This document shows positions 1 through 64,000 of a stretch of 64,000 nt of DNA, one piece after another. The DNA is taken from positions 124,001 through 188,000 of the forward strand of contig JAIXOU010000122.1 in NCBI GenBank assembly GCA_027486585.1. The letters run 5' to 3'. The notes beneath the pieces are model-generated. The model had not been told where the DNA came from and searched no databases. It saw nothing but the letters and a program-made list of their open reading frames with translations. This stretch comes from Verrucomicrobiaceae bacterium (GTDB taxonomy: Bacteria; Verrucomicrobiota; Verrucomicrobiia; Verrucomicrobiales; Verrucomicrobiaceae). Made by a program: the position numbers and the translations under genes. Within the stretch, counting starts at the first letter, position 1, and each line of letters opens with the position of its first letter.

Positions 1-1
1 G

Positions 2-1270
2 TCCCCGAACAAACTCCGCCTCCTTCATGTCTCGGCTGACCGCGTTGGCATCGTCACGACGATGGATGGTGTGCCAATTGAACAAGGTGAGATGGCCGGT
101 GCCATGATTCCTGGACACAATAACTTCCAAGATGCGCAGGCATTCCTGAACGCTGGCGGTAGTCGTGGTCTTCAAGAGCAGATCCTGCTCAGCGGTCAGT
201 GGAATCTCAATCCCTGGTTTGCCGATGTCGAGCAGACCGAGATGATCGAAATCCCCATTGGCCATGTGGGTGTCGTCATCTCTTATGTCGGTAAAATTCA
301 CGAAGACGTCAGTGGCCCTGAGTTTAAGCATGGCGACCTTGTCGAAGTCGGTCACAAAGGTGTCTGGGTAAAGCCTCTGCTACCTGGTAAACATCCGATT
401 AACTTGCGTATTCAACGTGTGGAATTGGTGCCGACAACGAACATTGTGCTGAACTGGGCCAATCGTACCGAAGCACACCACTTTGATGAAAAGCTCAGCA
501 GCATCACCGTCCGTTCACGAGATGGCTTTGCTTTCAACCTGGATGTTTCACAGATCATCCATATCGGTGCCAATGAAGCACCGAAGGTGATCAGCCGCGC
601 TGGTTCCTTGCAGAATCTCATTGATCACGTGCTTCAGCCGATTGTGGGGAACTACTTCCGCAATAGTGCCCAAGACTACACCGTGCTCGATTTCTTGAGC
701 GCTCGTAGCGAGCGTCAGCATGAGGCTGCGTCTCATATTGCAGCGGCTCTGCGTGAGTATGACGTCGAGGCCATTGATACCTTGATAGGTGACATCACAC
801 CACCTGAGACACTGATGAAGACACAGACAGATCGCAAGATCGCTGAGGAACAACGAAAGACCTATGAGATGCAAGAGGCCGCAGAGAAACAACGCCAGCA
901 ACTCGTGCGTCAAACGTCATTGGCTGATATTCAGAATGAAATCGTCGGAGCTGAGGAAGGGGTGCGCATTGCTGAGCTTCATGCCAGTTCCTCCGTCAAA
1001 AAGAGTGAAGGTGAAGCCACAAGTACACGTCTGCGTGCCAATGGTGAAGCCGATGCTATCCGAGCCACCGGGCAGGCTAAAGCGGAAGCTCATAGTGCAG
1101 GCATCCATGCCGTGGGTCAGGATACTTATGCACTCATGCAGCTTTTCCAAATCATTGCAGAAAAGAATCTGCGCGTCGTCCCCGACGTGCTTGTCACCAG
1201 CGGTGCAGGTGGCAGCAGTGGCATGATCGAAGCCCTCATGGCTATGGTGGCGAAGAAGACTCTGAATTAA
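2..1270 (+). CDS. SPFH/band 7 (flotillin-like) protein, 5' end outside window
   Basis: The reading frame is open from the first complete codon of the window, so the true start lies upstream; the ATG at 62 is internal because the residues before it (ending in DRVGIVTT) continue a typical SPFH beta-strand pattern. The first two thirds match an SPFH/prohibitin-homology domain. A long charged alpha-helical stretch follows, rich in Glu, Arg, Gln and Ala, of the kind that forms the coiled coil of flotillins. The C-terminus is a short Gly/Ser linker and a hydrophobic helix. Such proteins assemble in membrane microdomains; the substrate or partner here is unknown. The next gene starts about 110 bases downstream on the same strand. 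Confidence 0.85.
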   Translation, partial: SPNKLRLLHVSADRVGIVTTMDGVPIEQGEMAGAMIPGHNNFQDAQAFLNAGGSRGLQEQILLSGQWNLNPWFADVEQTEMIEIPIGHVGVVISYVGKIHEDVSGPEFKHGDLVEVGHKGVWVKPLLPGKHPINLRIQRVELVPTTNIVLNWANRTEAHHFDEKLSSITVRSRDGFAFNLDVSQIIHIGANEAPKVISRAGSLQNLIDHVLQPIVGNYFRNSAQDYTVLDFLSARSERQHEAASHIAAALREYDVEAIDTLIGDITPPETLMKTQTDRKIAEEQRKTYEMQEAAEKQRQQLVRQTSLADIQNEIVGAEEGVRIAELHASSSVKKSEGEATSTRLRANGEADAIRATGQAKAEAHSAGIHAVGQDTYALMQLFQIIAEKNLRVVPDVLVTSGAGGSSGMIEALMAMVAKKTLN

Positions 1271-1378
1271 CCAAACTCATTCGGAAAGGTAGAGTCGCAG
1301 CTGCCCATTTCTAGCATCTACTAGAGGTTGGCAGTTTGCTGCAATAATGGCGCAACTAACTGGGTATTGAATGGCCTG

Positions 1379-4255
1379 ATGAAATGGCTTTTCCACATCG
1401 CGGCTACATTTACTCTTCCCCTGATTGCAGTGGAATTACCGGTTGGGCTTCCAGAGTCAGCCAAGCGCCCAGTGGTTGTCACTCTGGAGGCATCTCAAGA
1501 TCAGCCTAAGCTTCCTCAGGCCACGCTGCCGGAGGGGTATTCCTTCACACTAGCTGCGGCAGCGCCGCTCGTCACTCATCCGATGATGGGATGCCTGGAT
1601 GATCGGGGACGCCTTTTTGTTGGCGATGCGGTGGGCGTCAACTGGAGCAAGCAGGAACTTGATGCCAATCCACCGAACCGTGTCCTCATGCTTGAGGATA
1701 CCAATCATGATGGTCGCTATGATAAAAGCACGATCTTTGCAGATAAGATGACTTTTCCTCAAGGTGCCTGCTGGTTGGATGGGTCCCTCTATGTGGGTTC
1801 ACCGCCATCCATCTGGAAACTCACGGATACCAATGAAGACGGCGTTGCTGACAAACGAGAAGAAATTGTGACCGGCTTTGATTACACGGGAAATGCGGCT
1901 GATATACATGGTCCGTTTTTGCATCCGAATGGCCGTCTTTATTGGTGTCATGGGCGTAAGGGGCACAAGGTCTTCCAAAAAAACGGAACTCTGGTGGATG
2001 ATTCAAAGGCATGTGGCATCTGGAGCTGCCAACCAGATGGGGCCGATGTTCAATGGCATTCGCTCGGCTGTGGTGACAATCCGGTCGAGGTCGATTTCAC
2101 GACTGATGGCGACATTATTGGCGTGCAGAATCTTTATTTTAATCAACCACGCGGGGATACGCTCATGCACTGGCTCTATGGCGGTGTCTATGAGCGTAGT
2201 GATCAGATGCAGGCTATCTCGCATCTGTCTCGCACTCTAGAGCACATGCCAGTGATGCATAATTTTGGTCATGTGGCTGTCAGCGGTTGCTGTTTCTGGA
2301 AAAGCTATCCATCAGCGGGCATGAGCTTCATGGTCACTCACTTCAATACGCAGCGTCTGGTGCGCATGGAGATGATGCCAGACGGCAGCAGTTATAAAGC
2401 CACTGAGAATGAGTTTTTGAAACTTCATGATCCAGACATTCATTTCACGGATGTCCTGGAAGATCCCAAGGATGGATCGCTACTTCTCATTGATACAGGC
2501 GGCTGGTTTAGGCTCGGTTGTCCGAGTAGCCTGATGGCCAAGGCAGATTTGCTGGGGGCTGTATATCGGATTAAACCTGACTGGCCTGTCGATAAGGTAT
2601 TAAAAACTCCTGTTGTTCAAAAGTTTGAGCTCCAATCGTTGCTCTCGGATTTGCGATCCAAACAGCCTGCTGTGCAAAGACGTGCTTTGGAGCGTTTGGT
2701 CCAAGAGAGTCCTGCTGGGATGAGGATAAATGATGCCATCAATCCACAATGGCTAGAGCTTGGCCAAGAACTGCGCCACTGGATGAATGAGCCTCTTGAT
2801 CCTGCTTTTGAGCACACCTTGATCCTAGCAGCTCAGAGACTGAATCTAATGGCGATCTCTTTGCAGGAACTTCAGTTGGAGACAAATCCTATCGCCCTTC
2901 GTCGAATGTTGGTCAGCTTTATTCCTGATGATGCGGCCAGCCTGAACTTGCGAATGGGCGTCGCAGCCAAGCATCTCGACTCTCTCGATGCAGAGCTGGC
3001 TCGTGTTTCGTTGAACCTCGTTGTCAATCACCCGGATGCTGATGAATGGGTGACTGCAAAATTACAGGTCTGGCTCAAAGAAAAAAGCCTTTCCAATCAA
3101 CGTGCAAAGGCCCTAAAGGGCTATTGCGCTGCTTTGATCAGTAAACCTCGAACTCAGGCGCTGATCACGGCTCTGCTAATGCATGACTCTAAACAGGCTA
3201 GAACCGTGGGTTTAGAGGTTTTAGCCGGTCAGGCTTCAACCCTGTCAATTGATGCCTGGAAGGCTCCTCTGGAACAATTGCTGGCGAAGTTGCCGACACC
3301 TCTGGTTTTCGAAGCGATTAAAAAACAGAAGTCCGCCCAATTCGATGTGGCCCTGCAAGCTTTCGCGGCTGATTCAAATCATCCGCTGTCACTGCGTTTG
3401 AAAGCTCTGGATGCAATGAAGGCCTTGCAGCTAAAGGGCGAGACCTTTGAGCTCGTGAGATCTGTGTTGGGAGATGCGGCATCAAGCGCCGCAGCTAAAA
3501 TTCAAGCTTCCAGCATGATCGCGGCTTCCTCTTTGACCGCAGAACAGATGCCGCAAGTGGCTCCGCTCTTGGCTATCGTGGGTCCAGTCGAACTCAAAAC
3601 ACTGTTGCCGTTGCTGAGACGTCAGAAGTCTCCAGAACTCGCTCATTTGCTTGCTAGCCAGATTGCAAAGAACCCTGTCATTGCCAGCCAGCAGGAGAGT
3701 TTATATCGGACAGCTTTGGCCGATTTCCCGCCTGAGATTTTTGAGTCCTTGATTCATCCTGCTTATGAAAAAGCCGTCGCTGGGACGGAAATAAAAAAAC
3801 GTCAATTGGCTGCACTCGCCGATAAAGCTGCATTCTCTGGAAATGCGGCCAAAGGGGCTGAGCACTTTAAGCTTGGGAAGGGGAGTTGCGTGGCTTGTCA
3901 TAAGATCGGTGATGTTGGACGGGCCATAGGGCCTGATTTATCCAAGATTGGCGCCATCCGAACGGAGCGGGATCTTTTGGAAAGCATTCTCTTTCCCAGC
4001 AACACCCTAGCTCGCGATTATGAGGCGCACATCTTTGAGACAAGTGATGGAATGCAAAGTCAGGGGCTCATTAAGAGCCATACAGCCGAAGGTTTGCTTA
4101 TCGTCGATGTGGCAGGACAGGAACGCACACTGGCGCATGATCAGATCATTGCGGATGTCACACTTACGACCAGCCTCATGCCCATGGGCTTGGACCAGAC
4201 GATGTCTGAGAATGAATTGTTGGACCTAGTGGCCTATTTGAAAAGCTTGCGGTGA
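1379..4255 (+). CDS. PVC-type haem-binding CxxCH protein (membrane-bound dehydrogenase domain, HEAT-like, cytochrome c)
   Basis: The frame is open from a TTG at 1328, but the ATG at 1379 begins a clear signal peptide (MKWLFHIAATFTLPLIA), so I chose it; the protein is then 958 residues. Residues about 25-400 have repeated DxNxDGxxD-type loops and a propeller fold typical of the Planctomycete/Verrucomicrobia membrane-bound dehydrogenase domain. The middle is a helical, HEAT-like repeat region. Near residues 837-841 is a single haem c site, CVACH, followed by the PVC C-terminal haem-binding domain. It is probably periplasmic and takes part in oxidation of carbohydrates or other organics, but the substrate cannot be read from the sequence. 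Its 3' end overlaps the convergent methyltransferase gene by 22 bases. Confidence 0.85.
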   Translation: MKWLFHIAATFTLPLIAVELPVGLPESAKRPVVVTLEASQDQPKLPQATLPEGYSFTLAAAAPLVTHPMMGCLDDRGRLFVGDAVGVNWSKQELDANPPNRVLMLEDTNHDGRYDKSTIFADKMTFPQGACWLDGSLYVGSPPSIWKLTDTNEDGVADKREEIVTGFDYTGNAADIHGPFLHPNGRLYWCHGRKGHKVFQKNGTLVDDSKACGIWSCQPDGADVQWHSLGCGDNPVEVDFTTDGDIIGVQNLYFNQPRGDTLMHWLYGGVYERSDQMQAISHLSRTLEHMPVMHNFGHVAVSGCCFWKSYPSAGMSFMVTHFNTQRLVRMEMMPDGSSYKATENEFLKLHDPDIHFTDVLEDPKDGSLLLIDTGGWFRLGCPSSLMAKADLLGAVYRIKPDWPVDKVLKTPVVQKFELQSLLSDLRSKQPAVQRRALERLVQESPAGMRINDAINPQWLELGQELRHWMNEPLDPAFEHTLILAAQRLNLMAISLQELQLETNPIALRRMLVSFIPDDAASLNLRMGVAAKHLDSLDAELARVSLNLVVNHPDADEWVTAKLQVWLKEKSLSNQRAKALKGYCAALISKPRTQALITALLMHDSKQARTVGLEVLAGQASTLSIDAWKAPLEQLLAKLPTPLVFEAIKKQKSAQFDVALQAFAADSNHPLSLRLKALDAMKALQLKGETFELVRSVLGDAASSAAAKIQASSMIAASSLTAEQMPQVAPLLAIVGPVELKTLLPLLRRQKSPELAHLLASQIAKNPVIASQQESLYRTALADFPPEIFESLIHPAYEKAVAGTEIKKRQLAALADKAAFSGNAAKGAEHFKLGKGSCVACHKIGDVGRAIGPDLSKIGAIRTERDLLESILFPSNTLARDYEAHIFETSDGMQSQGLIKSHTAEGLLIVDVAGQERTLAHDQIIADVTLTTSLMPMGLDQTMSENELLDLVAYLKSLR

Positions 4256-5208
4256 GTCAGAACCTTGAAGGCCCCTCCAGCGCCATCAGGGTCCATGAAC
4301 TGGTTGCTTGGCGACTTGGTCCTTGCCTTAATGAACGACGCTTGGTCTTGAAAGGTGATTTCTTCCCAGCCGAGAGCTTGAGTCCATTTTCGGTAGTCCG
4401 TAAAATTGATATCGGCCGTGATGTCTTGCCCTCCGATATTGAGGTAAAGGTCGGTGCCGTTAAGTCGTTGGTGAAGCAAGTAGGCACGTAGTGTTCCTTG
4501 AGGTTGTCGGTGATACAGCGCAGGAAAGAGATCTCCATAATCCACGGTTAGCATGGATCCCTGAGCCCAGGCGGCTGCCCAATGGCGCAGCCAATCCCGG
4601 ACCGAAAGATGCAATTCCACACGCTGATCCTTGAATCTTGGGACTTGCTTGAAAACACTGAAATCAGCCAGTTCCGAATCTGTGAGGGAATGTGCTTGAA
4701 GCATCTCTTGGGCGCTGTTGCCTTTGAGCTCTACAAACACTTCCCGCCACTGATTGACCTGCCATTGAAGCAGAATCACGGGAAAGGCATCTAGGAGTTC
4801 ATTGTGATAAATGAAGGCCTTTCCTCCAATGGCTTGAAGCGCGCTTGAAAGGTCGGTATGCCAAGTCACATGCTTGCCTAGACGCTGCTTTTGTTGGTCG
4901 CGCAGTCCCTCAGAGGTATCGACGATATGCCAACGGAAACGCCGTCGTTGCCACCAGCCTAAAGATTGACGGATCGTCTGCATCAACTGTCCATTGCCAG
5001 CACCGACCTCAATGATGTGGCGCACTTCCGGCATGGCTTTGGATTCTTCTGTCAGCCAGTGAGCAATGGCCTGCCCGAGCAGAGGCGAAAGCGTCGCTGA
5101 GGTGGAAAAGTCGCCCTTTGCACCGATGGTCTGCACCTTCTGCGCATAGTAACCGCGCTGCGGGTCGTGCAGCGCTCTGGCCATGAATGAGGTGAAGGTT
5201 TCGGGCAT
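4234..5208 (-). CDS. SAM-dependent methyltransferase, MidA/NDUFAF7 family
   Basis: The 324 residues match the DUF185/MidA family. The N-terminus has the family pattern HDPQRGYY followed by GDFSTS, and the SAM-binding motif EVGAGNGQL lies at about residues 67-75. A conserved YHNELLDAFPV segment follows. The mitochondrial relative NDUFAF7 methylates an arginine in a complex I subunit; the role of bacterial members is not settled. No complex I genes are visible here. The gene is single, convergent with the haem protein (22-base overlap at 4234-4255) and divergent from dnaB. Confidence 0.85.
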   Translation of the reverse strand: MPETFTSFMARALHDPQRGYYAQKVQTIGAKGDFSTSATLSPLLGQAIAHWLTEESKAMPEVRHIIEVGAGNGQLMQTIRQSLGWWQRRRFRWHIVDTSEGLRDQQKQRLGKHVTWHTDLSSALQAIGGKAFIYHNELLDAFPVILLQWQVNQWREVFVELKGNSAQEMLQAHSLTDSELADFSVFKQVPRFKDQRVELHLSVRDWLRHWAAAWAQGSMLTVDYGDLFPALYHRQPQGTLRAYLLHQRLNGTDLYLNIGGQDITADINFTDYRKWTQALGWEEITFQDQASFIKARTKSPSNQFMDPDGAGGAFKVLTHRKLFK

Positions 5209-5323
5209 GGGATGAGTCGAGAGCTGTTCGATATTAAGCAGACTTATTCACAAGTCATTCACAGAACTTTGTGAGTTGCTCAGATTGTATTCGCAATCCT
5301 TCGCCTGTCTTACTTTGCTGCTC

Positions 5324-6853
5324 ATGGCAGAGTCCGCTTCCAATCTCATTCAAGCCGCCGCCGCTCCTGGCGAGCTACCCGCTAAGGCGGAGGCAACCAA
5401 GCAGGTTAATCCTTTTGGTCGCAAGCGTAACGAGATACCCACGGCAGAGGAACTGTTGGCCAATATCAATCGCGCTTTGCCCTTCTCCGATGAGGCTGAG
5501 AAGGGTGTTTTATCCAGTTTGCTCCAAGATCCGAACGAGCGTCTGAGTGAGAGCCGCGTGATGCTTCCAGCTGCCGCCTTTTATCATGAGGCCAATCGGA
5601 CGATCTACGAAAAGCTACTGGAGTTTTACGATAAGAATCTGCCTATCGATCCCGTGATGGTGACGAATGCGCTGCGTGATCAGGGACTCCTCGAACGTGT
5701 CGGTGGCCCGGCGGCGATTACGGAGTTATTCACCTTTGTTCCCAGTCCTTCGCATTATACACATTATAAAAAGATTGTTTCGGACAAGCACATTCTCAGG
5801 CAGCTTATCCATGCCTGTTCGCTGAATATTCACCAGAGCTATGAGTTTGGTAAAGAGCAGCTCGATGAAGATGTCAGCACTCTGATTGACCATGCCGAGC
5901 AGCGCGTTCTTGCTGTGCGTGAATCAACCGGCAAAGAGGACGGTGTCAAAACGCTTGCCTCGCATGTGGCCGAGGCGATTGACTCCATTCAATACATGCT
6001 GGAGCATCCAGGGCAGTTGCGCGGTTTATCTACGGGCTACAGCAAGCTAGACGCCATGAGTAGCGGTCTTCAGGGCGGGGAAATGTTCATCATCGCGGCT
6101 CGTCCTTCCATGGGTAAAACGTCTTTGGCCATGAATATCGTCGAGCACATCTCTGTGGAGTGCGGGCATCCATGTGCGGTCTTCAGTTTGGAAATGAGTG
6201 CCACGATGCTGGTGCGTCGTCTGTTGGTTTCGCGCGCTCAGCTTTCCATGCAGGATCTCTCAAGAGGCTTGCTCTCTCGTGCTCAACAAGAAGCCTTGGC
6301 CAAGGCCACGCGTGAGTTGCAAAAGGCGAATATTTTGATCGATGAAACAGCGGGCCTAGATGTTCTTGAACTGCGTGCCAAGGCGCGTCGTATGAAGAAG
6401 CAGCATGATATTAAAATGATCATGATCGACTACCTTCAGCTCATGACTTCCAGCAGTCGCCGAGCTAAAGACAATCGTCAGATCGAAATTGCTGAAATCT
6501 CTGCTGGTCTCAAAGGACTGGCCAAGGAGCTGAACGTTCCAATCATTGTTCTCGCCCAGTTAAACCGATCTGTCGAATCTCGTAAGGGACAACGACCTGT
6601 GCTTTCAGATCTTCGTGAGTCGGGCTCCATCGAGCAGGATGCTGACATGGTCGGGCTTCTTACTCGTGAAGATTATGCCGGTGGTAAGATGGAAGTCGGT
6701 GACGAAGAGACCGAGGCTAAAAAGAAGGGCCAAGCAGTCCTCATCCTCGCTAAAAACCGTAACGGTCCGACCGACGATGTTCCGCTGCGCTTCATTGATC
6801 ACGCCATGCGCTTCCTTGAACGTGAGCCTGATGAAGATAGCGGAGGGCAGTAA
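5324..6853 (+). CDS. dnaB: Replicative DNA helicase DnaB
   Basis: This is the ring helicase that unwinds DNA ahead of the replisome. After an N-terminal extension of about 55 residues comes the DnaB N-terminal helical domain (LPFSDEAEKGVLSSLL onward). The RecA-like motor domain follows, with Walker A RPSMGKTS at about residues 258-265, a Walker B/IDYLQLM segment and the QLNRSVE motif. I chose the ATG at 5324; a TTG at 5276 is in frame but would add a hydrophobic N-terminus unlike DnaB. No Shine-Dalgarno sequence is seen. The stop lies only 21 bases from the end of the convergent efflux operon. No intein was seen. Confidence 0.95.
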   Translation: MAESASNLIQAAAAPGELPAKAEATKQVNPFGRKRNEIPTAEELLANINRALPFSDEAEKGVLSSLLQDPNERLSESRVMLPAAAFYHEANRTIYEKLLEFYDKNLPIDPVMVTNALRDQGLLERVGGPAAITELFTFVPSPSHYTHYKKIVSDKHILRQLIHACSLNIHQSYEFGKEQLDEDVSTLIDHAEQRVLAVRESTGKEDGVKTLASHVAEAIDSIQYMLEHPGQLRGLSTGYSKLDAMSSGLQGGEMFIIAARPSMGKTSLAMNIVEHISVECGHPCAVFSLEMSATMLVRRLLVSRAQLSMQDLSRGLLSRAQQEALAKATRELQKANILIDETAGLDVLELRAKARRMKKQHDIKMIMIDYLQLMTSSSRRAKDNRQIEIAEISAGLKGLAKELNVPIIVLAQLNRSVESRKGQRPVLSDLRESGSIEQDADMVGLLTREDYAGGKMEVGDEETEAKKKGQAVLILAKNRNGPTDDVPLRFIDHAMRFLEREPDEDSGGQ

Positions 6854-6874
6854 AGTCTGCGCGGTTAAGGAAGG

Positions 6875-8212
6875 CTACTTGCCTACAGCGCGTTTGAGTT
6901 CGTGCTGAGCCTTATTGAATTCTGTGACAGCCAAGACACGGCTTTGTCTGGCGCGGGTAAGTTCTTCCCGGGCTAGTAAATACTCGAGCACAACACCCAG
7001 TTGGCTGGCTTGCCGTTCTTTGGCTAATTTGACCATCTCTTCTGCCGCAGTGACGGCTTCATCATTGATGGAGATTTGATCGTGTGCGCTTTGGGACTTT
7101 GCTGCGGCTTCGACGACCTCACGACCGATGGCGGCTTTGATTTGACCTGTTTGTAGCAGGCTGGATTCCTCGCGTGCATGGGCGATTTTTTGGCGTTGTT
7201 GATCAAAGAGTCCACCGGGGCCGATCTTCCAGCCGAGGCCAAGAAAGAAATCCTGCTGTCTCCCAAAATTGCCCGTTTGGTTTCCAAGTCCACCTCCAAG
7301 TCCTCCGAGCGTGTAACCTGCTTGAACGTTTGGAATCATTGGGGCCACACGCGCGCGATCCGTCTCTAAAACGGCGGCAGAATTGGCTGCACCAGCGGCT
7401 TTCATTTCTGGGCGATTCTGTGCGGCTTGGGAAATCAGTGTGGCGACTCCGACCTGGCCATTTAGGCGAACTGGAACGAGGTCGGACTTCGCCGGGCGAA
7501 GTTCAGTTTGTGGTGGGAGACGCAGTGTTTCAGATAAAGCCGCTGCTGCGAGATCACGTTTTTCCTGTGTCTGGCGAATGGTTAGCTTAGCCCGGGAAAC
7601 TTGTGTTTTGACTCGAAGAAGATCGGCGCGAAAGGCCGTGCCAGAGGTGACTGCTCCGCTGATCTGCTTTTCGTAATCTTGAGTGATTTGTAAATCGTCT
7701 TCAATGATTGCCAGAGAAGCCTCAGCTGCCAGGAGCTGGAAGTAACGGTTCACGGCTTCTTGTAAAATGTCGCGGCGTGATTTCTCGGCGAGTTGCTCCG
7801 CTGCCAGTGCTTTTTGTTGGGCCGCTAGCGCCGAGTAATAAAGATCTCCTGGTGACCAATCAATCAGGATGGCTGTTCCGACCGTGTATTGCTGTTTACG
7901 TGCATCGAAGACTGCACCCGCCACATCCTGGATGCGGCCGTCATGTCCTCTGTAACCGGCCCCTAAACTGAGGCTTGGCCAGAAGCGCTGCCAAGCCTGC
8001 TTCGATTCCGCTATGGACTCCGTGTGTTTCACACGAGCGAGCTGGATCTCGTCATTGTTCGCACCTGCGAGCTTCATGACAGTCTGGAGATCGACATGCA
8101 CGGAAGCTGAGTAGGCGTTCAGGGCAAGAAGCAGCCAGGAGTGTCGAATTAGTACACTCAAATGACGAGCCAATGACGAAGCATGAACAAAAGGTGGCGA
8201 CAATGATTTCAT
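6875..8212 (-). CDS. TolC-family outer membrane efflux protein
   Basis: This is the outer membrane channel of the efflux operon running from 13049 down to 6875. The frame is open up to 8458, but that extension overlaps the upstream gene and lacks export features. The ATG at 8212 gives 445 residues beginning MKSLSPP, then a hydrophobic export segment ending near NAYSASVHVD. The rest has the two long coiled-coil halves of TolC proteins: a repeated pattern of Ala/Gln/Glu-rich helices with AAEASLAIIEDDLQ and a second matching half near the C-terminus. It starts 17 bases after the preceding membrane protein gene, so the two are co-transcribed. Confidence 0.85.
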   Translation of the reverse strand: MKSLSPPFVHASSLARHLSVLIRHSWLLLALNAYSASVHVDLQTVMKLAGANNDEIQLARVKHTESIAESKQAWQRFWPSLSLGAGYRGHDGRIQDVAGAVFDARKQQYTVGTAILIDWSPGDLYYSALAAQQKALAAEQLAEKSRRDILQEAVNRYFQLLAAEASLAIIEDDLQITQDYEKQISGAVTSGTAFRADLLRVKTQVSRAKLTIRQTQEKRDLAAAALSETLRLPPQTELRPAKSDLVPVRLNGQVGVATLISQAAQNRPEMKAAGAANSAAVLETDRARVAPMIPNVQAGYTLGGLGGGLGNQTGNFGRQQDFFLGLGWKIGPGGLFDQQRQKIAHAREESSLLQTGQIKAAIGREVVEAAAKSQSAHDQISINDEAVTAAEEMVKLAKERQASQLGVVLEYLLAREELTRARQSRVLAVTEFNKAQHELKRAVGK

Positions 8213-8229
8213 GAATGAAGTGTTTAGAG

Positions 8230-8637
8230 TCACTGATGGCGTTGGAACCGGGTGCAGCGGATACTCTGAATGATCAAAAGGGTCACGAGAGGTATTGCTG
8301 TGCCAAAGGTCAGCGCGGGCTCTTCGGTCAATAGATATAGCCATACGAAAAAGCTGGCTAGCAACAGAGTGCTCAACCAACGAATTACACAGGCACTTCG
8401 ATATGGGAGAGCAGCAGAGAAAGGCAAAGCCAATGCTGCCCAAATAGATTGCCCCCAAGGCGAAAAGAACATGCTGCTCGGGGACTCGAAGAAGTATTGG
8501 TACAGGAACCCTCCTCCATGACCTCCTATCAGGAGAATGCTAAATGTTGCCAATACAATAAGAGTAGACATCAATATTTCGTGCCAAAGCTTGGGGCTTC
8601 TGACGCATCGTTTGGTCGTAGGAAGTTGGTTTGTCAT
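8230..8637 (-). CDS. Small membrane protein of unknown function in efflux operon
   Basis: The 135 residues include about four hydrophobic segments (near residues 22-40, 62-75, 85-100 and 112-125) with short polar loops, so this is an integral membrane protein. Its ATG overlaps the stop of the adaptor gene by four bases (ATGA at 8634-8637), a sign of translational coupling and a real gene. I do not recognise the family. Its place between the periplasmic adaptor and the outer membrane channel suggests a role linked to the pump, but nothing in the sequence shows one. Confidence 0.65.
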   Translation of the reverse strand: MTNQLPTTKRCVRSPKLWHEILMSTLIVLATFSILLIGGHGGGFLYQYFFESPSSMFFSPWGQSIWAALALPFSAALPYRSACVIRWLSTLLLASFFVWLYLLTEEPALTFGTAIPLVTLLIIQSIRCTRFQRHQ

Positions 8638-9617
8638 TGCTTCGCTGTTACTTGCTGCTTGTCAGCCAGGGTTACGGTTCCAGGGACAAGCAGCACATCG
8701 TCCGACTTGAGCTCCGGCAATTCGACGTTCGTGCCGTCATTGAAACCGATCTTCACGGACGTCTTTATAGCTTTGCCATCGATGAGCTTGAAGACGAAAG
8801 CGTTGGTCTTTTCCATGACGAGAGCTGCGACGGGAATCAATGTCGCGCCTTCGTGTTTTTCGACAGCGATCTTGGTCATCGCATACATGCCGGGGCGGAG
8901 TTTGAGGTCAGCATTTTTGAGATCGGCTTCGGCGAGCATGGTGCGTGTGGCAGGATCGAGTGCATAGGCGATGCGGCTGATGCTGGTTTCGATAGGCGTG
9001 GGGCCGAAGGCGTCGATTTGAGCCTTCACGGGCTTGCCGACAGTGACTAGGCCAGTTTCGAGCTCGGTGACTGGGATTTGCAGTCGAAGAGTGCTTCCGT
9101 CAGTGATTTCAAGGAGCTTCGTTGTGTTCGCTGTGGCGAGTGATCCAAGATCGGCAAAACGAGCCGTGATGATGCCGTCGAAGGGTGCTTTGAGTATCGC
9201 AAACTGGATTTGCGTCTCGTTGCGCTCCATCTCTGCTTTCGCGATGGCGAGCTTGGCCTCGGCGTCATCGACGGCTTGCGGTAACACGAGATCAGGTGAC
9301 TTCGCACGGGCTTCGTGCAGGCGTTTCACTTCGATGCTGGCTGCTGTGACCTCAGCCTTTGATTTGGCGATGTCGGCTAGCAGTTCAGGCACTTCAAGTG
9401 TGGCGAGGATTTGGCCTGCTTTGACGGCATCGCCAATGTCCACGCTGATCTTGGCGATGTAGCCGGTGACTTTTGCGTGTAGAGTCGTTTGTTGCCAAGG
9501 CGCGAGCGTCGCTGGCAGGGAAACCCAGCGATGGATCGTACCCGTGGTGGGCTTCGTTGTAGGGAGTTCGAGTGCTCCAGCGAGCGACGCGAGTGTAAGG
9601 AAGATCAGGAGGCGCAT
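8634..9617 (-). CDS. RND efflux periplasmic adaptor (HlyD/MFP family)
   Basis: This protein bridges the inner membrane pump and the outer membrane channel. It has a signal peptide (MRLLIFLTLASLAGALE), then a biotinyl-lipoyl-like half (HAKVTGYIAKISVDIGDAVK and GQILATLEVPELL), a helical hairpin at about residues 75-125 (AEVTAASIEVKRLHEA onward), the second lipoyl half (KAPFDGIITARFADLGS) and beta-barrel/membrane-proximal domains. The length, 327 residues, is usual. It lies between a small acidic protein gene and a small membrane protein gene, all on the minus strand with short gaps or overlaps. Confidence 0.9.
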   Translation of the reverse strand: MRLLIFLTLASLAGALELPTTKPTTGTIHRWVSLPATLAPWQQTTLHAKVTGYIAKISVDIGDAVKAGQILATLEVPELLADIAKSKAEVTAASIEVKRLHEARAKSPDLVLPQAVDDAEAKLAIAKAEMERNETQIQFAILKAPFDGIITARFADLGSLATANTTKLLEITDGSTLRLQIPVTELETGLVTVGKPVKAQIDAFGPTPIETSISRIAYALDPATRTMLAEADLKNADLKLRPGMYAMTKIAVEKHEGATLIPVAALVMEKTNAFVFKLIDGKAIKTSVKIGFNDGTNVELPELKSDDVLLVPGTVTLADKQQVTAKQ

Positions 9618-9635
9618 GAGTAGCGGTATTCAAAG

Positions 9636-9950
9636 TTAAACAAACTCGGTCCAGTCATCGAGACCGACGATCTTCATGAAGTCGCCGATGTAATTGCCCA
9701 CTTGTTCGGTTTCCTCGGCGTTCTCTTCATTAAACTGCTCTTGTAGCTCTTCGGCGGTGCGATAAAGAACTCGATCCGTGGTGCTGCGAGCTAGCAATGA
9801 CTCGCATTTGTCTAAAAAGGCATTCACGCGCTTCTCGCAGCGCAGGCGTGTTTCTTCATCCGCTGCACCTGGGTAATATTCCGCTTCAAGGAACTTGGTC
9901 TGGAGCTTGAGCGACTTGATCGCGGCTTGGGTTTTTGGAGTGAGCTTCAT
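9636..9950 (-). CDS. Small acidic helical protein of unknown function in efflux operon
   Basis: The 104 residues carry no signal peptide or membrane segment and are rich in Glu and Asp, especially at residues 65-85. The predicted structure is mostly helical. The ATG follows the stop of the pump gene directly (TGA then ATG with no gap), which argues for coupled translation. Eighteen bases separate it from the adaptor gene. I do not recognise the family. A cytoplasmic accessory or regulatory partner of the pump is possible, but that rests on position only. Confidence 0.6.
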   Translation of the reverse strand: MKLTPKTQAAIKSLKLQTKFLEAEYYPGAADEETRLRCEKRVNAFLDKCESLLARSTTDRVLYRTAEELQEQFNEENAEETEQVGNYIGDFMKIVGLDDWTEFV

Positions 9951-12900
9951 TCAGTCGATGGGTTCAAGTGAGACGTTCGTTGCGGTCTTGGATGCCAGTA
10001 GGGCATAAACAGCTGGCAGCACGAAGAGCGTGGAGATAGTCGCTAAGGCGAGACCACCGATGGTGGCAATAGCCAAAGGCGATGTCTGTGATTTGGCAAG
10101 GGCCATAGGAATCATGCCGGCGATCATGGCGAGGCTGGTCATCAAGATGGGGCGCAGGCGAGTGGTGGCGCTTTCAAGAGCTGCTTCATGTTTGCTGAGG
10201 CCACTGAGCTGGGCGCGGTGAGCGAAAGTGACGAGCAGGATGGCATTGGCGACGGCGACACCGACGGCCATGATGGCTCCCATGAAGCTCTGTAGGTTCA
10301 CGGTGGTTCCCGTGAGCTTCAAGGCGATCACAACACCGAGCAAGGCGGCGGGAATCGTGGTGAGCACGATCAAGGCGAGGCGCAGGCTTTGGAAGTTCGC
10401 GACGAGGAGCAGGAAGATGGTGACGATGGCGATGAGCAGGCCGGTTTGCAGGCCGCTTTGCAGTTCCTTCATCGGTGGGACTTGTCCGCGTAGAGCGACA
10501 TTCACGCCAGTGGGCGCTGGGTTGTCGGTGATGACTTTTTCGACCTGCTTGGTGATGCTGCCGAGTGGCTGGTCATGCAGATTGGCGATGATGGAAACGG
10601 TGCGCGACATGTTGTAGCGGTCGTATTGGCCGATGACGCTGCCTTCGTTGATTTTGGCGATGTTGCGCAGAGGGACGGTGGTTTGTTTGTCGCTGCTGAC
10701 GGGCAGATTGCGCAGGTCTTCGAGGCTTTTCATCATGGTCTGTGGCACTTGAACCTGAAGGCTGAGACTTTGGCCGGTTTTAGGGTCGGCGTAGTAGTTC
10801 GGCACCGTGAATCGGCTGCTGGCGGTGGCGGCGACGAGGCTGCGCGTGGCGTCGCTCATTTTCACGCCGAGCAGACCGGCGCGCTCGCGGTCGATGTTCA
10901 CATCGACGCTGGGGTAGTCGAGGGTTTGGCTGAACTGCACGTCGCGGAGGTCTTTCAGCTCGGTGAGCTTGGTTTTGAGTAGCTCAGCATGGGCACGGCT
11001 GGCGGCGAAGTCTTTGCCACTCACGGCGACCTCGATTGGCGTTGGCGATCCAAGCGCCATGACGCGCGAAACGATGTCGGCAGGTTCGAACGAGAACAAA
11101 ACGCTGGGAAACTCGGCGGCGAGCCGGGAGCGGAGTTTTTCGCGTAGCGCGGCGATGGGCATTCGGCTGCCATCTTCTTTGAGTTGGATTTGCAGCGTAG
11201 CCTCCTCGGGACCGCTGTTCCACTGGTGGATGAGATTCACTGGGTAGTTCGGCGCATGAACGCCAATGAGGCCCATACTGGTGGCAATGGGGGCTTCTTC
11301 CCCGATGATGGCGAGCGTGCGGGTAGCAATCTGCTCGGTGGTTTCGAGTCGTGTGGCGGTTGGGGCGCGGAGGCGGAGCTGGAGTTGGCCGGCGTCGATC
11401 TGAGGGAAAATCTCCGTGCCTAGGAAAGGGAGGATAAGTGTGATAGCGAAGACCGTGCCACCGAGATAGGCGGGGACAAGCAGGTGGCGGAGGGCGATGG
11501 ATGGCTTGAAGAGTGGTGCAAGCCTCTGGCTTGCTTTCTGAGCAGCCGGGACGGCTGCACCACATTCCCGATGCCACCAGATGCTGAGGATGGGAACAAG
11601 CGTGCTCGACAGCAAATACGATGCGATCATCGCAAAACCGACCGCGAGTGAAAGCGGCATGAAGAGCGCCTTGGCCGCGCCAGTCATGAAGAAACTCGGC
11701 ACAAAGACGGCGAGGATGCACAACATGCTCAGCGAGCGCGGGCCAATGGTTTCTTCGGAAGCATCGAGGACAATCCGGCGCAGGCTGTAACCGCTGCCTT
11801 GTTTCATCTTACGGTGAATGTTCTCGATCTCTACCGTTGCTTCATCGACCAAGATGCCGACCGCAAGTGCGAGGCCTCCCAGCGTCATCAGATTGATCGT
11901 GTAGCCACCCATCCACAGCGCCAAAACAGCCGCTGCGATAGCGATGGGAATGTTTAATACGACGATCAAGGCGCTGCGCAGATCTCTCAGGAAGATAAGC
12001 ACCATGAGACCGGTGAGCGCGGCACCAAGCAGACCTTCTTTGACGAGATCGTCGATGGCGTGAATGATCCAGGGGCTTTGGTCGAACTCGAAGGTGACGT
12101 TGATGTCCTCGGGGCAGGCGGCTTTGAATTTACCTAGGTTCGCTTTTACAAGCTCGACGACGCTGAGCGTGGAGGCATCGCTGCGCTTCGTGACGGGCAT
12201 GTACACGGTGCGTTTGCCGTTCACGATGGCGATGCTGGTGGTGAGGTCGCTGCCGTCGCTGACTTCGCCGATGTCGCGCACATAGACTGCACCTTTGTCG
12301 GTGACCTTCAGCGGCACGGCAGCGAGGTCCTGGATGTTTTTCACGACAGCATTTGTCGGAACGATGGGGAAACTGTTTGGCAGCGCGAGATTGCCGCTTG
12401 GGCTCATCGTGTTGGCCTCGGTCATCGCTTTGACGACGTCGTCGGGAGACAAACCGTAAGCGCGGAGGCGGTCGGGCTTCACGTTGATCAAAATGGTTCG
12501 TGCGCTGCCTCCGAAGGGCGGTGGGGCCGAAACGCCGGGCAGCGTGGCAAACAGCGGGCGCACCATGTTTAATGCGGCGTCTTGCATCTGTCCGACCGTG
12601 CGTGTGGGATTCTCCGTAGAGAAGACGAGATTGCCCACGGGCACGCTGCCTGCATCAAAGCGCGTTACAAAGGCGCCCGGTGTGCCGGGCGGCATGAAGC
12701 TGCGGCTGCGGTTTACATAGGCAATCGTTTCAGACAGCGCGGCGGACATGTCGGTGCCGGGATGAAACTGGAGCTTCATGATCGATGCTCCCTGGATGTT
12801 CTTCGACTCCACATGCTCGATCCCAGCGATGTAGAGGAAGTGATACTCGTAATAGTAGGTCAGGTAGCCTTCCATCTGCGCTGCATCCATGCCGCCGTAA

Positions 12901-13049
12901 GGCTGAGCGACGTAGATCGTTGGAATCCCCAGCGGCGGAAAGACATCTCGCGCCATCTTTTGCATGGCGATCCATGCCCCGAGTAGAATCGCCACGATAG
13001 CAACGATAATGGTCCAGGGATGGCGTAGAGCGAAGCGGGGAAGAGACAT
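9951..13049 (-). CDS. RND efflux permease (AcrB/MMPL superfamily)
   Basis: This inner membrane proton-driven pump has 1032 residues from the ATG at 13049; an in-frame ATG at 13085 would add 12 residues before the usual MSLPRFALRHPW start. It shows the two-fold RND layout: TM1, a large periplasmic loop, TM2-6, a central cytoplasmic loop, TM7, a second periplasmic loop and TM8-12. The TM4 motif VGILVDEATVEIENIH carries acidic residues in the place used for proton relay. Residues about 496-513 in the central loop are encoded by a palindromic element (see separate entry). It is the first gene of a five-gene operon that ends with a TolC-like channel. The substrate is unknown. Confidence 0.92.
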   Translation of the reverse strand: MSLPRFALRHPWTIIVAIVAILLGAWIAMQKMARDVFPPLGIPTIYVAQPYGGMDAAQMEGYLTYYYEYHFLYIAGIEHVESKNIQGASIMKLQFHPGTDMSAALSETIAYVNRSRSFMPPGTPGAFVTRFDAGSVPVGNLVFSTENPTRTVGQMQDAALNMVRPLFATLPGVSAPPPFGGSARTILINVKPDRLRAYGLSPDDVVKAMTEANTMSPSGNLALPNSFPIVPTNAVVKNIQDLAAVPLKVTDKGAVYVRDIGEVSDGSDLTTSIAIVNGKRTVYMPVTKRSDASTLSVVELVKANLGKFKAACPEDINVTFEFDQSPWIIHAIDDLVKEGLLGAALTGLMVLIFLRDLRSALIVVLNIPIAIAAAVLALWMGGYTINLMTLGGLALAVGILVDEATVEIENIHRKMKQGSGYSLRRIVLDASEETIGPRSLSMLCILAVFVPSFFMTGAAKALFMPLSLAVGFAMIASYLLSSTLVPILSIWWHRECGAAVPAAQKASQRLAPLFKPSIALRHLLVPAYLGGTVFAITLILPFLGTEIFPQIDAGQLQLRLRAPTATRLETTEQIATRTLAIIGEEAPIATSMGLIGVHAPNYPVNLIHQWNSGPEEATLQIQLKEDGSRMPIAALREKLRSRLAAEFPSVLFSFEPADIVSRVMALGSPTPIEVAVSGKDFAASRAHAELLKTKLTELKDLRDVQFSQTLDYPSVDVNIDRERAGLLGVKMSDATRSLVAATASSRFTVPNYYADPKTGQSLSLQVQVPQTMMKSLEDLRNLPVSSDKQTTVPLRNIAKINEGSVIGQYDRYNMSRTVSIIANLHDQPLGSITKQVEKVITDNPAPTGVNVALRGQVPPMKELQSGLQTGLLIAIVTIFLLLVANFQSLRLALIVLTTIPAALLGVVIALKLTGTTVNLQSFMGAIMAVGVAVANAILLVTFAHRAQLSGLSKHEAALESATTRLRPILMTSLAMIAGMIPMALAKSQTSPLAIATIGGLALATISTLFVLPAVYALLASKTATNVSLEPID
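11513..11563. repeat. Palindromic element in frame inside the RND permease gene
   Basis: An 8-base outer inverted repeat (GTGGTGCA at 11513-11520 and TGCACCAC at 11556-11563) encloses two perfect hairpins: GCAAGCC/GGCTTGC with a 3-base loop (11518-11534) and GCAGCC/GGCTGC with a 5-base loop (11542-11558). The outer and inner stems share bases, so several foldings are possible. The element is 51 bases, a multiple of three, and is translated as about 17 residues in the cytoplasmic loop between TM6 and TM7. Its form is that of a small interspersed palindromic repeat of the REP or Rickettsia-palindromic-element kind. Confidence 0.6.
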
Positions 13050-13105
13050 GTATGAGGGAAATATGGCCAACTTTCTATGGCACAATAATCAGGCCTAAAC
13101 AGTCT

Positions 13106-14629
13106 TTATTTTCGACTCCGACCTGCGGCGATGACTTCATCCATTTTGCTGATCATCTCCTTGAGCTTATCGGGGTATTTAGTGCTCACATTTTTCATTT
13201 CACTCGGATCATCGGGTAGGTGATAGAGCCAGTGAAGCCCATCTTCATTAGCGCGTACTTTACGGCTTACTTTGGCCTGGGACTTTCCTTTGGTTTTCAT
13301 GCGCACGAGCTTCCAGTCGCCCATTCTCAGGCCGAAATTAACGCCGCCGTTGTCTTGTTGAAGGAGGTGATCACGGCCTTTTGCGCCTGATTCACCCAGC
13401 AGGGCAGGGAGGACGTTTTGGCTGTCTAGACAGGAGTCATCGGTCAAAGCGGTGCCGGTTAGCGCGGCAACGCTGGCAGCTAGATCGATTGTGCAGACCA
13501 CTTCATCCGACACGCCTGACTTGATGCGGCCTAACCAGCGAGTGATGAACGGTGTGCGTGTGCCACCTTCAAGCACACTGTATTTTCCGCCACTGAAGGG
13601 GCCTGCCGGTTCATGGGTTCCTAGCTTTTCCACCGCATCATCTTTGTAGCCATCATCGAGAACTGGACCATTGTCAGAGCAAAGCACGATCAGTGTCTTT
13701 TCGGCCAATTTCAGACGATCCAGGGTCTTCATAAGTTCACCCACGCACCAATCAAATTCGACAATGCAGTCACCACGAAAACCTAGTGTGGTGCTGCCCT
13801 GGAAGCGCTCGTGCGGCATACGCGGCACATGGATGTCATGGCTGGCAAAGTAGAGGAAAAAGGGCGTGTCTTTGTGCGCTTCGATCCACTCATTCGAACG
13901 ATTGATCCACTCGTCGCCCAGGTTCTCGTCGCGGAATCGCGCCGCCATTCCACCAGTGTAGAAGCCGATACGGCTGATGCCATTGTGGATTGTTTCATTA
14001 TGACCGTGACTCCAGTCCATTTTAAGTGTGCTGCGTTGAATGCTGCCCGTTGGGTGATTTGCATCCGGTGCTTTTGTGCCCACCCACAGTGGATCTTTCG
14101 GGTCCAGATTGAGCACGCGATGATTCTGCACATAAACCTGTGGCACACGATCATTCGTTGTGGGTAAAAGATGACAGTAATCAAAGCCGATCTCCAGTGG
14201 CCCAGGCTTGAGTTCGCCATTCCAGTTCGGTGCCTTGTCGCCCAGTCCGAGATGCCACTTGCCAATCACGGCCGTGGCGTAGCCGGCCTTTTTTAAAATG
14301 GAGGCAATGGTGGTCGTTCCTGGTCGGATGATCGCCGGACCATTCGGTGGTGCAATGCCCGTGTTTTTTTGTCGGAAGGCATACGTGCCAGTTAGGAGTG
14401 AAAACCGAGTCGGTGTGCAGGTGGATGCCGAGCAGTAGCCGTTCGTGAAGCGCATTCCCTCGGCAGCTAGCTTGTCGATGTTAGGCGTCTTTACTGCCGT
14501 TGCCCCATTGCAACCAATGTCACCGTAACCAAGATCGTCGGCCATGATGACAATGATATTGGGCGTTTCAGCTGAGAATAAGGAACTGGAAGCACACAGG
14601 AAAAGGAGGGTTGCATAAAAGCGAAGCAT
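13106..14629 (-). CDS. Exported sulfatase (arylsulfatase type)
   Basis: A type I sulfatase of 507 residues that would hydrolyse sulfate esters outside the cytoplasm. It has a signal peptide ending near residue 20, metal ligands DD at 31-32 (IIVIMADDLGYGD), and the active-site signature CTPTR at 71-75, whose cysteine is converted to formylglycine. The second conserved block, GKWHLG, follows near residue 125, and a C-terminal alkaline-phosphatase-like part contains CSDNGP. The substrate cannot be named; Verrucomicrobia often use such enzymes on sulfated algal or host polysaccharides. No converting enzyme gene is in the window. The gene follows the efflux permease on the same strand with a gap of about 56 bases. 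Confidence 0.92.
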   Translation of the reverse strand: MLRFYATLLFLCASSSLFSAETPNIIVIMADDLGYGDIGCNGATAVKTPNIDKLAAEGMRFTNGYCSASTCTPTRFSLLTGTYAFRQKNTGIAPPNGPAIIRPGTTTIASILKKAGYATAVIGKWHLGLGDKAPNWNGELKPGPLEIGFDYCHLLPTTNDRVPQVYVQNHRVLNLDPKDPLWVGTKAPDANHPTGSIQRSTLKMDWSHGHNETIHNGISRIGFYTGGMAARFRDENLGDEWINRSNEWIEAHKDTPFFLYFASHDIHVPRMPHERFQGSTTLGFRGDCIVEFDWCVGELMKTLDRLKLAEKTLIVLCSDNGPVLDDGYKDDAVEKLGTHEPAGPFSGGKYSVLEGGTRTPFITRWLGRIKSGVSDEVVCTIDLAASVAALTGTALTDDSCLDSQNVLPALLGESGAKGRDHLLQQDNGGVNFGLRMGDWKLVRMKTKGKSQAKVSRKVRANEDGLHWLYHLPDDPSEMKNVSTKYPDKLKEMISKMDEVIAAGRSRK

Positions 14630-14805
14630 GCATTGGTAACGGCTGTTTCGCTTCAGAATTGCGTCAATGTTTAGCTGACTTCGTGGAAAACGAACCTCAT
14701 TCGCAGTGTGGTCTGGTGATTGAATAGCTCAGGCTGGAGTGTTTCTTTTGAAGTGAAGAGTTTAAAGGTATGGATTATCTGATTTAAGCTCTTAACGACT
14801 CTTTC

Positions 14806-17800
14806 ATGTTCCACTCTCTGCCAAAGCGTGTGCCATTCCTTGCTTTATTGCTCGGCCTCTCAGGGGCATGTGCACTCATTTATCAAATGGCCTGGGTGCG
14901 GGAGTTCAGGCTCGTCTTTGGTGGGGCAGCGCCTGCGACGGCGGCAGTCATGGCAATCTTCATGGGGGCTATGGGAGCAGGTAGTGCGCTCTTCGGTCGT
15001 AGCGCTGAGAGATCACGCAATCCGCTAAGGCTGTATGCTTGGATCGAATTGGGAGTTGGGGTATCGGCACTATCGACGCCGCTAGCATTGATGGGCGTAA
15101 GGTCCCTCTATTTCCATTTGGGTGGCATTGTATCTTTGGGCCAATGGCCTGCCACGCTGTTACAACTTCTACTTGCCACCTTCGTGCTAGGTCCTCCTTG
15201 TTTGCTCATGGGCGGCAGTCTTCCTGCGGCATTCAAATGGGTCGAGACAGATCAGGATCATCAGCGTGGAAGACTGGGGGTTCTTTATGGCATCAACACA
15301 CTTGGTGCTTTAGTGGGCGTGCTGCTTAGCACATTTTGGCTGCTGGAGCACTGGGGAATTCACGGCACAGTGATGGCTGCGGCCGGGGTGAATCTGCTCC
15401 TTGGTGCTTCTGCTTGGTGGGTGTCGCAGAAAGCAATCGCGACAGGGCAAGTCGTGGATGTCATCACTCCGTCATCGGCTTCGGCTCCACCGCGTTTCAT
15501 CTATTTCGCTGCGGGCGTGACGGGTTTCACTTTTTTTCTCTGTGAACTGGTGTGGTTCCGCATGTTGGCGCCGCTGTTGGGTAGCTCTGTTTATGGGTTT
15601 GGTCTGATCCTAGCGGTGGCACTGGCTGGTATTGGCTTGGGTGGTCTGGTGTATTGTTTCGGCTGGTCCTGGTGCAAGGGTTCAGTCTCACTTGGGGCTC
15701 TTGCTCAGGTGACTGCCTGGCAGGCTTTGTTCTTAGCTATTCCATGGGCGCTGGGAGATCGTATCGCGATCCTGGGTATCGATCTTAGCCAGCAACGCAG
15801 TCCTGGTTTGTCAGGACAGGTGCTTTCATGGACACTGCTCTCCGGTGTCTTGGTGTTTGGACCAGCCTTGCTCGCAGGCCTGCAGTTTCCATTGCTTGTG
15901 GGATTGTTGGGCACTGGCACGCGAGATGCAGCCCGCCATGTAGGCTATGCTTATGCAGCTAACACCCTAGGAGCGATCATCGGTTCATTGGCTGGTGGCT
16001 TTGTACTGCTGCCCTGGCTTACGGCACCAGGAGCATGGTGTCTTATCGTGCTGCTGACTTTGATTCTGAGTCTGGGCGCTGCACGACAGTCCCCTCGTCG
16101 AGGCTGGCCGCTACTTGCGGTGCTTTGGATCAGCACTCTGGGGATGATCTCTGTGCCGATGGGGCCGACCGCAGTTTGGCGTCATAAAGCCATCGGCTAT
16201 GGTCGAGTGGAGGCATTGCCAACTTCAGTGAATGAGCAGCGCTCTTGGTTAAATGCCAGCCGCTGGAAAGTAGCGCAAGAATTTGAAGGTCGCGAAGCCA
16301 GTGTGGCTACGATCACTAGCAATGAGGGCTATTGCCTCTATGTGAACGGCAAGTCGGATGGCTCAGCCTTTGGCGACGCCAATACACAGGTCATGCTTGG
16401 ACTGCTGCCCGCACTGCTGCATCAGGGCGCAAGTTCAGCTTTCGTTGTTGGTTTAGGCACAGGTTCTACGGCTGGCTGGCTAGCCGACGTGGCTGGAATG
16501 AAACATGTTGATGTGGCCGAACTCGAGTCCGGCATGGCCGATCTTGCGAGCACCTATTTTAAGCCTGTAAACCGTGATGTGATGTCCAAGAGTAACGTTC
16601 ATCTTCTGGTCGGCGATGCGCGTGAGTCCCTGTTTGCCTCTGGATCGCGCTATGATCTGATCGTCTCAGAACCTTCCAATCCTTATCGCGCGGGAGTCGC
16701 GACGCTGTTCACACAAGAGTTCTATTCGGCAGCAAAGGCACGACTCAATCCAGGGGGGCTATTTGCCCAATGGCTACAGGGCTACGAAGTTGATGCCCAG
16801 GCCATTCATCAAGTGTATGCCACACTTTCGGCCGCGTTTCCTTATGTGGAGACCTGGATGACTGGACCTAACGATCTTTTATTTATCGGGCACTTATCAC
16901 AGCCTGCTTACACGCTCGATCAACTGCGCCGTCGCGTGACTGAACCGCTTTTTGCGGAAGCCCTGAAGCGCGTCTGGCTGACCCAAAGCACTGAAGGCGT
17001 GCTGGCGCATCATCTGGCATCGCCTGAGTTCGCTGGCCGTTTGATTCAGGCTCATCCTGCTTCGATCAATACCGATGACCGAAATCTTCTGGAGTATGGT
17101 TTTGCGCGCTATCAGTCTACAGAGAATGACTTCGACCCAGCGCTCTTGTTTGAAGAATCGATCCAAATGGCTGCCGATGTGCCGCCGCATCTCCTGACAC
17201 AGGTGGATCGTGCCCGCCTTATGCAAGAACGCCTGATCATGCAGGCAATGAGCGACATTGAAATCATCGTTCCTGAAACACTTGTAGGTGATTCCCGCCG
17301 GAGAGCTGAAGCGCTCAAGGCCTATGTCAATCAGCGCTATGATGAAGTCCTCACTAGCTGGGCGGGTGCTCCTAGCAGTCCTTTTGAGCAATTGATGCTG
17401 CTTGAATCCGCCGCTTACGCAGGCACCGCCGAGCAACTGCTACCCCTGCTGGAAAGCATCCGTCAAGACTGGCCAGCTGACGCCTGTTTTGCTTCCGCTC
17501 AATTCGCAGCACAGGACAACTCAGCCAAGGCTGCGGAACATTTGCTGGATGGCTTTAAGCTTCTGCGACAACAAGTCTGGACGCGGCTGCCCTTCTTACA
17601 ATCAGCCCTGTCCTTAGTGCCGCCACTCACTGCGGCGAATCCCGAGCTGGCATCGCTCTTCTTTGATGCCTTGGAGCAGCCGTTTCCAGGAGGCATGGCT
17701 GATGTGACCCGTATGAGCACTATGGTCGAGATCAGTCCGTTGCTCAGCGAAGATCGCCAGCTAAAACTTGTCTCCATGTTTGAACCCAATCCACCCTGGA

Positions 17801-17916
17801 TGCATGCCTTTCTTGAGTTTCGAGTGATGGTCTATCAGCGCACTTCACATCGTCTGCTCAGACAAGCTGATCAAGATCTGCAAGCGTATTTGAGGCATGC
17901 CAAGGATGGCCAATAA
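14806..17916 (+). CDS. Fused membrane / spermidine-synthase-like protein
   Basis: The 1036 residues divide into three parts. Residues 1 to about 460 hold many transmembrane helices with Gly-rich turns, starting from the conserved SGACALIYQMAWVREF segment. Residues about 510-720 form a Rossmann-type spermidine synthase domain with SAM-site VVGLGTGSTAG near 547-557, an acidic residue in VAELE, and VSEPSNPYRAG in the catalytic region. The last 300 residues are helical and may be TPR-like. Membrane-fused proteins of this type are widespread in bacteria and their reaction is usually unproven; aminopropyl transfer cannot be assumed. The gene stands alone, with 176 bases upstream and 332 downstream. 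Confidence 0.85.
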   Translation: MFHSLPKRVPFLALLLGLSGACALIYQMAWVREFRLVFGGAAPATAAVMAIFMGAMGAGSALFGRSAERSRNPLRLYAWIELGVGVSALSTPLALMGVRSLYFHLGGIVSLGQWPATLLQLLLATFVLGPPCLLMGGSLPAAFKWVETDQDHQRGRLGVLYGINTLGALVGVLLSTFWLLEHWGIHGTVMAAAGVNLLLGASAWWVSQKAIATGQVVDVITPSSASAPPRFIYFAAGVTGFTFFLCELVWFRMLAPLLGSSVYGFGLILAVALAGIGLGGLVYCFGWSWCKGSVSLGALAQVTAWQALFLAIPWALGDRIAILGIDLSQQRSPGLSGQVLSWTLLSGVLVFGPALLAGLQFPLLVGLLGTGTRDAARHVGYAYAANTLGAIIGSLAGGFVLLPWLTAPGAWCLIVLLTLILSLGAARQSPRRGWPLLAVLWISTLGMISVPMGPTAVWRHKAIGYGRVEALPTSVNEQRSWLNASRWKVAQEFEGREASVATITSNEGYCLYVNGKSDGSAFGDANTQVMLGLLPALLHQGASSAFVVGLGTGSTAGWLADVAGMKHVDVAELESGMADLASTYFKPVNRDVMSKSNVHLLVGDARESLFASGSRYDLIVSEPSNPYRAGVATLFTQEFYSAAKARLNPGGLFAQWLQGYEVDAQAIHQVYATLSAAFPYVETWMTGPNDLLFIGHLSQPAYTLDQLRRRVTEPLFAEALKRVWLTQSTEGVLAHHLASPEFAGRLIQAHPASINTDDRNLLEYGFARYQSTENDFDPALLFEESIQMAADVPPHLLTQVDRARLMQERLIMQAMSDIEIIVPETLVGDSRRRAEALKAYVNQRYDEVLTSWAGAPSSPFEQLMLLESAAYAGTAEQLLPLLESIRQDWPADACFASAQFAAQDNSAKAAEHLLDGFKLLRQQVWTRLPFLQSALSLVPPLTAANPELASLFFDALEQPFPGGMADVTRMSTMVEISPLLSEDRQLKLVSMFEPNPPWMHAFLEFRVMVYQRTSHRLLRQADQDLQAYLRHAKDGQ

Positions 17917-18248
17917 GTCTTCACCCAAGAAGAAGTGCTGTCGAGCAAGCCAACGTGACGCTCTTGGATGAAAGGTCTGAAAAGTTTCCGGCTACGCATT
18001 TCTAAACTGAAGCCGATTCTTCGGTCCTCATTCTCTGGTCGATCAAATCAGACCACCTTGCCTGAATCTCCTTCCCGCTAGGCAATGGCTTGGGCTTCAG
18101 GGGACTTGGGAAAAAAGGATAATGGTTGGAGATCGGGAAGTTGACGGTGTTTTACACACTGGATTCCTCTGACTCAAACATTCCGTTCTTCATAGCAGGC
18201 ACTTCGAAGTACGAACTGCCAACACGCGTTACACTTCTCTGTTCAACT
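17917..18248. other. Gene-free spacer between convergent genes
   Basis: This is the only stretch over 300 bases without a gene. It separates the convergent spermidine-synthase-like and DUF1592 genes. I see no tRNA fold, no convincing Rho-independent terminator, no repeat family and no open frame with coding character. A short inverted pair (TGGTC/GACCA around 18040) is too weak to call. Confidence 0.5.
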
Positions 18249-20756
18249 TTACCTCGACCGAAACACTTCGCTCATCAGGCACTCGGTCATGAGGGTTTTC
18301 AGGCCGAGGCCTTGTTTCTTCACTTGGTCGTGGATTTGGTCGATGATTAGGTCGTCGTTGATCTCCATGGTGCGGCCGGTGGTGTAGGTGAGGAACTGGC
18401 GGATGAGGTGGCGGCTGAAATGATCAGCGCGGGTGTCGTGGATGACCTTCTTGAAGGTGGCGAAGTCGGTGTAGGTCTCGCCGGAGGGGAATTCGCCAGT
18501 GGTGTCGATCTCGGCGGGTTTGGTCTTCTTGTTGACGGCGGGGTATTTTTGGCGCCAGCGGCCGATGGGGTCGTAAGCCTCTAGGCTGAATCCGAGTGGG
18601 TCGATCTTACGATGGCACTCGGCGCAGGCGGCATCGGCGCGGTGCTTGGCGAGGCGGTCGCGGATGGTGGTGGCGCCACTGACATCGGGATCGATGGCAG
18701 GCACGACATCGGGTGGCGGCGGTGGTGGGATACCGAGGATGTTTTCACTGACCCATACACCACGCGTGACGGGTGAGGTCTCGACGCCGTTGGCGCTCAC
18801 GGTGAGCACGGCGGCCATGCCGAGCAGGCCTCCGCGATGGTTGTTGCCCTTCAGGCTGACTTTCTTGAAGCCATCGGCGAGGCGCAGAGTCTTTGCTTCG
18901 GGTAACTCGTAGAGTTTGGCGAGTTTCTTGTCCACGAATGTGTGGCCGCAGTCGATGAACTGCGCGACGGAGCCGTTGTTCTTGAGCAGATCGCGGAAAA
19001 AGAGACGCGCTTCGGCTTTCATCGAGCTGGGAAGGTCTTCGGCGTAGTAGGAGCGCACGACTTCACGCGGTGGCGGCTGGGAGCCGAGGTCGCGTAGGTT
19101 CAGCCAGCTATCAAGAAAGCCGTTCACGAAGCCGTTGATGCGATCATCGGTGAGCATGCGCTCGATGTGCTTTTTCAGCTCGGCGTCTTGCGTGAGTTTG
19201 CCAGACTTTGCCGCGGTGAGTAGCGCTTCATCGGGCGGCGTGGCCCACAGGGCAAAGGAGAGTCGTGTGGCGAGGTCGTGGGGCTTAAGGGCCTTCGCGG
19301 ACTCATCGGTGATCTCGCTGAGGTAGAGGAAGCTCGGCGAGCAAAGGATGAGCTTCACGGCATCGAGCGCGGCCTGTCGTGGGGAGGCTTTTTCGGCGAT
19401 GCGTTTATCATAAAGCGCACGGATGGGCTGGCGGTCGGCATCGGTCAGCGGTCGGCGATAGGCTTTCTCGGCGAAAGCATTCAGTTGATCGAGTGCCTTG
19501 GCGTCTTGGAAGCCTTCTTTACCGAAAACGGCGACTTCTTCGGCGCTAGGCTTTTCGGGCACGGGGCCGTGGATCTTGATCTCGCTGATGCGGATGTGCG
19601 GAAGCTTGCCTTCCTTCAAAATGTGCGCACGACCGACGCCGGAGGAGCCGACATCGCTTTTGAACTCGTCTTTGTATTTTTTGTTGATTGTGACGACGGA
19701 GGCGCGGGATTCAAAGGGGCCGTTTGGGAAGATGAATCGCGGTGTTTGCCCCGCCTCCAGCCACACGCGGAATTTGAACCAAGTTGGCGTGTTGTCCGGC
19801 ACTATAGCGCTGGCAAGAAGCGGCTCGATGGCCTGTGGGTAATGGATGTGGCCTTTCGTAACATCGCCGGGCACAACGCCGAGGATGAAGGGTTCGGAGA
19901 AGTCGATGCCGAAGATGGCGGGATCGTAATGCGTGTCGCGATGCATGGCCGTGGCCTCGATTTCGAGATCGTAGAGGCCAGAGACAGGCACGCCTTGCTT
20001 AAAGTCCTCAATGTGGCCGTAACCACCCTGGCGGGTGTCGGTGTTCGGCTGTTCGTAGAGGTTAAGGTAGCGGAAATTGAAGGCGCTTTTGTGTGAGCCC
20101 TGCAGCTCTTCGTATTGCACGAAGTGGCTATTAAATTTCCAGTCTTTCGGCTCCATCGTCGGCTTGCCGAGGCGTGTCTCGACGAGACGGTTGGCGGACT
20201 GAAAATATTGATCGACGAGGAAGCCTGAGGTCACAAGGGACTTGCCGATGGTGTCCATGTGTTCGGTGGTCTTCTCCTTCGGGAAATCCGCCGTAAGCCC
20301 CAGCGTATCCACACGGCGGCCAAACAGCATCGCGAGCGTGTTTTCATACTCTCGGCTGGAAAGGCGGCGCATGACCGTGCGGCTACCAGTGCTTTGGAGT
20401 TTCGTGTGCGCGGCGACTGTCTCGTCACGAAGCGCTCTGATCATCGCGATGCGCTCATCGTCCTTCGGCTGATCTGCCTTTTTGGGTGGCATCTCTTTCA
20501 GTGTGAGCTGGTCGATGATGTCACGTGCTTCAATGAGTTCGTTCACCGATTTCAGCGGTAGCGCGAACTTTTCAAATGAGCGGTCCCCCTTTTGCACATC
20601 CGCGTCATGGCACTCCAGGCAGTATTTGCCGAGGAACTGCTGTACGACTTTCGGCGGTGCATCAGCGGCGTGAGTGAGCGTGGTCGCTATGGCAAAGCAA
20701 AGTAGCCCTATCGCTCCGCGAGAGGAGCGTGGGACGTTGAAAAGAGATTGGATCAT
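18249..20756 (-). CDS. DUF1592 domain protein with planctomycete cytochrome c sites
   Basis: The 835 residues begin with a signal peptide (export segment ending near THAADA), then a haem-type site YCLECH near residues 45-50. The DUF1587, DUF1595, DUF1592, DUF1588 and DUF1585 modules follow in the order usual for this PVC family. A second CAECH motif lies in the DUF1588 part (CAECHRKIDPLGF). It is probably periplasmic and redox active, but the reaction is unknown. In PVC bacteria these genes nearly always sit beside DUF1552 genes, as here, where the partner lies just upstream on the same strand with a 96-base gap that holds a perfect hairpin. Confidence 0.9.
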   Translation of the reverse strand: MIQSLFNVPRSSRGAIGLLCFAIATTLTHAADAPPKVVQQFLGKYCLECHDADVQKGDRSFEKFALPLKSVNELIEARDIIDQLTLKEMPPKKADQPKDDERIAMIRALRDETVAAHTKLQSTGSRTVMRRLSSREYENTLAMLFGRRVDTLGLTADFPKEKTTEHMDTIGKSLVTSGFLVDQYFQSANRLVETRLGKPTMEPKDWKFNSHFVQYEELQGSHKSAFNFRYLNLYEQPNTDTRQGGYGHIEDFKQGVPVSGLYDLEIEATAMHRDTHYDPAIFGIDFSEPFILGVVPGDVTKGHIHYPQAIEPLLASAIVPDNTPTWFKFRVWLEAGQTPRFIFPNGPFESRASVVTINKKYKDEFKSDVGSSGVGRAHILKEGKLPHIRISEIKIHGPVPEKPSAEEVAVFGKEGFQDAKALDQLNAFAEKAYRRPLTDADRQPIRALYDKRIAEKASPRQAALDAVKLILCSPSFLYLSEITDESAKALKPHDLATRLSFALWATPPDEALLTAAKSGKLTQDAELKKHIERMLTDDRINGFVNGFLDSWLNLRDLGSQPPPREVVRSYYAEDLPSSMKAEARLFFRDLLKNNGSVAQFIDCGHTFVDKKLAKLYELPEAKTLRLADGFKKVSLKGNNHRGGLLGMAAVLTVSANGVETSPVTRGVWVSENILGIPPPPPPDVVPAIDPDVSGATTIRDRLAKHRADAACAECHRKIDPLGFSLEAYDPIGRWRQKYPAVNKKTKPAEIDTTGEFPSGETYTDFATFKKVIHDTRADHFSRHLIRQFLTYTTGRTMEINDDLIIDQIHDQVKKQGLGLKTLMTECLMSEVFRSR

Positions 20757-20797
20757 CGGACGAAGAAAACGTGAAGTGTTGGCGAAAGCGCTGATCT

Positions 20798-20816
20798 CAT
20801 CTTGCGGAGCAAGATG
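20798..20816. repeat. Perfect 8-base palindrome between DUF1552 and DUF1592 genes
   Basis: CATCTTGC, loop GGA, GCAAGATG forms a perfect hairpin in the short spacer between two co-directional genes. No T-run follows on either strand, so it does not look like a standard terminator. It could be an RNA processing or stability element, or one copy of a dispersed palindrome. No second copy was noticed in this window by eye. Confidence 0.4.
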
Positions 20817-20852
20817 GCTACTTTGCTGACGCGCAATCGAAGCTGCTCGGCA

Positions 20853-22118
20853 TCAAGCAAACCGGCCCGTGCTGTTGCCAAACGAATCGATCTCCACGCC
20901 CATCTTCTGGGCGATATCGACGAAGAGATTGCACAGCGGCACTTTGTTGATGCCTTCACGTGGAACTTCGCGGAATTCGCCGTGCTTATAGCCGCCGCCG
21001 GCGAGGAGGATGGGCAGATCGGAGTTCTTGTGCGAATTGCCATCGCCCATGCCGCTGCCGAAAAGCACGGTCGTGGAGTCGAGCAGAGTGCGCTCACCGT
21101 CGTTCATCTTCGCGAGGCGGGCGACGAATTTGCCGTAGTGCTCAATCTGATACTTCTCCAGCGTGATGAGGTCAGCGATAGCTTCAGGGGCGTTGCCGTG
21201 ATGTGAGAGGCCGTGCCAGTCTTTTTTAATGCCGAGATGCTGCGGCATGAAATCACCGCCGATCTCCAGTGTGGCGATGCGTGTGCTGTCTGACTGCAAA
21301 GCGAGCGCGATCATCTCATAGAGCAGTGGCAGATCCTCGACCGCGTTGCGATTCGCAGGCTTATCAAAGGGCGCTTTAGGCTTCGGCTGATTCGTCCAGC
21401 GCTGGCGCAGTTCCAGGCGCTTTTCGACATCGCGGACGGAGGTTAGATATTCGTCGAGCTTATCCTTGTCTTCTTTGTTTACTTGCTTCGAGAGACGGTT
21501 CGCCTCGTCTAAAACGGAATCAAGGATCGAGGCTTGAACCTGATTTTCTTCCACACGCCGCAATTGACGTTCCTTGGAGTCGGTGACGAAGAGTTTTTCG
21601 AACAACTCCGCTGGATTCGTCACCGGCGGAACGCGCACGCCTGACTTTGTCCAAGCGATCTGGCATCCGCCATGGATACCGCCTTCTGAACCCACCGTCA
21701 GCGCCGGAAAACGTGTCTCAAAGCCTACCTCGTCAGCGAGATACTGGTCGATGGTCACATTGCCCTCGGGGCGATTTTGTGCCTCGGAGTTTAGCACGCC
21801 GGAGAGAAACGAATGCACCGCGAAGTGGCCGCCTTTGATGCCATGATCAAGACCGCGGTAAACCGTCATCTTATCGCGAATGTCCCACAGCGGCTCCAGC
21901 AGCATCGTCTTCTCGTAATTGCGTCCCTGAGTCGTCGGGAATAGGCTCTTCGTCTGATAGCCAAGCAGATTTCCGATCGCTACAAAGCGACGAGCACCCA
22001 TGCCTGCGCCTTTGGCTGCCTGGACAGTGCCGCCCACGGTCTTGGCCATGAGCGAGGACATTCCCGGTAAAGCCAGGGTGGTGCCGAGAGAACTGAGGAG
22101 AAAGTGACGACGATTCAT
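20853..22118 (-). CDS. DUF1552 domain protein, Tat-exported
   Basis: I placed the start at the ATG at 22118; the in-frame ATG at 22175 adds 19 residues before the twin-arginine signal MNRRHFLLSSLG. The mature part has the DUF1552 layout with conserved YRGLDHGIKGGHFAVHS and a long charged helical middle. The C-terminal part has a GSGMGDGNSHKNSDLPILLAG segment like that of alkaline-phosphatase-fold DUF1501 relatives. The function is unknown, although the steady pairing with DUF1592 cytochrome proteins suggests one exported unit. A divergent sulfatase gene starts about 150 bases away. Confidence 0.88.
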   Translation of the reverse strand: MNRRHFLLSSLGTTLALPGMSSLMAKTVGGTVQAAKGAGMGARRFVAIGNLLGYQTKSLFPTTQGRNYEKTMLLEPLWDIRDKMTVYRGLDHGIKGGHFAVHSFLSGVLNSEAQNRPEGNVTIDQYLADEVGFETRFPALTVGSEGGIHGGCQIAWTKSGVRVPPVTNPAELFEKLFVTDSKERQLRRVEENQVQASILDSVLDEANRLSKQVNKEDKDKLDEYLTSVRDVEKRLELRQRWTNQPKPKAPFDKPANRNAVEDLPLLYEMIALALQSDSTRIATLEIGGDFMPQHLGIKKDWHGLSHHGNAPEAIADLITLEKYQIEHYGKFVARLAKMNDGERTLLDSTTVLFGSGMGDGNSHKNSDLPILLAGGGYKHGEFREVPREGINKVPLCNLFVDIAQKMGVEIDSFGNSTGRFA

Positions 22119-22270
22119 GAGGGGGGTAAACCAACGAACTTGGTGCTGCCGATGTTTCAGCAAGAAAGCAGCCATTTCTCTCCTTGAGATGAGCCATGCG
22201 TATTCGCAGGAGCGGTGCTGTTAAAAAGCCGTAACATTCGCCGAATCAGGCCAGTTTACAGGATCAGCCG

Positions 22271-23668
22271 ATGAAACGTCTTTTACTCCTCTTCTTCTTT
22301 TGCACTCTGCTCTCTGCTTTGGCGACCCAACCGAACATCGTTATTTTTATCTCAGACGATCATAGCCAGCTTGATTCGCAGGCCTACGGCTCCACGGAGG
22401 TCAGGACCCCCAATATGGCCAAGCTTGCTGAGGACGGGTTAAAATTTACCCACGCCTTTATCGCCTCCCCAGCCTGTGGCCCGAGCCGCACGGCTCTACT
22501 GACCGGCCTTTGGTCAGCACGCAACGGAGCGGAGGCGAATCACAAGGGCAAAAGGCCAGAGGTTTCATCATTGCCAGTGGTGCTACGCAATCTCGGCTAT
22601 GAAATGGCGATCATCGGCAAGGTCGCGCACTCCGACTGGGCCAAGTTTTATGACTTCGATACCGTGATTGGCCCGCCTGTGGGCATCTCTGACACTGCCG
22701 AGGTAGCGAAATTCCTCAATGAGCGCGCATCAAAGAAGCCGCTCTGTCTTTTTGTCGGTACACGGCATCCACATGTGCCTTGGAGTGAAGAGAGCGCCTA
22801 TGATGCAGCCAAGGTCACGATTCCTCCCACCCATGTGGACACCGCCGTTACTCGCCAAGAACGGGCTAAATATCTGACCGACATCACCAAGTCTGATACC
22901 CTTCTCGGTGAGGTTCGCGCTCTCGCTCGCGAAAAGATAACTGGAGACACTCTCTTCATCTACACCGCCGACCATGGTGGTCAGTGGCCCTTTGGCAAAT
23001 GGAACCTCTACGACGCAGGCATCCGCATCCCACTGATCATCGTTTGGCCGGGCACACTGAAACCTGCCACCACGAGCGATGCGATAGTCTGCTGGCCTGA
23101 TTTGCTGCCTACCTTCATTGAACTTGGCGGTGGAAAAGTCCCTGAAGGCATCGACGGCAGATCCTTTGCCGAGATCCTGCGCGGCACCACCACCACGCAT
23201 CGTGAACAAGTCTTCACTACGCATAGCGGGGATGGCGACTTTAATGTCTATCCTATTCGCAGTGTCCGCACCCGCGACTGGAAATACATTCGCAATCTCC
23301 ACCCCGAGTTCCAGCATCACAGCCACATCTCACGCTCTACCGGCCCCAGCGGACTCGTGTATTGGAAAACGTGGCTCGCCGCCGCTGAGAAAGATCCTGC
23401 AGCAGCAGCCACCGTTCAGCGCTTTACCACTCGCCCAGCTGAAGAACTCTACGACCTCGTTAACGATCCCAACGAACTCCATAACCTTGCCGCTGATCCG
23501 AAACAATCCGAGCGAGTTGCCACCATGCGCGGCGATCTTGACGCCTGGATGCAGCAGCAAGGCGACACCCAAACCGTCTTTGGCAAGCCACTTCTTCAAG
23601 GTGAACCCGTCACGCTGATCGACAAAGATGCGGCAAAGAAAACCAAAGCCAAAAAGAAGAAATCGTGA
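22271..23668 (+). CDS. Exported sulfatase with lysine-rich C-terminal tail
   Basis: A type I sulfatase of 465 residues with a signal peptide (MKRLLLLFFFCTLLSALA), metal ligands DD at 29-30 and the active-site signature CGPSR at 69-73. The sequence around it (IFISDDHSQ, RTPNMAKLAEDG, PHVPW) resembles the iduronate/heparan-type sulfatase group, but the substrate is not certain. The last dozen residues are mostly lysine (KKTKAKKKKS). The stop overlaps the ATG of a second, decayed sulfatase gene (TGATG at 23666-23670), so the two once formed a coupled pair. It is divergent from the DUF1552 gene. Confidence 0.9.
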   Translation: MKRLLLLFFFCTLLSALATQPNIVIFISDDHSQLDSQAYGSTEVRTPNMAKLAEDGLKFTHAFIASPACGPSRTALLTGLWSARNGAEANHKGKRPEVSSLPVVLRNLGYEMAIIGKVAHSDWAKFYDFDTVIGPPVGISDTAEVAKFLNERASKKPLCLFVGTRHPHVPWSEESAYDAAKVTIPPTHVDTAVTRQERAKYLTDITKSDTLLGEVRALAREKITGDTLFIYTADHGGQWPFGKWNLYDAGIRIPLIIVWPGTLKPATTSDAIVCWPDLLPTFIELGGGKVPEGIDGRSFAEILRGTTTTHREQVFTTHSGDGDFNVYPIRSVRTRDWKYIRNLHPEFQHHSHISRSTGPSGLVYWKTWLAAAEKDPAAAATVQRFTTRPAEELYDLVNDPNELHNLAADPKQSERVATMRGDLDAWMQQQGDTQTVFGKPLLQGEPVTLIDKDAAKKTKAKKKKS

Positions 23669-24409
23669 TGAATTGCCTCCTTTTCCTCACTGTGCTTCTC
23701 TCCGTCCTCTGGAGTTCATCCAAAGCAGTCGAAGCCAAGCCGAATTTTCTCATCATCATCGCCGATGACCTCTGCTGACGTGATCTCGGTTATGAAGGCA
23801 GTCCCGATGTCAAAACGCCGAACCTCGATAAGCTGCGTAGTGAGTCCATGCATTTGAAAGGCATGTTTAATCCTGCGACGAGTTGTTCACCCACAAGACA
23901 TTCGCTTTACACCGGCTTTTATCCCATCCGCAGCGGTGCTTATCCGAATTTTCGCCCAGCATACCACCATTGGCACCAATGGAGCCATCGGCCCTTATCC
24001 CATGCGGGCGGTGCGCGACACTCGCTACAAACTCATTCGCAATCTCACGCCCGACCTCACCTACACCATCGGCGGCATTCACAAAGGTGAACCTCTGGAT
24101 TCATGGAAGGCTGATGCCGCACAGGATTACCAGCTTGCTGATCGTGTGAAATGGCTCTTTAACCGCCCTGGCGAAGAACTCTACGATCTCCAAGCCGACC
24201 CCTACGAGTTCAAAAACCTTGCCGCTGATCCCACCTTGGTTGAGGTCAAAGCCAAGCTTCAAAAAGAACTCGACGCTTGGATCATCCAACAAGGCGACAA
24301 AGGCCTAGAGACCGAAAACCTCGCCAATACCCGCCAAGGCAAAAGCGACGAAGGCGAACCCAAAGCCAAGAAGAAAGGCAAAGGAAAGGGCAAGAAGAAG
24401 GTCGAGTAG
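23668..24409 (+). pseudogene. Decayed sulfatase (in-frame stop plus internal deletion with frameshift)
   Basis: From the ATG at 23668 the frame gives a signal peptide and a sulfatase N-terminus (KPNFLIIIADDLC), then a TGA at 23776-23778, then in the same frame RDLGYEGSPDVKTPNLDKL and the intact active-site signature CSPTR. Near 23947-23953 the frame changes by one base and the text jumps to a sulfatase C-terminus (FAQHTTIGTNGA ... RDTRYKLIRN ... GEELYDLQADP), which runs to 24409. Family members have a few hundred residues between these points, so a large internal deletion is inferred. The tail is lysine-rich, as in the intact neighbour upstream. No functional product is expected. Confidence 0.85.
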
Positions 24410-24500
24410 CCGAGCCTATGATAAAACGAGGGAACATCGGACAAAGTTAAAATTTCACGTGTGAACAAATGCTTTGCCTTGGCTTCGTTTTTTTCGAAAA

Positions 24501-24506
24501 AGAGGA
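24501..24506 (+). promoter_or_regulatory. Ribosome binding site deciding the lipoprotein start
   Basis: AGAGGA sits 6 bases before the ATG at 24513. It favours this start over the in-frame ATG at 24552, which has no such site. It follows a short T-run/A-run palindrome at about 24488-24501. Confidence 0.5.
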
Positions 24507-24512
24507 ATTTAA

Positions 24513-25196
24513 ATGAATAGGTCTGGCTCTGGAGCGTCAGAGATAGCCACTATGAAAAATTCGTTTCGCGCTTTGGGTTGTGCCGCCATCTGCGGATTGT
24601 CTCTGTCTTCCTGTGTAGTCGACCCTTATGGGATGCCTGTCGCGGGTGGTTTCTCATCGGGCCCAGTTTATGGGAACTCAGGTTACTATGACTCTGGGTT
24701 TTATGATCCTGGATATTGTGCCCCGACACCTGTTTTTGCTCCTCCAGTAAGCACCTTTGGGATCTTTGGCGGTGGTTTCGGCGGTGGTGGTTTTGGGAAT
24801 GGTTTTGGAAATGGCTGCAACACCTCTTTCGGTGGCAATTCGCACCATCATACCATTTCTCACGGTCGTCCTGTTTCCTCTAGCCGTGATTACGCCTCTC
24901 AGGTGGTGAGACCATCGACTTTCCGAGGCAGCAATATCATGAGCAGCCCACCTTCGATTCCGAATCTGCCGGCCCCACGCACACTTTCTCGTCCGACGTT
25001 CCCTTCGGCCCCCGCCGCACCGAGCCGCTCGTTCAGCGCTCCAAGTCGCTCTTTTGAGGCACCTTCAATGCCAAGGCCAAGTGGACGATCTGATTTCCGT
25101 TCTGGTCCGGGAGTTGTTTCTGCCCCTAGTTCCTTTTCTGGAGGTGCCAGTAGCTTTGCAGCAGCGCTTCCTTCGGATCGTCGTCGTGAGCGTTGA
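24513..25196 (+). CDS. Gly/Ser/Pro-rich lipoprotein of unknown function
   Basis: A lipoprotein signal ends at the lipobox LSLSSC. I used the ATG at 24513 because of its Shine-Dalgarno sequence; starting at 24552 gives a shorter, more standard n-region (MKNSFRALG). The mature protein has Tyr/Gly/Pro-rich text, then a run of GGG and GFGNG repeats, a short His patch, and a C-terminal half rich in Ser, Pro and Arg with repeated PSRSF units. It is probably an envelope-anchored, largely disordered protein. No family is recognised. It precedes the Bat operon on the same strand by about 100 bases, but a link is not shown. Confidence 0.65.
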   Translation: MNRSGSGASEIATMKNSFRALGCAAICGLSLSSCVVDPYGMPVAGGFSSGPVYGNSGYYDSGFYDPGYCAPTPVFAPPVSTFGIFGGGFGGGGFGNGFGNGCNTSFGGNSHHHTISHGRPVSSSRDYASQVVRPSTFRGSNIMSSPPSIPNLPAPRTLSRPTFPSAPAAPSRSFSAPSRSFEAPSMPRPSGRSDFRSGPGVVSAPSSFSGGASSFAAALPSDRRRER

Positions 25197-25300
25197 GAAG
25201 AAAATTGGATTTAGATGCACTAGCAGTTCTTTGGGCGACGTTTTGAACATGCGTGTCTAGTCTTGACTCAGACACTCCCCCCATTGACCTTTCTTTCCGC

Positions 25301-26305
25301 ATGTCTGAACCCGTCGCCTCTACAACCTCCGTCCCTGATAAGGAAACCATTGCCAAATCCGCAGCCTGGGTCCAACCCCTGCGGACTGAAATCGCCCGAG
25401 TCTTGATCGGCCAAACTGAGCTCGTGGATCGTCTTCTCGTGGCTCTTTTGACAAATGGCCACGTTCTCCTCGAAGGCGTTCCGGGCTTGGCTAAGACGCT
25501 TGCAGTCAGGACTCTTTCCAGCGCACTTCACGCTGACTTCAAGCGCATCCAGTTCACGCCTGATCTTTTGCCTGCCGACGTTGTCGGGACCATGGTTTAT
25601 CATCCGAAGGAAGGCACTTTCACGCCGCGTTTGGGCCCTATCTTTGCCAATTTGGTTTTGGCGGATGAAATCAATCGTGCTCCTGCCAAGGTGCAGAGCG
25701 CTTTGTTAGAGGCCATGCAGGAGCGGCAAGTCACCATCGGAGACACAAGTTATAAGCTGCCGGACCCTTTCATGGTGTTGGCGACCCAAAACCCGATCGA
25801 TCAGGAAGGAACCTACACGCTGCCTGAAGCCCAGTTGGACCGCTTCTTGTTTAAGGTGCGCGTCGTTTATCCGACTCCTTCTGAAGAGCGCCAGGTTCTG
25901 GATGCCATGGCGACGAGTGCTCCTAAATTGGATGTGAATCAAATCACCCAAGCTGCCGACATCGTGTCCAGCCGTGCGATTGTGAACAGCATCTACATGG
26001 ATGAAAAGATCCGCGACTACATCGTGGCGATCATTCACGCGACTCGTCATCCTGAGCTTTATGCGCCGCATTTGAAGTTGCTCATCCGTTGTGGAGCTTC
26101 ACCGCGTGGAACGATCAATTTGGCTTTGGCCTCTAAAGCGTTGGCCTTCCTGGCTGGTCGTAATTTTGTGACCCCTCAGGATATCAAGGACCTAGCGCCT
26201 GATATTCTGCGCCACCGTATTCTGCTGAGCTATGAGGCAGAGGCGGAAGGTGTCACCAGTGAAGATGTGATTAAGCAACTGCTGGAAAAGCTACCCGTGC
26301 CTTAA
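25301..26305 (+). CDS. MoxR-type AAA+ ATPase of the Bat operon
   Basis: A chaperone-like ATPase of the MoxR family, 334 residues from the ATG at 25301; a GTG at 25253 is in frame but the extra residues are not conserved in character. Walker A is GVPGLAKT at about 59-66, followed by the Walker B region LVLADEINRAP and the MoxR signature QSALLEAMQERQVT with ATQNPIDQEGTYTLPEAQLDRF. It is the first gene of a co-directional cluster with DUF58 and VWA proteins. In such clusters MoxR is thought to act on the VWA-containing partners. Confidence 0.93.
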   Translation: MSEPVASTTSVPDKETIAKSAAWVQPLRTEIARVLIGQTELVDRLLVALLTNGHVLLEGVPGLAKTLAVRTLSSALHADFKRIQFTPDLLPADVVGTMVYHPKEGTFTPRLGPIFANLVLADEINRAPAKVQSALLEAMQERQVTIGDTSYKLPDPFMVLATQNPIDQEGTYTLPEAQLDRFLFKVRVVYPTPSEERQVLDAMATSAPKLDVNQITQAADIVSSRAIVNSIYMDEKIRDYIVAIIHATRHPELYAPHLKLLIRCGASPRGTINLALASKALAFLAGRNFVTPQDIKDLAPDILRHRILLSYEAEAEGVTSEDVIKQLLEKLPVP

Positions 26306-26385
26306 TTTGATGATTTTGCTATCCTGCACACGGTTTATCCGAAGCAGTTGATCGCCATTGAAACTAAGCTTGGAACGCCCCTCGT

Positions 26386-27300
26386 ATGCCAGAAACATTC
26401 ACTGAAACCGATGACGAACGTCTCACACGTATCCTGAAACGTGTCCGCAAGATCGAGCTGATCACGCGTGGCATGGTGAAGGAGACTCTGGGTGGCGCTT
26501 ATCATTCCAGGTTCAAAGGCCAAGGGATCGAGTTCGACGACTTCCGTGAGTATCAGCCAGGGGACGACGTACGTTTCCTGGATTGGAATGTCACGGCTCG
26601 TATGAACGAACCCTTTGTCCGCAAATACATTGAGGAGCGCGAACTCACGGTTATGCTTGTAGTGGATGTCAGCGGCTCAGGTGACTACGGTAGTCAGGAG
26701 GATAGTAAACGAGAGCGTGCCGCCGAGGTCGCTGCCGTTTTTGCCTTCAGCGCTGTGCAGAATCAGGATAAAGTCGGGCTCATCCTCGTCTCTGATCAGG
26801 TCGAGCAATACCTGCCTGCAAAAAAAGGCGGATCCCATGCCCTTCGCTGCTTGCGTGATATTCTAAATATCCAACCAAAGCAGCGTAAAACAAACCTGGC
26901 ACCCGCGTTGGATTTGGCCATGGAGCGCATCGCTCATCGGGCCTTGGTCGTCGTGGTGTCGGACTTTTTGACTCAAAATGATGCGTGGGAATATAGCCTG
27001 CGTTCTTTGGCCTCAAAGCATGATGTTGTGGCTGTTCATATCTCCGATCCGCGTGAGTGGGAGCTTCCTAATGCAGGGCGTGTCTGCCTGGAAGATCCTG
27101 AAACCGGTGAGCAATACGTGGTGAACACCTCTCATCCAGCGGTTCGTTTGCAATATGCGCAGCGGATCAGTGAGCGTCAGGATGTGCTGACACGGATGCT
27201 CAGAAAAAATGCAGTGGAGAAAATCGATGTCCGCACCGACCACGATTATGTGCCTGCTTTGAAATCTTATTTCCGTGCCCGCCGAAGGAGGAAACGTTAA
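26386..27300 (+). CDS. DUF58 domain protein (VWA-like)
   Basis: The 304 residues have the DUF58 signature GIEFDDFREYQPGDDVRFLDWNVTAR near residues 42-70, followed by a VWA-like fold with the metal site VVDVSGSG. There is no signal peptide or membrane segment, so it is cytoplasmic. DUF58 genes follow MoxR genes in almost all Bat-type operons. The stop codon TAA shares its last base with the ATG of the next gene. Confidence 0.92.
   Translation: MPETFTETDDERLTRILKRVRKIELITRGMVKETLGGAYHSRFKGQGIEFDDFREYQPGDDVRFLDWNVTARMNEPFVRKYIEERELTVMLVVDVSGSGDYGSQEDSKRERAAEVAAVFAFSAVQNQDKVGLILVSDQVEQYLPAKKGGSHALRCLRDILNIQPKQRKTNLAPALDLAMERIAHRALVVVVSDFLTQNDAWEYSLRSLASKHDVVAVHISDPREWELPNAGRVCLEDPETGEQYVVNTSHPAVRLQYAQRISERQDVLTRMLRKNAVEKIDVRTDHDYVPALKSYFRARRRRKR
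27285..27291 (+). promoter_or_regulatory. Strong Shine-Dalgarno for the DUF4381-like gene
   Basis: AAGGAGG lies 8 bases before the ATG at 27300, inside the end of the DUF58 gene. It is one of the best matches to the anti-Shine-Dalgarno sequence seen in the window and supports a coupled internal start. Confidence 0.6.
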
Positions 27301-27839
27301 TGAGTCTATCTGCCTTTTTCTTTGCTCAAGCTCAGCAGCCTCAGGGACCGCCTTTGCAGCCGCTTCCGCATCCTGAATTGCCCGATCCTCCTCTCGTGCT
27401 GCCTGGACCTGATTGGTGGGTTTATATTCTTGCGGCTCTGTTAGTGATTGTCCTTCTTGGTTTGGTCCTCTGGTTGTTATTTCGTCCAGCTAAAGTATTG
27501 CCGACACCACTGCCTAAACCTTGGAGTACGGCCATGAATAGGCTTCGTGATATCCTGACTCAAGTCTCCTTGAAAACTCCCTCGCAGACGGCGGCGGACG
27601 TTTCTGAGACCTTGCGCCAATACTTTCTGCAACGTTATAAGATCCCAGCACCGTCTCGGACCTCGCAGGAATTGTTTCAGCGTCAGGGGATTCCTGCCAC
27701 CTCATTACGATTGCAGAAGTATGAATCACTCGCGGATCTCTGGGATCAGCTCGCCTTTGCACCGGTTCCAGCGGATCATGAAGAGGCCGCAAACTTGGTG
27801 AAACAGGCCATCGCAAACCTGGAGGAGGACCGCTCATGA
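27300..27839 (+). CDS. DUF4381-like single-pass membrane protein of the Bat operon
   Basis: The 179 residues consist of a short Pro/Leu-rich N-terminus, one transmembrane helix at about 40-61 (WWVYILAALLVIVLLGLVLWLL) and a helical cytoplasmic part with LRQYFLQRYKIPAPSRTSQELFQ. Size, topology and position between DUF58 and the first VWA gene match DUF4381 proteins of such operons; the family call is by resemblance. The start overlaps the upstream stop by one base and has AAGGAGG before it. The last four bases overlap the next start (ATGA). Confidence 0.75.
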   Translation: MSLSAFFFAQAQQPQGPPLQPLPHPELPDPPLVLPGPDWWVYILAALLVIVLLGLVLWLLFRPAKVLPTPLPKPWSTAMNRLRDILTQVSLKTPSQTAADVSETLRQYFLQRYKIPAPSRTSQELFQRQGIPATSLRLQKYESLADLWDQLAFAPVPADHEEAANLVKQAIANLEEDRS

Positions 27840-28861
27840 ACATTCCTTTTTTCAGAGACCACATCCTTGCGCAGCCTTATTGGCTTCTGCTTCTTTTCAT
27901 TTTGCCCTTGATGATTTGGTTGCGTGGAAAGCGGGGGAATGCACCGACAATTAGCTTCTCCACAGCCTTCATCCTGCGCGATCTGGGTACACCAGCCAGA
28001 TCCAACGCCGGCGGTTTCATGATCGGAATGGTGCTGCTGAGTCTGGCCGCCGCCATCGTTGCCTTGGCGCGACCACAGAAAGTCATCTCTCATGATGAAG
28101 ACAACACCGAAGGCATCGCTATTTGTCTGACGGTTGACGTGTCGCTCTCCATGTTGATTGAGGATTTCTATATTGGTGGTTCTCCAGTGAATCGTATCAC
28201 TGCTGCTAAACGAGTGATGCGTGATTTCATTCGTGGCCGCAACAATGACCGCATTGGCATCGTGGCTTTTGCGGGTGCTCCTTATCAGCCATGTCCCCTG
28301 ACGCTTCAGCGCGAGTGGTTGGAGGCTAACCTGGATCGCGTTCAAACAGGCGTCATGGAAGACGGCACGGCCATTGGTTCAGGTCTGGCTGCGGCCTCTC
28401 GCCGCTTGGATAAAGAAACGGTTCCCAGTAAAGTGATTATCCTGCTCACGGATGGTGCCAATAATAGTGGTAAGCTGAGTCCGCAGGATTCTGCTAAACT
28501 TGCAGCCACGCTTGGACAGAAGATTTATACCATTGCCATTGGTACACCCGGCGTTCACATGATCCCACTTCCAAATGGCCGCGTCATTACCAGCGGGCGC
28601 CAGGAGTTTGATGAAGGCACCCTTCAAGAAGTGGCCAGGATCGGCAACGGCAGCTTTTACATGGCGCAAGATTTGAGCGCTCTTGAAGAAATCTTTGAAA
28701 CGATCGACAAGCTCGAAAAGAAAGAGATCAAGCGCCGCAGTATCACCGAGACGGAGGAACTCTTTTTCTACCCCTTATCCTTGGCTGCTCTCCTGTTGGC
28801 TCTGGCTCTACTGCTGCGCTTTACGCTGCTCACTTCTTCACCCATGGCGGTAGCGACCTGA
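27836..28861 (+). CDS. BatA-like VWA membrane protein
   Basis: The 341 residues have two N-terminal membrane helices (about 13-28 and 62-80), a VWA domain at about 92-285 with the metal-ion site DVSLS, and a C-terminal membrane helix (FYPLSLAALLLALALLL). The VWA domain would face the periplasm or membrane surface. Members of this family act in envelope stress or aerotolerance (Bat) complexes. A GGAGGAGG site at 27821-27828 lies 7 bases before the start. Confidence 0.9.
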   Translation: MNIPFFRDHILAQPYWLLLLFILPLMIWLRGKRGNAPTISFSTAFILRDLGTPARSNAGGFMIGMVLLSLAAAIVALARPQKVISHDEDNTEGIAICLTVDVSLSMLIEDFYIGGSPVNRITAAKRVMRDFIRGRNNDRIGIVAFAGAPYQPCPLTLQREWLEANLDRVQTGVMEDGTAIGSGLAAASRRLDKETVPSKVIILLTDGANNSGKLSPQDSAKLAATLGQKIYTIAIGTPGVHMIPLPNGRVITSGRQEFDEGTLQEVARIGNGSFYMAQDLSALEEIFETIDKLEKKEIKRRSITETEELFFYPLSLAALLLALALLLRFTLLTSSPMAVAT

Positions 28862-28886
28862 GGTCTTTAGCTTTTACGACTCACTC

Positions 28887-30848
28887 ATGACTTTCCTAGC
28901 CCCCAAGATTCTCTACTTTCTTTTAACGCTGCCCTTGTTGGTCGCGTTGAAAACGTGGGCTGATTGGCGTGGTCAAAAAGTTTTGAAACAGTTCACTTCG
29001 CCCAGATTGCGCGGTGATTTGGTCATGGGAGCTTCTGTTTGGCGCTCATGGATCATCTTTTCTCTGCAAGGGGTCGCGCTTGCCCTGTTCATCGTCGCTT
29101 TGGCTAGGCCGATCTGGGGTGAGGATAAAATCGTGCAACAGGAATATGGGAGGAATGTGATTATCGCGATAGATACCTCCCGTTCCATGTTAGGAAATGA
29201 CATCGTGCCTGACCGCATCACAAGGGCAAAGCTGGCGGCTCAGGATGTGCTGGCTTCTCTGAAAACAGATCGCGTCGGTCTTATTGCCTTCGCTGGGAAT
29301 GCCTATCTTCAGGCACCTTTAACCACTGATCATGATGCTGTGATCGAGGCGATTCAATCTTTGGATTTCACCGCCGTGCCTAAAGGCGGAAGTGAAATTG
29401 GGCGGGCTTTGAAGCTTGCCATGGAAACCTTTGAAAAGAGCCCAGCAAAGAATCACGGTTTGATTCTATTTAGCGATGGTGGTGCACCTGACATGCAGAT
29501 CACCGAATACACAAAGCAAGCGGCGCAAAAGAACATCCTTGTCCTAACGGTAGGTGTCGGTACGGAGTCGGGCTCGCTCATTCCAGATCCCGATCCAGAT
29601 CGAGCTGGAGAGTATGTGCGTGATCAGGAAGGCAATGTCGTGAAGACCAAGCTCGAACCCAAAGTGCTCCAAGAAATCGCTGCGGCCACGCGTGGTCGCT
29701 ATTTGAAACTGGGTTCACAACCATTGGCCGAGTCAGTGGTGAAACAGCTCCTGTCGGCATTGCAGGCTCAAAGCAATGCAGCCAAAGAATTGGTGAAGCC
29801 GATTGAGCGTTTTTATTGGCCGTTGTCTATAGGCATACTGCTTCTTATGATTGCTTGGTTCATCCGTCCATCATCCTCCAGAATCAAAATGAACTCGAAC
29901 TCCACCACAAGCTGGGGGCAGCCCATTCTGCCCATTCTTTTGGCCTTGTGTTTCTTGAGCTCAGCTCAGGGAGCCAGCAAGTCCACCATGGAAAAAGCTC
30001 ATGCAGCCTATGAGCATGGCGACTTTAAACAGGCGACTGAGCTCTATGACGAATCGGTGAAAGGTGCATGGATTCCAGAGCGACGCCAACAGCTGGCTTT
30101 TGGACTCGGCACCGCTGCCTACAAGAACAAGGATTATGATCGTGCGATCAGCGGTTTTGGTCAGGCACTGGAGTCGGACGATGTCCAGGAACAATCCAAA
30201 GCTCATCGTGGTTTAGCGCATAGCCTCTATGATCTGGGAGATCGTTCTTTGGCCAAACAGCCGAAGTTTTCACTGAAAGCTTGGCGCGAGTGTGTGAAGC
30301 ACTTTGATGACTCGCTGAAAATCGACCCTGAAAACAAAGAGGTGAAGGAGAATCGCGACTTCGTCAAAAAGCGTCTTGAAGAGCTGCAGCAGCAGATGGA
30401 CGAAAAAGAGGGCAAGGATGGCAAAAAAGGCGACAAGGGTAAAAAAGGTAAGAAGGGCGAAAAAGGCCAAAAAGGTGAGAAGGGCGAAGGTGAAGAAGGC
30501 GAGAATGGTGAGCAAGACGGTGAAGGAGATGGTGAGGACGAAGAGAAGGCCCGTAAAGAAAGCCTTGGCAAACAAGAAGAAAAAGAAGGCCAAGAAGGCG
30601 AAGGGGGAGACAAAGAGAAGGAAAAAGAAGGCCAACTCCAAGCCGGCAAAGAAGGTGAAGAGGAAAGCAAAGAAGCCCGTGAACGCCGTGAAGCCAAGGA
30701 AGCTGAAATGGCCGAAAATCAGGAAAATGAGGCGACAGGCTTCAGTCGAAATGAAGCCCGCGCTTTCCTGAGAACCTATGCGGATGATCAAAAGAAAGCC
30801 ATGCTCCTACGTCCACGAGATGCTCCCGTGAATGGCAAGGACTGGTAA
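28887..30848 (+). CDS. BatB-BatC fusion: VWA domain, TPRs and a Lys/Glu/Gly-rich linker
   Basis: The 653 residues begin like BatB: two membrane helices, a VWA domain at about 88-290 with metal site DTSRS, and a membrane helix near 312-328. An internal Met at residue 335 then begins a signal-peptide-like segment (PILPILLALCFLSSAQGA). BatC-like TPR repeats follow at about 365-480 (MEKAHAAYEHGDFKQ). Residues about 505-612 are low complexity, made of repeated Lys, Glu and Gly (KKGDKGKKGKKGEKG type). The C-terminus has an FSRNEARAFLRTYADDQKKAM tail seen in such proteins. BatB and BatC are often separate genes, so this looks like an in-frame fusion that kept the second signal. Confidence 0.85.
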   Translation: MTFLAPKILYFLLTLPLLVALKTWADWRGQKVLKQFTSPRLRGDLVMGASVWRSWIIFSLQGVALALFIVALARPIWGEDKIVQQEYGRNVIIAIDTSRSMLGNDIVPDRITRAKLAAQDVLASLKTDRVGLIAFAGNAYLQAPLTTDHDAVIEAIQSLDFTAVPKGGSEIGRALKLAMETFEKSPAKNHGLILFSDGGAPDMQITEYTKQAAQKNILVLTVGVGTESGSLIPDPDPDRAGEYVRDQEGNVVKTKLEPKVLQEIAAATRGRYLKLGSQPLAESVVKQLLSALQAQSNAAKELVKPIERFYWPLSIGILLLMIAWFIRPSSSRIKMNSNSTTSWGQPILPILLALCFLSSAQGASKSTMEKAHAAYEHGDFKQATELYDESVKGAWIPERRQQLAFGLGTAAYKNKDYDRAISGFGQALESDDVQEQSKAHRGLAHSLYDLGDRSLAKQPKFSLKAWRECVKHFDDSLKIDPENKEVKENRDFVKKRLEELQQQMDEKEGKDGKKGDKGKKGKKGEKGQKGEKGEGEEGENGEQDGEGDGEDEEKARKESLGKQEEKEGQEGEGGDKEKEKEGQLQAGKEGEEESKEARERREAKEAEMAENQENEATGFSRNEARAFLRTYADDQKKAMLLRPRDAPVNGKDW

Positions 30849-30878
30849 GGCAAATGAACATAAATTTCCGAACGAATC

Positions 30879-33509
30879 ATGAACGTGTTAAGTGATCAGT
30901 CTTTAGTTTTGGATGTACCCAATGGGCACATCAAGTCTCGGCCCTGCGTGGTTGCTGTCAGTCTTTCGACCGTGAGATCATTGGCTGCCTGGGCTTGTCT
31001 CGTCCTTGTCAGTCTGACTAGCCAACTTCATGCAGCCACTGTCCGTGCCTATGTGCAGCCTGAAACGGCTAGGCCGAATCAAGTGATCAATTATGTTATC
31101 ACCGTTCAGGACGGTCAGGTGCAGAGTCTGCCTAATTTACGTTTTCCTCTTCAAATTGGCCAAACCTCAGGTGTCTCGACTTCTCAGCAGGTGAGTATCG
31201 TCAATGGTCGTCAGTCCGTGTCTCTCCAACTTTCCTGGGGCATCACAGCCACTGAACCGGGTGATTTTGTCATCCCGACACAGACCATTATTGTGGATGG
31301 GCAGCCTGTCACAACGAACGAGGTGAAATTGACTGTAGGGCAGGGAGATACACCGTTGGCAAATGGCCAAGGTGGCGAGGATAAGAATGCTCCGATCTTG
31401 CAGATCGAACTCTCCAAAAAGGAGATCTATCAAGGTGAGGTAATGCCCGTGACTTGTAGCCTTTATGTGCCGAGGCAAACACAGCTGCGTCGGCTAGGAT
31501 TGATTGAAATCGAAAAAAGTGATTTTGCTATCGCACGCTTTCCACAGACCAATGAACAAACCAGCACCATCATTGATGGGCAGAGTTATTATGTGCTGAG
31601 TTTCCGCAGCACCCTTTCCTCTTTGCGCACAGGCGATCTCAAGGTGGGGCCCGCCAATCTTGAGATGTTGATTGAAGTTCCTATGGAAGGTCAACCGCGT
31701 CAGATCTTGCCACCAGGATTTCCACAGGGCTTCTTTGGGACTGCCAGCGAGCCTAGAAAAATAGAGGTCAAAAGCCAGCAGGTTACTCTGCGTGTTTTAC
31801 CTCTCCCAACAGAAGGCAAACCGGCAAACTTCAGTGGTGCTGTGGGTGATTTCCAAATGACGGCTACGGCGAGTCCGACAGAACTCACTGTAGGTGATCC
31901 TGTTTCGGTGGAAATCGCGGTTAGCGGGGCAGGGAACTTTGATGCGCTCAATACGCCTAGTCTAGTTTCAACCGGCGGTTGGAAATTGTATCCCGCCAAG
32001 CGCTACAACATCGAAGGTCAGATCGATCAAAATCAAACACCAACGCTCGAACGTCGAGTCGGTTACTCCCAGGTTATGGTGCCAGAAGCAGTGCACAGTG
32101 AAGTGCCTCCTTTTGAGTTAACATTTTTTAGTTCGACCGATAAAAAGTATGTCACTTTGCGGACTGCGCCGATCCCGGTGAATATGAAACCTGCCCCTGC
32201 AGTCGCTGCGGCTGAAGCTTCCACTGGTGGGAGCGCTGCCGTTGTGGCTGAGGTTGCGCCTCTGGTCACCGATCCACAGGCGAACATCACCGATATTTTG
32301 ATCCGGACTACGGGTATTTCAAATTGGGTGACACCTACCTACAGCACCCTGATGCAGAACAAAGCTTTTTGGTCGGTTCAAACTGTGCCTGTGCTCCTTT
32401 TCGTCCTATCTTGCGGGATCGCTATAGTCCGGAGACGCCAGGATCTTGCCAAGGCAAGCCGGTCAGGCGAATTGTTGTCTGCTTGGAAGGAGATAGAATC
32501 ACCCGATGTTAGTGATCAGGATTTTCTTCGTCGTTCAGCTCAATTCATTCAGACCTTGAAGCCGGGTGTCTCAGCCGCTGATGCAGATTTGAAGGGAATC
32601 TTGGATCGCTACGCTTTGACCAATTTTACCGCGTCTAAACCTGATCCAATCACTGCTGAAGAAAAAACTTCCATGCTCAGGACTTTGAACTCTTTGATGC
32701 AGCAATCCATGAAAAAGCTGAGTTTGCTCATGCTGGCGCTCTGCTGTCTCAGCATGGTTAATGCACAAACGTCTGCTGCTCCGGAGGCTTCCGCTGACGA
32801 GGTTTATAAGAATGCGGTGGCTGAACTGGAAAAAGGTAATTTCACCAAGGCTCAGTATCTGGCGGAATCGCTGACGAAAAAGACGCCTCCTCAGCTGAGC
32901 GCAGAAGTCTTTCAGATCATCGGTCATGCGCGTTATCGTCAGAAAGATCTGGGACGCGCGGCACTCTGGTATCAGCGGGCACAGCTATTGGATGGACGTA
33001 ATCCCGAACTGCGTCAGAACTTGAGGCATCTTTTTGATCTAACTCGCTTTGTCAGTTTTAATGAAGCCTCACCCCTGGCTGGAATCAGCTTTATGTTGAG
33101 CTTAAATCAGTGGCTGCTTTTGGCGGCTCTTGGCTTTTGGATGCTTTGTTTGCCACTAGCTTGGCGTATTCTAAGTGGGCGCAGTCAGGCTTGGCCATTC
33201 GTCCTTTCCGCCATGGGGCTTGTCATTCTTTTGCCAGCTTCAGCCTTGGCTGCACTACGCCCTGCGAGTGAAACTCGGGTGAAGGATATCAGCATTGTGA
33301 ATCAACCCGACATCAGTGCGTATACCGCAGCGACGGTCACCAGTGGCAGCGTGATTTCACTCCCTCCTGGTAGTCAGGTGCGTGTTCTCGAAAAGCGAGG
33401 CTCCTGGATATTTGTTGAGATCCCCAATGTGCCAGAAAATCTGCGTGGCTGGGTGGAATCGGGTGCGCTTACACCTCTCTGGATTTGGGACGAAAAGCTG
33501 GTGCCTTGA
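30879..33509 (+). CDS. BatD-BatE fusion: BatD domain, TPR, SH3
   Basis: The 876 residues start with an export segment and a BatD (oxygen tolerance) region of repeated immunoglobulin-like units to about residue 480. A membrane helix lies at about 497-517, then a cytoplasmic stretch. At Met611 a complete signal-peptide-like sequence begins (MKKLSLLMLALCCLSMVNAQ). TPR helices follow at about 640-725, two membrane helices at about 744-764 and 771-793, and a bacterial SH3 domain (about 800-876, GSQVRVLEKRGSWIFVEI). The TPR-TM-TM-SH3 part is the BatE layout. Topology is consistent for one chain, with TPR and SH3 in the periplasm. It is the last gene of the Bat operon. Confidence 0.85.
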   Translation: MNVLSDQSLVLDVPNGHIKSRPCVVAVSLSTVRSLAAWACLVLVSLTSQLHAATVRAYVQPETARPNQVINYVITVQDGQVQSLPNLRFPLQIGQTSGVSTSQQVSIVNGRQSVSLQLSWGITATEPGDFVIPTQTIIVDGQPVTTNEVKLTVGQGDTPLANGQGGEDKNAPILQIELSKKEIYQGEVMPVTCSLYVPRQTQLRRLGLIEIEKSDFAIARFPQTNEQTSTIIDGQSYYVLSFRSTLSSLRTGDLKVGPANLEMLIEVPMEGQPRQILPPGFPQGFFGTASEPRKIEVKSQQVTLRVLPLPTEGKPANFSGAVGDFQMTATASPTELTVGDPVSVEIAVSGAGNFDALNTPSLVSTGGWKLYPAKRYNIEGQIDQNQTPTLERRVGYSQVMVPEAVHSEVPPFELTFFSSTDKKYVTLRTAPIPVNMKPAPAVAAAEASTGGSAAVVAEVAPLVTDPQANITDILIRTTGISNWVTPTYSTLMQNKAFWSVQTVPVLLFVLSCGIAIVRRRQDLAKASRSGELLSAWKEIESPDVSDQDFLRRSAQFIQTLKPGVSAADADLKGILDRYALTNFTASKPDPITAEEKTSMLRTLNSLMQQSMKKLSLLMLALCCLSMVNAQTSAAPEASADEVYKNAVAELEKGNFTKAQYLAESLTKKTPPQLSAEVFQIIGHARYRQKDLGRAALWYQRAQLLDGRNPELRQNLRHLFDLTRFVSFNEASPLAGISFMLSLNQWLLLAALGFWMLCLPLAWRILSGRSQAWPFVLSAMGLVILLPASALAALRPASETRVKDISIVNQPDISAYTAATVTSGSVISLPPGSQVRVLEKRGSWIFVEIPNVPENLRGWVESGALTPLWIWDEKLVP

Positions 33510-33629
33510 CTTCTTGTTCACGTCTTTGCATTTCCAGCGTTGATTTCCTAATGTCAGTCGTAGAAAGGGATGGCAGCTTAATTGCGTTAACCACTTCTCC
33601 CATTTTTTTCCAAACCTCCCCAACCAACC

Positions 33630-34691
33630 ATGACACCCGAAGAAGCTAAATCTCAGCTAGATCATCAGATCCGTGAAATCATCCAATGGCATTTCTCACC
33701 CGAGACTGGATGCCCTTTCTGGCTTGATTGGGCCAAGAAGAACTTTGACCCTCGCGGTGTCGTCAATAATTACGAAGACATCATTGCCAAGTTTCCTCAC
33801 TTCCAGGACGAATGGCTCAGAGATCTTCAGCCAGAGGTTTGGGTGCCTGAGGCTTTCAAAGGTAAGCCTTTCAGCGTCTTTGAAACCGGTGGCACTACTG
33901 GCATGCCGAAGCAGCGCGTGGGCTGGAATGACTTCCGTGTCGATTATGAGGAGTTCAGCCATAAACTCGATGACAAGCATTTCCCACTGGGCGAATCCTG
34001 GATCATGGTCGGCCCTACCGGACCGCGTCGTCTTCGTCTAGCTGTCGAGCATTTGGCCAATTATCGCGGCAGTTCCTGCTACTTCATCGATCTCGATCCC
34101 CGCTTCGTGAAGAAAGTCATTTCGAATAAACAGTTCGAAGTTGCTCGTGCCTACATGGACCATGTCGTCGATCAGGCTGTGACCCTGCTGAAGAATCGTA
34201 AAATCTCTGCGATTTTCACCACTCCGAAGCTTCTGGAAGCTCTGGCTGAAAAGGTGGATCTCTATGGCGTGGGTATTCGCGGTTGCTTCGTCGGAGGCAC
34301 TACGATGACTCCTCAGTATGTGCGATTCATTGTCGAAGAAGTGCTGGAAGGCCGCATCGGCTTCTATCCGACCTACGGCAACACACTCATGGGCTTGGCT
34401 GCCAGCGTGCCGCTGACGCCTGAAGATAACTTCTCTATTTCCTATTATGCGCCTCAGCCGCGTGCTGTGCTTCGCGTAGTCGATCCAAACAATACGGACA
34501 ACACCGTGGACTACGATGCCTGGGGCCGTGTGGAATTGACCACGCTGACCAAGGAGTTCTTCATGCCACGCTTCCTGGAGCGTGATGAAGCCATGCGCCG
34601 CAGACCGCGCGCTCCTTATGCCTGGGACGGCGTGGCCGATGTCCGGCCTTTTGGAGCGATGGAAAAGACCATCGTTGAAGGTGTTTACTGA
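33630..34691 (+). CDS. Short AMP-binding (phenylacetate-CoA-ligase-like) protein
   Basis: The 353 residues contain a P-loop of the ANL superfamily, FETGGTTGMPKQR (near residues 89-101), and later AMP-binding-like segments FVGGTTMTP and YPTYGNTLMG followed by DAWGRVELTTLT. It resembles phenylacetate-CoA ligase-type enzymes but is shorter than the roughly 430 residues of that family, and the mobile C-terminal lid domain is not evident. It may activate a carboxylic acid as an adenylate, or may have lost the thioester step. The gene is single, has a C-rich leader without a Shine-Dalgarno sequence and is followed by a clear terminator. Confidence 0.65.
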   Translation: MTPEEAKSQLDHQIREIIQWHFSPETGCPFWLDWAKKNFDPRGVVNNYEDIIAKFPHFQDEWLRDLQPEVWVPEAFKGKPFSVFETGGTTGMPKQRVGWNDFRVDYEEFSHKLDDKHFPLGESWIMVGPTGPRRLRLAVEHLANYRGSSCYFIDLDPRFVKKVISNKQFEVARAYMDHVVDQAVTLLKNRKISAIFTTPKLLEALAEKVDLYGVGIRGCFVGGTTMTPQYVRFIVEEVLEGRIGFYPTYGNTLMGLAASVPLTPEDNFSISYYAPQPRAVLRVVDPNNTDNTVDYDAWGRVELTTLTKEFFMPRFLERDEAMRRRPRAPYAWDGVADVRPFGAMEKTIVEGVY

Positions 34692-34721
34692 GTTTTTGAG
34701 TTTCAGTATGCTGCAAATTTG

Positions 34722-34751
34722 GCGGCGACTCTCATGGGTCGCCGCTTTTTT
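34722..34751 (+). terminator. Rho-independent terminator after the AMP-binding gene
   Basis: GCGGCGAC (34722-34729) and GTCGCCGC (34738-34745) form a perfect 8-base GC-rich stem with an 8-base loop, followed by six Ts. It ends the transcript of the acyl-ligase-like gene before the DUF1549 gene. Confidence 0.85.
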
Positions 34752-34811
34752 GTGATTCTGAATATTATTTTGAATTGTGAAAAAGTCTGATTCGGTTGGC
34801 GTTAGTGTGTC

Positions 34812-37259
34812 ATGAATCACATGCACCGCTTTGTTTTCATTTCTCTTTTAGGACTCTCTAGTTCTATTCATGCAGCTTTGGAGCCCCAAACTGCTGCACA
34901 TCAGATCGACTCTATTCTGGAATCGGATTGGAAGAAGCACAATCTCAAGGGCAATCCTGAAGCGGATGATAACATCTTTGTTCGCCGCATCTACCTCGAC
35001 GTGATCGGTCGCATCCCGACGACGCGAGAGACCGAGGAGTTCTTGATTTCAAAAGAGTCTGACAAGCGCTCCAAGCTAATCGATAAGCTCTTAGCTTCTG
35101 AAGGCTATGCTCAGCATTTCTTCAACTACTGGGCGGACGTTCTGCGCGCGCAGTCCAATGGTAATCAGGCCGGCACCATCACTGGCGCTGCATACACGAA
35201 TTTTCTGAAACAAAGCCTGCGTGACAACAAGCCCTACGATCAACTGGTGCGCGAAATGGTCGCGGCTCAGGGGAAAGCCTGGGAAACTGGTGCCATTGGC
35301 TATTACATGAGAGATCGTGGCATGCCTTTGGACAATATGGCAAACACTGTGCGTGTCTTTTTGGGAACTCGTGTGGAATGTGCTCAATGCCACAATCACC
35401 CTTTTGATAAGTGGACCCAGATGCAGTTTTATAAGATGGCTGCGTTCACCTATGGCGTGGAGACGCAGGACTACAATGGCGGCACCATGGGCGGAGTGCG
35501 CGATCTTTTAAAAGAGCAGGAAGAGACCATCAAAGCTTCTTTTAAAGAGCCTCAGCGTCCGAAGTTTGTAAAAGGTATGGACAAGCAGACCTATGCCAAG
35601 CTGGATGAAAAATACCGTGCCGAATACAAAGAGGTGCAGAAAAGGCGTGACGAGGCCCGTCAGAAGATCCGCAAAGAGCAACGCAATTACCAGGAGTCCA
35701 TGCGGGATATCAGTGACACGATGCGTTATACCAGCGTCAGTAGTCGTGATCGCAAAGTCACCCTACCGCACGATTATCAATACCCAGATGCCAAGCCTAA
35801 GTCAGCCGTCGCTCCTGGAACCATGATGGGCCATGAATGCATTACTCAACCTGGTGAGACACCTCTGCAGGCCTATGCACGATGGATGACCAGCAAAGAT
35901 AACCCGCGCTTCACCACCGTGATTGTGAATCGTCTCTGGAAGAAAGCCTTTGGCCTCGCCTTGATCGAGCCGCTAGACGAACTCATGGACGGCACGGTTC
36001 CAATGAATCCAGAGATGCAGAAGCATCTGGAAAAACTCATCGTCGCAATGAATTACGACATGAAAGGATTCCTGCGGGTGCTTTTCAACACGAGTGCATA
36101 TCAGCGCCAAGTGACCCGTGAGGATGTGGCTCCTGGTGTGGTGTATCATTTCACCGGTCCGTTACTGCGCCGCATGAGTGCCGAACAGATGTGGGATTCA
36201 TTTGTCACCCTGATCAATCCAAGCCCAGATATGATCAACGTTACTGCCCGTGAACAGATGGATCAACGCGTTCAACAGGCCCGGAAGATCGCCGATGGTG
36301 TGGACTCGCTGACGCCAGAAGAGGCTCTGCGTGGCGTAAAACTTGCAGCGGCCATTTACGATAAAAATCGTGAGCGCACCGATGCTAAACAAAAGCAGTA
36401 CCTAGCAGCTCGCATGGCCCAAAAGGAGATGCAGGAGAAAGCCGAAGCTTTAAAGGGAGATGAGCGCAAAGCCGCTGATCTCAAACTGGCCGAGTTGAAG
36501 AAGAAGGTGGATCAGATTCGCAGTGAAGTGAATGCCATTCAGAATGAAGGTCGTCGTGTCTCCACCAATGAAATCATCGTCCCTGGCGAAAAGAAGCTTT
36601 ATGAAAGGGTGACCGGCAAGCCCTTCCAAAACGTGGCCAAGAAAACCAATGCTTCAGGTGGCGATGCCGCACCCTCCATGATGGCCGGCGAAAGCATGAC
36701 CATGATGGCCTACGGAATTAAAGCTGAGAAAGTCACCATCCCTGGCTATGACCGCAAGGAGTCTACGCCAGAAGAGAAAAAGGCAGAATCAGAAAAGCGG
36801 GAGGCCGCCTATAAGGAAGAAGCGCAATTCTTCGGCATCCCCGAAAAGGAGTGGAGATCCTACTTCAAATCACGTGCTGAGCAGTCCCGCAATTGGTTGC
36901 GCTCAGCTGAAGTCGAAAGTCCGGCACCACGTGGTCATTACCTCCGTGAATTTGGTCAAAGCGATCGTGAAACCATCGAAAACGCCAATAATGAAGCCAG
37001 CGTGCCTCAGGCTCTTGCCTTGATGAATGGACAGCTTCTTCCACAGATTCTCAGCAAATACAGTCAACTCATGCTAACCCTCAGCAAGGCTCCCTATCCA
37101 GATGACAAGGTCGATGCTGCTTACCTGTCGCTGCTCTCTAGGAAACCAACAGCCAAGGAAAAAGCCACCTGGCTCAAAGCTCAAGAAAACGGGCTCACGA
37201 CCTATGAGGATCTCATCTTTTCTCTCTTGAACACCCAACAATTTATTTTTGTTCAGTAA
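34812..37259 (+). CDS. DUF1549/DUF1553 domain protein (planctomycete-type)
   Basis: The 815 residues have a signal peptide (cleavage near IHAAL), then DUF1549 (RRIYLDVIGRIPTTRE, LLASEGYAQHFFNYWADVLR and the CAQCHNHPFDKW motif with a CxxCH). A long charged helical insert follows and includes a Lys/Glu-rich region at about residues 520-590. DUF1553 comes next (PRFTTVIVNRLWKKAFG) and the usual C-terminus. It is exported and probably redox-linked, with unknown substrate. A DUF1501 gene follows after 42 bases on the same strand, the standard pairing in this phylum. Confidence 0.9.
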   Translation: MNHMHRFVFISLLGLSSSIHAALEPQTAAHQIDSILESDWKKHNLKGNPEADDNIFVRRIYLDVIGRIPTTRETEEFLISKESDKRSKLIDKLLASEGYAQHFFNYWADVLRAQSNGNQAGTITGAAYTNFLKQSLRDNKPYDQLVREMVAAQGKAWETGAIGYYMRDRGMPLDNMANTVRVFLGTRVECAQCHNHPFDKWTQMQFYKMAAFTYGVETQDYNGGTMGGVRDLLKEQEETIKASFKEPQRPKFVKGMDKQTYAKLDEKYRAEYKEVQKRRDEARQKIRKEQRNYQESMRDISDTMRYTSVSSRDRKVTLPHDYQYPDAKPKSAVAPGTMMGHECITQPGETPLQAYARWMTSKDNPRFTTVIVNRLWKKAFGLALIEPLDELMDGTVPMNPEMQKHLEKLIVAMNYDMKGFLRVLFNTSAYQRQVTREDVAPGVVYHFTGPLLRRMSAEQMWDSFVTLINPSPDMINVTAREQMDQRVQQARKIADGVDSLTPEEALRGVKLAAAIYDKNRERTDAKQKQYLAARMAQKEMQEKAEALKGDERKAADLKLAELKKKVDQIRSEVNAIQNEGRRVSTNEIIVPGEKKLYERVTGKPFQNVAKKTNASGGDAAPSMMAGESMTMMAYGIKAEKVTIPGYDRKESTPEEKKAESEKREAAYKEEAQFFGIPEKEWRSYFKSRAEQSRNWLRSAEVESPAPRGHYLREFGQSDRETIENANNEASVPQALALMNGQLLPQILSKYSQLMLTLSKAPYPDDKVDAAYLSLLSRKPTAKEKATWLKAQENGLTTYEDLIFSLLNTQQFIFVQ

Positions 37260-37301
37260 GCCGTTCGCATTTTATCAAAGTCCATCAACACAGCTCAAAT
37301 C

Positions 37302-38609
37302 ATGAAACAAGAACTCACCTCCAAACTCCTCCGCACCGGTGAAATTAGCCGTCGCGATTTTGCTGCCAAGACTGCTTCCTCGCTGCTTGGCGTTGGCATG
37401 CTTGGCAGTTCCCTCAGTAGCAAATCCTTTGCCGCCTTTGAAGGCTCATCTAAGTTGAAGCAGGTGCCCACAGCCAAGAATGTCATCTATCTCTACATGA
37501 GTGGTGGTCAGTCCCACATGGACACTTGGGATCCAAAAGAAGGTGCAGAAACTGCAGGTCCAACTAAGGCAATCAAAACGAGCGCCGATGGCGTACGGAT
37601 CGCCGAGAACCTTCCCCTTACCGCCAAGCAGATGCATCACGGTACTGTCATTAACTCGCTCACATCCACACAAGGTGCGCATGAGCAGGGTAACTACATG
37701 ATGCACACCAGCTATGAGCTGCGGGGCACGATCCGTCATCCAGCCATGGGTGCCTGGTTGAATGTCTTCCAAGGTGGTGGCAACAGCACGCTGCCAAACT
37801 TTGTTTTCATCGGTAACGATAGCCGTCATCCTGGCGCAGGTTTCTTCCCTGCGGCCCACAGTCCTTTGTATGTGAACAATCCTGAGAACGGACTCAAGAA
37901 CGTCAAATCCACAGTGCCAGAGGATAAGTTTCAAGCGCGCATGAAGCTCGCTGATGAACTGGATCAGGACTTCCGCTCGACCTTTGCTCATCGCAATGTC
38001 AAGGCCTATGCTGAGATGTATGATGACGCCATCGCGATGATGAAATCGGAGGACCTGAAAGCCTTTGACCTGACCGAAGAACCTGCGGATTTACGCAGTG
38101 CCTATGGCCGCGAATCCTTTGGCCAGGGCTGCCTGCTCGCTCGCCGTCTCGTGGAGCGCGGAGTCCGCTTTGTCGAAGTCTCCCTCGGTGGCTGGGATAC
38201 CCACAATGCTAACTTTGTGCGTGTGCCCGAGCTTTGTGAAATCCTCGATAAAGCCCTGGCTAGCCTGGTTTCCGATTTGCACAATCGCGGTCTGCTCAAG
38301 GACACGCTTATCGTCTTGACCTCTGAGTTTGGACGCACCCCAGACATCAATCAAAACGTCGGGCGCGACCATTATCCAAAAGCTTTCTCAGCTGTCATGT
38401 TTGGCGGCGGTGTCAAAGGCGGCTTCACTTACGGTAAGACTGATAAAGAAGGCCGCGAAGTCATCGAGGATAAAGTCAAAATTCAGGACATGAATGCCTC
38501 CATCGCCTATGCTTTGGGGCTGCCTCTTGACCAAATCATCTACAGCCCCAGCAAGCGCCCCTTCACCATCGCCGACAAAGGCCAACCGCTCACCGGCGTG
38601 TTTGCTTAG
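37302..38609 (+). CDS. DUF1501 domain protein, Tat-exported
   Basis: The 435 residues start with a twin-arginine signal (SRRDFAAKTASSLLGVG). The DUF1501 fold is a relative of the alkaline phosphatase/sulfatase superfamily. Conserved blocks seen are YLYMSGGQSHMDTWDPK, SLTSTQGAHEQGNYM, VEVSLGGWDTHNANF and LTSEFGRTPDINQNVGRDHYP, which carry the His and Asp residues expected to bind metal. It is co-directional with and 42 bases after the DUF1549/1553 gene, so the two are probably one exported unit. Confidence 0.9.
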   Translation: MKQELTSKLLRTGEISRRDFAAKTASSLLGVGMLGSSLSSKSFAAFEGSSKLKQVPTAKNVIYLYMSGGQSHMDTWDPKEGAETAGPTKAIKTSADGVRIAENLPLTAKQMHHGTVINSLTSTQGAHEQGNYMMHTSYELRGTIRHPAMGAWLNVFQGGGNSTLPNFVFIGNDSRHPGAGFFPAAHSPLYVNNPENGLKNVKSTVPEDKFQARMKLADELDQDFRSTFAHRNVKAYAEMYDDAIAMMKSEDLKAFDLTEEPADLRSAYGRESFGQGCLLARRLVERGVRFVEVSLGGWDTHNANFVRVPELCEILDKALASLVSDLHNRGLLKDTLIVLTSEFGRTPDINQNVGRDHYPKAFSAVMFGGGVKGGFTYGKTDKEGREVIEDKVKIQDMNASIAYALGLPLDQIIYSPSKRPFTIADKGQPLTGVFA

Positions 38610-38649
38610 CTCTGTCTCTGTTAGTTTGTACAGATTCTTTCTTTGGGCT

Positions 38650-38679
38650 GCGATCCTCTTTCTTTAGAAAAGGGATCGC
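38650..38679. terminator. Possible bidirectional hairpin between convergent genes
   Basis: GCGATCC (38650-38656) pairs with GGATCGC (38673-38679), and a CTTT/AAAG extension with one bulged base lengthens the stem. It lies between the convergent DUF1501 and AraD genes. No T-run follows on either strand, so the terminator call is weak. Confidence 0.35.
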
Positions 38680-38716
38680 GGTTCATCATAGGTTAAAATG
38701 CTCCGACGAAGTGCGT

Positions 38717-39421
38717 TCAATGCTTCTCTTGACCGTAATAGGCTCCAGGGCCGTGCTTGCGGAGGTGATGTTTTTCAAGGATGAACTCGGGGATTGGGGC
38801 CATTCCGGGATTCAAGGCAAAGCTACCAAGGGCCATGTGGGCGCACATTTCTAGCGCGATGCTGTTATTGACGGAATCCATGGGGCATTTTCCAAAAGTG
38901 AATGGCGCATGGTGGAGCTGCAGGATAGCAGGCATTTCAAGTGGACTCAGACCTAGCTCACGCAGGCGCTCAACGATAGCCACGCCAGTGAAGTGTTCGT
39001 AATCTTCAGCTACTTCTTCAGGGGTTAGAACTCGGACGATAGGTACCGTGCCATGAAAATGGTCGGCATGGGTGGTGCCATAGCAGGGGAGTTCAAGCCC
39101 CGCCTGGGAAAACATGGTGGCGTGCAGGCTGTGTGTGTGGGTGATACCGCCGATCTCGGGAAATACGCGATACAGATGCAAATGCGTTTTAGTATCTGAG
39201 GAAGGGCGCAGGGTTCCCTCGACAATCTTGCCCTCCAAATCCATGATCACGATGTCTTCAGGGGTGAGGGCTGCATAGTCCACACCACTGGGCTTGATCC
39301 CCCACAGGCCGCTGGCGCGATCGATACCAGAAACGTTTCCCCAAGTAAGGCGGACGAGACCGCTAGGAACAAGGGCTTGATTGGCAGCACAGATTTGGGC
39401 TCGAAGGTCGGGTAAAAGCAT
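38717..39421 (-). CDS. araD: L-ribulose-5-phosphate 4-epimerase
   Basis: This class II aldolase-fold enzyme converts L-ribulose 5-phosphate to D-xylulose 5-phosphate. The frame is open to 39523, but starting at the ATG at 39421 gives 234 residues that align from the first residue with the E. coli enzyme as I know it. Zinc ligands fall at the same numbers: His95 and His97 (THTHS) and His171 (LHHAP). Asp120 (THAD) and the terminal Tyr of AYYGQ are also present. AGGAG touches this ATG directly, too close for a normal ribosome binding site. No other arabinose genes are in the window. Confidence 0.9.
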   Translation of the reverse strand: MLLPDLRAQICAANQALVPSGLVRLTWGNVSGIDRASGLWGIKPSGVDYAALTPEDIVIMDLEGKIVEGTLRPSSDTKTHLHLYRVFPEIGGITHTHSLHATMFSQAGLELPCYGTTHADHFHGTVPIVRVLTPEEVAEDYEHFTGVAIVERLRELGLSPLEMPAILQLHHAPFTFGKCPMDSVNNSIALEMCAHMALGSFALNPGMAPIPEFILEKHHLRKHGPGAYYGQEKH

Positions 39422-39590
39422 CTCCTGTATCAAAGATGAAAATGAATGGGGCGAAACTGAAATTGCAGATAAATCGAGAACTCTACTCATGGGCAGCAGG
39501 TAATGAAATTCTTGGGTGGACATTTGGTCTTCAGGCGGGCAATGATTCCGCTCAACTAACTCACCCCTAACTTCTCAACCTTCCCCGTTT

Positions 39591-40157
39591 ATGGACCCTG
39601 AAATGACAATGCTAGAATGCGAAGATGCGATGGTCAAAGCCGTCGAACACGCAATGAACGAGTTTGGTGCCGTACGCACTGGCAAGGCGTCACCTGCTTT
39701 GGTTGAAGGATTGGACGTTTATGTTCATAGCTATGGATCGAACATGAAGCTCCGGCAATTAGCGATGATCACCACGCCTGATGCGCGACTGATTCGCATT
39801 GAGCCCTTTGATTCAGCGACCTTGACCGACATTGACCGCGCGATTCGGGAATCGAGACTTGGCCTTAATGGCAGTATCGAAGGTAAGGTGATTCGGTTGC
39901 CTGTGCCCGTGCTTTCTCAGGAGCGCCGTGAGCAGATGGTGAAGCTGATCAAACAGATGGGCGAAGAAGCGAAAGTGCGTGTTCGTGGTGCTCGACGGGA
40001 GGCCATTGAAGAGCTCAAGAAGGGTGAAAAAGATGGCGATATCACCGAAGATGATCTGCATCGCCTGGAAAAAGAGGTGCAAGCTTTGACGGATAAGAAA
40101 ATCGTGGAATTGGAGCAGCATATGCTCAACAAGGAAAAAGAGGTCATGACAGTTTGA
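39591..40157 (+). CDS. frr: Ribosome recycling factor
   Basis: The 188 residues match the whole RRF length (about 185). N-terminal helix, beta domain (YGSNMKLRQLAMITTPDARLIRIEPFD) and the three-helix bundle with LSQERREQMVKLIKQMGEEAKVRVR-type pattern are present. It frees ribosomes from mRNA after termination together with EF-G. A second ATG at 39603 is possible as the start. Neither has a Shine-Dalgarno sequence; the leader is rich in C and T. The gene is divergent from araD and 84 bases before the next gene. Confidence 0.95.
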   Translation: MDPEMTMLECEDAMVKAVEHAMNEFGAVRTGKASPALVEGLDVYVHSYGSNMKLRQLAMITTPDARLIRIEPFDSATLTDIDRAIRESRLGLNGSIEGKVIRLPVPVLSQERREQMVKLIKQMGEEAKVRVRGARREAIEELKKGEKDGDITEDDLHRLEKEVQALTDKKIVELEQHMLNKEKEVMTV

Positions 40158-40241
40158 TCTGAGTCTTTCCTTTCTGAGGTGCTTTTGCATAAGGGCAGCT
40201 CTGATTTGATTGAAGCTTAATTACCCCGGTTTACTCCAAGA

Positions 40242-40922
40242 ATGTCTCCCTTTTCTCCTTCAGTTTTTCTGGATCTTTCCCATACTCAGCACGGCATTCT
40301 ATTTTCTCCGGATGAACCTGTTTGGTCGGCTTTGTCTAAAATTGCTTCGTATCTCGAGTTCCGACTCCAGCGTGAGGTTCGGGCTCAGGTTCCCCCAGGA
40401 GTCTTCATTGGTGAGGATGTTTTTATCGATGAAGGAACAACTTTAGAGCCTGGCGCCGTGATTCGTGGGCCGGCATGGATCGGAAAAAACTGTGTGATCA
40501 GAGCTGGCTGCTATATTCGTGAAAATGTGATTGTGGGAAATGGCTGTGTGCTGGGCAATTCATGCGAGTTCAAAAATTGCGTCATTTTCGACAGCGCTGA
40601 AGTGCCGCATTACAACTATGTCGGAGACTCGATTTTAGGCTACAAAGCCCATCTTGGTGCAGGCGTCGTGCTTTCCAATGTTCGTCTGGATCGTGGCGAG
40701 GTAAAAGTGGATGATGGTAAAAAGTCTCATTCTACAGGCTTACGTAAGTTTGGTGCTGTGATTGGCGATCTGGCTGAGATTGGATGCAATAGTGTGATCA
40801 ATCCAGGTTCCCTCATCGGCTGCCGCAGCATCGTGTATCCCCTGAGCAGTTTTACAGGAGTTTTGCCTGCTGATAGCATTTTGAAAACAAAGCAGCAGCA
40901 GATGATCGTGCCTCGTCGCTAA
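40242..40922 (+). CDS. Left-handed beta-helix acyl/nucleotidyl-transferase-like protein
   Basis: The 226 residues are dominated by hexapeptide repeats of the left-handed beta-helix type (VFIGEDVFIDEGTTLEPGAV, IGKNCVIRAGCYI, VGNGCVLGNSC), as in the C-terminal half of GlmU and sugar-phosphate nucleotidyltransferases. There is no N-terminal nucleotidyltransferase domain. A loop with PHYNYVGDSILG resembles the acetyl-CoA-binding side of GlmU-like enzymes. It probably transfers an acyl group to a sugar nucleotide, but the substrate is unknown. It follows frr on the same strand. Confidence 0.8.
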   Translation: MSPFSPSVFLDLSHTQHGILFSPDEPVWSALSKIASYLEFRLQREVRAQVPPGVFIGEDVFIDEGTTLEPGAVIRGPAWIGKNCVIRAGCYIRENVIVGNGCVLGNSCEFKNCVIFDSAEVPHYNYVGDSILGYKAHLGAGVVLSNVRLDRGEVKVDDGKKSHSTGLRKFGAVIGDLAEIGCNSVINPGSLIGCRSIVYPLSSFTGVLPADSILKTKQQQMIVPRR

Positions 40923-40927
40923 TTTTT

Positions 40928-40956
40928 TCAGCTGTCGAATTCGACCTGAGCTTTTT
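40928..40956 (+). terminator. Weak terminator-like palindrome after beta-helix gene
   Basis: GTCGAATTCGAC at 40934-40945 is a perfect 12-base palindrome flanked by TCAG and CTGA, with a short T-run (GCTTTTTG) just after. It lies between convergent genes. The possible stem is short and bulged, so the call is tentative. Confidence 0.35.
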
Positions 40957-40985
40957 GCGGACAGGTCCACCCGTCGAGTGTTCTG

Positions 40986-42116
40986 CTAGAAGGTTGGTCG
41001 GATTAGAGGCTGGGTGCGGACAATATTCATTGCCCCATTGAGTTCGCCTCCGGGCTCGATCGAAATGGATCTAGCTGTAACATCGCCGTTAACGGCACCG
41101 GCACCGCCGATGACGAGGGAGCCGCTTGAAAAGATGGTTCCAGTGACACGAGACTGAATGTCCACTTCTTCGGCGCGGACTTCATTGATAAAGGTGACAT
41201 CAGCCCCTTTTTCGACAATGAAACGCTTGCAGTGGATGGTGCCAATGATTGTGCCAACGGTGCGGAAGATGGCATCGCCGCTAGCTTCGATATTGGCTTC
41301 GATGATGCCCTGGCAGCGCAGATCTTTGCAGCGCACACTATCGGTGGAAAGGTGTCCGCGTTTACGAACGAGGACGTCCCCTCGGGTTTTGATGGCCTGA
41401 GTAGAGGGCATGTTAATCTCCACATCTTCGAGGCTAACATAGGCACCGCAGCTTGGGCAATTGGCTGAACGTGAGGAGCGGCTTACTTTGAATTTGTGTC
41501 CGCAATCAAAGCAATCAGCGTCTTTGAAATAGGCATTGCGGTACATGCCCTGATCCTTCATTTTTTGAAGGGTGCTGGCAGACATCGGCTCTGGTGCCGT
41601 CGTCGGGGGAGGGGAATTGGACTGAGGACGACGCTGTGTGACTGTCTCTTCGTCAGCAGATGTTGCCGCTGGAACGTTAGTGGTGGTCAATTGACGTAGT
41701 CTTGCCAGAGGAGACTCAGTAATTCGCTGTGTGGGAGCAGCCTGCTGTTTCAGGAAGACGCCGAAACCACCTTCGGCTGCCTCTTCTGCACTCACAGGCT
41801 GAGTTAACTCAGTTGTATCTTCAGGGACAGAAGTTGTATCTGGTTGCGCCTTAGGCAACGGTCCGGCGATAGGGCTACTGGCGCTTTGGCTAGGCTTGCT
41901 CCAGTCATCGGGGTCGATTCTACCTCCAGCCCGACTCGCGTTGGAGGCAGTCACCTGCTTTTTATGAATCGACAGGTGGACGCCACATTTTTTACAAAAG
42001 GTAGAAACAACGAGGCGCGACTCATACTGAGTCGCGCCACAAGTAGGGCATACCACTTCGATCTGGCCTTTCGGCGGTGTTGGTCGATCACTTTTCGGTG
42101 AGAAAAGGCCAAACAC
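40986..42116 (-). CDS. Bactofilin with two zinc ribbons
   Basis: The 376 residues carry a zinc ribbon at the N-terminus (Cys23, Cys26, Cys41, Cys44), a Pro/Ser/Thr/Gln-rich disordered linker to about residue 190, a second ribbon (Cys202, Cys205, Cys220, Cys223) and a bactofilin (DUF583) beta-helix domain from about 235 to 360 with repeated GxIxG strands. Bactofilins polymerise into membrane-associated scaffolds. Zinc ribbons are not part of the classical bactofilin layout; here they may recruit partners or nucleic acid, which is inference. It follows a standard bactofilin gene on the same strand after 28 bases. Confidence 0.85.
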   Translation of the reverse strand: MFGLFSPKSDRPTPPKGQIEVVCPTCGATQYESRLVVSTFCKKCGVHLSIHKKQVTASNASRAGGRIDPDDWSKPSQSASSPIAGPLPKAQPDTTSVPEDTTELTQPVSAEEAAEGGFGVFLKQQAAPTQRITESPLARLRQLTTTNVPAATSADEETVTQRRPQSNSPPPTTAPEPMSASTLQKMKDQGMYRNAYFKDADCFDCGHKFKVSRSSRSANCPSCGAYVSLEDVEINMPSTQAIKTRGDVLVRKRGHLSTDSVRCKDLRCQGIIEANIEASGDAIFRTVGTIIGTIHCKRFIVEKGADVTFINEVRAEEVDIQSRVTGTIFSSGSLVIGGAGAVNGDVTARSISIEPGGELNGAMNIVRTQPLIRPTF

Positions 42117-42144
42117 TCGATTTTAAGTCAGATTAAGGGTTAAA

Positions 42145-42663
42145 TTATGGCTGTGGCTGCGGGCGTGGGGCACCGCCAGCAGGTTTGCTATCAGCTTTTT
42201 TACCGACAGAAGACTGACCCATAAAGGTTGCGCCTTCTTCGATGGAAAGAGTGCCGGCGGAGATGTCGCCACAAAGGACGGCATTGCTCTTGAGTTCGCA
42301 ACGTTCAGCGACGGTGATGTTGCCTTCGACTTTACCGAAGATGATGACCGAGCGGGTCTTTACTTCACCTTTGATGAGGGCGTTCTCACCAACGGTAAGA
42401 CTACCGTCAGAGATGACTTCTCCTTCGATTTTCCCATCAATGATGAGGTCGTGGGAGAATTTGATGGAGCCTTTGATTTCGACGTCGTTTGCGAGAACGT
42501 TTTTACTGGAAGTCATGTTGAAGGAGTTTGATGCGCGTTGAGTTGGTGCAGATGGTGTCGAGGACAGAACAGGCAAGCGGTCAGCTATTGAAGCTGGCGC
42601 TGGTGTTTCTGGACGCGATTCCTTCTGCGCTTCTGTGGGTTGTCCGATGATTTGCCTGAGCAT
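42145..42663 (-). CDS. Bactofilin (polymer-forming cytoskeletal protein)
   Basis: The 172 residues have a disordered Pro/Ser/Thr N-terminus to about residue 55, then the compact bactofilin beta-helix (VEIKGSIKFSHDLIIDGKI, GEVISDGSLTVGENA, GEVKTRSVIIFGKVEGNI) and a Pro/Gln-rich tail. It forms filaments without nucleotide and helps set cell shape or place envelope machinery. It is the first of two bactofilin genes in a unit that is divergent from glnS. Confidence 0.92.
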   Translation of the reverse strand: MLRQIIGQPTEAQKESRPETPAPASIADRLPVLSSTPSAPTQRASNSFNMTSSKNVLANDVEIKGSIKFSHDLIIDGKIEGEVISDGSLTVGENALIKGEVKTRSVIIFGKVEGNITVAERCELKSNAVLCGDISAGTLSIEEGATFMGQSSVGKKADSKPAGGAPRPQPQP

Positions 42664-42853
42664 GGGCTGAAATATAGCGGGTTGCTTAGATGAGTGTCAA
42701 TGTTTGGGATAATTTTTTTTCATGCGGACAAATTTTTTCTGCCATCTGTGGGGTATGTGCATTTTGCGTGCCATAAATTCAAGAGACTGCAATACAGTCA
42801 TAGGTTGACCTTATCTTGACTCTAGCTGCGTCCGCATCAACTCTCCGCGCCCC

Positions 42854-44548
42854 ATGTCTGACACACCCGCTGCTTCTACCTCGCAAGATTTTATTCGTGA
42901 AATGATCGCCACCGATGTGGCCGATCAGCGTAATGATGGTTGGGTGATTACTCGGTTTCCGCCTGAACCCAATGGTTATCTCCACTTAGGCCACGCCAAA
43001 AGTATTTGCCTTAATTTCGGTCTGTCAGAGGAAAATGGCCCCAGGGCACGCTGCCATCTGCGCTTTGATGACACCAATCCGACCAAGGAAGAGATCGAGT
43101 ATGTGGATAGTATCATGGAGGATGTGAAATGGCTTGGCTTTGATTGGGGAGATCATCTTTTCTATGCCAGTGATTACTTTGAAAAGCTTTACGGCTTTGC
43201 TGTCAGCCTGATTAAAAAGGGACTGGCTTACGTGGATGACCAGACGCATGAACAAATGCGCGCTACACGTGGAACCCTGACCTCTCCTGGAACAGCCAGC
43301 CCTTATCGAGATCGCTCTGTGGAGGAAAACCTGGATCTATTTGCCAGGATGCGTGCAGGTGAGTTCAAGGAAGGTGAACGAGTGCTGCGTGCGAAGATCG
43401 ACATGGCATCTCCCAATATGAACATGCGTGATCCAGCCATCTACCGCATTCTGCATGCGCATCACCATCGTACAGGGGACGCTTGGTGTATTTATCCGAT
43501 GTACGACTACGCTCATCCGCTGAGTGATGCGCTAGAGTCGATCACCCACAGTCTATGCACCTTGGAGTTTGAGCATCATCGCCCGCTCTATGAGTGGCTG
43601 ATTGCCAATGTCGATGGTCTGCCTGGTCAGCCTTATCAGCGCGAGTTTGCTCGGCTTAATCTCACCTATACATTAATGAGCAAGCGCAAGCTCCTTAAGT
43701 TGGTGAAGGAAGGGCTTGTGAACGGCTGGGATGATCCACGCATGCCAACCATCAGTGGCATTCGTCGCCGTGGTTATACGCCGGAGGCGATTCGCAGTTT
43801 TTGCAAAATCATTGGGTTGACCAAATATCCGTCTCTTACTGAGTTGGGGCTTTTAGAGCATAGCGTCCGCGAGGATCTGAATAAGCATGCGCAGCGTGTT
43901 TATGCTGTTCTGCGTCCAATCAAAGTGGTGCTAACCAATTATCCTGAAGGTCAGGTGGAGCACGTGGAACTGGTGAATAATCCTGAAAATGAGGCTGACG
44001 GTAAGCGTCTGGTGCCTCTCAGTCGTGAACTTTACATCGATGCCGATGACTTTATGGAAACTCCATCTGCTGGTTTCCATCGTCTGGTGCCTGGTGGTGA
44101 AGTCCGCTTGAAGTATGCCTTCTGCATTATTTGTCAGGAGGTCATCAAAGATGCAGATGGCAATATCACCGAACTGCGTTGCACTTATGATGATGCCACT
44201 CGTCACGGAGCCAAGCCTGTCGGGCGTCCGAAAGTGAAGGGCACCATTCACTGGGTCAGTGCGGCGCATGCTTTAGATGTTGAGGTGCGTCTCTATGATA
44301 AATTGTTCACCGTTGAGCAACCCGATGAACAGGCCGGGGAGGAGGGCGACTTCACGCAGTTCCTCAATCAGGAATCACTACAGATCATTAGTGCTAAGAT
44401 TGAGCCATCTGTTGCTACCGCAAAGCCTGGCTCTCACTTCCAGTTTGAGCGCGTGGGCTACTTCTTTACCGATCCGAAAGATAGTCAGCTCGGCAAACCA
44501 GTGTTTAATCGCACGGTGCAGCTGAAAGATGGCTTTGTGAAAAAATAA
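42854..44548 (+). CDS. glnS: Glutaminyl-tRNA synthetase
   Basis: A class I aminoacyl-tRNA synthetase of 564 residues. The HIGH signature is HLGH at 44-47 within [14 protein letters not shown], and the KMSKS-type loop is MSKRKL near residue 275. FDDTNPTKE and the [15 protein letters not shown] region confirm GlnRS rather than bacterial GluRS. The C-terminal beta-barrel anticodon domains are complete. Its presence means Gln-tRNA can be made directly. No Shine-Dalgarno sequence is seen; the leader is C-rich. An ABC ATPase gene follows after 24 bases. Confidence 0.96.
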
Positions 44549-44572
44549 GTCTGATTTTAAGCCTCCTCTTTC

Positions 44573-45355
44573 ATGACTCACATTCTTCGTGTTCAAGACG
44601 CCTCCTTCGTGCGCGGCGGCAGGCGAATCCTTGACAGCATATCATGGCAGGTTTCCAAGGGGCAGCATTGGTGCGTTTTGGGGCCGAACGGCTGTGGTAA
44701 AACTTCACTGATCAATCTGATTACGGGTTATGAACCAGCTACGGAAGGTGCGGTGCAGATCGGCGAGGAAACCTTCGGCAATAGTGACTGGCGGGAGGTG
44801 CGTAAATGTGTTGGTCTAGTGACCAATACGCTGACCACTTACATGGAGTCGAGCGAGCCTGTAGTGCACGTCATCGCCAGCGGTCGGGATGCTAAGCTGA
44901 ACCTCTGGCAGCCACCTTCAGCCAAGCTGAAAAAGCAGGCTCTTGGTCTTCTGGAGGCTGCAGGATGCTTGTATTTAAAAAAATCGCTCTGGGGTGTGCT
45001 TTCACAGGGGGAAAAACAAAAAGTGCTCATTTGTCGCGCCCTCATGGCCAGCTTTGATGTGCTTATTCTCGATGAGCCCTGTGCAGGCTTAGATCCTGTC
45101 GCGCGGGAACAATTTTTGTCTTGGATGAGTGAAATCTCCACCTGGCCAGAGTCGCCCTCACTGGTCATGGTAACGCATCATGTGGAAGAGATTCTGCCCT
45201 GCATTTCTCATGTCTTTTTACTGCGAGATGGCCGTGTGCTTTTGCAAGGTGAGAAGAAAGACGTGCTAACCAGCGGCGCTCTGAGCACGGTCTATGGAGC
45301 ACCAGTCAAGTTAAGCCAAAAAGCCGGACGTTACAGCCTGCAAGTTATGCCATGA
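44573..45355 (+). CDS. ABC transporter ATP-binding protein (YlmA/ModF-like)
   Basis: The 260 residues form a complete ABC ATPase: Walker A GPNGCGKT at 37-44, signature LSQGEKQK near 143-150, Walker B VLILDEP and the switch His in MVTHHVEE. No permease or binding protein gene adjoins, so either the partner lies elsewhere or it is a stand-alone ABC protein of the YlmA/ModF kind. It follows glnS closely and its stop overlaps the next start by four bases (ATGA at 45352-45355). Confidence 0.88.
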   Translation: MTHILRVQDASFVRGGRRILDSISWQVSKGQHWCVLGPNGCGKTSLINLITGYEPATEGAVQIGEETFGNSDWREVRKCVGLVTNTLTTYMESSEPVVHVIASGRDAKLNLWQPPSAKLKKQALGLLEAAGCLYLKKSLWGVLSQGEKQKVLICRALMASFDVLILDEPCAGLDPVAREQFLSWMSEISTWPESPSLVMVTHHVEEILPCISHVFLLRDGRVLLQGEKKDVLTSGALSTVYGAPVKLSQKAGRYSLQVMP

Positions 45356-46923
45356 ATCTCATCAAAATTGCACTCCTTTCGATTAGCCTTTGCCTGATCG
45401 GCTGTGTGCATGCTCCTGCGAAATTGAAGCGGGTGATTGGTCTTGGTCTGGATAAACAGGTGCCGCTGCATAATTTATTGAGTGCCGCGTTGGCAGATTC
45501 AGAATCTGCTTCAGGTAAGCGGGCATTGGGGCATTTCATTGAACGTTGGCAGAAAGAGGTTCGCAGTGCTGAGGGGACTGTTTCAGTGCCTAAATCTGAA
45601 ACGGGGGTTCATAGCTACAGGGTCGTTTTTGAGAGTTCAGAGTTTGGTGCTTATCCGCTGAGTTATTTTGATGACATCAGTTTAGCTTCCGATTTTGAGG
45701 TGCAGAAATTGAAGCATCATCAGCGAGCAGGCGTGGGTACACCCCTCACGGCTTTGCGTGAAAATAAACATCAAGCAGCTATCGAGAAGTTTTACCCGCC
45801 AGAGGCCATCACGCGTCCATTGACAGGTTTAGCTCGCCTTGGATCGATCAAGCAAGGCGTTCAGGAAGTTCGCGTATCCCTGCTTTGTCCGTTGGTAAAT
45901 TCTACGGTTAGAGTGAAAGGTCAATCAAGGACCTTGGCTGCTAATTTTTCCGTCCCTTGGGCTGCGCTACTAGCAAGATCAGGGAAACTCAATCAAAGTC
46001 GCGTGTTGGACATGCTGACAGGGACCCCTAAACGTCAGCCACAGTTATATTTGATGGAACCTTATGATCCCAAGAAGGAGCCATTGATCATGATTCACGG
46101 GCTCTTATCCACTCCATTGGCCTGGGCAGAGAGTAGTAACGAAATCTGGTCCAATGAAGAGGTTCGCAAGCGCTATCAAATTTGGCATTATCTCTATAAT
46201 ACCTCAGCACCTGCACTTTATTCAGCACGGATTCTACGGACTCAGTTGCATGAACTACGCCAGATGCTCGATCCTGAGGGCGATGATCCAGCGATGCGAA
46301 AGACGACGCTCCTGACGCACAGCATGGGTGGTTTGGTTGGCAAGGCGCTCGCCGTGAAGCCTGGTAAGGCATTTTGGCAGGCTGCATTTAACGTTCCCCA
46401 TGAGTCCTTGAAGTTATCTCAGGCTGATCGTCTTCAGCTGGAGGACGCTTTTGAGTGGCAGCCTGATCCGACAATCCATCGTATCATCTTTATCGCTGTG
46501 CCGCATCGTGGCAGCAATTATGCAGACAACACGATCGGTCGGATCGGTTCCTGGATCACACGTCCACCGAGCCAATTTCAGGCCTTTTATCAGCGCATTT
46601 CGGCATCGAATCCAGGCGTGTTTACGTCCGACTATGAAGCGCTAGGAAACGGAGAATTAGACAGTGTCAGCTCTCTTTCCCCGCATCAGCCGACCCTGCG
46701 CATTTTAGCTGAATTGCCCTTTGCGCTAGGAATTCAGGTGCACAGCATCATCGGGAATCGCGGTAAACCTGGCCCCTTAGAACTAAGCAGTGACGGCATC
46801 GTCCCCTACATCAGCAGTCATTTGGATCAGGCTGCCAGCGAGCTCATCGTCCCTGCGGGTCACGGTGCCTTTCGCCATCCTCAGTCCATAGCTGAGGTAA
46901 AGCGGTTGCTGTTACTCTGGTAG
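45352..46923 (+). CDS. Alpha/beta-hydrolase (lipase-like) lipoprotein
   Basis: The 523 residues start with a lipoprotein signal whose lipobox LIGC places the lipidated Cys at residue 18. The hydrolase fold has an oxyanion-region MIHGLLSTPLAW and the nucleophile elbow THSMGGL with Ser324. A late Asp (SSDGIVPYIS) and His (PAGHGAFRHP) can complete the triad. It is probably an esterase or lipase anchored to the envelope. The start overlaps the ABC gene by four bases, so the two are coupled. Confidence 0.82.
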   Translation: MNLIKIALLSISLCLIGCVHAPAKLKRVIGLGLDKQVPLHNLLSAALADSESASGKRALGHFIERWQKEVRSAEGTVSVPKSETGVHSYRVVFESSEFGAYPLSYFDDISLASDFEVQKLKHHQRAGVGTPLTALRENKHQAAIEKFYPPEAITRPLTGLARLGSIKQGVQEVRVSLLCPLVNSTVRVKGQSRTLAANFSVPWAALLARSGKLNQSRVLDMLTGTPKRQPQLYLMEPYDPKKEPLIMIHGLLSTPLAWAESSNEIWSNEEVRKRYQIWHYLYNTSAPALYSARILRTQLHELRQMLDPEGDDPAMRKTTLLTHSMGGLVGKALAVKPGKAFWQAAFNVPHESLKLSQADRLQLEDAFEWQPDPTIHRIIFIAVPHRGSNYADNTIGRIGSWITRPPSQFQAFYQRISASNPGVFTSDYEALGNGELDSVSSLSPHQPTLRILAELPFALGIQVHSIIGNRGKPGPLELSSDGIVPYISSHLDQAASELIVPAGHGAFRHPQSIAEVKRLLLLW

Positions 46924-46974
46924 GTTCTGAGGCGGTTCTTCTTTCGACTGGAAATGCGCCGAAGTTGCGGCGAT

Positions 46975-46981
46975 GGGAGAG
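46975..46981 (+). promoter_or_regulatory. Ribosome binding site deciding the SGNH-like gene start
   Basis: GGGAGAG lies 5 bases before the ATG at 46987. It favours that start over the in-frame ATG at 46954, and the shorter form begins directly with the export signal. Confidence 0.5.
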
Positions 46982-46986
46982 ACCTT

Positions 46987-49143
46987 ATGATTGGTTCTCG
47001 CCGCATTCTTCTAACTGTTTTAGGTTTTCTCATCTCGATGAGTGGCTGGAGTGCCCCCTTGCCGCCGGTGAAAGAGGCTGTGGATCTTTCGGCTAAAGCG
47101 CGTGCTTTAGAGACTCGGCTTCCCGCGCCTAAGCTGGCCCGCAAAGAAACCTTTGAACTGAGTCCACAGCGCCAGGAGCGTTTGAATCAGCGGCTGCCTC
47201 AGACGCTGCGTCGGGCTATTCAGCGTGAGCCTCTGCATTTGCTAGTGCTCGGCAATGCTGGTGCGTTCCAAATGAATCCTGAAGAAGGGAAATCTGCCTT
47301 ACTGGATAGTTATCCTGGCATTTTTGCTCGTGAGTTGGCGGCTCAGTTTTTTTATACCGGCGGCGTCCATGAGGCCGGGCCAAAGGATGACTCTCTGGCT
47401 TTAAATCCAGGCATCACGCTTCGGCTTCTTGAAGGCAGCACCGGGAACATTCAGGAGGCGGCGTCAATCTTGGGCGCTACAGCGCGCCAGGCCCCTGTGA
47501 ATCTAGTGCTTTTGTGTTACGGCCAGGATGAGGCGCTTGCAGGCATGTCAGCGGTGACCTTTATCAACGGTGTCAAAAAAGCGGTCGAAGCAGCGGAAGA
47601 GATTGGGGCTGAAGTGATCCTTTGTTCGCCTTGGTTGTCGATGAGTGGCAAGCCTGAAGCTTCGTTGGGTGTGTCCAGATCACTGGCCGATGCTTTATCG
47701 GAATTGGCTGAGAAGGAAGGGTTTATTTATGCCGATCTTGGAGATCTCACTCGATTGCTTGATTTGCCGCAAAATGAAAGCAAAGACGAAGGGCTGATCT
47801 TTGAGCGTTTCATGACGGCCTATCGTGGTTTTTTCTACGAATCGGCAGAGGGCAGCTTTTTGCCGCGTGCCTCACTTCATCAGCGCATGGGTGCAGCGTT
47901 GATGAAAGGCATGATGGATGGTGCGTCAGTCAGCTCTTATTCACTGACTGAAGTCTCTGCTGAATGGAGTCAAAAAGGCAGCGGCTTGGAGCTTCAGGCT
48001 ATGGTGGTTAATCGTAGTGATGAGCGTCTTAATCTCACGCTATTGCCACTCATCGCGGCAGGCTGGAAGCCGATATCTGCACAACCACAATTGTCTCTGC
48101 CCGCAGGCGGACGGCAGTCGATCACACTTTCTTATAAGGCTGCTGATGGCCAATCAGCGGCGATGCAGGAGGCTGAGATAAGACTGCCATTGCTGACGAT
48201 TTCAGGAAGCCATGCGCGTGTTTTTGTGATGAGAGCGCCAATGAGGCCCTTGTCTATTGTCTGGGGAATGGAGACGCTCTTTAATCAGGAGAAGCGCTTC
48301 AATCCGGCCTGTCAGATCGTCAATGCGAGCAAGAGTGATCAGCGCGGTGAATGGGGGGCGACATTTATGGATCAGAAACTGGAAGGGCACTATGACATTA
48401 AAGCGGGTGCTACACAGCCACTTGATCTAGGTTTTGACTTGGCTGCCCTTGATGCCTCTGTTCATGTGGACGATTTAAAGATGACGCTGACGGGCGAAAG
48501 CTTCCGATTGGAGCAGACACATGAGATGACTTTGACCAAGAATCTGGGACTCAAGCAATCGGTGACACTTAGGAGTGGCAAAGATGCTCCAGGCGCAGCT
48601 CATTTACGCGTCGAGGCTGACGCCAAGGCATTGACTTTCATCGTTGATCTTCAGGGGGCAGGTATGCTCCTCAGTACAGCCAGTAAATCCGCAGCTGCCT
48701 GGCAAATGGAAGTCTGTCTCGATGCCCGCAGTTATGGCAAACGCCTGGAGAGTGGCTGCACCGCACCGATCACCGTCACTGGAAGTGCTCAGGCAGGGCG
48801 CGGTCATGTGCAGGCGATCCCGCCTTGGGCCTTTGGCACTGGCTATGCGGCCAACTTTGATCCTGAGCAGTTTCAGTCCGTGCTTAGTTCTCAGGGATCT
48901 GAGCATCATGAAATCAGGCTGACTGTGCCACGCAGCTATCTTTATCTGCACGAATGGGCGCTCGACAATGGCAATAGCCAATTGGGCTTGAGTGTGAATG
49001 TGACGCTGAATACATCCAGCGGCTATCGTGCCTGGAGTCTGAATCCGACAAGCAAGCTGGTCGGGGATGTTGAGTCACTGGCAGTCTTGGAGCTTTCTGA
49101 GAAACCAACTGACCGCTTCACCGTGGAGGTTCACGTCAAGTAA
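46987..49143 (+). CDS. Exported SGNH-hydrolase-like protein, degenerate
   Basis: The 718 residues begin with a signal peptide (MIGSRRILLTVLGFLISMSGWSA is the region, cleavage near WSA). An SGNH-like domain covers about 80-320: the block I position reads LVLGNAGAF instead of GDS, block III reads LLCYGQDEA (close to GxND), and a late SLHQRMG supplies a His. The expected nucleophilic serine is missing, so hydrolase activity is doubtful. The C-terminal 380 residues are beta-rich and look like adhesion or immunoglobulin-like modules. It follows the lipase-like gene and converges on the HPr gene. Confidence 0.6.
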   Translation: MIGSRRILLTVLGFLISMSGWSAPLPPVKEAVDLSAKARALETRLPAPKLARKETFELSPQRQERLNQRLPQTLRRAIQREPLHLLVLGNAGAFQMNPEEGKSALLDSYPGIFARELAAQFFYTGGVHEAGPKDDSLALNPGITLRLLEGSTGNIQEAASILGATARQAPVNLVLLCYGQDEALAGMSAVTFINGVKKAVEAAEEIGAEVILCSPWLSMSGKPEASLGVSRSLADALSELAEKEGFIYADLGDLTRLLDLPQNESKDEGLIFERFMTAYRGFFYESAEGSFLPRASLHQRMGAALMKGMMDGASVSSYSLTEVSAEWSQKGSGLELQAMVVNRSDERLNLTLLPLIAAGWKPISAQPQLSLPAGGRQSITLSYKAADGQSAAMQEAEIRLPLLTISGSHARVFVMRAPMRPLSIVWGMETLFNQEKRFNPACQIVNASKSDQRGEWGATFMDQKLEGHYDIKAGATQPLDLGFDLAALDASVHVDDLKMTLTGESFRLEQTHEMTLTKNLGLKQSVTLRSGKDAPGAAHLRVEADAKALTFIVDLQGAGMLLSTASKSAAAWQMEVCLDARSYGKRLESGCTAPITVTGSAQAGRGHVQAIPPWAFGTGYAANFDPEQFQSVLSSQGSEHHEIRLTVPRSYLYLHEWALDNGNSQLGLSVNVTLNTSSGYRAWSLNPTSKLVGDVESLAVLELSEKPTDRFTVEVHVK

Positions 49144-49197
49144 AGGCGGCACGGCTCTGTTGGATAAAGCCTTCCGATAGGTTCGTGCCTTGCCCAT

Positions 49198-49470
49198 CTA
49201 TTCCACGTCACCAAAGCCGGTCTGAACCAGTTCTTCTAGATCTGCCATGGCCTCTTCTGCATCAATCCCATCGGTGATGAGCTTGATCGTCTCACCTTTG
49301 CCTGCGGCCAGCATCATGAGTCCCATGATGCTTTTGCCATTCACAGGCTCATCATCTTTTTCCACCCAGATATCGCATTTATACTTGCTGGCGCGTTTGA
49401 CGAACTGAGCAGCTGGACGGGCATGCATGCCCATCTTATTGCGGATCGTGAGGTCTTTATTGAGCGTCAT
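49198..49470 (-). CDS. ptsH: HPr-family phosphocarrier protein
   Basis: The 90 residues are HPr. The phosphorylated histidine is His16 (GMHARPA), and the regulatory serine is Ser47 (GKSIMGLM), the site used by HPr kinase. It lies 24 bases after the HPr kinase gene on the same strand. No enzyme I or sugar permease (EII) gene is in the window, so the pair may work in regulation rather than sugar uptake. Confidence 0.92.
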   Translation of the reverse strand: MTLNKDLTIRNKMGMHARPAAQFVKRASKYKCDIWVEKDDEPVNGKSIMGLMMLAAGKGETIKLITDGIDAEEAMADLEELVQTGFGDVE

Positions 49471-49494
49471 GGGGAAGTGGGGCGGTTGGCTTGT

Positions 49495-50463
49495 TTAACC
49501 TAATTGATCGTCTGCCATTTTTTTCAACAACCTTTGATCAAACTGTACGGCGCTATTGTAACCAAAAGAACGTAATTTGTGGTTCAGAGCGGCTAATTCG
49601 ATCAAGCCTGCCACATCGCGGCCTGGGGCGACAGGGATATCTACTTTGGGAATCGAGAGTCCCATCATGTCGATGGTGAGCTGTTCAGTGCCGACCCGCT
49701 CCAGGTTTTCAGCCTCGGCTACGTGGACAAGATTCACGACCAGATCCAATCGTTTGCTCAGGCGGACCGAGCCAACGCCAAAAAGCGCGGCCACATTCAG
49801 AATGCCGAGGCCGCGGATTTCGATCATGTCGCGTGTCATTTCTGGCGCAGTAGCGCTGATTTCCCGGTCTTCGATCAGGCGCAGTTTCACGGCATCATCC
49901 GCGACCAGACTGGCTCCACGCTGAAGCAGGCCAATGACGCTTTCACTCTTGCCACTACCACTGCTGCCCTGGACGAGTACGCCGATTCCCTGTACATCCA
50001 CCATGCAGCCGTGTACGGTCATTGTAGGGGCAAAGGCGGTCTCCAGCTTGATCGTGGCCGCATTAAGGAACTTCATCGTTACCATGCTGGTGTGAAAAAC
50101 GGAGATGCCAGCTTCATTGGCGATCGCCACCATTTCCTCCGGTAGCCGATGCCCACGGGCCACAACGATGCAGGGAATCTCCCAGGAACAAAGTTGGCTG
50201 AAGCGTCCAGCCCGGACCTTTGGCTCCAGCCCTTCTAAAAAGGAAAGCTCTGAATTGCCAATCGTCTGAATGCGTTTGTAGGCAAAATAAGTGAAGAAGC
50301 CCGAGAGCGCCAACCCTGGGCGATTCACCGACGGTTCCCAGATCTTCCTCGCGAAGCCGACATCCGAGCCGACAAGACGCAGCTTCAGGGCTTTTTCATT
50401 TTTGGTGAAGAAGTCGCCGACAGTGATGAAAGATGGGCGTTTAACCTTGGTCGGCATGCTCAT
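49495..50463 (-). CDS. hprK: HPr kinase/phosphorylase
   Basis: The 322 residues have an N-terminal domain and a kinase domain with Walker A GSSGSGKS at 166-173. The VADDAVKL region and the HPrK signature EIRGLGILNV follow. It phosphorylates HPr on its serine and removes that phosphate. It is the first gene of an hprK-ptsH pair and lies about 105 bases downstream of the TolB-like gene on the same strand. Confidence 0.94.
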   Translation of the reverse strand: MSMPTKVKRPSFITVGDFFTKNEKALKLRLVGSDVGFARKIWEPSVNRPGLALSGFFTYFAYKRIQTIGNSELSFLEGLEPKVRAGRFSQLCSWEIPCIVVARGHRLPEEMVAIANEAGISVFHTSMVTMKFLNAATIKLETAFAPTMTVHGCMVDVQGIGVLVQGSSGSGKSESVIGLLQRGASLVADDAVKLRLIEDREISATAPEMTRDMIEIRGLGILNVAALFGVGSVRLSKRLDLVVNLVHVAEAENLERVGTEQLTIDMMGLSIPKVDIPVAPGRDVAGLIELAALNHKLRSFGYNSAVQFDQRLLKKMADDQLG

Positions 50464-50568
50464 GCCTGCATCTTAGCCAAAAGGATCCATTTTCCCAAGA
50501 GCTAAAAATATTTTTTGATCCAGTAGCCATTTGTCAAATCTCCGAGACTTTTCGCGAGGCACTCCAAC

Positions 50569-51594
50569 TTATCGCTCACTGGAAAAGACAATGGTTTTAC
50601 CATCACGAGACCACATCATGCCTCGGTTGATCAACCCTATTTCGTGCGATTCTAGAGGGGTCGGCGTAGCCGAGGCCTCATTGAGTGGGAGATGATAGAT
50701 GAAGGTGTTGAGCCAAAGGCGATTCCCCTGGGTGGGACGGATTTTGTCTTGGATGGCGAAGACGATCTTTTCGCCATCTGGGGAGACAACGGGCGGTCCC
50801 ACGAGTTCATGGTGCTGGCGAGATTCCGTATAGATAAAGCGCAGCGTATCGAGACGGCCACTGACTTCGACGCTTGCGATGTGTTGGCGGCCATCTTTGA
50901 GCGCGATGAAATAAACCCGTTTGCTGTCCTTAGACCAAGTGGCACCGCCGAACTCCACGCCTACGGCGTCGCCGAGAATAAACCGTGTGGAACCAGTCTT
51001 GAAATTGTAGAAGCCTAGATTGTTCGGCTCCTGGTCTAGGCCTTTAAAAACGATGTCCTTGCCATCAGGCGACCACCGAGGGTAGGAGCCATTGCACAAC
51101 CACCTCCGATCCGAACCGTCGGCGTTCATGACCCAGACGCCACCTGGCGCGTCCATGGGATTGCCGGGATTGAGCAGGAAGGTGATCTGGCAATCATCAG
51201 GCGACCAACTCGGGACGTTGCCGTAACCGAGCATGACAGACTGCCCTTTGAACGGTCCGCCTACGGCATAGACGCCGATTTTGCTTTCCATTAAATGATC
51301 CACGGCAGGCACGCAATCAAAGGCCAACAAACTACCGCGATGTGACCACTCAGGCGTTGCGGTGGAGATCATGCCGGGGGCAGCGAAGAGGAATCGTGCT
51401 TTCGCGTCCCCAGGTTTCATTGTGTAAAGCGCCCGAAAGCCCGGCTCAGTGCGGCGGTCCACGGTCTTGCTTGCTTTGAGTTGGGACTGGATGTTGTCCA
51501 GACTTCGTGACATGCGTTCAAGTACGCCCTCTTGAGCTTGGCATACGCCGAACAGACCGAAGATCAACCCCGAGGCGATGGACGAATAGTTCAT
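50569..51594 (-). CDS. Exported TolB-like beta-propeller protein
   Basis: I used the ATG at 51594, which begins a signal peptide (MNYSSIASGLIFGLFGVCQAQ); an ATG at 51630 is in frame. The 341-residue protein has a series of propeller blades with the PD40 pattern (WSPDDCQITF, WSPDGKDIVF, VSPDGEKIVF, WSRDGKTIVF). It is probably periplasmic. TolB-like propellers bind partners rather than act as enzymes; the ligand is unknown. A helical stretch (LERMSRSLDNIQSQL) lies before the first blade. Confidence 0.8.
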   Translation of the reverse strand: MNYSSIASGLIFGLFGVCQAQEGVLERMSRSLDNIQSQLKASKTVDRRTEPGFRALYTMKPGDAKARFLFAAPGMISTATPEWSHRGSLLAFDCVPAVDHLMESKIGVYAVGGPFKGQSVMLGYGNVPSWSPDDCQITFLLNPGNPMDAPGGVWVMNADGSDRRWLCNGSYPRWSPDGKDIVFKGLDQEPNNLGFYNFKTGSTRFILGDAVGVEFGGATWSKDSKRVYFIALKDGRQHIASVEVSGRLDTLRFIYTESRQHHELVGPPVVSPDGEKIVFAIQDKIRPTQGNRLWLNTFIYHLPLNEASATPTPLESHEIGLINRGMMWSRDGKTIVFSSER

Positions 51595-51815
51595 GCGCGG
51601 AATGCTGACATTTCGCTCGATCTGAAGCAAGACTATTTCGCCTCACAAGATTCTAAAGCAAAACAGACACCAGAAACCGCACTTTTTTACCACACTGAAA
51701 TAGATAGGCTGGGATTTAGGCTAAGAAAAGGGTTCCTTCCTTCTTTTAGCACTATGAAATCTAGTCGGTTGCGATCTGGTCTTTTTGCCTTCATGTTAGA
51801 GGGTTACTTTTGTTT

Positions 51816-53009
51816 ATGCCCGTTGCTGCGCTGACATGTCCTCATTGCGAAACACCTGTAGAAATCCAGGTGACGGCGGTGACGCGCTCGCGGCCTTGTC
51901 CGGTCTGTGGAAAGTCCATCATGCTGCAGGTGGCGGGACGGGAAAGTAAGAGTAAGCGCAAGGCTTTACTAGTGGGTCCGACCTCCCCGACTGATCTAAT
52001 GGAGAAGCCAGAAATCTCGTTTGAGCCCCAACAGCTGCCTGGCGATGCTTTCGAGCGGATGTGTGCCGATCCAGAGATTCAAGCGATGCGGCGGCTGTTT
52101 TTCGGGTCTGTCGGCACTGTGGCAGCATTGGTTGCGATTGCTTCGGTTCTGCAATGGATGGGGGTTTGGACCAAGGTGTCCAAGGATGCTCCCGCTGTTG
52201 TTGACCGCCAAGAAGAGGCTCGTTTGATTCAAGAAGCGGTTCCGCCCAAGTTAAATGTAGATGTTCCTGTGAAGGGGATCAAGGCAGTCACGGCTGCGGC
52301 TCCGGTCAAAAAGCTGAGTTTTAGATCGACACAGAAAAACGACGAGTCGATGGCGCTGACCTCAGAGCCTCGTCTAGTGCTGGAGAGATTCTTGGCGGCA
52401 GGCTCGGTCGAGGATCGGATGAAGCTGGTGGCGAATGCCTCAGCTTTGAAGGAGTCTTTGCATGATTATTACGGAAAGCATCCTTCAGGTGCTATTCCGT
52501 ATGATCAGATCGAGTATGGCCTGAAAAGTCAGGAGAGTTTTACAGAATTTCGGGTGGTTTTAAAAGATGGCACGAAGCGCTTCGCTGCCGTGGTCGCGAC
52601 ACCTGAGGGACCGATGGTGGACTGGCCGAGTTTTGTGGCTCTGGGTGATCTGGACTGGGAGCAAATGAGGCAGTCACGCCCGAAGACGCCCATTCTGATG
52701 CGTGTTTTGGCTGCACCTGCGGTTCATTTTTCTGGGCATTTCAGCGATGCTGACGCTCTACGTTGTGTGCAGATGGTGCCAGCAGGGAATCCTTCAGCCG
52801 CGCCTGTCTATGGCTATTTGCCGCGTGGTAGTGACTTGGATCGACAGATCGATTATCATTTACGTAGCGCTGGTGGTGAGCTGGCTGCGCTCACGGTGAA
52901 AGTGTGTTACTCTCATGAATCGACAGGTAATGATCAGGTATGGATCACTGATCTGGTGGTGTCAGGTTGGGTGACGGCTTTGACAGCGAATCCAGGAGAA
53001 GGGGAGTGA
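51816..53009 (+). CDS. Zinc-ribbon single-pass membrane protein of unknown function
   Basis: The 397 residues (ATG at 51816; a TTG at 51810 is possible) start with a zinc ribbon CPHC...CPVC near residues 8-32. A charged linker, one membrane helix at about 96-116 (SVGTVAALVAIASVLQWMG) and a C-terminal periplasmic part without recognised family follow. Residues 125-200 look disordered. The layout, a cytoplasmic ribbon tied to an external domain, suggests a sensor or assembly role, but nothing specific can be read. Confidence 0.65.
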   Translation: MPVAALTCPHCETPVEIQVTAVTRSRPCPVCGKSIMLQVAGRESKSKRKALLVGPTSPTDLMEKPEISFEPQQLPGDAFERMCADPEIQAMRRLFFGSVGTVAALVAIASVLQWMGVWTKVSKDAPAVVDRQEEARLIQEAVPPKLNVDVPVKGIKAVTAAAPVKKLSFRSTQKNDESMALTSEPRLVLERFLAAGSVEDRMKLVANASALKESLHDYYGKHPSGAIPYDQIEYGLKSQESFTEFRVVLKDGTKRFAAVVATPEGPMVDWPSFVALGDLDWEQMRQSRPKTPILMRVLAAPAVHFSGHFSDADALRCVQMVPAGNPSAAPVYGYLPRGSDLDRQIDYHLRSAGGELAALTVKVCYSHESTGNDQVWITDLVVSGWVTALTANPGEGE

Positions 53010-53018
53010 CGGTTTTGC

Positions 53019-53057
53019 GCAGTTAAAAAAAATGTGAAAAACTTTTTTTGTAACTGC
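53019..53057 (+). other. AT-rich hairpin upstream of the second DUF1501 gene
   Basis: GCAGTTA (53019-53025) pairs with TAACTGC (53051-53057), and an eight-A run pairs with a seven-T run inside, with one bulge. It lies in the spacer after the zinc-ribbon gene, about 65 bases before the DUF1501 start. It could end the upstream transcript or shape the leader of the next one. Confidence 0.4.
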
Positions 53058-53120
53058 AAGAACTTTTAGGCACGGGCGTAATCTCCCACGCAAGATAACA
53101 ATATCCGCACATAAATCGCC

Positions 53121-54455
53121 ATGAAAATGCATCCCAATTGCCAAGGTAACCATCTCGATCTCCGTTCAGGTGTTAGCCGTCGTGACTTCCTCTACGCTGG
53201 AATGCTCGGCGGACTCGGACTGACTCTGCCAGACATGCTCCGCCTCCAAGCTTCCACGGCTATGCCAGATGTGGAGACCTTCAAGCCAATCGCAGATTCG
53301 ATCATTCACATCTATCTCCCAGGTGGTATGGCCCAGCATGAATCCTGGGACCCAAAACCTTTTGCCAGCCCCGATTACCGTGGCCCCTACACGCCGATCA
53401 AGACCTCTATTCCTGGAGAGTATGTGGGTGAGCAGTTCAAAAATATCTCCAAAATCATGAACAAGCTGACGGTCGTCCGCAGCATGACTCATGGTGAAGC
53501 CGCTCATGAGCGCGGTACGCACAACATGTTTACGGGTTACCGCCCAAGCCCGGCGATCAAGTTCCCAAGCTTTGGCTCGGTGATCTCTCATGAGCAGGGC
53601 TCCCGCAATAATCTGCCGCCATATGTGGCTGTACCAAACATGGTCGCTCCAGATCAGGGCACGGGTTACATGAGCAGTGCTTTTGGACCTTTCGCTTTGG
53701 GCAGTGATCCTGCGGATAAGGGATTCAGCGTTCGCGATCTTCTTTCTCCGAAAGACATTGATGAGAAGCGTTTTGACCGTCGCCGCAGTCTGCTGGGCAC
53801 AGTGGATGACCACTTCCGCAGCATCGAAAAAGCCGATTCCATCAATGCTATGGACAGCTTCTATCAGGCCGCCTATGGCCTGCTCAGCAGCACCCAGGCA
53901 CGTGAAGCTTTCGACTTGAACAAGGAGTCTGATAAACTTCGCGACGAATACGGTCGCAATACAGCCGGCCAGCGTTTCCTTCTGGCCCGTCGTCTCGTTG
54001 AGTCTGGCGTGCGCATGGTATCTGTGAACTACGGTGGCTGGGATCACCACAGCAATATCAAGAGCGCTTTCGATGGTCAGGCCCCGAACTTTGACCAAGC
54101 TTTTGCACGCCTCATCACCGATCTCTCAGATCGCGGGATGCTCAAAAAGACTCTCGTCATGGTCAGCTCAGAGTTTGGTCGCACGCCGAAGATCAATGGC
54201 ACCAATGGTCGTGACCACTGGCCACGCGTCTTCTCAGTCGCCCTTGCTGGTGGTGGCGTGAAGGAAGGCTACATCCACGGTGCCTCTGACGCCCTCGGCG
54301 GTGAGCCAGATCGTGATGCAGTGGGTCCTGAAGATCTCGCTCGCACCATGTATCGTCTCCTCGGCATCAACAGTGAAAAGCGTATTGTTGCTGACGGTGG
54401 TCGCCCAATTGATATCGTCAATGGCGGACGCATCATGAACGAGTGGATCGCGTAA
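53121..54455 (+). CDS. DUF1501 domain protein, Tat-exported (second copy)
   Basis: The 444 residues carry a twin-arginine signal (SRRDFLYAGMLGGLGLTLP) and the DUF1501 blocks IHIYLPGGMAQHESWDPKP, MTHGEAAHERGTHNMFTGY, VNYGGWDHHSN and SSEFGRTPKINGTNGRDHWP. It resembles the product of 37302-38609 but is clearly diverged. No DUF1549/1553 partner adjoins it here, which is unusual. A strong terminator follows. Confidence 0.9.
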   Translation: MKMHPNCQGNHLDLRSGVSRRDFLYAGMLGGLGLTLPDMLRLQASTAMPDVETFKPIADSIIHIYLPGGMAQHESWDPKPFASPDYRGPYTPIKTSIPGEYVGEQFKNISKIMNKLTVVRSMTHGEAAHERGTHNMFTGYRPSPAIKFPSFGSVISHEQGSRNNLPPYVAVPNMVAPDQGTGYMSSAFGPFALGSDPADKGFSVRDLLSPKDIDEKRFDRRRSLLGTVDDHFRSIEKADSINAMDSFYQAAYGLLSSTQAREAFDLNKESDKLRDEYGRNTAGQRFLLARRLVESGVRMVSVNYGGWDHHSNIKSAFDGQAPNFDQAFARLITDLSDRGMLKKTLVMVSSEFGRTPKINGTNGRDHWPRVFSVALAGGGVKEGYIHGASDALGGEPDRDAVGPEDLARTMYRLLGINSEKRIVADGGRPIDIVNGGRIMNEWIA

Positions 54456-54482
54456 ACTCAAGACTTCGTTCATTTAGAACTC

Positions 54483-54516
54483 AAAACGGCGTGGAGCAAT
54501 TCACGCCGTTTTTTTT
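54483..54516 (+). terminator. Rho-independent terminator after DUF1501 gene
   Basis: AAAACGGCGTG (54483-54493) and CACGCCGTTTT (54502-54512) form a perfect 11-base stem with an 8-base loop. The T-run continues to 54516. It separates the DUF1501 gene from tadA. Confidence 0.9.
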
Positions 54517-54582
54517 GTCTCTTCTCAGAATAAAATTCACTGCTGTCTTGCGCTTCTAGGCATCCCAACGCACCATCGATTA

Positions 54583-55140
54583 ATGACCGAGCCTGAGCTG
54601 ATTTCCTTTAACACTGATGACCATTTTATGCGCGAAGCGCTGCGGCAGGCCCGCAAGGCGGCGCGTCAGGATGAGGTGCCAATCGGTGCGGTGATTGTGC
54701 ATCAGGGTACGATCATCGCCCGGGCCTGGAATCAGGTGGAGACGCTGAAAGATGCCACGGCTCATGCAGAGATGCTGGCTTTAACCCAAGCGGAAAGTAC
54801 GATGGGTGACTGGCGGCTTAATGAGTGTGATCTTTACGTGACCAAAGAGCCCTGTCCGATGTGTGCAGGAGCTATCGTGCATTGTCGTGTCAGACGCGTG
54901 ATCTTTGGCTGCCCAGATGTGAAAGGTGGCGCAGCCGGTGGGTTTTGGAACTTGCTCCAAGCCCCGAATCTCAATCACAGTTGCGAGATCACCTCCGGCG
55001 TCCTTGGTGATGAGTGTGTGCATGTGCTGAAGGAGTTTTTTGCGGAGGCTCGGAAACGCAAGCAAGATGGGCTGGTTCACATCAAAGGTGCTGCAAACCT
55101 GCTGCAAAATGGAAATGCCACGATTTTTGATGGTCCCTGA
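54583..55140 (+). CDS. tadA: tRNA-specific adenosine deaminase TadA
   Basis: The 185 residues carry the zinc-deaminase motifs HAE (His61, Glu63) and PCPMC (Cys91, Cys94). The enzyme converts adenosine 34 of tRNA-Arg to inosine. The N-terminal half (REALRQARKAARQDEVPIGAVIV) is typical. The C-terminal 30 residues go beyond the core fold. It follows a terminator and precedes a radical SAM gene after 58 bases. Confidence 0.92.
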   Translation: MTEPELISFNTDDHFMREALRQARKAARQDEVPIGAVIVHQGTIIARAWNQVETLKDATAHAEMLALTQAESTMGDWRLNECDLYVTKEPCPMCAGAIVHCRVRRVIFGCPDVKGGAAGGFWNLLQAPNLNHSCEITSGVLGDECVHVLKEFFAEARKRKQDGLVHIKGAANLLQNGNATIFDGP

Positions 55141-55198
55141 TGCGTTTATTGAGCGATACGATTTTCCTTAGCGCCTGCTTTTCCCATTTTTTGATCTC

Positions 55199-56425
55199 AT
55201 GATTTTCTCACTTACATCCCGCATCATGCGCACTGTTGACCCGCTTTGCTTAGCGAAGGTTGGCTGGAACTTTGGCTACAAGGGCGCGCGCTCTGTGTTG
55301 CTGTTTAAAAAGCGCATGGAAAAAGGGGAGTTCTTCCCGCCTTTCCTTTACATCTCCATTCTCAACTCCTGCAACCTGCGCTGCCAGGGCTGCTGGGTGG
55401 ACGTGGATAAGCCGCGTGAAGCCATCAAGCTTGATGAACTCAATAAGATCGTCAATGACGCTAAACGTCACGGTAATGCCTTCTTCGGGATCTTGGGCGG
55501 CGAGCCCTTCATGCATCCTGAATTGTTCGACTTTTTGGCAATGCATCCCGATTGCTATTTCCAAATTTTCACCAATGGCCAACTCATCACGGAAAAAGCA
55601 GCTCAAACCCTGCGCAAACTCGGCAATGCGACGCCGCTGGTGAGTGTGGAGGGTAATAGCACCGTCAGTGATGAACGACGTGGCAATAAAGATGTACTGA
55701 ATCGCACCCTTCGCGGTCTGCAAAATTGCTTGAATGCCAAGCTGCTTACCGGTGTGGCCACGAGTCTTTGTCAGACGAATATTGATGACCTCTTGAACCG
55801 TGAGTGGCTGCAAAAGCTCATCGATATGGGCGTCCATTATACTTGGTATCACACTTACCGTCCGGTCGGGCCGAAGATCAACGATCAGCTGGCTTTGACG
55901 CCGGATCAGATCACGCAGGTGCGCCGCTTTGTCACCGACATGCGCGCGGAGATGCCGATTGCGATTGTGGATGCTTACTATGATCACAATGGCAAAGCAC
56001 TCTGTCCGATGGCGACTGGCATCAGTCATCATATTGGCCCTACGGGTGGGCTTGAGCCATGTCCGATCATCCAATTTGCCACGGAGAACATCCGCACAGA
56101 TCGGGATATTTATGATGTCTTTACCCAGTCCGCATTCTTGAAAGATTTCCGCGAGACCGCAGCGCAGCATACCCGTGGGTGCATCGTTTTAGAGCGTCCT
56201 GATCTGGTGAAGGAGCTAGCGCTCCGACATGGCGCTAAAGATACCACTATCCGCCAGACGGCCATGGCAGAGACTGAGGCGATGCAGCCGAGGACCAGCC
56301 AGTGGCGTGCCGAGGAAGAGATCCCTGAGAAACACTGGATGTATAAGGTGGCCAAGCGCTACTTCTACCATGACTTCGGCGTTTATAAGCAGCTCGATCC
56401 CAAGGCCAAATCGCCTATCCAGTAA
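55199..56425 (+). CDS. Radical SAM protein of unknown specificity
   Basis: The 408 residues hold the [4Fe-4S] cluster motif CxxxCxxC at Cys58, Cys62 and Cys65 (SCNLRCQGC). The GGEP motif follows (GILGGEPFMHPELFD), as does a SAM-domain barrel with FQIFTNGQLI and VSVEGNS. Further Cys residues in the C-terminal part (LCPMATG, EPCPIIQ) could bind a second cluster as in SPASM-type enzymes; this is inference. The next genes are a small Cys-containing protein and a two-cluster ferredoxin, all close, which suggests a shared redox pathway. Confidence 0.85.
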   Translation: MIFSLTSRIMRTVDPLCLAKVGWNFGYKGARSVLLFKKRMEKGEFFPPFLYISILNSCNLRCQGCWVDVDKPREAIKLDELNKIVNDAKRHGNAFFGILGGEPFMHPELFDFLAMHPDCYFQIFTNGQLITEKAAQTLRKLGNATPLVSVEGNSTVSDERRGNKDVLNRTLRGLQNCLNAKLLTGVATSLCQTNIDDLLNREWLQKLIDMGVHYTWYHTYRPVGPKINDQLALTPDQITQVRRFVTDMRAEMPIAIVDAYYDHNGKALCPMATGISHHIGPTGGLEPCPIIQFATENIRTDRDIYDVFTQSAFLKDFRETAAQHTRGCIVLERPDLVKELALRHGAKDTTIRQTAMAETEAMQPRTSQWRAEEEIPEKHWMYKVAKRYFYHDFGVYKQLDPKAKSPIQ

Positions 56426-56448
56426 CCTCCCGTTTTTTGTTGATACCC

Positions 56449-56811
56449 ATGCCCGATAGTCCGCCCACGCTTCTCTACTGCCGCTGCGCTTATGCTCAGG
56501 TCGTTCCTAGTGGAGTTAAAAATGAAGTGCTCCAGCGTCTCTGTGATGCTGGGGTGAATTTTGAAACGGTGTCCGACCTCTGCGAGATGGCAGCCCACCG
56601 CGATCCACGCCTGGCTGCTCTTTCTCAGTGTTCGTCTCTACGCATCGCTGCTTGCTATCCGCGTGCGGTGAAGGGGCTATTTCATCAGGCGGGCTCGCCA
56701 CTCTCAGCGGATGCCGCTATTTTAAACATGCGCAATCAATCCGCGGAAGAAATCGTCGGACAGATGCTGGGCACCGTGCCCGTTTCGTCCGTGGAAGAAT
56801 CTCAGTCATGA
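56449..56811 (+). CDS. Small Cys-containing protein in radical SAM cassette
   Basis: The 120 residues begin MPDSPPTLLYCRCAYAQ; a TTG at 56437 is a possible earlier start. It has no signal peptide or membrane helix. Five cysteines are spread along it, at CRC, RLC, DLC, QCSS and AACY-type sites. The family is not recognised. It starts 23 bases after the radical SAM stop and overlaps the ferredoxin start by four bases (ATGA), so it is translated with both. Confidence 0.65.
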   Translation: MPDSPPTLLYCRCAYAQVVPSGVKNEVLQRLCDAGVNFETVSDLCEMAAHRDPRLAALSQCSSLRIAACYPRAVKGLFHQAGSPLSADAAILNMRNQSAEEIVGQMLGTVPVSSVEESQS

Positions 56812-57665
56812 TCACTCACATTCATCGTCCTCTCCGCGTGGTGCTTTACGAAGGCCAAGGCGCTATCCCGCTCAATGCTGAAGCCCGTGCCAAAGTCATG
56901 GCTGCCCTTTTGGATAAAGGTTATGCCGTCACGCGCGCTGCCACGGGGGCCCCTGCGATGCCGCATGATGATCGGAATCTGTTGTTGCTAGGATCTTTCC
57001 CAGAACAAAAAGCACCTGAGATCGAAGATGAGGCAGGGCAGATCAAGATCGATACACGTGACATCACTGGCCTAGCCGCAGAGGAAATTGTCTCTCTGGT
57101 GGAGAAGACGCGCGGTGACAAGCCCATGAACGAGCCTGGGAAATGGAAGCCTTGGTTCCCTGTCATCGACTATTCCCGCTGCACGAACTGCATGCAGTGC
57201 CTGAGTTTCTGCCTCTTTGACGTCTATGGTGTCAGCGAAGACAACAAGATCCAGGTGCAGAACAATGACAACTGCAAGACCAACTGCCCTGCCTGCTCCC
57301 GCGTCTGCCCTGAGGTGGCCATCATGTTCCCCAAATATCAAGCCGGGCCGATCAATGGTGACGAGATCAATGAAGCGGAGGCAGGTCGCGAAAAGATCAA
57401 AGTGGACATCTCCTCCCTGCTCGGTGGTGACATCTACTCCGCATTGAAAGATCGTAGCGCAGCCGCGAAGAGCCGTTTTGGCAAGGAGCGTAGTCCCGAC
57501 AAAGCTCTGGATGAGCGTAAAAAATGTCTCACCAAACTGGTCGGCGATGGCTTTATTCCTGCCGATGTCTTGGCCTCGCTGCCGTCTCCTGATGAGATTT
57601 TGCGAAAAGCCGAAGTGGCCAAAGCTCGTGCTGCCACAGCCCTGGCGAATATCGCAGCTTCCTAA
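56808..57665 (+). CDS. Ferredoxin-domain protein (two [4Fe-4S] clusters)
   Basis: I placed the start at the ATG at 56808, inside the ATGA overlap with the small protein gene; the frame is open upstream but without family features. Of 285 residues, the first 105 form an unrecognised alpha/beta domain. A dicluster ferredoxin follows: Cys125, Cys128, Cys131, Cys135 and Cys156, Cys160, Cys163, Cys167 (the latter as CKTNCPACSRVC). The last 100 residues are charged and helical. It is likely an electron carrier or subunit for the radical SAM protein encoded two genes upstream. Confidence 0.85.
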   Translation: MITHIHRPLRVVLYEGQGAIPLNAEARAKVMAALLDKGYAVTRAATGAPAMPHDDRNLLLLGSFPEQKAPEIEDEAGQIKIDTRDITGLAAEEIVSLVEKTRGDKPMNEPGKWKPWFPVIDYSRCTNCMQCLSFCLFDVYGVSEDNKIQVQNNDNCKTNCPACSRVCPEVAIMFPKYQAGPINGDEINEAEAGREKIKVDISSLLGGDIYSALKDRSAAAKSRFGKERSPDKALDERKKCLTKLVGDGFIPADVLASLPSPDEILRKAEVAKARAATALANIAAS

Positions 57666-57695
57666 AGTGCGCGTTTGAACCAACTCTAAACTAGA

Positions 57696-60600
57696 TCAAG
57701 GAGCACTCGTGCCCCAAACGATACGGTAGAACCGTGGAGGATTGGCGCTGAATGGAGTTGGATCGGTGAATGACATGGTTGTGTTGGTCGCCCTGGTTGA
57801 AGTGGTCACAGGAGTCCAGTTGATGAGGTTGCTGGAGCGTTCTAAGTGGTAGTAGAGACCGCGTTGGGTAGGGGTGCTCATCGTCACGCTGGTCGGTTGC
57901 ATGGACATAGAGGGCACGACTTTTTCGGCCAAGATGTTTCCAGTCCAATACTTGGCAGCCAAGTTATAGGCGCTGATGCCTGCTTGTGAGCCAGTGATGC
58001 GTCCATGGTAGTCATCTTCAGAGACGTGGATGCCACCAAAGCGGCGCGATTGGCCAGCTTGGTCAGCAGCATCGTAATAGGTGCGCCATTGCAGATCTAC
58101 AGCCGTGCTGGGGCCGAGGTCGATCTGCATCGAGTTAGCTGCAAAGGTGTAGTTGTGGAAACCACCTGGGAAGTCAGGACTGCCTGTAAGCTTGGTGAGT
58201 GCCTCTGCCGCTGCACGAGAGAAAGTGCTATGACCTGATGTGTAACCTGGGAAGGCAGGTGTGTTGAAGGTCTTGCGCTGGAAGGGCAGCCAGTCTTTGG
58301 CCAGCATCCATCTCACGGTGCTTTGATTCGTCGCGATGCTTGGAGCTGGGAGATTATTCACATGCTCACCTGGCCAGGATTTGACCGCGATCTCGTCAAC
58401 ATGCCAAGCGCCGGGTTCATAGCTGCTGGTATAGACGTTCCAGACGCTTTCATGTTTACCGCCGGTCTGGATCGTATTTGCGGTGATGATTTCGCAGACA
58501 TCTGTCTGAAGAGAAAGCCCCTGCGCATGGTAGGAAGGTACACCTTGGATCGTGCTTTGACCAAGGCTGGCCATGTAGCGGACCATCGTGATCGGGCGTG
58601 GTCCTGAATAGTAGCGCTTCAATGACCAAGAAGCACAAGCAGCATCATGAGTCGCTGCACTGATGGAAAAATAAGCTTTGATGTCCCACTCAAGATTGCT
58701 GACAACCGGGCCGACTCCACCGATTCTTTTGACTGTATCTGGGTCGTCAGCGACTTCATTGGCGATGACCTGCCAGTGACCAGGAGGGGTTTCGGAGTTT
58801 GGTCCATCTGCCCAATATTCAGCTAAAACGCGAGTGTAGTCGCCTAGAGTGACGAGATTCGGCGGGTAAGGTTGGCCTGTTGCTGGATTGATGGCATGTC
58901 CTGTGCCATTGTCTGTGCCGAGCGGGTTATTGCCGACGCCACTAGGTGAGATATTGATTAACGTTGAATCATTGAGTTGAGCGCTGGCTTGGAGGATGCC
59001 GAGAACACCAGCTTTATAGGCTGCATCTGTTGGGCTTGGTGCATTAGGAAGGCTGAGCTTGGATGGACCGCCAAAGGGATCTAACCATGGCTTGGTCGGG
59101 TCAGTGCGAGAGAGGCTGAAGGGAACGGTGGCAAGTGAGTGCACGCCCACAAAGCCTTGGATGCCGCCAGGAGTGGGGATGCCGTTTTGAGTCACGGAAA
59201 CAGATAGCGCGAGCGGTTGCCAAAAGTTTGGATTGGTGCCAGCAGGAATACCGACGCCGAGTGGCATGTTGGCGCGGGAAGGGAATTCGCCATTGTTACC
59301 AAGCACACCCAAGCTGAGTGCAGGGTCCATGTTGGGATTGACAGCAGCGGTATAGGCCTGCGGGTAAGTGGTGTTAGTGAAGCCATCTCCAGCCCCCCAG
59401 CTCAACACAGCGTCGGCGATTCGTTTGCCGAGTTCTGCGGGTGTGTTCAAAGAGGTGGTGAGAGATTGCGCTACAGAAATGGAGTAACCTTGAGCCGTGA
59501 GTTGAGTATCAAAAGATGCCAGTGAGGTAGCTGACCCCGAGCCTGTGGCAAAGCGGCTTCTTAGAATACGGTAAGCTGCGTAGCTGATGGCTTCAGCGCG
59601 CGCGGCTTCGATGTTGCTCGGCAGGGGACTGATCTTTTCATTGTATAGGTAGCCGACGGCGGTGCTGTCATAGGCTGCCCAAGCGTTGTACATAGCAGTG
59701 GAGGTATGGAAAATGTTGCGTGCATGGGCTGGTGGGTTCGGGACGTTTCGGCGGATAGCGCCGAGAAGTTGCTCATTCCAAAGCCGTGCCGCAGATGGGA
59801 TGAATTCGATGATGCGATAAGTGCTGCCAACCGGTGGATTAACCTCTGTGTAGCTTCCGGTAGTGCCGAAAGCGAATTGGCTTTTGCCGACATTGACCCA
59901 GGTCGTGAAATTGGAGCTGCGCTGGATGCGATAAATACGACCAAGCGTTTGAGGCCAGGAAATCACCGCATTGCCATTGGATTGAATCGCAACCGAGGGC
60001 TGGATGGACTCCGTTTGAATATTGCCAGTCCAGAATCTCTCGGCTTTCGTGTAGGCTGAGATACCTGCTTGCGAGCCGATGATGCGGCCATGGTAATCAT
60101 CTTCATAGGGATGGATACCGCCATAACGACGTGACTGGCCTGCTTGGTCCGCCGCGTCATAATAAGTAGTCCATTGCAGTTCGACATTGGTGCTTGGTCC
60201 AAGGTCAATTTGCATTGAGTTAGCAGGGAAGATGCGATTGTGAAATCCGCCTGGGAAGTTGGCACTGCCAGTGATGCGAGTGAGGGCTTCAGCTGCCGCG
60301 CGAGAGAACGTGGAATGGCCTGAGACATAACCTGGGAAAGCGGGCGTGTTGAACGTCTTCCGTTGGAAGGGCAACCAATCTTTTCCGAGCATCCAGCGCA
60401 CCGTGCTCTGATTCGTGGCGATGGATGGGGCTGGGGCGTTTGAAGGATTTTCTCCAGGCCAGGAATACACAGCGATTTGGCCAGTGAAATTGCCTCCATC
60501 TTGGTAACTGTTGGTGGCGACATCCCAAATCTGGTAATGCTTTCCAGGTGCGGATGCTGTGCCAACGCTTGCGTCTGTAATGAGTTCGACGACGCCTGTT

Positions 60601-61958
60601 TCCAAAGGAATACCCTCTGGGTGATAGGATTCTCCATTCGGATCAGAAGACTGGCCTTTGCTGCACATGTGGCGGATGGCTGTGATCGGACGAACCCCGG
60701 AGTAGTAGCGTTTCAGAGCCCAAGCTGCACAGGCTGCGTCATGAGTGGCCGCAGAGACGGCTAGATAGTTTTTGATGTCCCATTCTAGATTATTGACGAT
60801 GGGTCCCACGCCACCGATTCTTTTCACCGTATCGACATCGTCTGCGACCTCGTTCGTGATCAAATGCCAATGTCCTGGAGGTGTCTCAGAATGCGGACCA
60901 TCGGCCCAGTATTCTGCTAACACACGCGTGAAGTCTCCTCTGGTTACTTGATTGACTGGGTACGGTTGACCTGTGACAGGATTGGTGGCGCGCCCTGTAC
61001 CATTGTCGGTCCCGAGCGGGTTGTTTCCGATAGCTCCAGGTGAGATATTAATGAGGGTGTTGTCATTCAGTACCGCCCCTTTGCGCAGCACATCCATGAA
61101 ATTGTCTTTGTAGGCAGCGTCTGTGCTGCTGGGGGCATTGGGTCTGCTGAGGCGTGATGGACCACCGTAGGGATCTAGCCATGGCTTGGTGGGGTCACTG
61201 CGGTTAAGGCTAAAGGGCACCGTGGCGAGTGATTGAACCCCGACAAAACCTTGGATGCCGCCAGGAATGGGAATGCCGTTTTGGGTGACGCTATTGCTCA
61301 GCGAGAGGGGCTGCCAGAAATTAGGGTCAGTGCCGGCAGGAATACCAAAGCCCAGTGGCATATTGGATTGGAACCAAATGTTGGTCCCGAGAGCTGAAAG
61401 CGGGTAATCCATGTTCGGATTCACTGCCGAGGTGTAGGCTTGAGGGTAATCCATTTGATTGAAGCCATCCTGGGCACCCCAATTGAGTATCATCTGACCG
61501 ACACGCTTACCGAGTTCTGCCGGCGTGGTGCCATTGGTGACGGCTGATTGTGCGACAGAGACGGAATAGCCGAGTTGAGTTAATTTGGCATCAAAGCTGG
61601 CTAAAGAGGCTGCCGCCCCTGAACCACTGGCAAAGCGGCTGCGTAAGACACGGTAGGCCGCGTAGCTGACGGCCTCGTGCCTTGCTGCCTCAATGTCTGG
61701 GGGCAGGGAAGAGATTTTTTCATTGTAAAGGTAACCGACTGCCGTGCTGTCATAGGCAGCCCATGAATTGTACATGGCCACGGCGGTGTGGTGGAGATTG
61801 CGGGCATGGGCTGGCGGATTGGGTACATTCCGTCGGATAGCTCCGAGCATTTCCTCATTCCAGATACGGGCTGCAGATTGCTGCGCCTGGGCTAACTCTG
61901 CGCTGAATCCTAAAAGGAGAAGCGGCACCGCTAAGCGTCGAACGAAGGTCTTAATCAT
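57696..61958 (-). CDS. Tandem two-domain vanadium-haloperoxidase-like (PAP2-fold) exported protein
   Basis: The 1420 residues begin with a signal peptide (cleavage near LAQAQQ). Two copies of a unit of about 694 residues follow, starting at Ser28 and Ser722 (SAARxWNE ... GAIRRNVPNPPAHARN). Each has all three active-site blocks of the vanadium haloperoxidase / acid phosphatase fold: Lys416/Arg423 (KRYYSGVRP), His548 (SGHSTFSRA) and Arg610/His616 (SRRYGGIH) in unit 1, and Lys1114/Arg1121, His1243 and Arg1305/His1311 in unit 2. Each unit ends with a short beta-rich module containing RSSN...W. No sorting signal is seen at the C-terminus. The halide or phosphate activity is unproven. Two exported-protein genes lie just upstream. 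Confidence 0.85.
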   Translation of the reverse strand: MIKTFVRRLAVPLLLLGFSAELAQAQQSAARIWNEEMLGAIRRNVPNPPAHARNLHHTAVAMYNSWAAYDSTAVGYLYNEKISSLPPDIEAARHEAVSYAAYRVLRSRFASGSGAAASLASFDAKLTQLGYSVSVAQSAVTNGTTPAELGKRVGQMILNWGAQDGFNQMDYPQAYTSAVNPNMDYPLSALGTNIWFQSNMPLGFGIPAGTDPNFWQPLSLSNSVTQNGIPIPGGIQGFVGVQSLATVPFSLNRSDPTKPWLDPYGGPSRLSRPNAPSSTDAAYKDNFMDVLRKGAVLNDNTLINISPGAIGNNPLGTDNGTGRATNPVTGQPYPVNQVTRGDFTRVLAEYWADGPHSETPPGHWHLITNEVADDVDTVKRIGGVGPIVNNLEWDIKNYLAVSAATHDAACAAWALKRYYSGVRPITAIRHMCSKGQSSDPNGESYHPEGIPLETGVVELITDASVGTASAPGKHYQIWDVATNSYQDGGNFTGQIAVYSWPGENPSNAPAPSIATNQSTVRWMLGKDWLPFQRKTFNTPAFPGYVSGHSTFSRAAAEALTRITGSANFPGGFHNRIFPANSMQIDLGPSTNVELQWTTYYDAADQAGQSRRYGGIHPYEDDYHGRIIGSQAGISAYTKAERFWTGNIQTESIQPSVAIQSNGNAVISWPQTLGRIYRIQRSSNFTTWVNVGKSQFAFGTTGSYTEVNPPVGSTYRIIEFIPSAARLWNEQLLGAIRRNVPNPPAHARNIFHTSTAMYNAWAAYDSTAVGYLYNEKISPLPSNIEAARAEAISYAAYRILRSRFATGSGSATSLASFDTQLTAQGYSISVAQSLTTSLNTPAELGKRIADAVLSWGAGDGFTNTTYPQAYTAAVNPNMDPALSLGVLGNNGEFPSRANMPLGVGIPAGTNPNFWQPLALSVSVTQNGIPTPGGIQGFVGVHSLATVPFSLSRTDPTKPWLDPFGGPSKLSLPNAPSPTDAAYKAGVLGILQASAQLNDSTLINISPSGVGNNPLGTDNGTGHAINPATGQPYPPNLVTLGDYTRVLAEYWADGPNSETPPGHWQVIANEVADDPDTVKRIGGVGPVVSNLEWDIKAYFSISAATHDAACASWSLKRYYSGPRPITMVRYMASLGQSTIQGVPSYHAQGLSLQTDVCEIITANTIQTGGKHESVWNVYTSSYEPGAWHVDEIAVKSWPGEHVNNLPAPSIATNQSTVRWMLAKDWLPFQRKTFNTPAFPGYTSGHSTFSRAAAEALTKLTGSPDFPGGFHNYTFAANSMQIDLGPSTAVDLQWRTYYDAADQAGQSRRFGGIHVSEDDYHGRITGSQAGISAYNLAAKYWTGNILAEKVVPSMSMQPTSVTMSTPTQRGLYYHLERSSNLINWTPVTTSTRATNTTMSFTDPTPFSANPPRFYRIVWGTSAP

Positions 61959-61976
61959 AGCTGGAAGGAGTGGAAA

Positions 61977-62639
61977 TTAGGCGCGACGACGACGGGCAAA
62001 GACGCAAACAGAGGTGAACAACAGCAGCAATCCGCTTGGCTCTGGCACAGGGCTGAGCTGGAGTTGTGAGCCGGTATTGACTCCGCGTATCACGGTATCG
62101 ACTTCAAAGGTCGAAAGGGTGCTGGAACCAAGATCGTTCGGCATTTCCCAGCCCGTGGAAGCTGAGAAAATACCCCACTCTGAAGCTGATTGTGGTGTCG
62201 CACTATTGAAGACCCAGACCGATAGATCAGAAGTTGGAGCGATGTAGTTTGGGTTTGAGGGGCTTAGACTTCCCACATTGATGCCGACGATTTGATCAAA
62301 GACCGCACCTGGGGCAAACATGTCGTTCACCACCAAATAGTTGGTTAAGGAACCGACGGTATTGATCCAGCCAGCATTGGAGATGTTTTCTCCCAAGGGA
62401 CGGAAAAGGGAATTGATTGCCGAGTAATCATTGCTGGTCTGTAGCATCAGCAGGCTTCCCGGACTGGAAATGTCGAAGTATCCCACACGAATGACGCTGC
62501 CCGAGTTGAGCAGGCTGCCATTGCTGGTGGTGTAGGGTGAACCTCCATTAGTGTTGACCGTAATCGAAACAGAGGCAGCCACTGGCAAACTCGTGAGTAG
62601 TGCCAGACTGAGGATTGGAAAGATAAGGAATGATTTCAT
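61977..62639 (-). CDS. PEP-CTERM sorted exported protein
   Basis: The 220 residues have a signal peptide (MKSFLIFPILSLALLTSLPVAAS) and end with the sorting signal VPEPSGLLLLF, a membrane helix and an Arg-rich tail (RRRR). The middle is beta-rich and includes VIRVGYFDIS and VWVFNSATPQSASEWGIF, which recur in the protein encoded just upstream. It would be exported and processed by exosortase, possibly for attachment outside the cell. It lies 18 bases before the haloperoxidase-like gene, on the same strand. Confidence 0.85.
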   Translation of the reverse strand: MKSFLIFPILSLALLTSLPVAASVSITVNTNGGSPYTTSNGSLLNSGSVIRVGYFDISSPGSLLMLQTSNDYSAINSLFRPLGENISNAGWINTVGSLTNYLVVNDMFAPGAVFDQIVGINVGSLSPSNPNYIAPTSDLSVWVFNSATPQSASEWGIFSASTGWEMPNDLGSSTLSTFEVDTVIRGVNTGSQLQLSPVPEPSGLLLLFTSVCVFARRRRA

Positions 62640-62663
62640 AACATGTATGAGGTTTGAGATGAG

Positions 62664-63599
62664 TTAGGGGGCTGCGGCAAAGCGAACTCTCCAGAAGCAG
62701 CGGGCTCCTGGGGCGGCGACGCACTCGCGGGTGTCAAAGTCGGCGTCACTGGAAACAACTTGTGAGGTGGCGGGTGCCCAGGTCTTCAGATCGGGAGAGC
62801 ACTCCACGGTGACATTGACATCCGGTGTATTGCGTGGGCTTTTAAAGCTGAAAACGATGTTCCCAGACCGTGTGTTGATGTCGGTGCGTGTCTTGTCTGC
62901 TGAGCCAGCATTGAGCTTCCAGGCATACTCAGCGATGTTAGCGATTCCGTCTGCATCTGGGTCAGCGGCTGCGTCAGTGCTTTGTCCACTCGGAGCGCTA
63001 GCATAGCTCTGCCAGGTCCAGTTGCCGTAGGTTGTGGGAATGTCGTTCAGGCAGAGTTGGGCATTGGCCGCCGTGCCCTGAATGGCCTGCATGGAGGCCG
63101 AGGTCGAGAGCGGCTGGGAGCCGAGCGCCTGGGGGGCTAACCAGCTAGGGGCGGTAAAGATTCCCCACTCGGTGGCTTTGGCGGGATCTGCATGATTAAA
63201 GACCCAAATGTAGAGCTTCGTCCCAGCTGCCATGTAGCTGGTTTTGATGTCGCTGACCGTGCCAAATATGTTGCCTGCGGTAGGGAAACTGTTGGTGGTT
63301 AGGCCTGAGCCTGTGCTGTTGGGCTGCTCAGCTGTTCCTGCATTTGGCGTGTTTTCGGCCAAGGGCTTGAACCAGGAGGCCAAAGTGGTGTAGTCACGAG
63401 TAGCGGCCAGGGTGGCGTCACGCGTGGCATCGGGGAGATTGAAGCTGCCAATTCTCACTGCACAGCCGTTTGGCAGAGCCGCGCCAGTTTTGGAGGCTAG
63501 CTGGCTACCGCCTGAGGTGGTCAGGGTGACGCCACCTGCGTGGGCTTGGCAGATGCTCAAGGCCAGCAAGGAAAGGAAATAGAGGGGGCGTAGTTTCAT
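62664..63599 (-). CDS. Exported paralogue of the PEP-CTERM protein, without sorting signal
   Basis: I used the ATG at 63599, which begins a signal peptide (MKLRPLYFLSLLALSICQAHA); the ATG at 63623 overlaps the upstream stop by four bases and is also possible. The first 180 residues share the pattern of the next gene (VRIGSFNL, IWVFNHADPAKATEWGIF). Residues about 195-240 hold a calcium-binding thrombospondin-type repeat (DPDADGIANIAEYAW), and a beta-rich module of the kind found in the haloperoxidase-like protein ends the chain. There is no PEP-CTERM tail. Confidence 0.8.
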   Translation of the reverse strand: MKLRPLYFLSLLALSICQAHAGGVTLTTSGGSQLASKTGAALPNGCAVRIGSFNLPDATRDATLAATRDYTTLASWFKPLAENTPNAGTAEQPNSTGSGLTTNSFPTAGNIFGTVSDIKTSYMAAGTKLYIWVFNHADPAKATEWGIFTAPSWLAPQALGSQPLSTSASMQAIQGTAANAQLCLNDIPTTYGNWTWQSYASAPSGQSTDAAADPDADGIANIAEYAWKLNAGSADKTRTDINTRSGNIVFSFKSPRNTPDVNVTVECSPDLKTWAPATSQVVSSDADFDTRECVAAPGARCFWRVRFAAAP

Positions 63600-63619
63600 C
63601 GAGCCAAATAAGAAAGGGT

Positions 63620-64000
63620 TCATGGGGCGACGGTGACGGGGGCCAAGTTGATGTTTTTGCTGGCATCCACATTGATCACAATGCTCGTCCCAGCAGGGAG
63701 TGACGTGTTATTGGCATTTTGACCGCTGCCATTGATCAGGCCGCTGCCAGTGCTCAGGAAAGTGCCCGTTTGGGCTAAGGTGCCAGGATTCAGGGTGACG
63801 ATGGAGTCATTAAAAGGTTGCAGGCTGCTGGTGATCCCGAGCGCACCGAGTGTGGTCGTGGTGCCGAGGGGATTCAGTGCGCCCACAAGGTTTGGCACGC
63901 CACCGCTGGCTCTGATTTTGGTAGGAGTGCTTTTCACATAACAGACCTCACCTTTGCCTAGTGTGATGGTCAGGATGGCATTGGACTGGATCACAAAGCC
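63620..64000 (-). CDS. Exported or surface protein of unknown function, 5' end outside window
   Basis: The frame is open to the window edge, so the start lies beyond 64000. What is visible (about 127 residues) is rich in Gly, Thr, Asn and Ser with few charges (TTTTLGALGITSS, GSGLINGSGQNANNTS). This composition suggests a secreted or cell-surface protein. No family can be named from this part. Its stop overlaps a possible start of the next gene by four bases (63620-63623). Confidence 0.6.
   Translation of the reverse strand, partial: GFVIQSNAILTITLGKGEVCYVKSTPTKIRASGGVPNLVGALNPLGTTTTLGALGITSSLQPFNDSIVTLNPGTLAQTGTFLSTGSGLINGSGQNANNTSLPAGTSIVINVDASKNINLAPVTVAP

What the first reader, a model, noticed from the sequence alone, without database searches (positions are those of the whole stretch)
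57696..61958. One polypeptide with two complete vanadium-haloperoxidase-like domains
Two units of about 694 residues sit head to tail, each with the Lys/Arg, SGH and SRxxxGxH active-site blocks at almost equal spacing (offsets 698, 698, 695 and 695 residues). The family is normally one domain per chain. The DNA of the halves has diverged, so both have been kept for some time. It may form an intramolecular dimer, or the two sites may have different substrates.
Basis: partly seen in the sequence, partly recalled or inferred. Interest (0 to 1): 0.72.

Follow-up and report, generated by a model that had tools for sequence, protein, structure and literature searches.

The report
Secreted double-unit vanadium haloperoxidase
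A Verrucomicrobiaceae-type bacterium makes one probably secreted protein that carries two complete haloperoxidase-type enzyme units in a row; relatives share this layout, always with the same kind of front unit but with different kinds of back unit, so it looks like a real and long-kept two-site enzyme built from exchangeable parts.

Summary
Confirmed. ORF 57696-61958 (-) encodes a 1420-residue protein with a signal-peptide-like start and two head-to-tail vanadium-haloperoxidase (VHPO) units, each followed by a small beta-rich tail. The halves are 69% identical, both keep the seven expected pocket residues, and synonymous sites between them are near saturation. It is not an assembly artefact: six other metagenome-assembled genomes hold the same two-unit frame, and both units are under purifying selection. 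It is not a simple duplication across the group: the seven front units form one clade, the seven back units do not (p-AU 9e-9), and tail modules follow position (front or back), not core type. Two relatives keep the signal peptide and front-type tail but lack the front core. The gene lies behind two conserved genes for exported-looking proteins, one with a PEP-CTERM signal; X1, one of these, occurs in 11 of 68 family genomes, all 11 also carrying this VHPO family. Best reading: an extracytoplasmic two-site hypohalite-forming enzyme with a fixed front unit and an exchangeable back unit. Activity, substrates, oligomer state and the 'intramolecular dimer' remain untested; structure models failed. 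The (limited) paper searches listed no two-unit VHPO. New variant of a known kind.

The parts
57696..61958 (-). two-unit VHPO gene, 1420 aa
   Evidence: closed frame; two DUF6851 stretches and VCPO_2nd
61884..61958 (-). signal peptide, aa 1-25 (cleavage after AQA, judged by eye)
   Evidence: sequence itself; no signal-peptide program was run
60015..61874 (-). front (N) VHPO core, aa 29-648
   Evidence: 69% identical to the back unit; Pfam; clade of 7 front units, support 99/99
59793..60014 (-). front tail module, aa 649-722, beta-strand-rich, Fn3-like by eye
   Evidence: pLDDT 66-89 per 10-residue block and five strands, in an otherwise poor model; clade of front tails plus three leader modules, support 100/98
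57933..59792 (-). back (C) VHPO core, aa 723-1342
57699..57932 (-). back tail module, aa 1343-1420
   Evidence: first block pLDDT 50, then 76-87, strands; clade of back tails and tails of same-locus single-unit proteins, support 94/81
60690..60713 (-). front unit Lys416 ... Arg423 (KRYYSGVRP)
   Evidence: equivalent positions invariant in 43 of 43 tree units
60315..60323 (-). front unit Ser546-Gly547-His548
60111..60131 (-). front unit Arg610 ... His616
58596..58619 (-). back unit Lys1114 ... Arg1121 (KRYYSGPRP)
58230..58238 (-). back unit Ser1241-Gly1242-His1243
58026..58046 (-). back unit Arg1305 ... His1311
61977..62639 (-). X2: 220-aa protein with PEP-CTERM sorting signal; 18 bases between its stop and the VHPO start
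   Evidence: TIGR02595 18.8 bits over cut-off 16; next to the VHPO in 10 of 15 loci examined
62664..63623 (-). X1: 319-aa protein, distant paralogue of X2 (34%)
   Evidence: at E <= 1e-20 in 11 of 68 family genomes, all of which carry this VHPO family
63620..64000 (-). end of a further protein, weakly TIGR02597-like; its start lies outside the window
   Evidence: L074 6624-7643: TIGR02597 at 26.5 bits, below the cut-off of 50

Best explanation
The gene encodes an exported vanadium-dependent haloperoxidase with two catalytic units in one chain, each ending in a small beta-rich tail. Each unit should bind vanadate through its His/Arg/Arg/Lys/Ser/Gly set and use hydrogen peroxide to oxidise halide (bromide, perhaps chloride) to hypohalite outside the cytoplasm, near surface proteins from the same gene cluster. 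The front unit is fixed in every two-unit protein found; the back unit is a cassette that has been exchanged by recombination at the core/tail borders, and the front core seems to have been lost in some relatives. SHOWN from sequence: two units with intact residue sets, conservation, selection, locus, mosaic history. INFERRED: secretion (signal peptide by eye), vanadate chemistry (residue roles recalled), halide choice, the direction of the gains and losses, and that the two sites work together rather than merely add dose.
For: Intact residue sets in both units of 7 of 7 two-unit frames; Lys, Arg, Ser, Gly, His, Arg, His invariant in 43 of 43 tree units. A profile of 28 units of the family finds 5 PDB sequences at E <= 0.001, all named VHPO, NapH1 or NapH3, best E 8.5e-31. 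The residue three before the Lys is Trp in 43 of 43; the chlorinating Curvularia and Ascophyllum enzymes carry Trp there (PMC11871015, passages). dN/dS is far below 1 in both units wherever dS is finite. The 7 front units form one clade, 99/99; one clade for the 7 back units is rejected, p-AU 9e-9. Tails sort by position, 100/98, and reject following the core types, p-AU 0.004 and 0.003. X1 occurs in 11 of 68 genomes, all with the VHPO.
Against: No biochemical evidence; PAP2-type acid phosphatases share the residue pattern (recalled). Both structure predictions failed (mean pLDDT 38 and 40), so pocket geometry is unverified. The Trp argument is weak: in the same paper, putting Trp or Phe at that place in AmVHPO hardly changed or lowered chlorination (10% and 2% against 8% for wild type). 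In the window lineage a direct N/C sister relation is not firmly rejected (p-AU 0.09). The clades tested were named after seeing the trees. The named two-unit genomes are all MAGs. Frames without an [ST]GH[SAT] string were filtered out before the tree; none of the 37 loci was lost by this, but the tree holds only strong matches (E <= 1e-60), not the more distant VHPO-like genes.
Confidence: 0.62

Rival explanations
1. It is a two-unit acid phosphatase (PAP2 / class A type) rather than a haloperoxidase; the shared pocket binds phosphate.
For: The two families share the residue pattern (recalled); a sub-threshold PAP2 hit at 19.1 vs 27.2 bits; Asp at His+4 is invariant in 43 of 43 units, which fits phosphatases but, as recalled, also Curvularia VCPO.
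Against: DUF6851 and VCPO_2nd are the only Pfam hits over cut-off; PDB profile hits are all VHPOs; cores of about 620 residues, with an invariant Trp next to the Lys.
Confidence: 0.12
2. Simple internal duplication: the window's back unit is just a copy of its front unit, kept for dosage, and the back-unit diversity in relatives arose by separate events.
For: Halves 69% identical; p-AU for N+C of the window lineage as one clade is 0.09, not rejected.
Against: Best tree places the window back units apart from the 7-member front clade (99/99); back tails of all types group together and away from front tails.
Confidence: 0.2
3. Only one unit is catalytic; the other keeps its pocket residues but serves as scaffold or dimer partner.
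For: The segment between Arg and SGH is the least conserved part of the core (44-48% identity in the three 25-codon blocks at aa 429-506), so access to the pocket could differ.
Against: Pocket residues intact in both units of 7 of 7 proteins; purifying selection on both.
Confidence: 0.15
4. Assembly or chimera artefact.
For: The window genome is a draft in 147 contigs, and the named relatives are metagenome assemblies.
Against: Same two-unit frame in six other assemblies (in G024 the front end is cut by a contig end); saturated synonymous divergence between halves; no long shared DNA run between the window's halves (18 bp, p 0.43).
Confidence: 0.01

Closest known systems
NapH1 and NapH3 (PDB 3w35, 8cxl; Streptomyces origin recalled) and the VHPOs of PDB 9l8x and 9ptr
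   Same: Best PDB matches, over the same N-terminal region and the K...RP and R...H blocks
   Different: Chains of 478-548 aa, i.e. one unit. In the printed alignments 9l8x, 9ptr and 8cxl read SGS, SAS and SGF where both window units read SGH; for 3w35 the aligned stretch does not reach that site.
Vanadium haloperoxidase of PDB 4cit (Zobellia, recalled)
   Same: FPxYxSGHS block and SRx(Y/F)GGIH block as in both window units
   Different: 458 aa, one unit; weak overall similarity (E 1.7e-7)
Curvularia vanadium chloroperoxidase
   Same: Trp three before the catalytic Lys (paper passages) and Phe five before the Ser (recalled); VCPO_2nd Pfam domain
   Different: One catalytic unit per chain (recalled); no fused second unit or beta-rich tail (recalled)
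Acaryochloris AmVHPO (PMC11871015, passages seen)
   Different: Hexamer of dimers of one-unit chains; Arg, not Trp, three before the Lys
Kelp VHPO tandem gene clusters (PMC11765636, passages seen)
   Same: Tandem duplication of VHPO genes
   Different: Described there as clusters of tandemly duplicated genes; no fused two-unit protein in the passages seen

Membership tests
vanadium-dependent haloperoxidase | Lys, Arg, Ser-Gly-His, Arg, His pocket residues | tested here: met
   both units of 7 of 7 two-unit frames; invariant in 43 of 43 tree units (frames lacking [ST]GH[SAT] had been filtered out, none of 37 loci lost)
vanadium-dependent haloperoxidase | sequence similarity to structurally solved VHPOs | tested here: met
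   5 PDB sequences at E <= 0.001, named VHPO, NapH1 or NapH3, best E 8.5e-31
vanadium-dependent haloperoxidase | VCPO helical-bundle Pfam domain (PF22778) | tested here: inconclusive
   front unit 43.2 bits over cut-off 27; back unit 26.4, just under
vanadium-dependent haloperoxidase | double helical-bundle fold | tested here: inconclusive
   AlphaFold2 models at mean pLDDT 38 and 40, unusable
vanadium-dependent haloperoxidase | vanadate binding and halide oxidation with H2O2 | not testable with these tools
   needs protein
classical VHPO architecture | one catalytic unit per polypeptide | tested here: not met
   two units in one closed frame
PAP2 acid phosphatase | Pfam PAP2 (PF01569) above cut-off | tested here: not met
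   19.1 vs 27.2 bits
PEP-CTERM protein (X2) | C-terminal PEP-CTERM signal, and an exosortase in the genome | tested here: met
   TIGR02595 18.8 over 16, though Pfam PF07589 is under its cut-off, 19.5 vs 20.7; 2 exosortase matches over cut-off in the genome

The most novel reading that the evidence does not exclude
An asymmetric, obligate two-site haloperoxidase in which the fixed front unit and the exchangeable back unit pair within one chain and shape each other's substrate channels, so that swapping the back cassette changes what the enzyme halogenates while the fixed front unit keeps it at a shared surface-protein locus.
Probability: 0.15. Interest if true: 0.75.

Novelty: new variant of a known kind. 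Interest (0 to 1): 0.5.

Why it matters
VHPO halide choice, and whether these enzymes hold their substrate or just release hypohalite, are open questions (discussed in the passages of PMC11871015). A natural protein with two unequal, separately inherited sites in one chain gives a built-in comparison of front and back units. It also suggests that VHPO units recombine as cassettes at the borders of small beta-rich modules, and it points to a small cluster of exported-protein genes in Verrucomicrobiaceae where extracellular halogenation may take place.

Tried and rejected
Structure: two AlphaFold2 jobs (front unit, back unit; 14-row alignments) gave mean pLDDT 38 and 40. Only the tails, and at lower confidence short stretches around unit residues 431-470 and, in the back unit, 91-110, were modelled with some confidence, so no fold search was run. 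The full chain (1420 aa) exceeds the 1200-aa limit, so the intramolecular dimer could not be modelled.

Considered and rejected: assembly artefact; degenerate second unit; recent gene conversion between the window's halves (longest identical run 18 bp, p 0.43); spread on plasmids (9 of 72,556 records match, none covering 80% of the protein). Promoter and terminator scans at the locus gave nothing above shuffles.

Literature searches that could have shown a two-unit VHPO: 15 of 30 papers listed; 6 of 6; 1 of 1; 1 of 1; 6 of 6; none; 12 of 4,854 listed, largely off topic. No listed title or abstract start names one. Passages of PMC11765636 and PMC11871015 were seen by term search; no paper was read whole. 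The library lacks most subscription journals and, by its own statement, bioRxiv preprints, so this is weak evidence of absence.

Limits: whole-genome searches cover the window's own phylum only. Outside it I had one genome-contig scan that finds close relatives only (6 loci), plasmids and the 14 control genomes (no hit). The p values are not corrected for seven genes; the conversion test shuffles codon columns.
Full report
OBSERVATION. The minus-strand ORF 57696-61958 is a single closed frame of 1420 aa. It starts with a signal-peptide-like stretch (judged by eye) and then holds two units, aa 29-722 and 723-1420, that align at 69% identity. Third-position identity is 43%, and 67 of 203 four-fold sites at shared residues agree; core-to-core dS is 2.9. 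Each half on its own matches DUF6851 above cut-off; VCPO_2nd is above cut-off in the front half and just below in the back half. The protein has one place in its genome; two other weak matches cover only its last part, mainly the tail.

NOT AN ARTEFACT. In the family-wide search 15 of 68 genomes hold a match at E <= 1e-60. Seven of these hold the two-unit frame: G000 (window), G038, G024, G055, G096, G057 and G056; G024's front unit lacks its first 51 residues at a contig end. The other eight (G005, G010, G029, G039, G040, G043, G044, G100) hold one-unit proteins of this family only, G029 two of them. In a sample of 387 genomes of the phylum, 13 carry DUF6851 (E <= 1e-5) and only two of them, G000 and G056, carry it twice in one frame. 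Both units are under purifying selection: dN/dS 0.026 (front) and 0.061 (back) between G000 and G038.

HISTORY. In a 43-row tree of cores from 36 loci, the seven front units form one clade (99/99) that contains no single-unit protein. The back units fall into different places. Those of G055, G096 and G057 group with the single-unit proteins of G044, G029b and G043 (92/88). The G056 back unit groups with the single-unit proteins of G100, G029a and G040 (96/92). The window-type back units (G000, G038, G024) stand as their own clade (100/100). Holding the seven back units together is rejected (p-AU 9e-9), but holding window-type and G056 back units together is not (0.35), and neither is holding the window lineage's own front and back units together (0.09). 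The G056 back core does not belong to the G055/G057/G044 type (p-AU 4e-83).

The small tails tell a second story. The seven front tails form one clade (100/98) together with 5' leader modules of G029b, G043 and G055 (the G055 leader is a long branch, so less sure); the seven back tails form another with the tails of the same-locus single-unit proteins G100, G044, G029b and G043 (94/81). With only 77 columns, tails still reject following the core types: the G056 back tail with the window-type back tails, p-AU 0.004; the G057 back tail with those of G055 and G096, 0.003; and the G029b/G043 leaders are separate from those proteins' own tails, 1.5e-5 (groups chosen after seeing the trees). So the order signal peptide - front core - front tail - back core - back tail behaves as a frame whose back core has been exchanged. 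In G029b and G043 the frame reads signal peptide - front tail - back core - back tail, as expected if the front core was deleted; insertion of a front core into such a frame elsewhere is not excluded. G055 carries one extra front-type tail before its front core. Short tracts of front/back gene conversion are suggested in G057 (31 bp identical run, p 0.006, in a 10-residue insertion found in both its units and in none of the other 41 tree units), G024 (35 bp, p 0.003) and G096 (24 bp, p 0.016), but not in G000, G038, G055 or G056 (p 0.22-0.62).

LOCUS. Upstream on the same strand lie X2 (220 aa, PEP-CTERM), X1 (319 aa) and a weakly TIGR02597-like protein. X1 at E <= 1e-20 occurs in 11 of 68 family genomes, and all 11 also hold a VHPO of this family. 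X1 and X2 are adjacent to the VHPO in ten of these; in G024 they lie on another contig. The same locus has a single-unit VHPO in G044, G100, G029b and G043, and a two-unit one in G000, G038, G055, G056, G057 and G096. VHPO-positive genomes G010, G040, G039 and G005 lack X1; G029 also has a second one-unit gene away from X1/X2, and the loci of G068 and G074 show no X1/X2 either. The X1+X2 tree does not match the back-core tree (G057 with G100, 97/98; G100 is a long branch), which again hints at recombination at the locus. The genome holds two exosortase genes, so X2 may be sorted to the cell surface. The VHPO itself shows no PEP-CTERM match.

FUNCTION. The seven pocket residues (roles recalled) are invariant in 43 of 43 units, as are a Trp three before the Lys and a Phe five before the Ser. 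PMC11871015 (passages) reports Trp at the first position in the Curvularia and Ascophyllum enzymes, described there as chlorinating, and Arg in red-algal and Acaryochloris bromoperoxidases; but Trp or Phe put into AmVHPO hardly changed or lowered chlorination, so the residue alone does not decide halide choice. I recall Phe at the second position in the Curvularia enzyme. This suggests, but does not show, halide oxidation that may include chloride. The same paper shows that in AmVHPO the substrate channel is formed with an adjacent subunit, a precedent for two units cooperating; whether the fused units do so is unknown. The front and back cores differ most between Arg and SGH. Across the seven proteins only six positions are fixed differently in front and back units, two of them in the tails, so no shared front-versus-back specificity signature is evident; this speaks against one universal division of labour.

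VERDICT. Real, conserved, not an artefact. A domain architecture not met among the other members sampled here, with an unexpected modular history. Function and cooperation of the two sites are inference.

Noticed in passing
L058/L027 (G057), both units, around 'FNGSNQ': Front and back units share a 10-residue insertion absent from the other 41 tree units, with a 31 bp identical DNA run: likely intragenic conversion.
   Followed up: yes
L055 (G029b) and L056 (G043): Signal peptide plus front-type tail joined directly to a back-type unit: looks like deletion of the front core.
   Followed up: yes
L060 (G055), leader before the front core: An extra front-type tail module precedes the front core; possible trace of a further unit.
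   Followed up: partly
L052 (G010), L062-L065 (G426, G358, G417, G376): Long frames (1375-1530 aa) carrying one VHPO unit of this family plus several hundred other residues, apparently Ig-like by eye; no domain search was run on them.
   Followed up: no
L067/L068 (G074, G092): A single-unit VHPO gene followed closely by a second, distant VHPO-like gene on the same strand (about 30% identity; one match in G074 reads through a TGA): side by side but unfused.
   Followed up: no
window 62664-63623 and 61977-62639: X1 and X2 are distant paralogues of each other (34%) lying in tandem; X1 matches no Pfam or NCBIfam family at the thresholds used.
   Followed up: partly
window 55199-57665: Radical SAM protein, small ORF and 4Fe-4S ferredoxin-like protein in a row on the plus strand, converging on the VHPO gene.
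   Followed up: no
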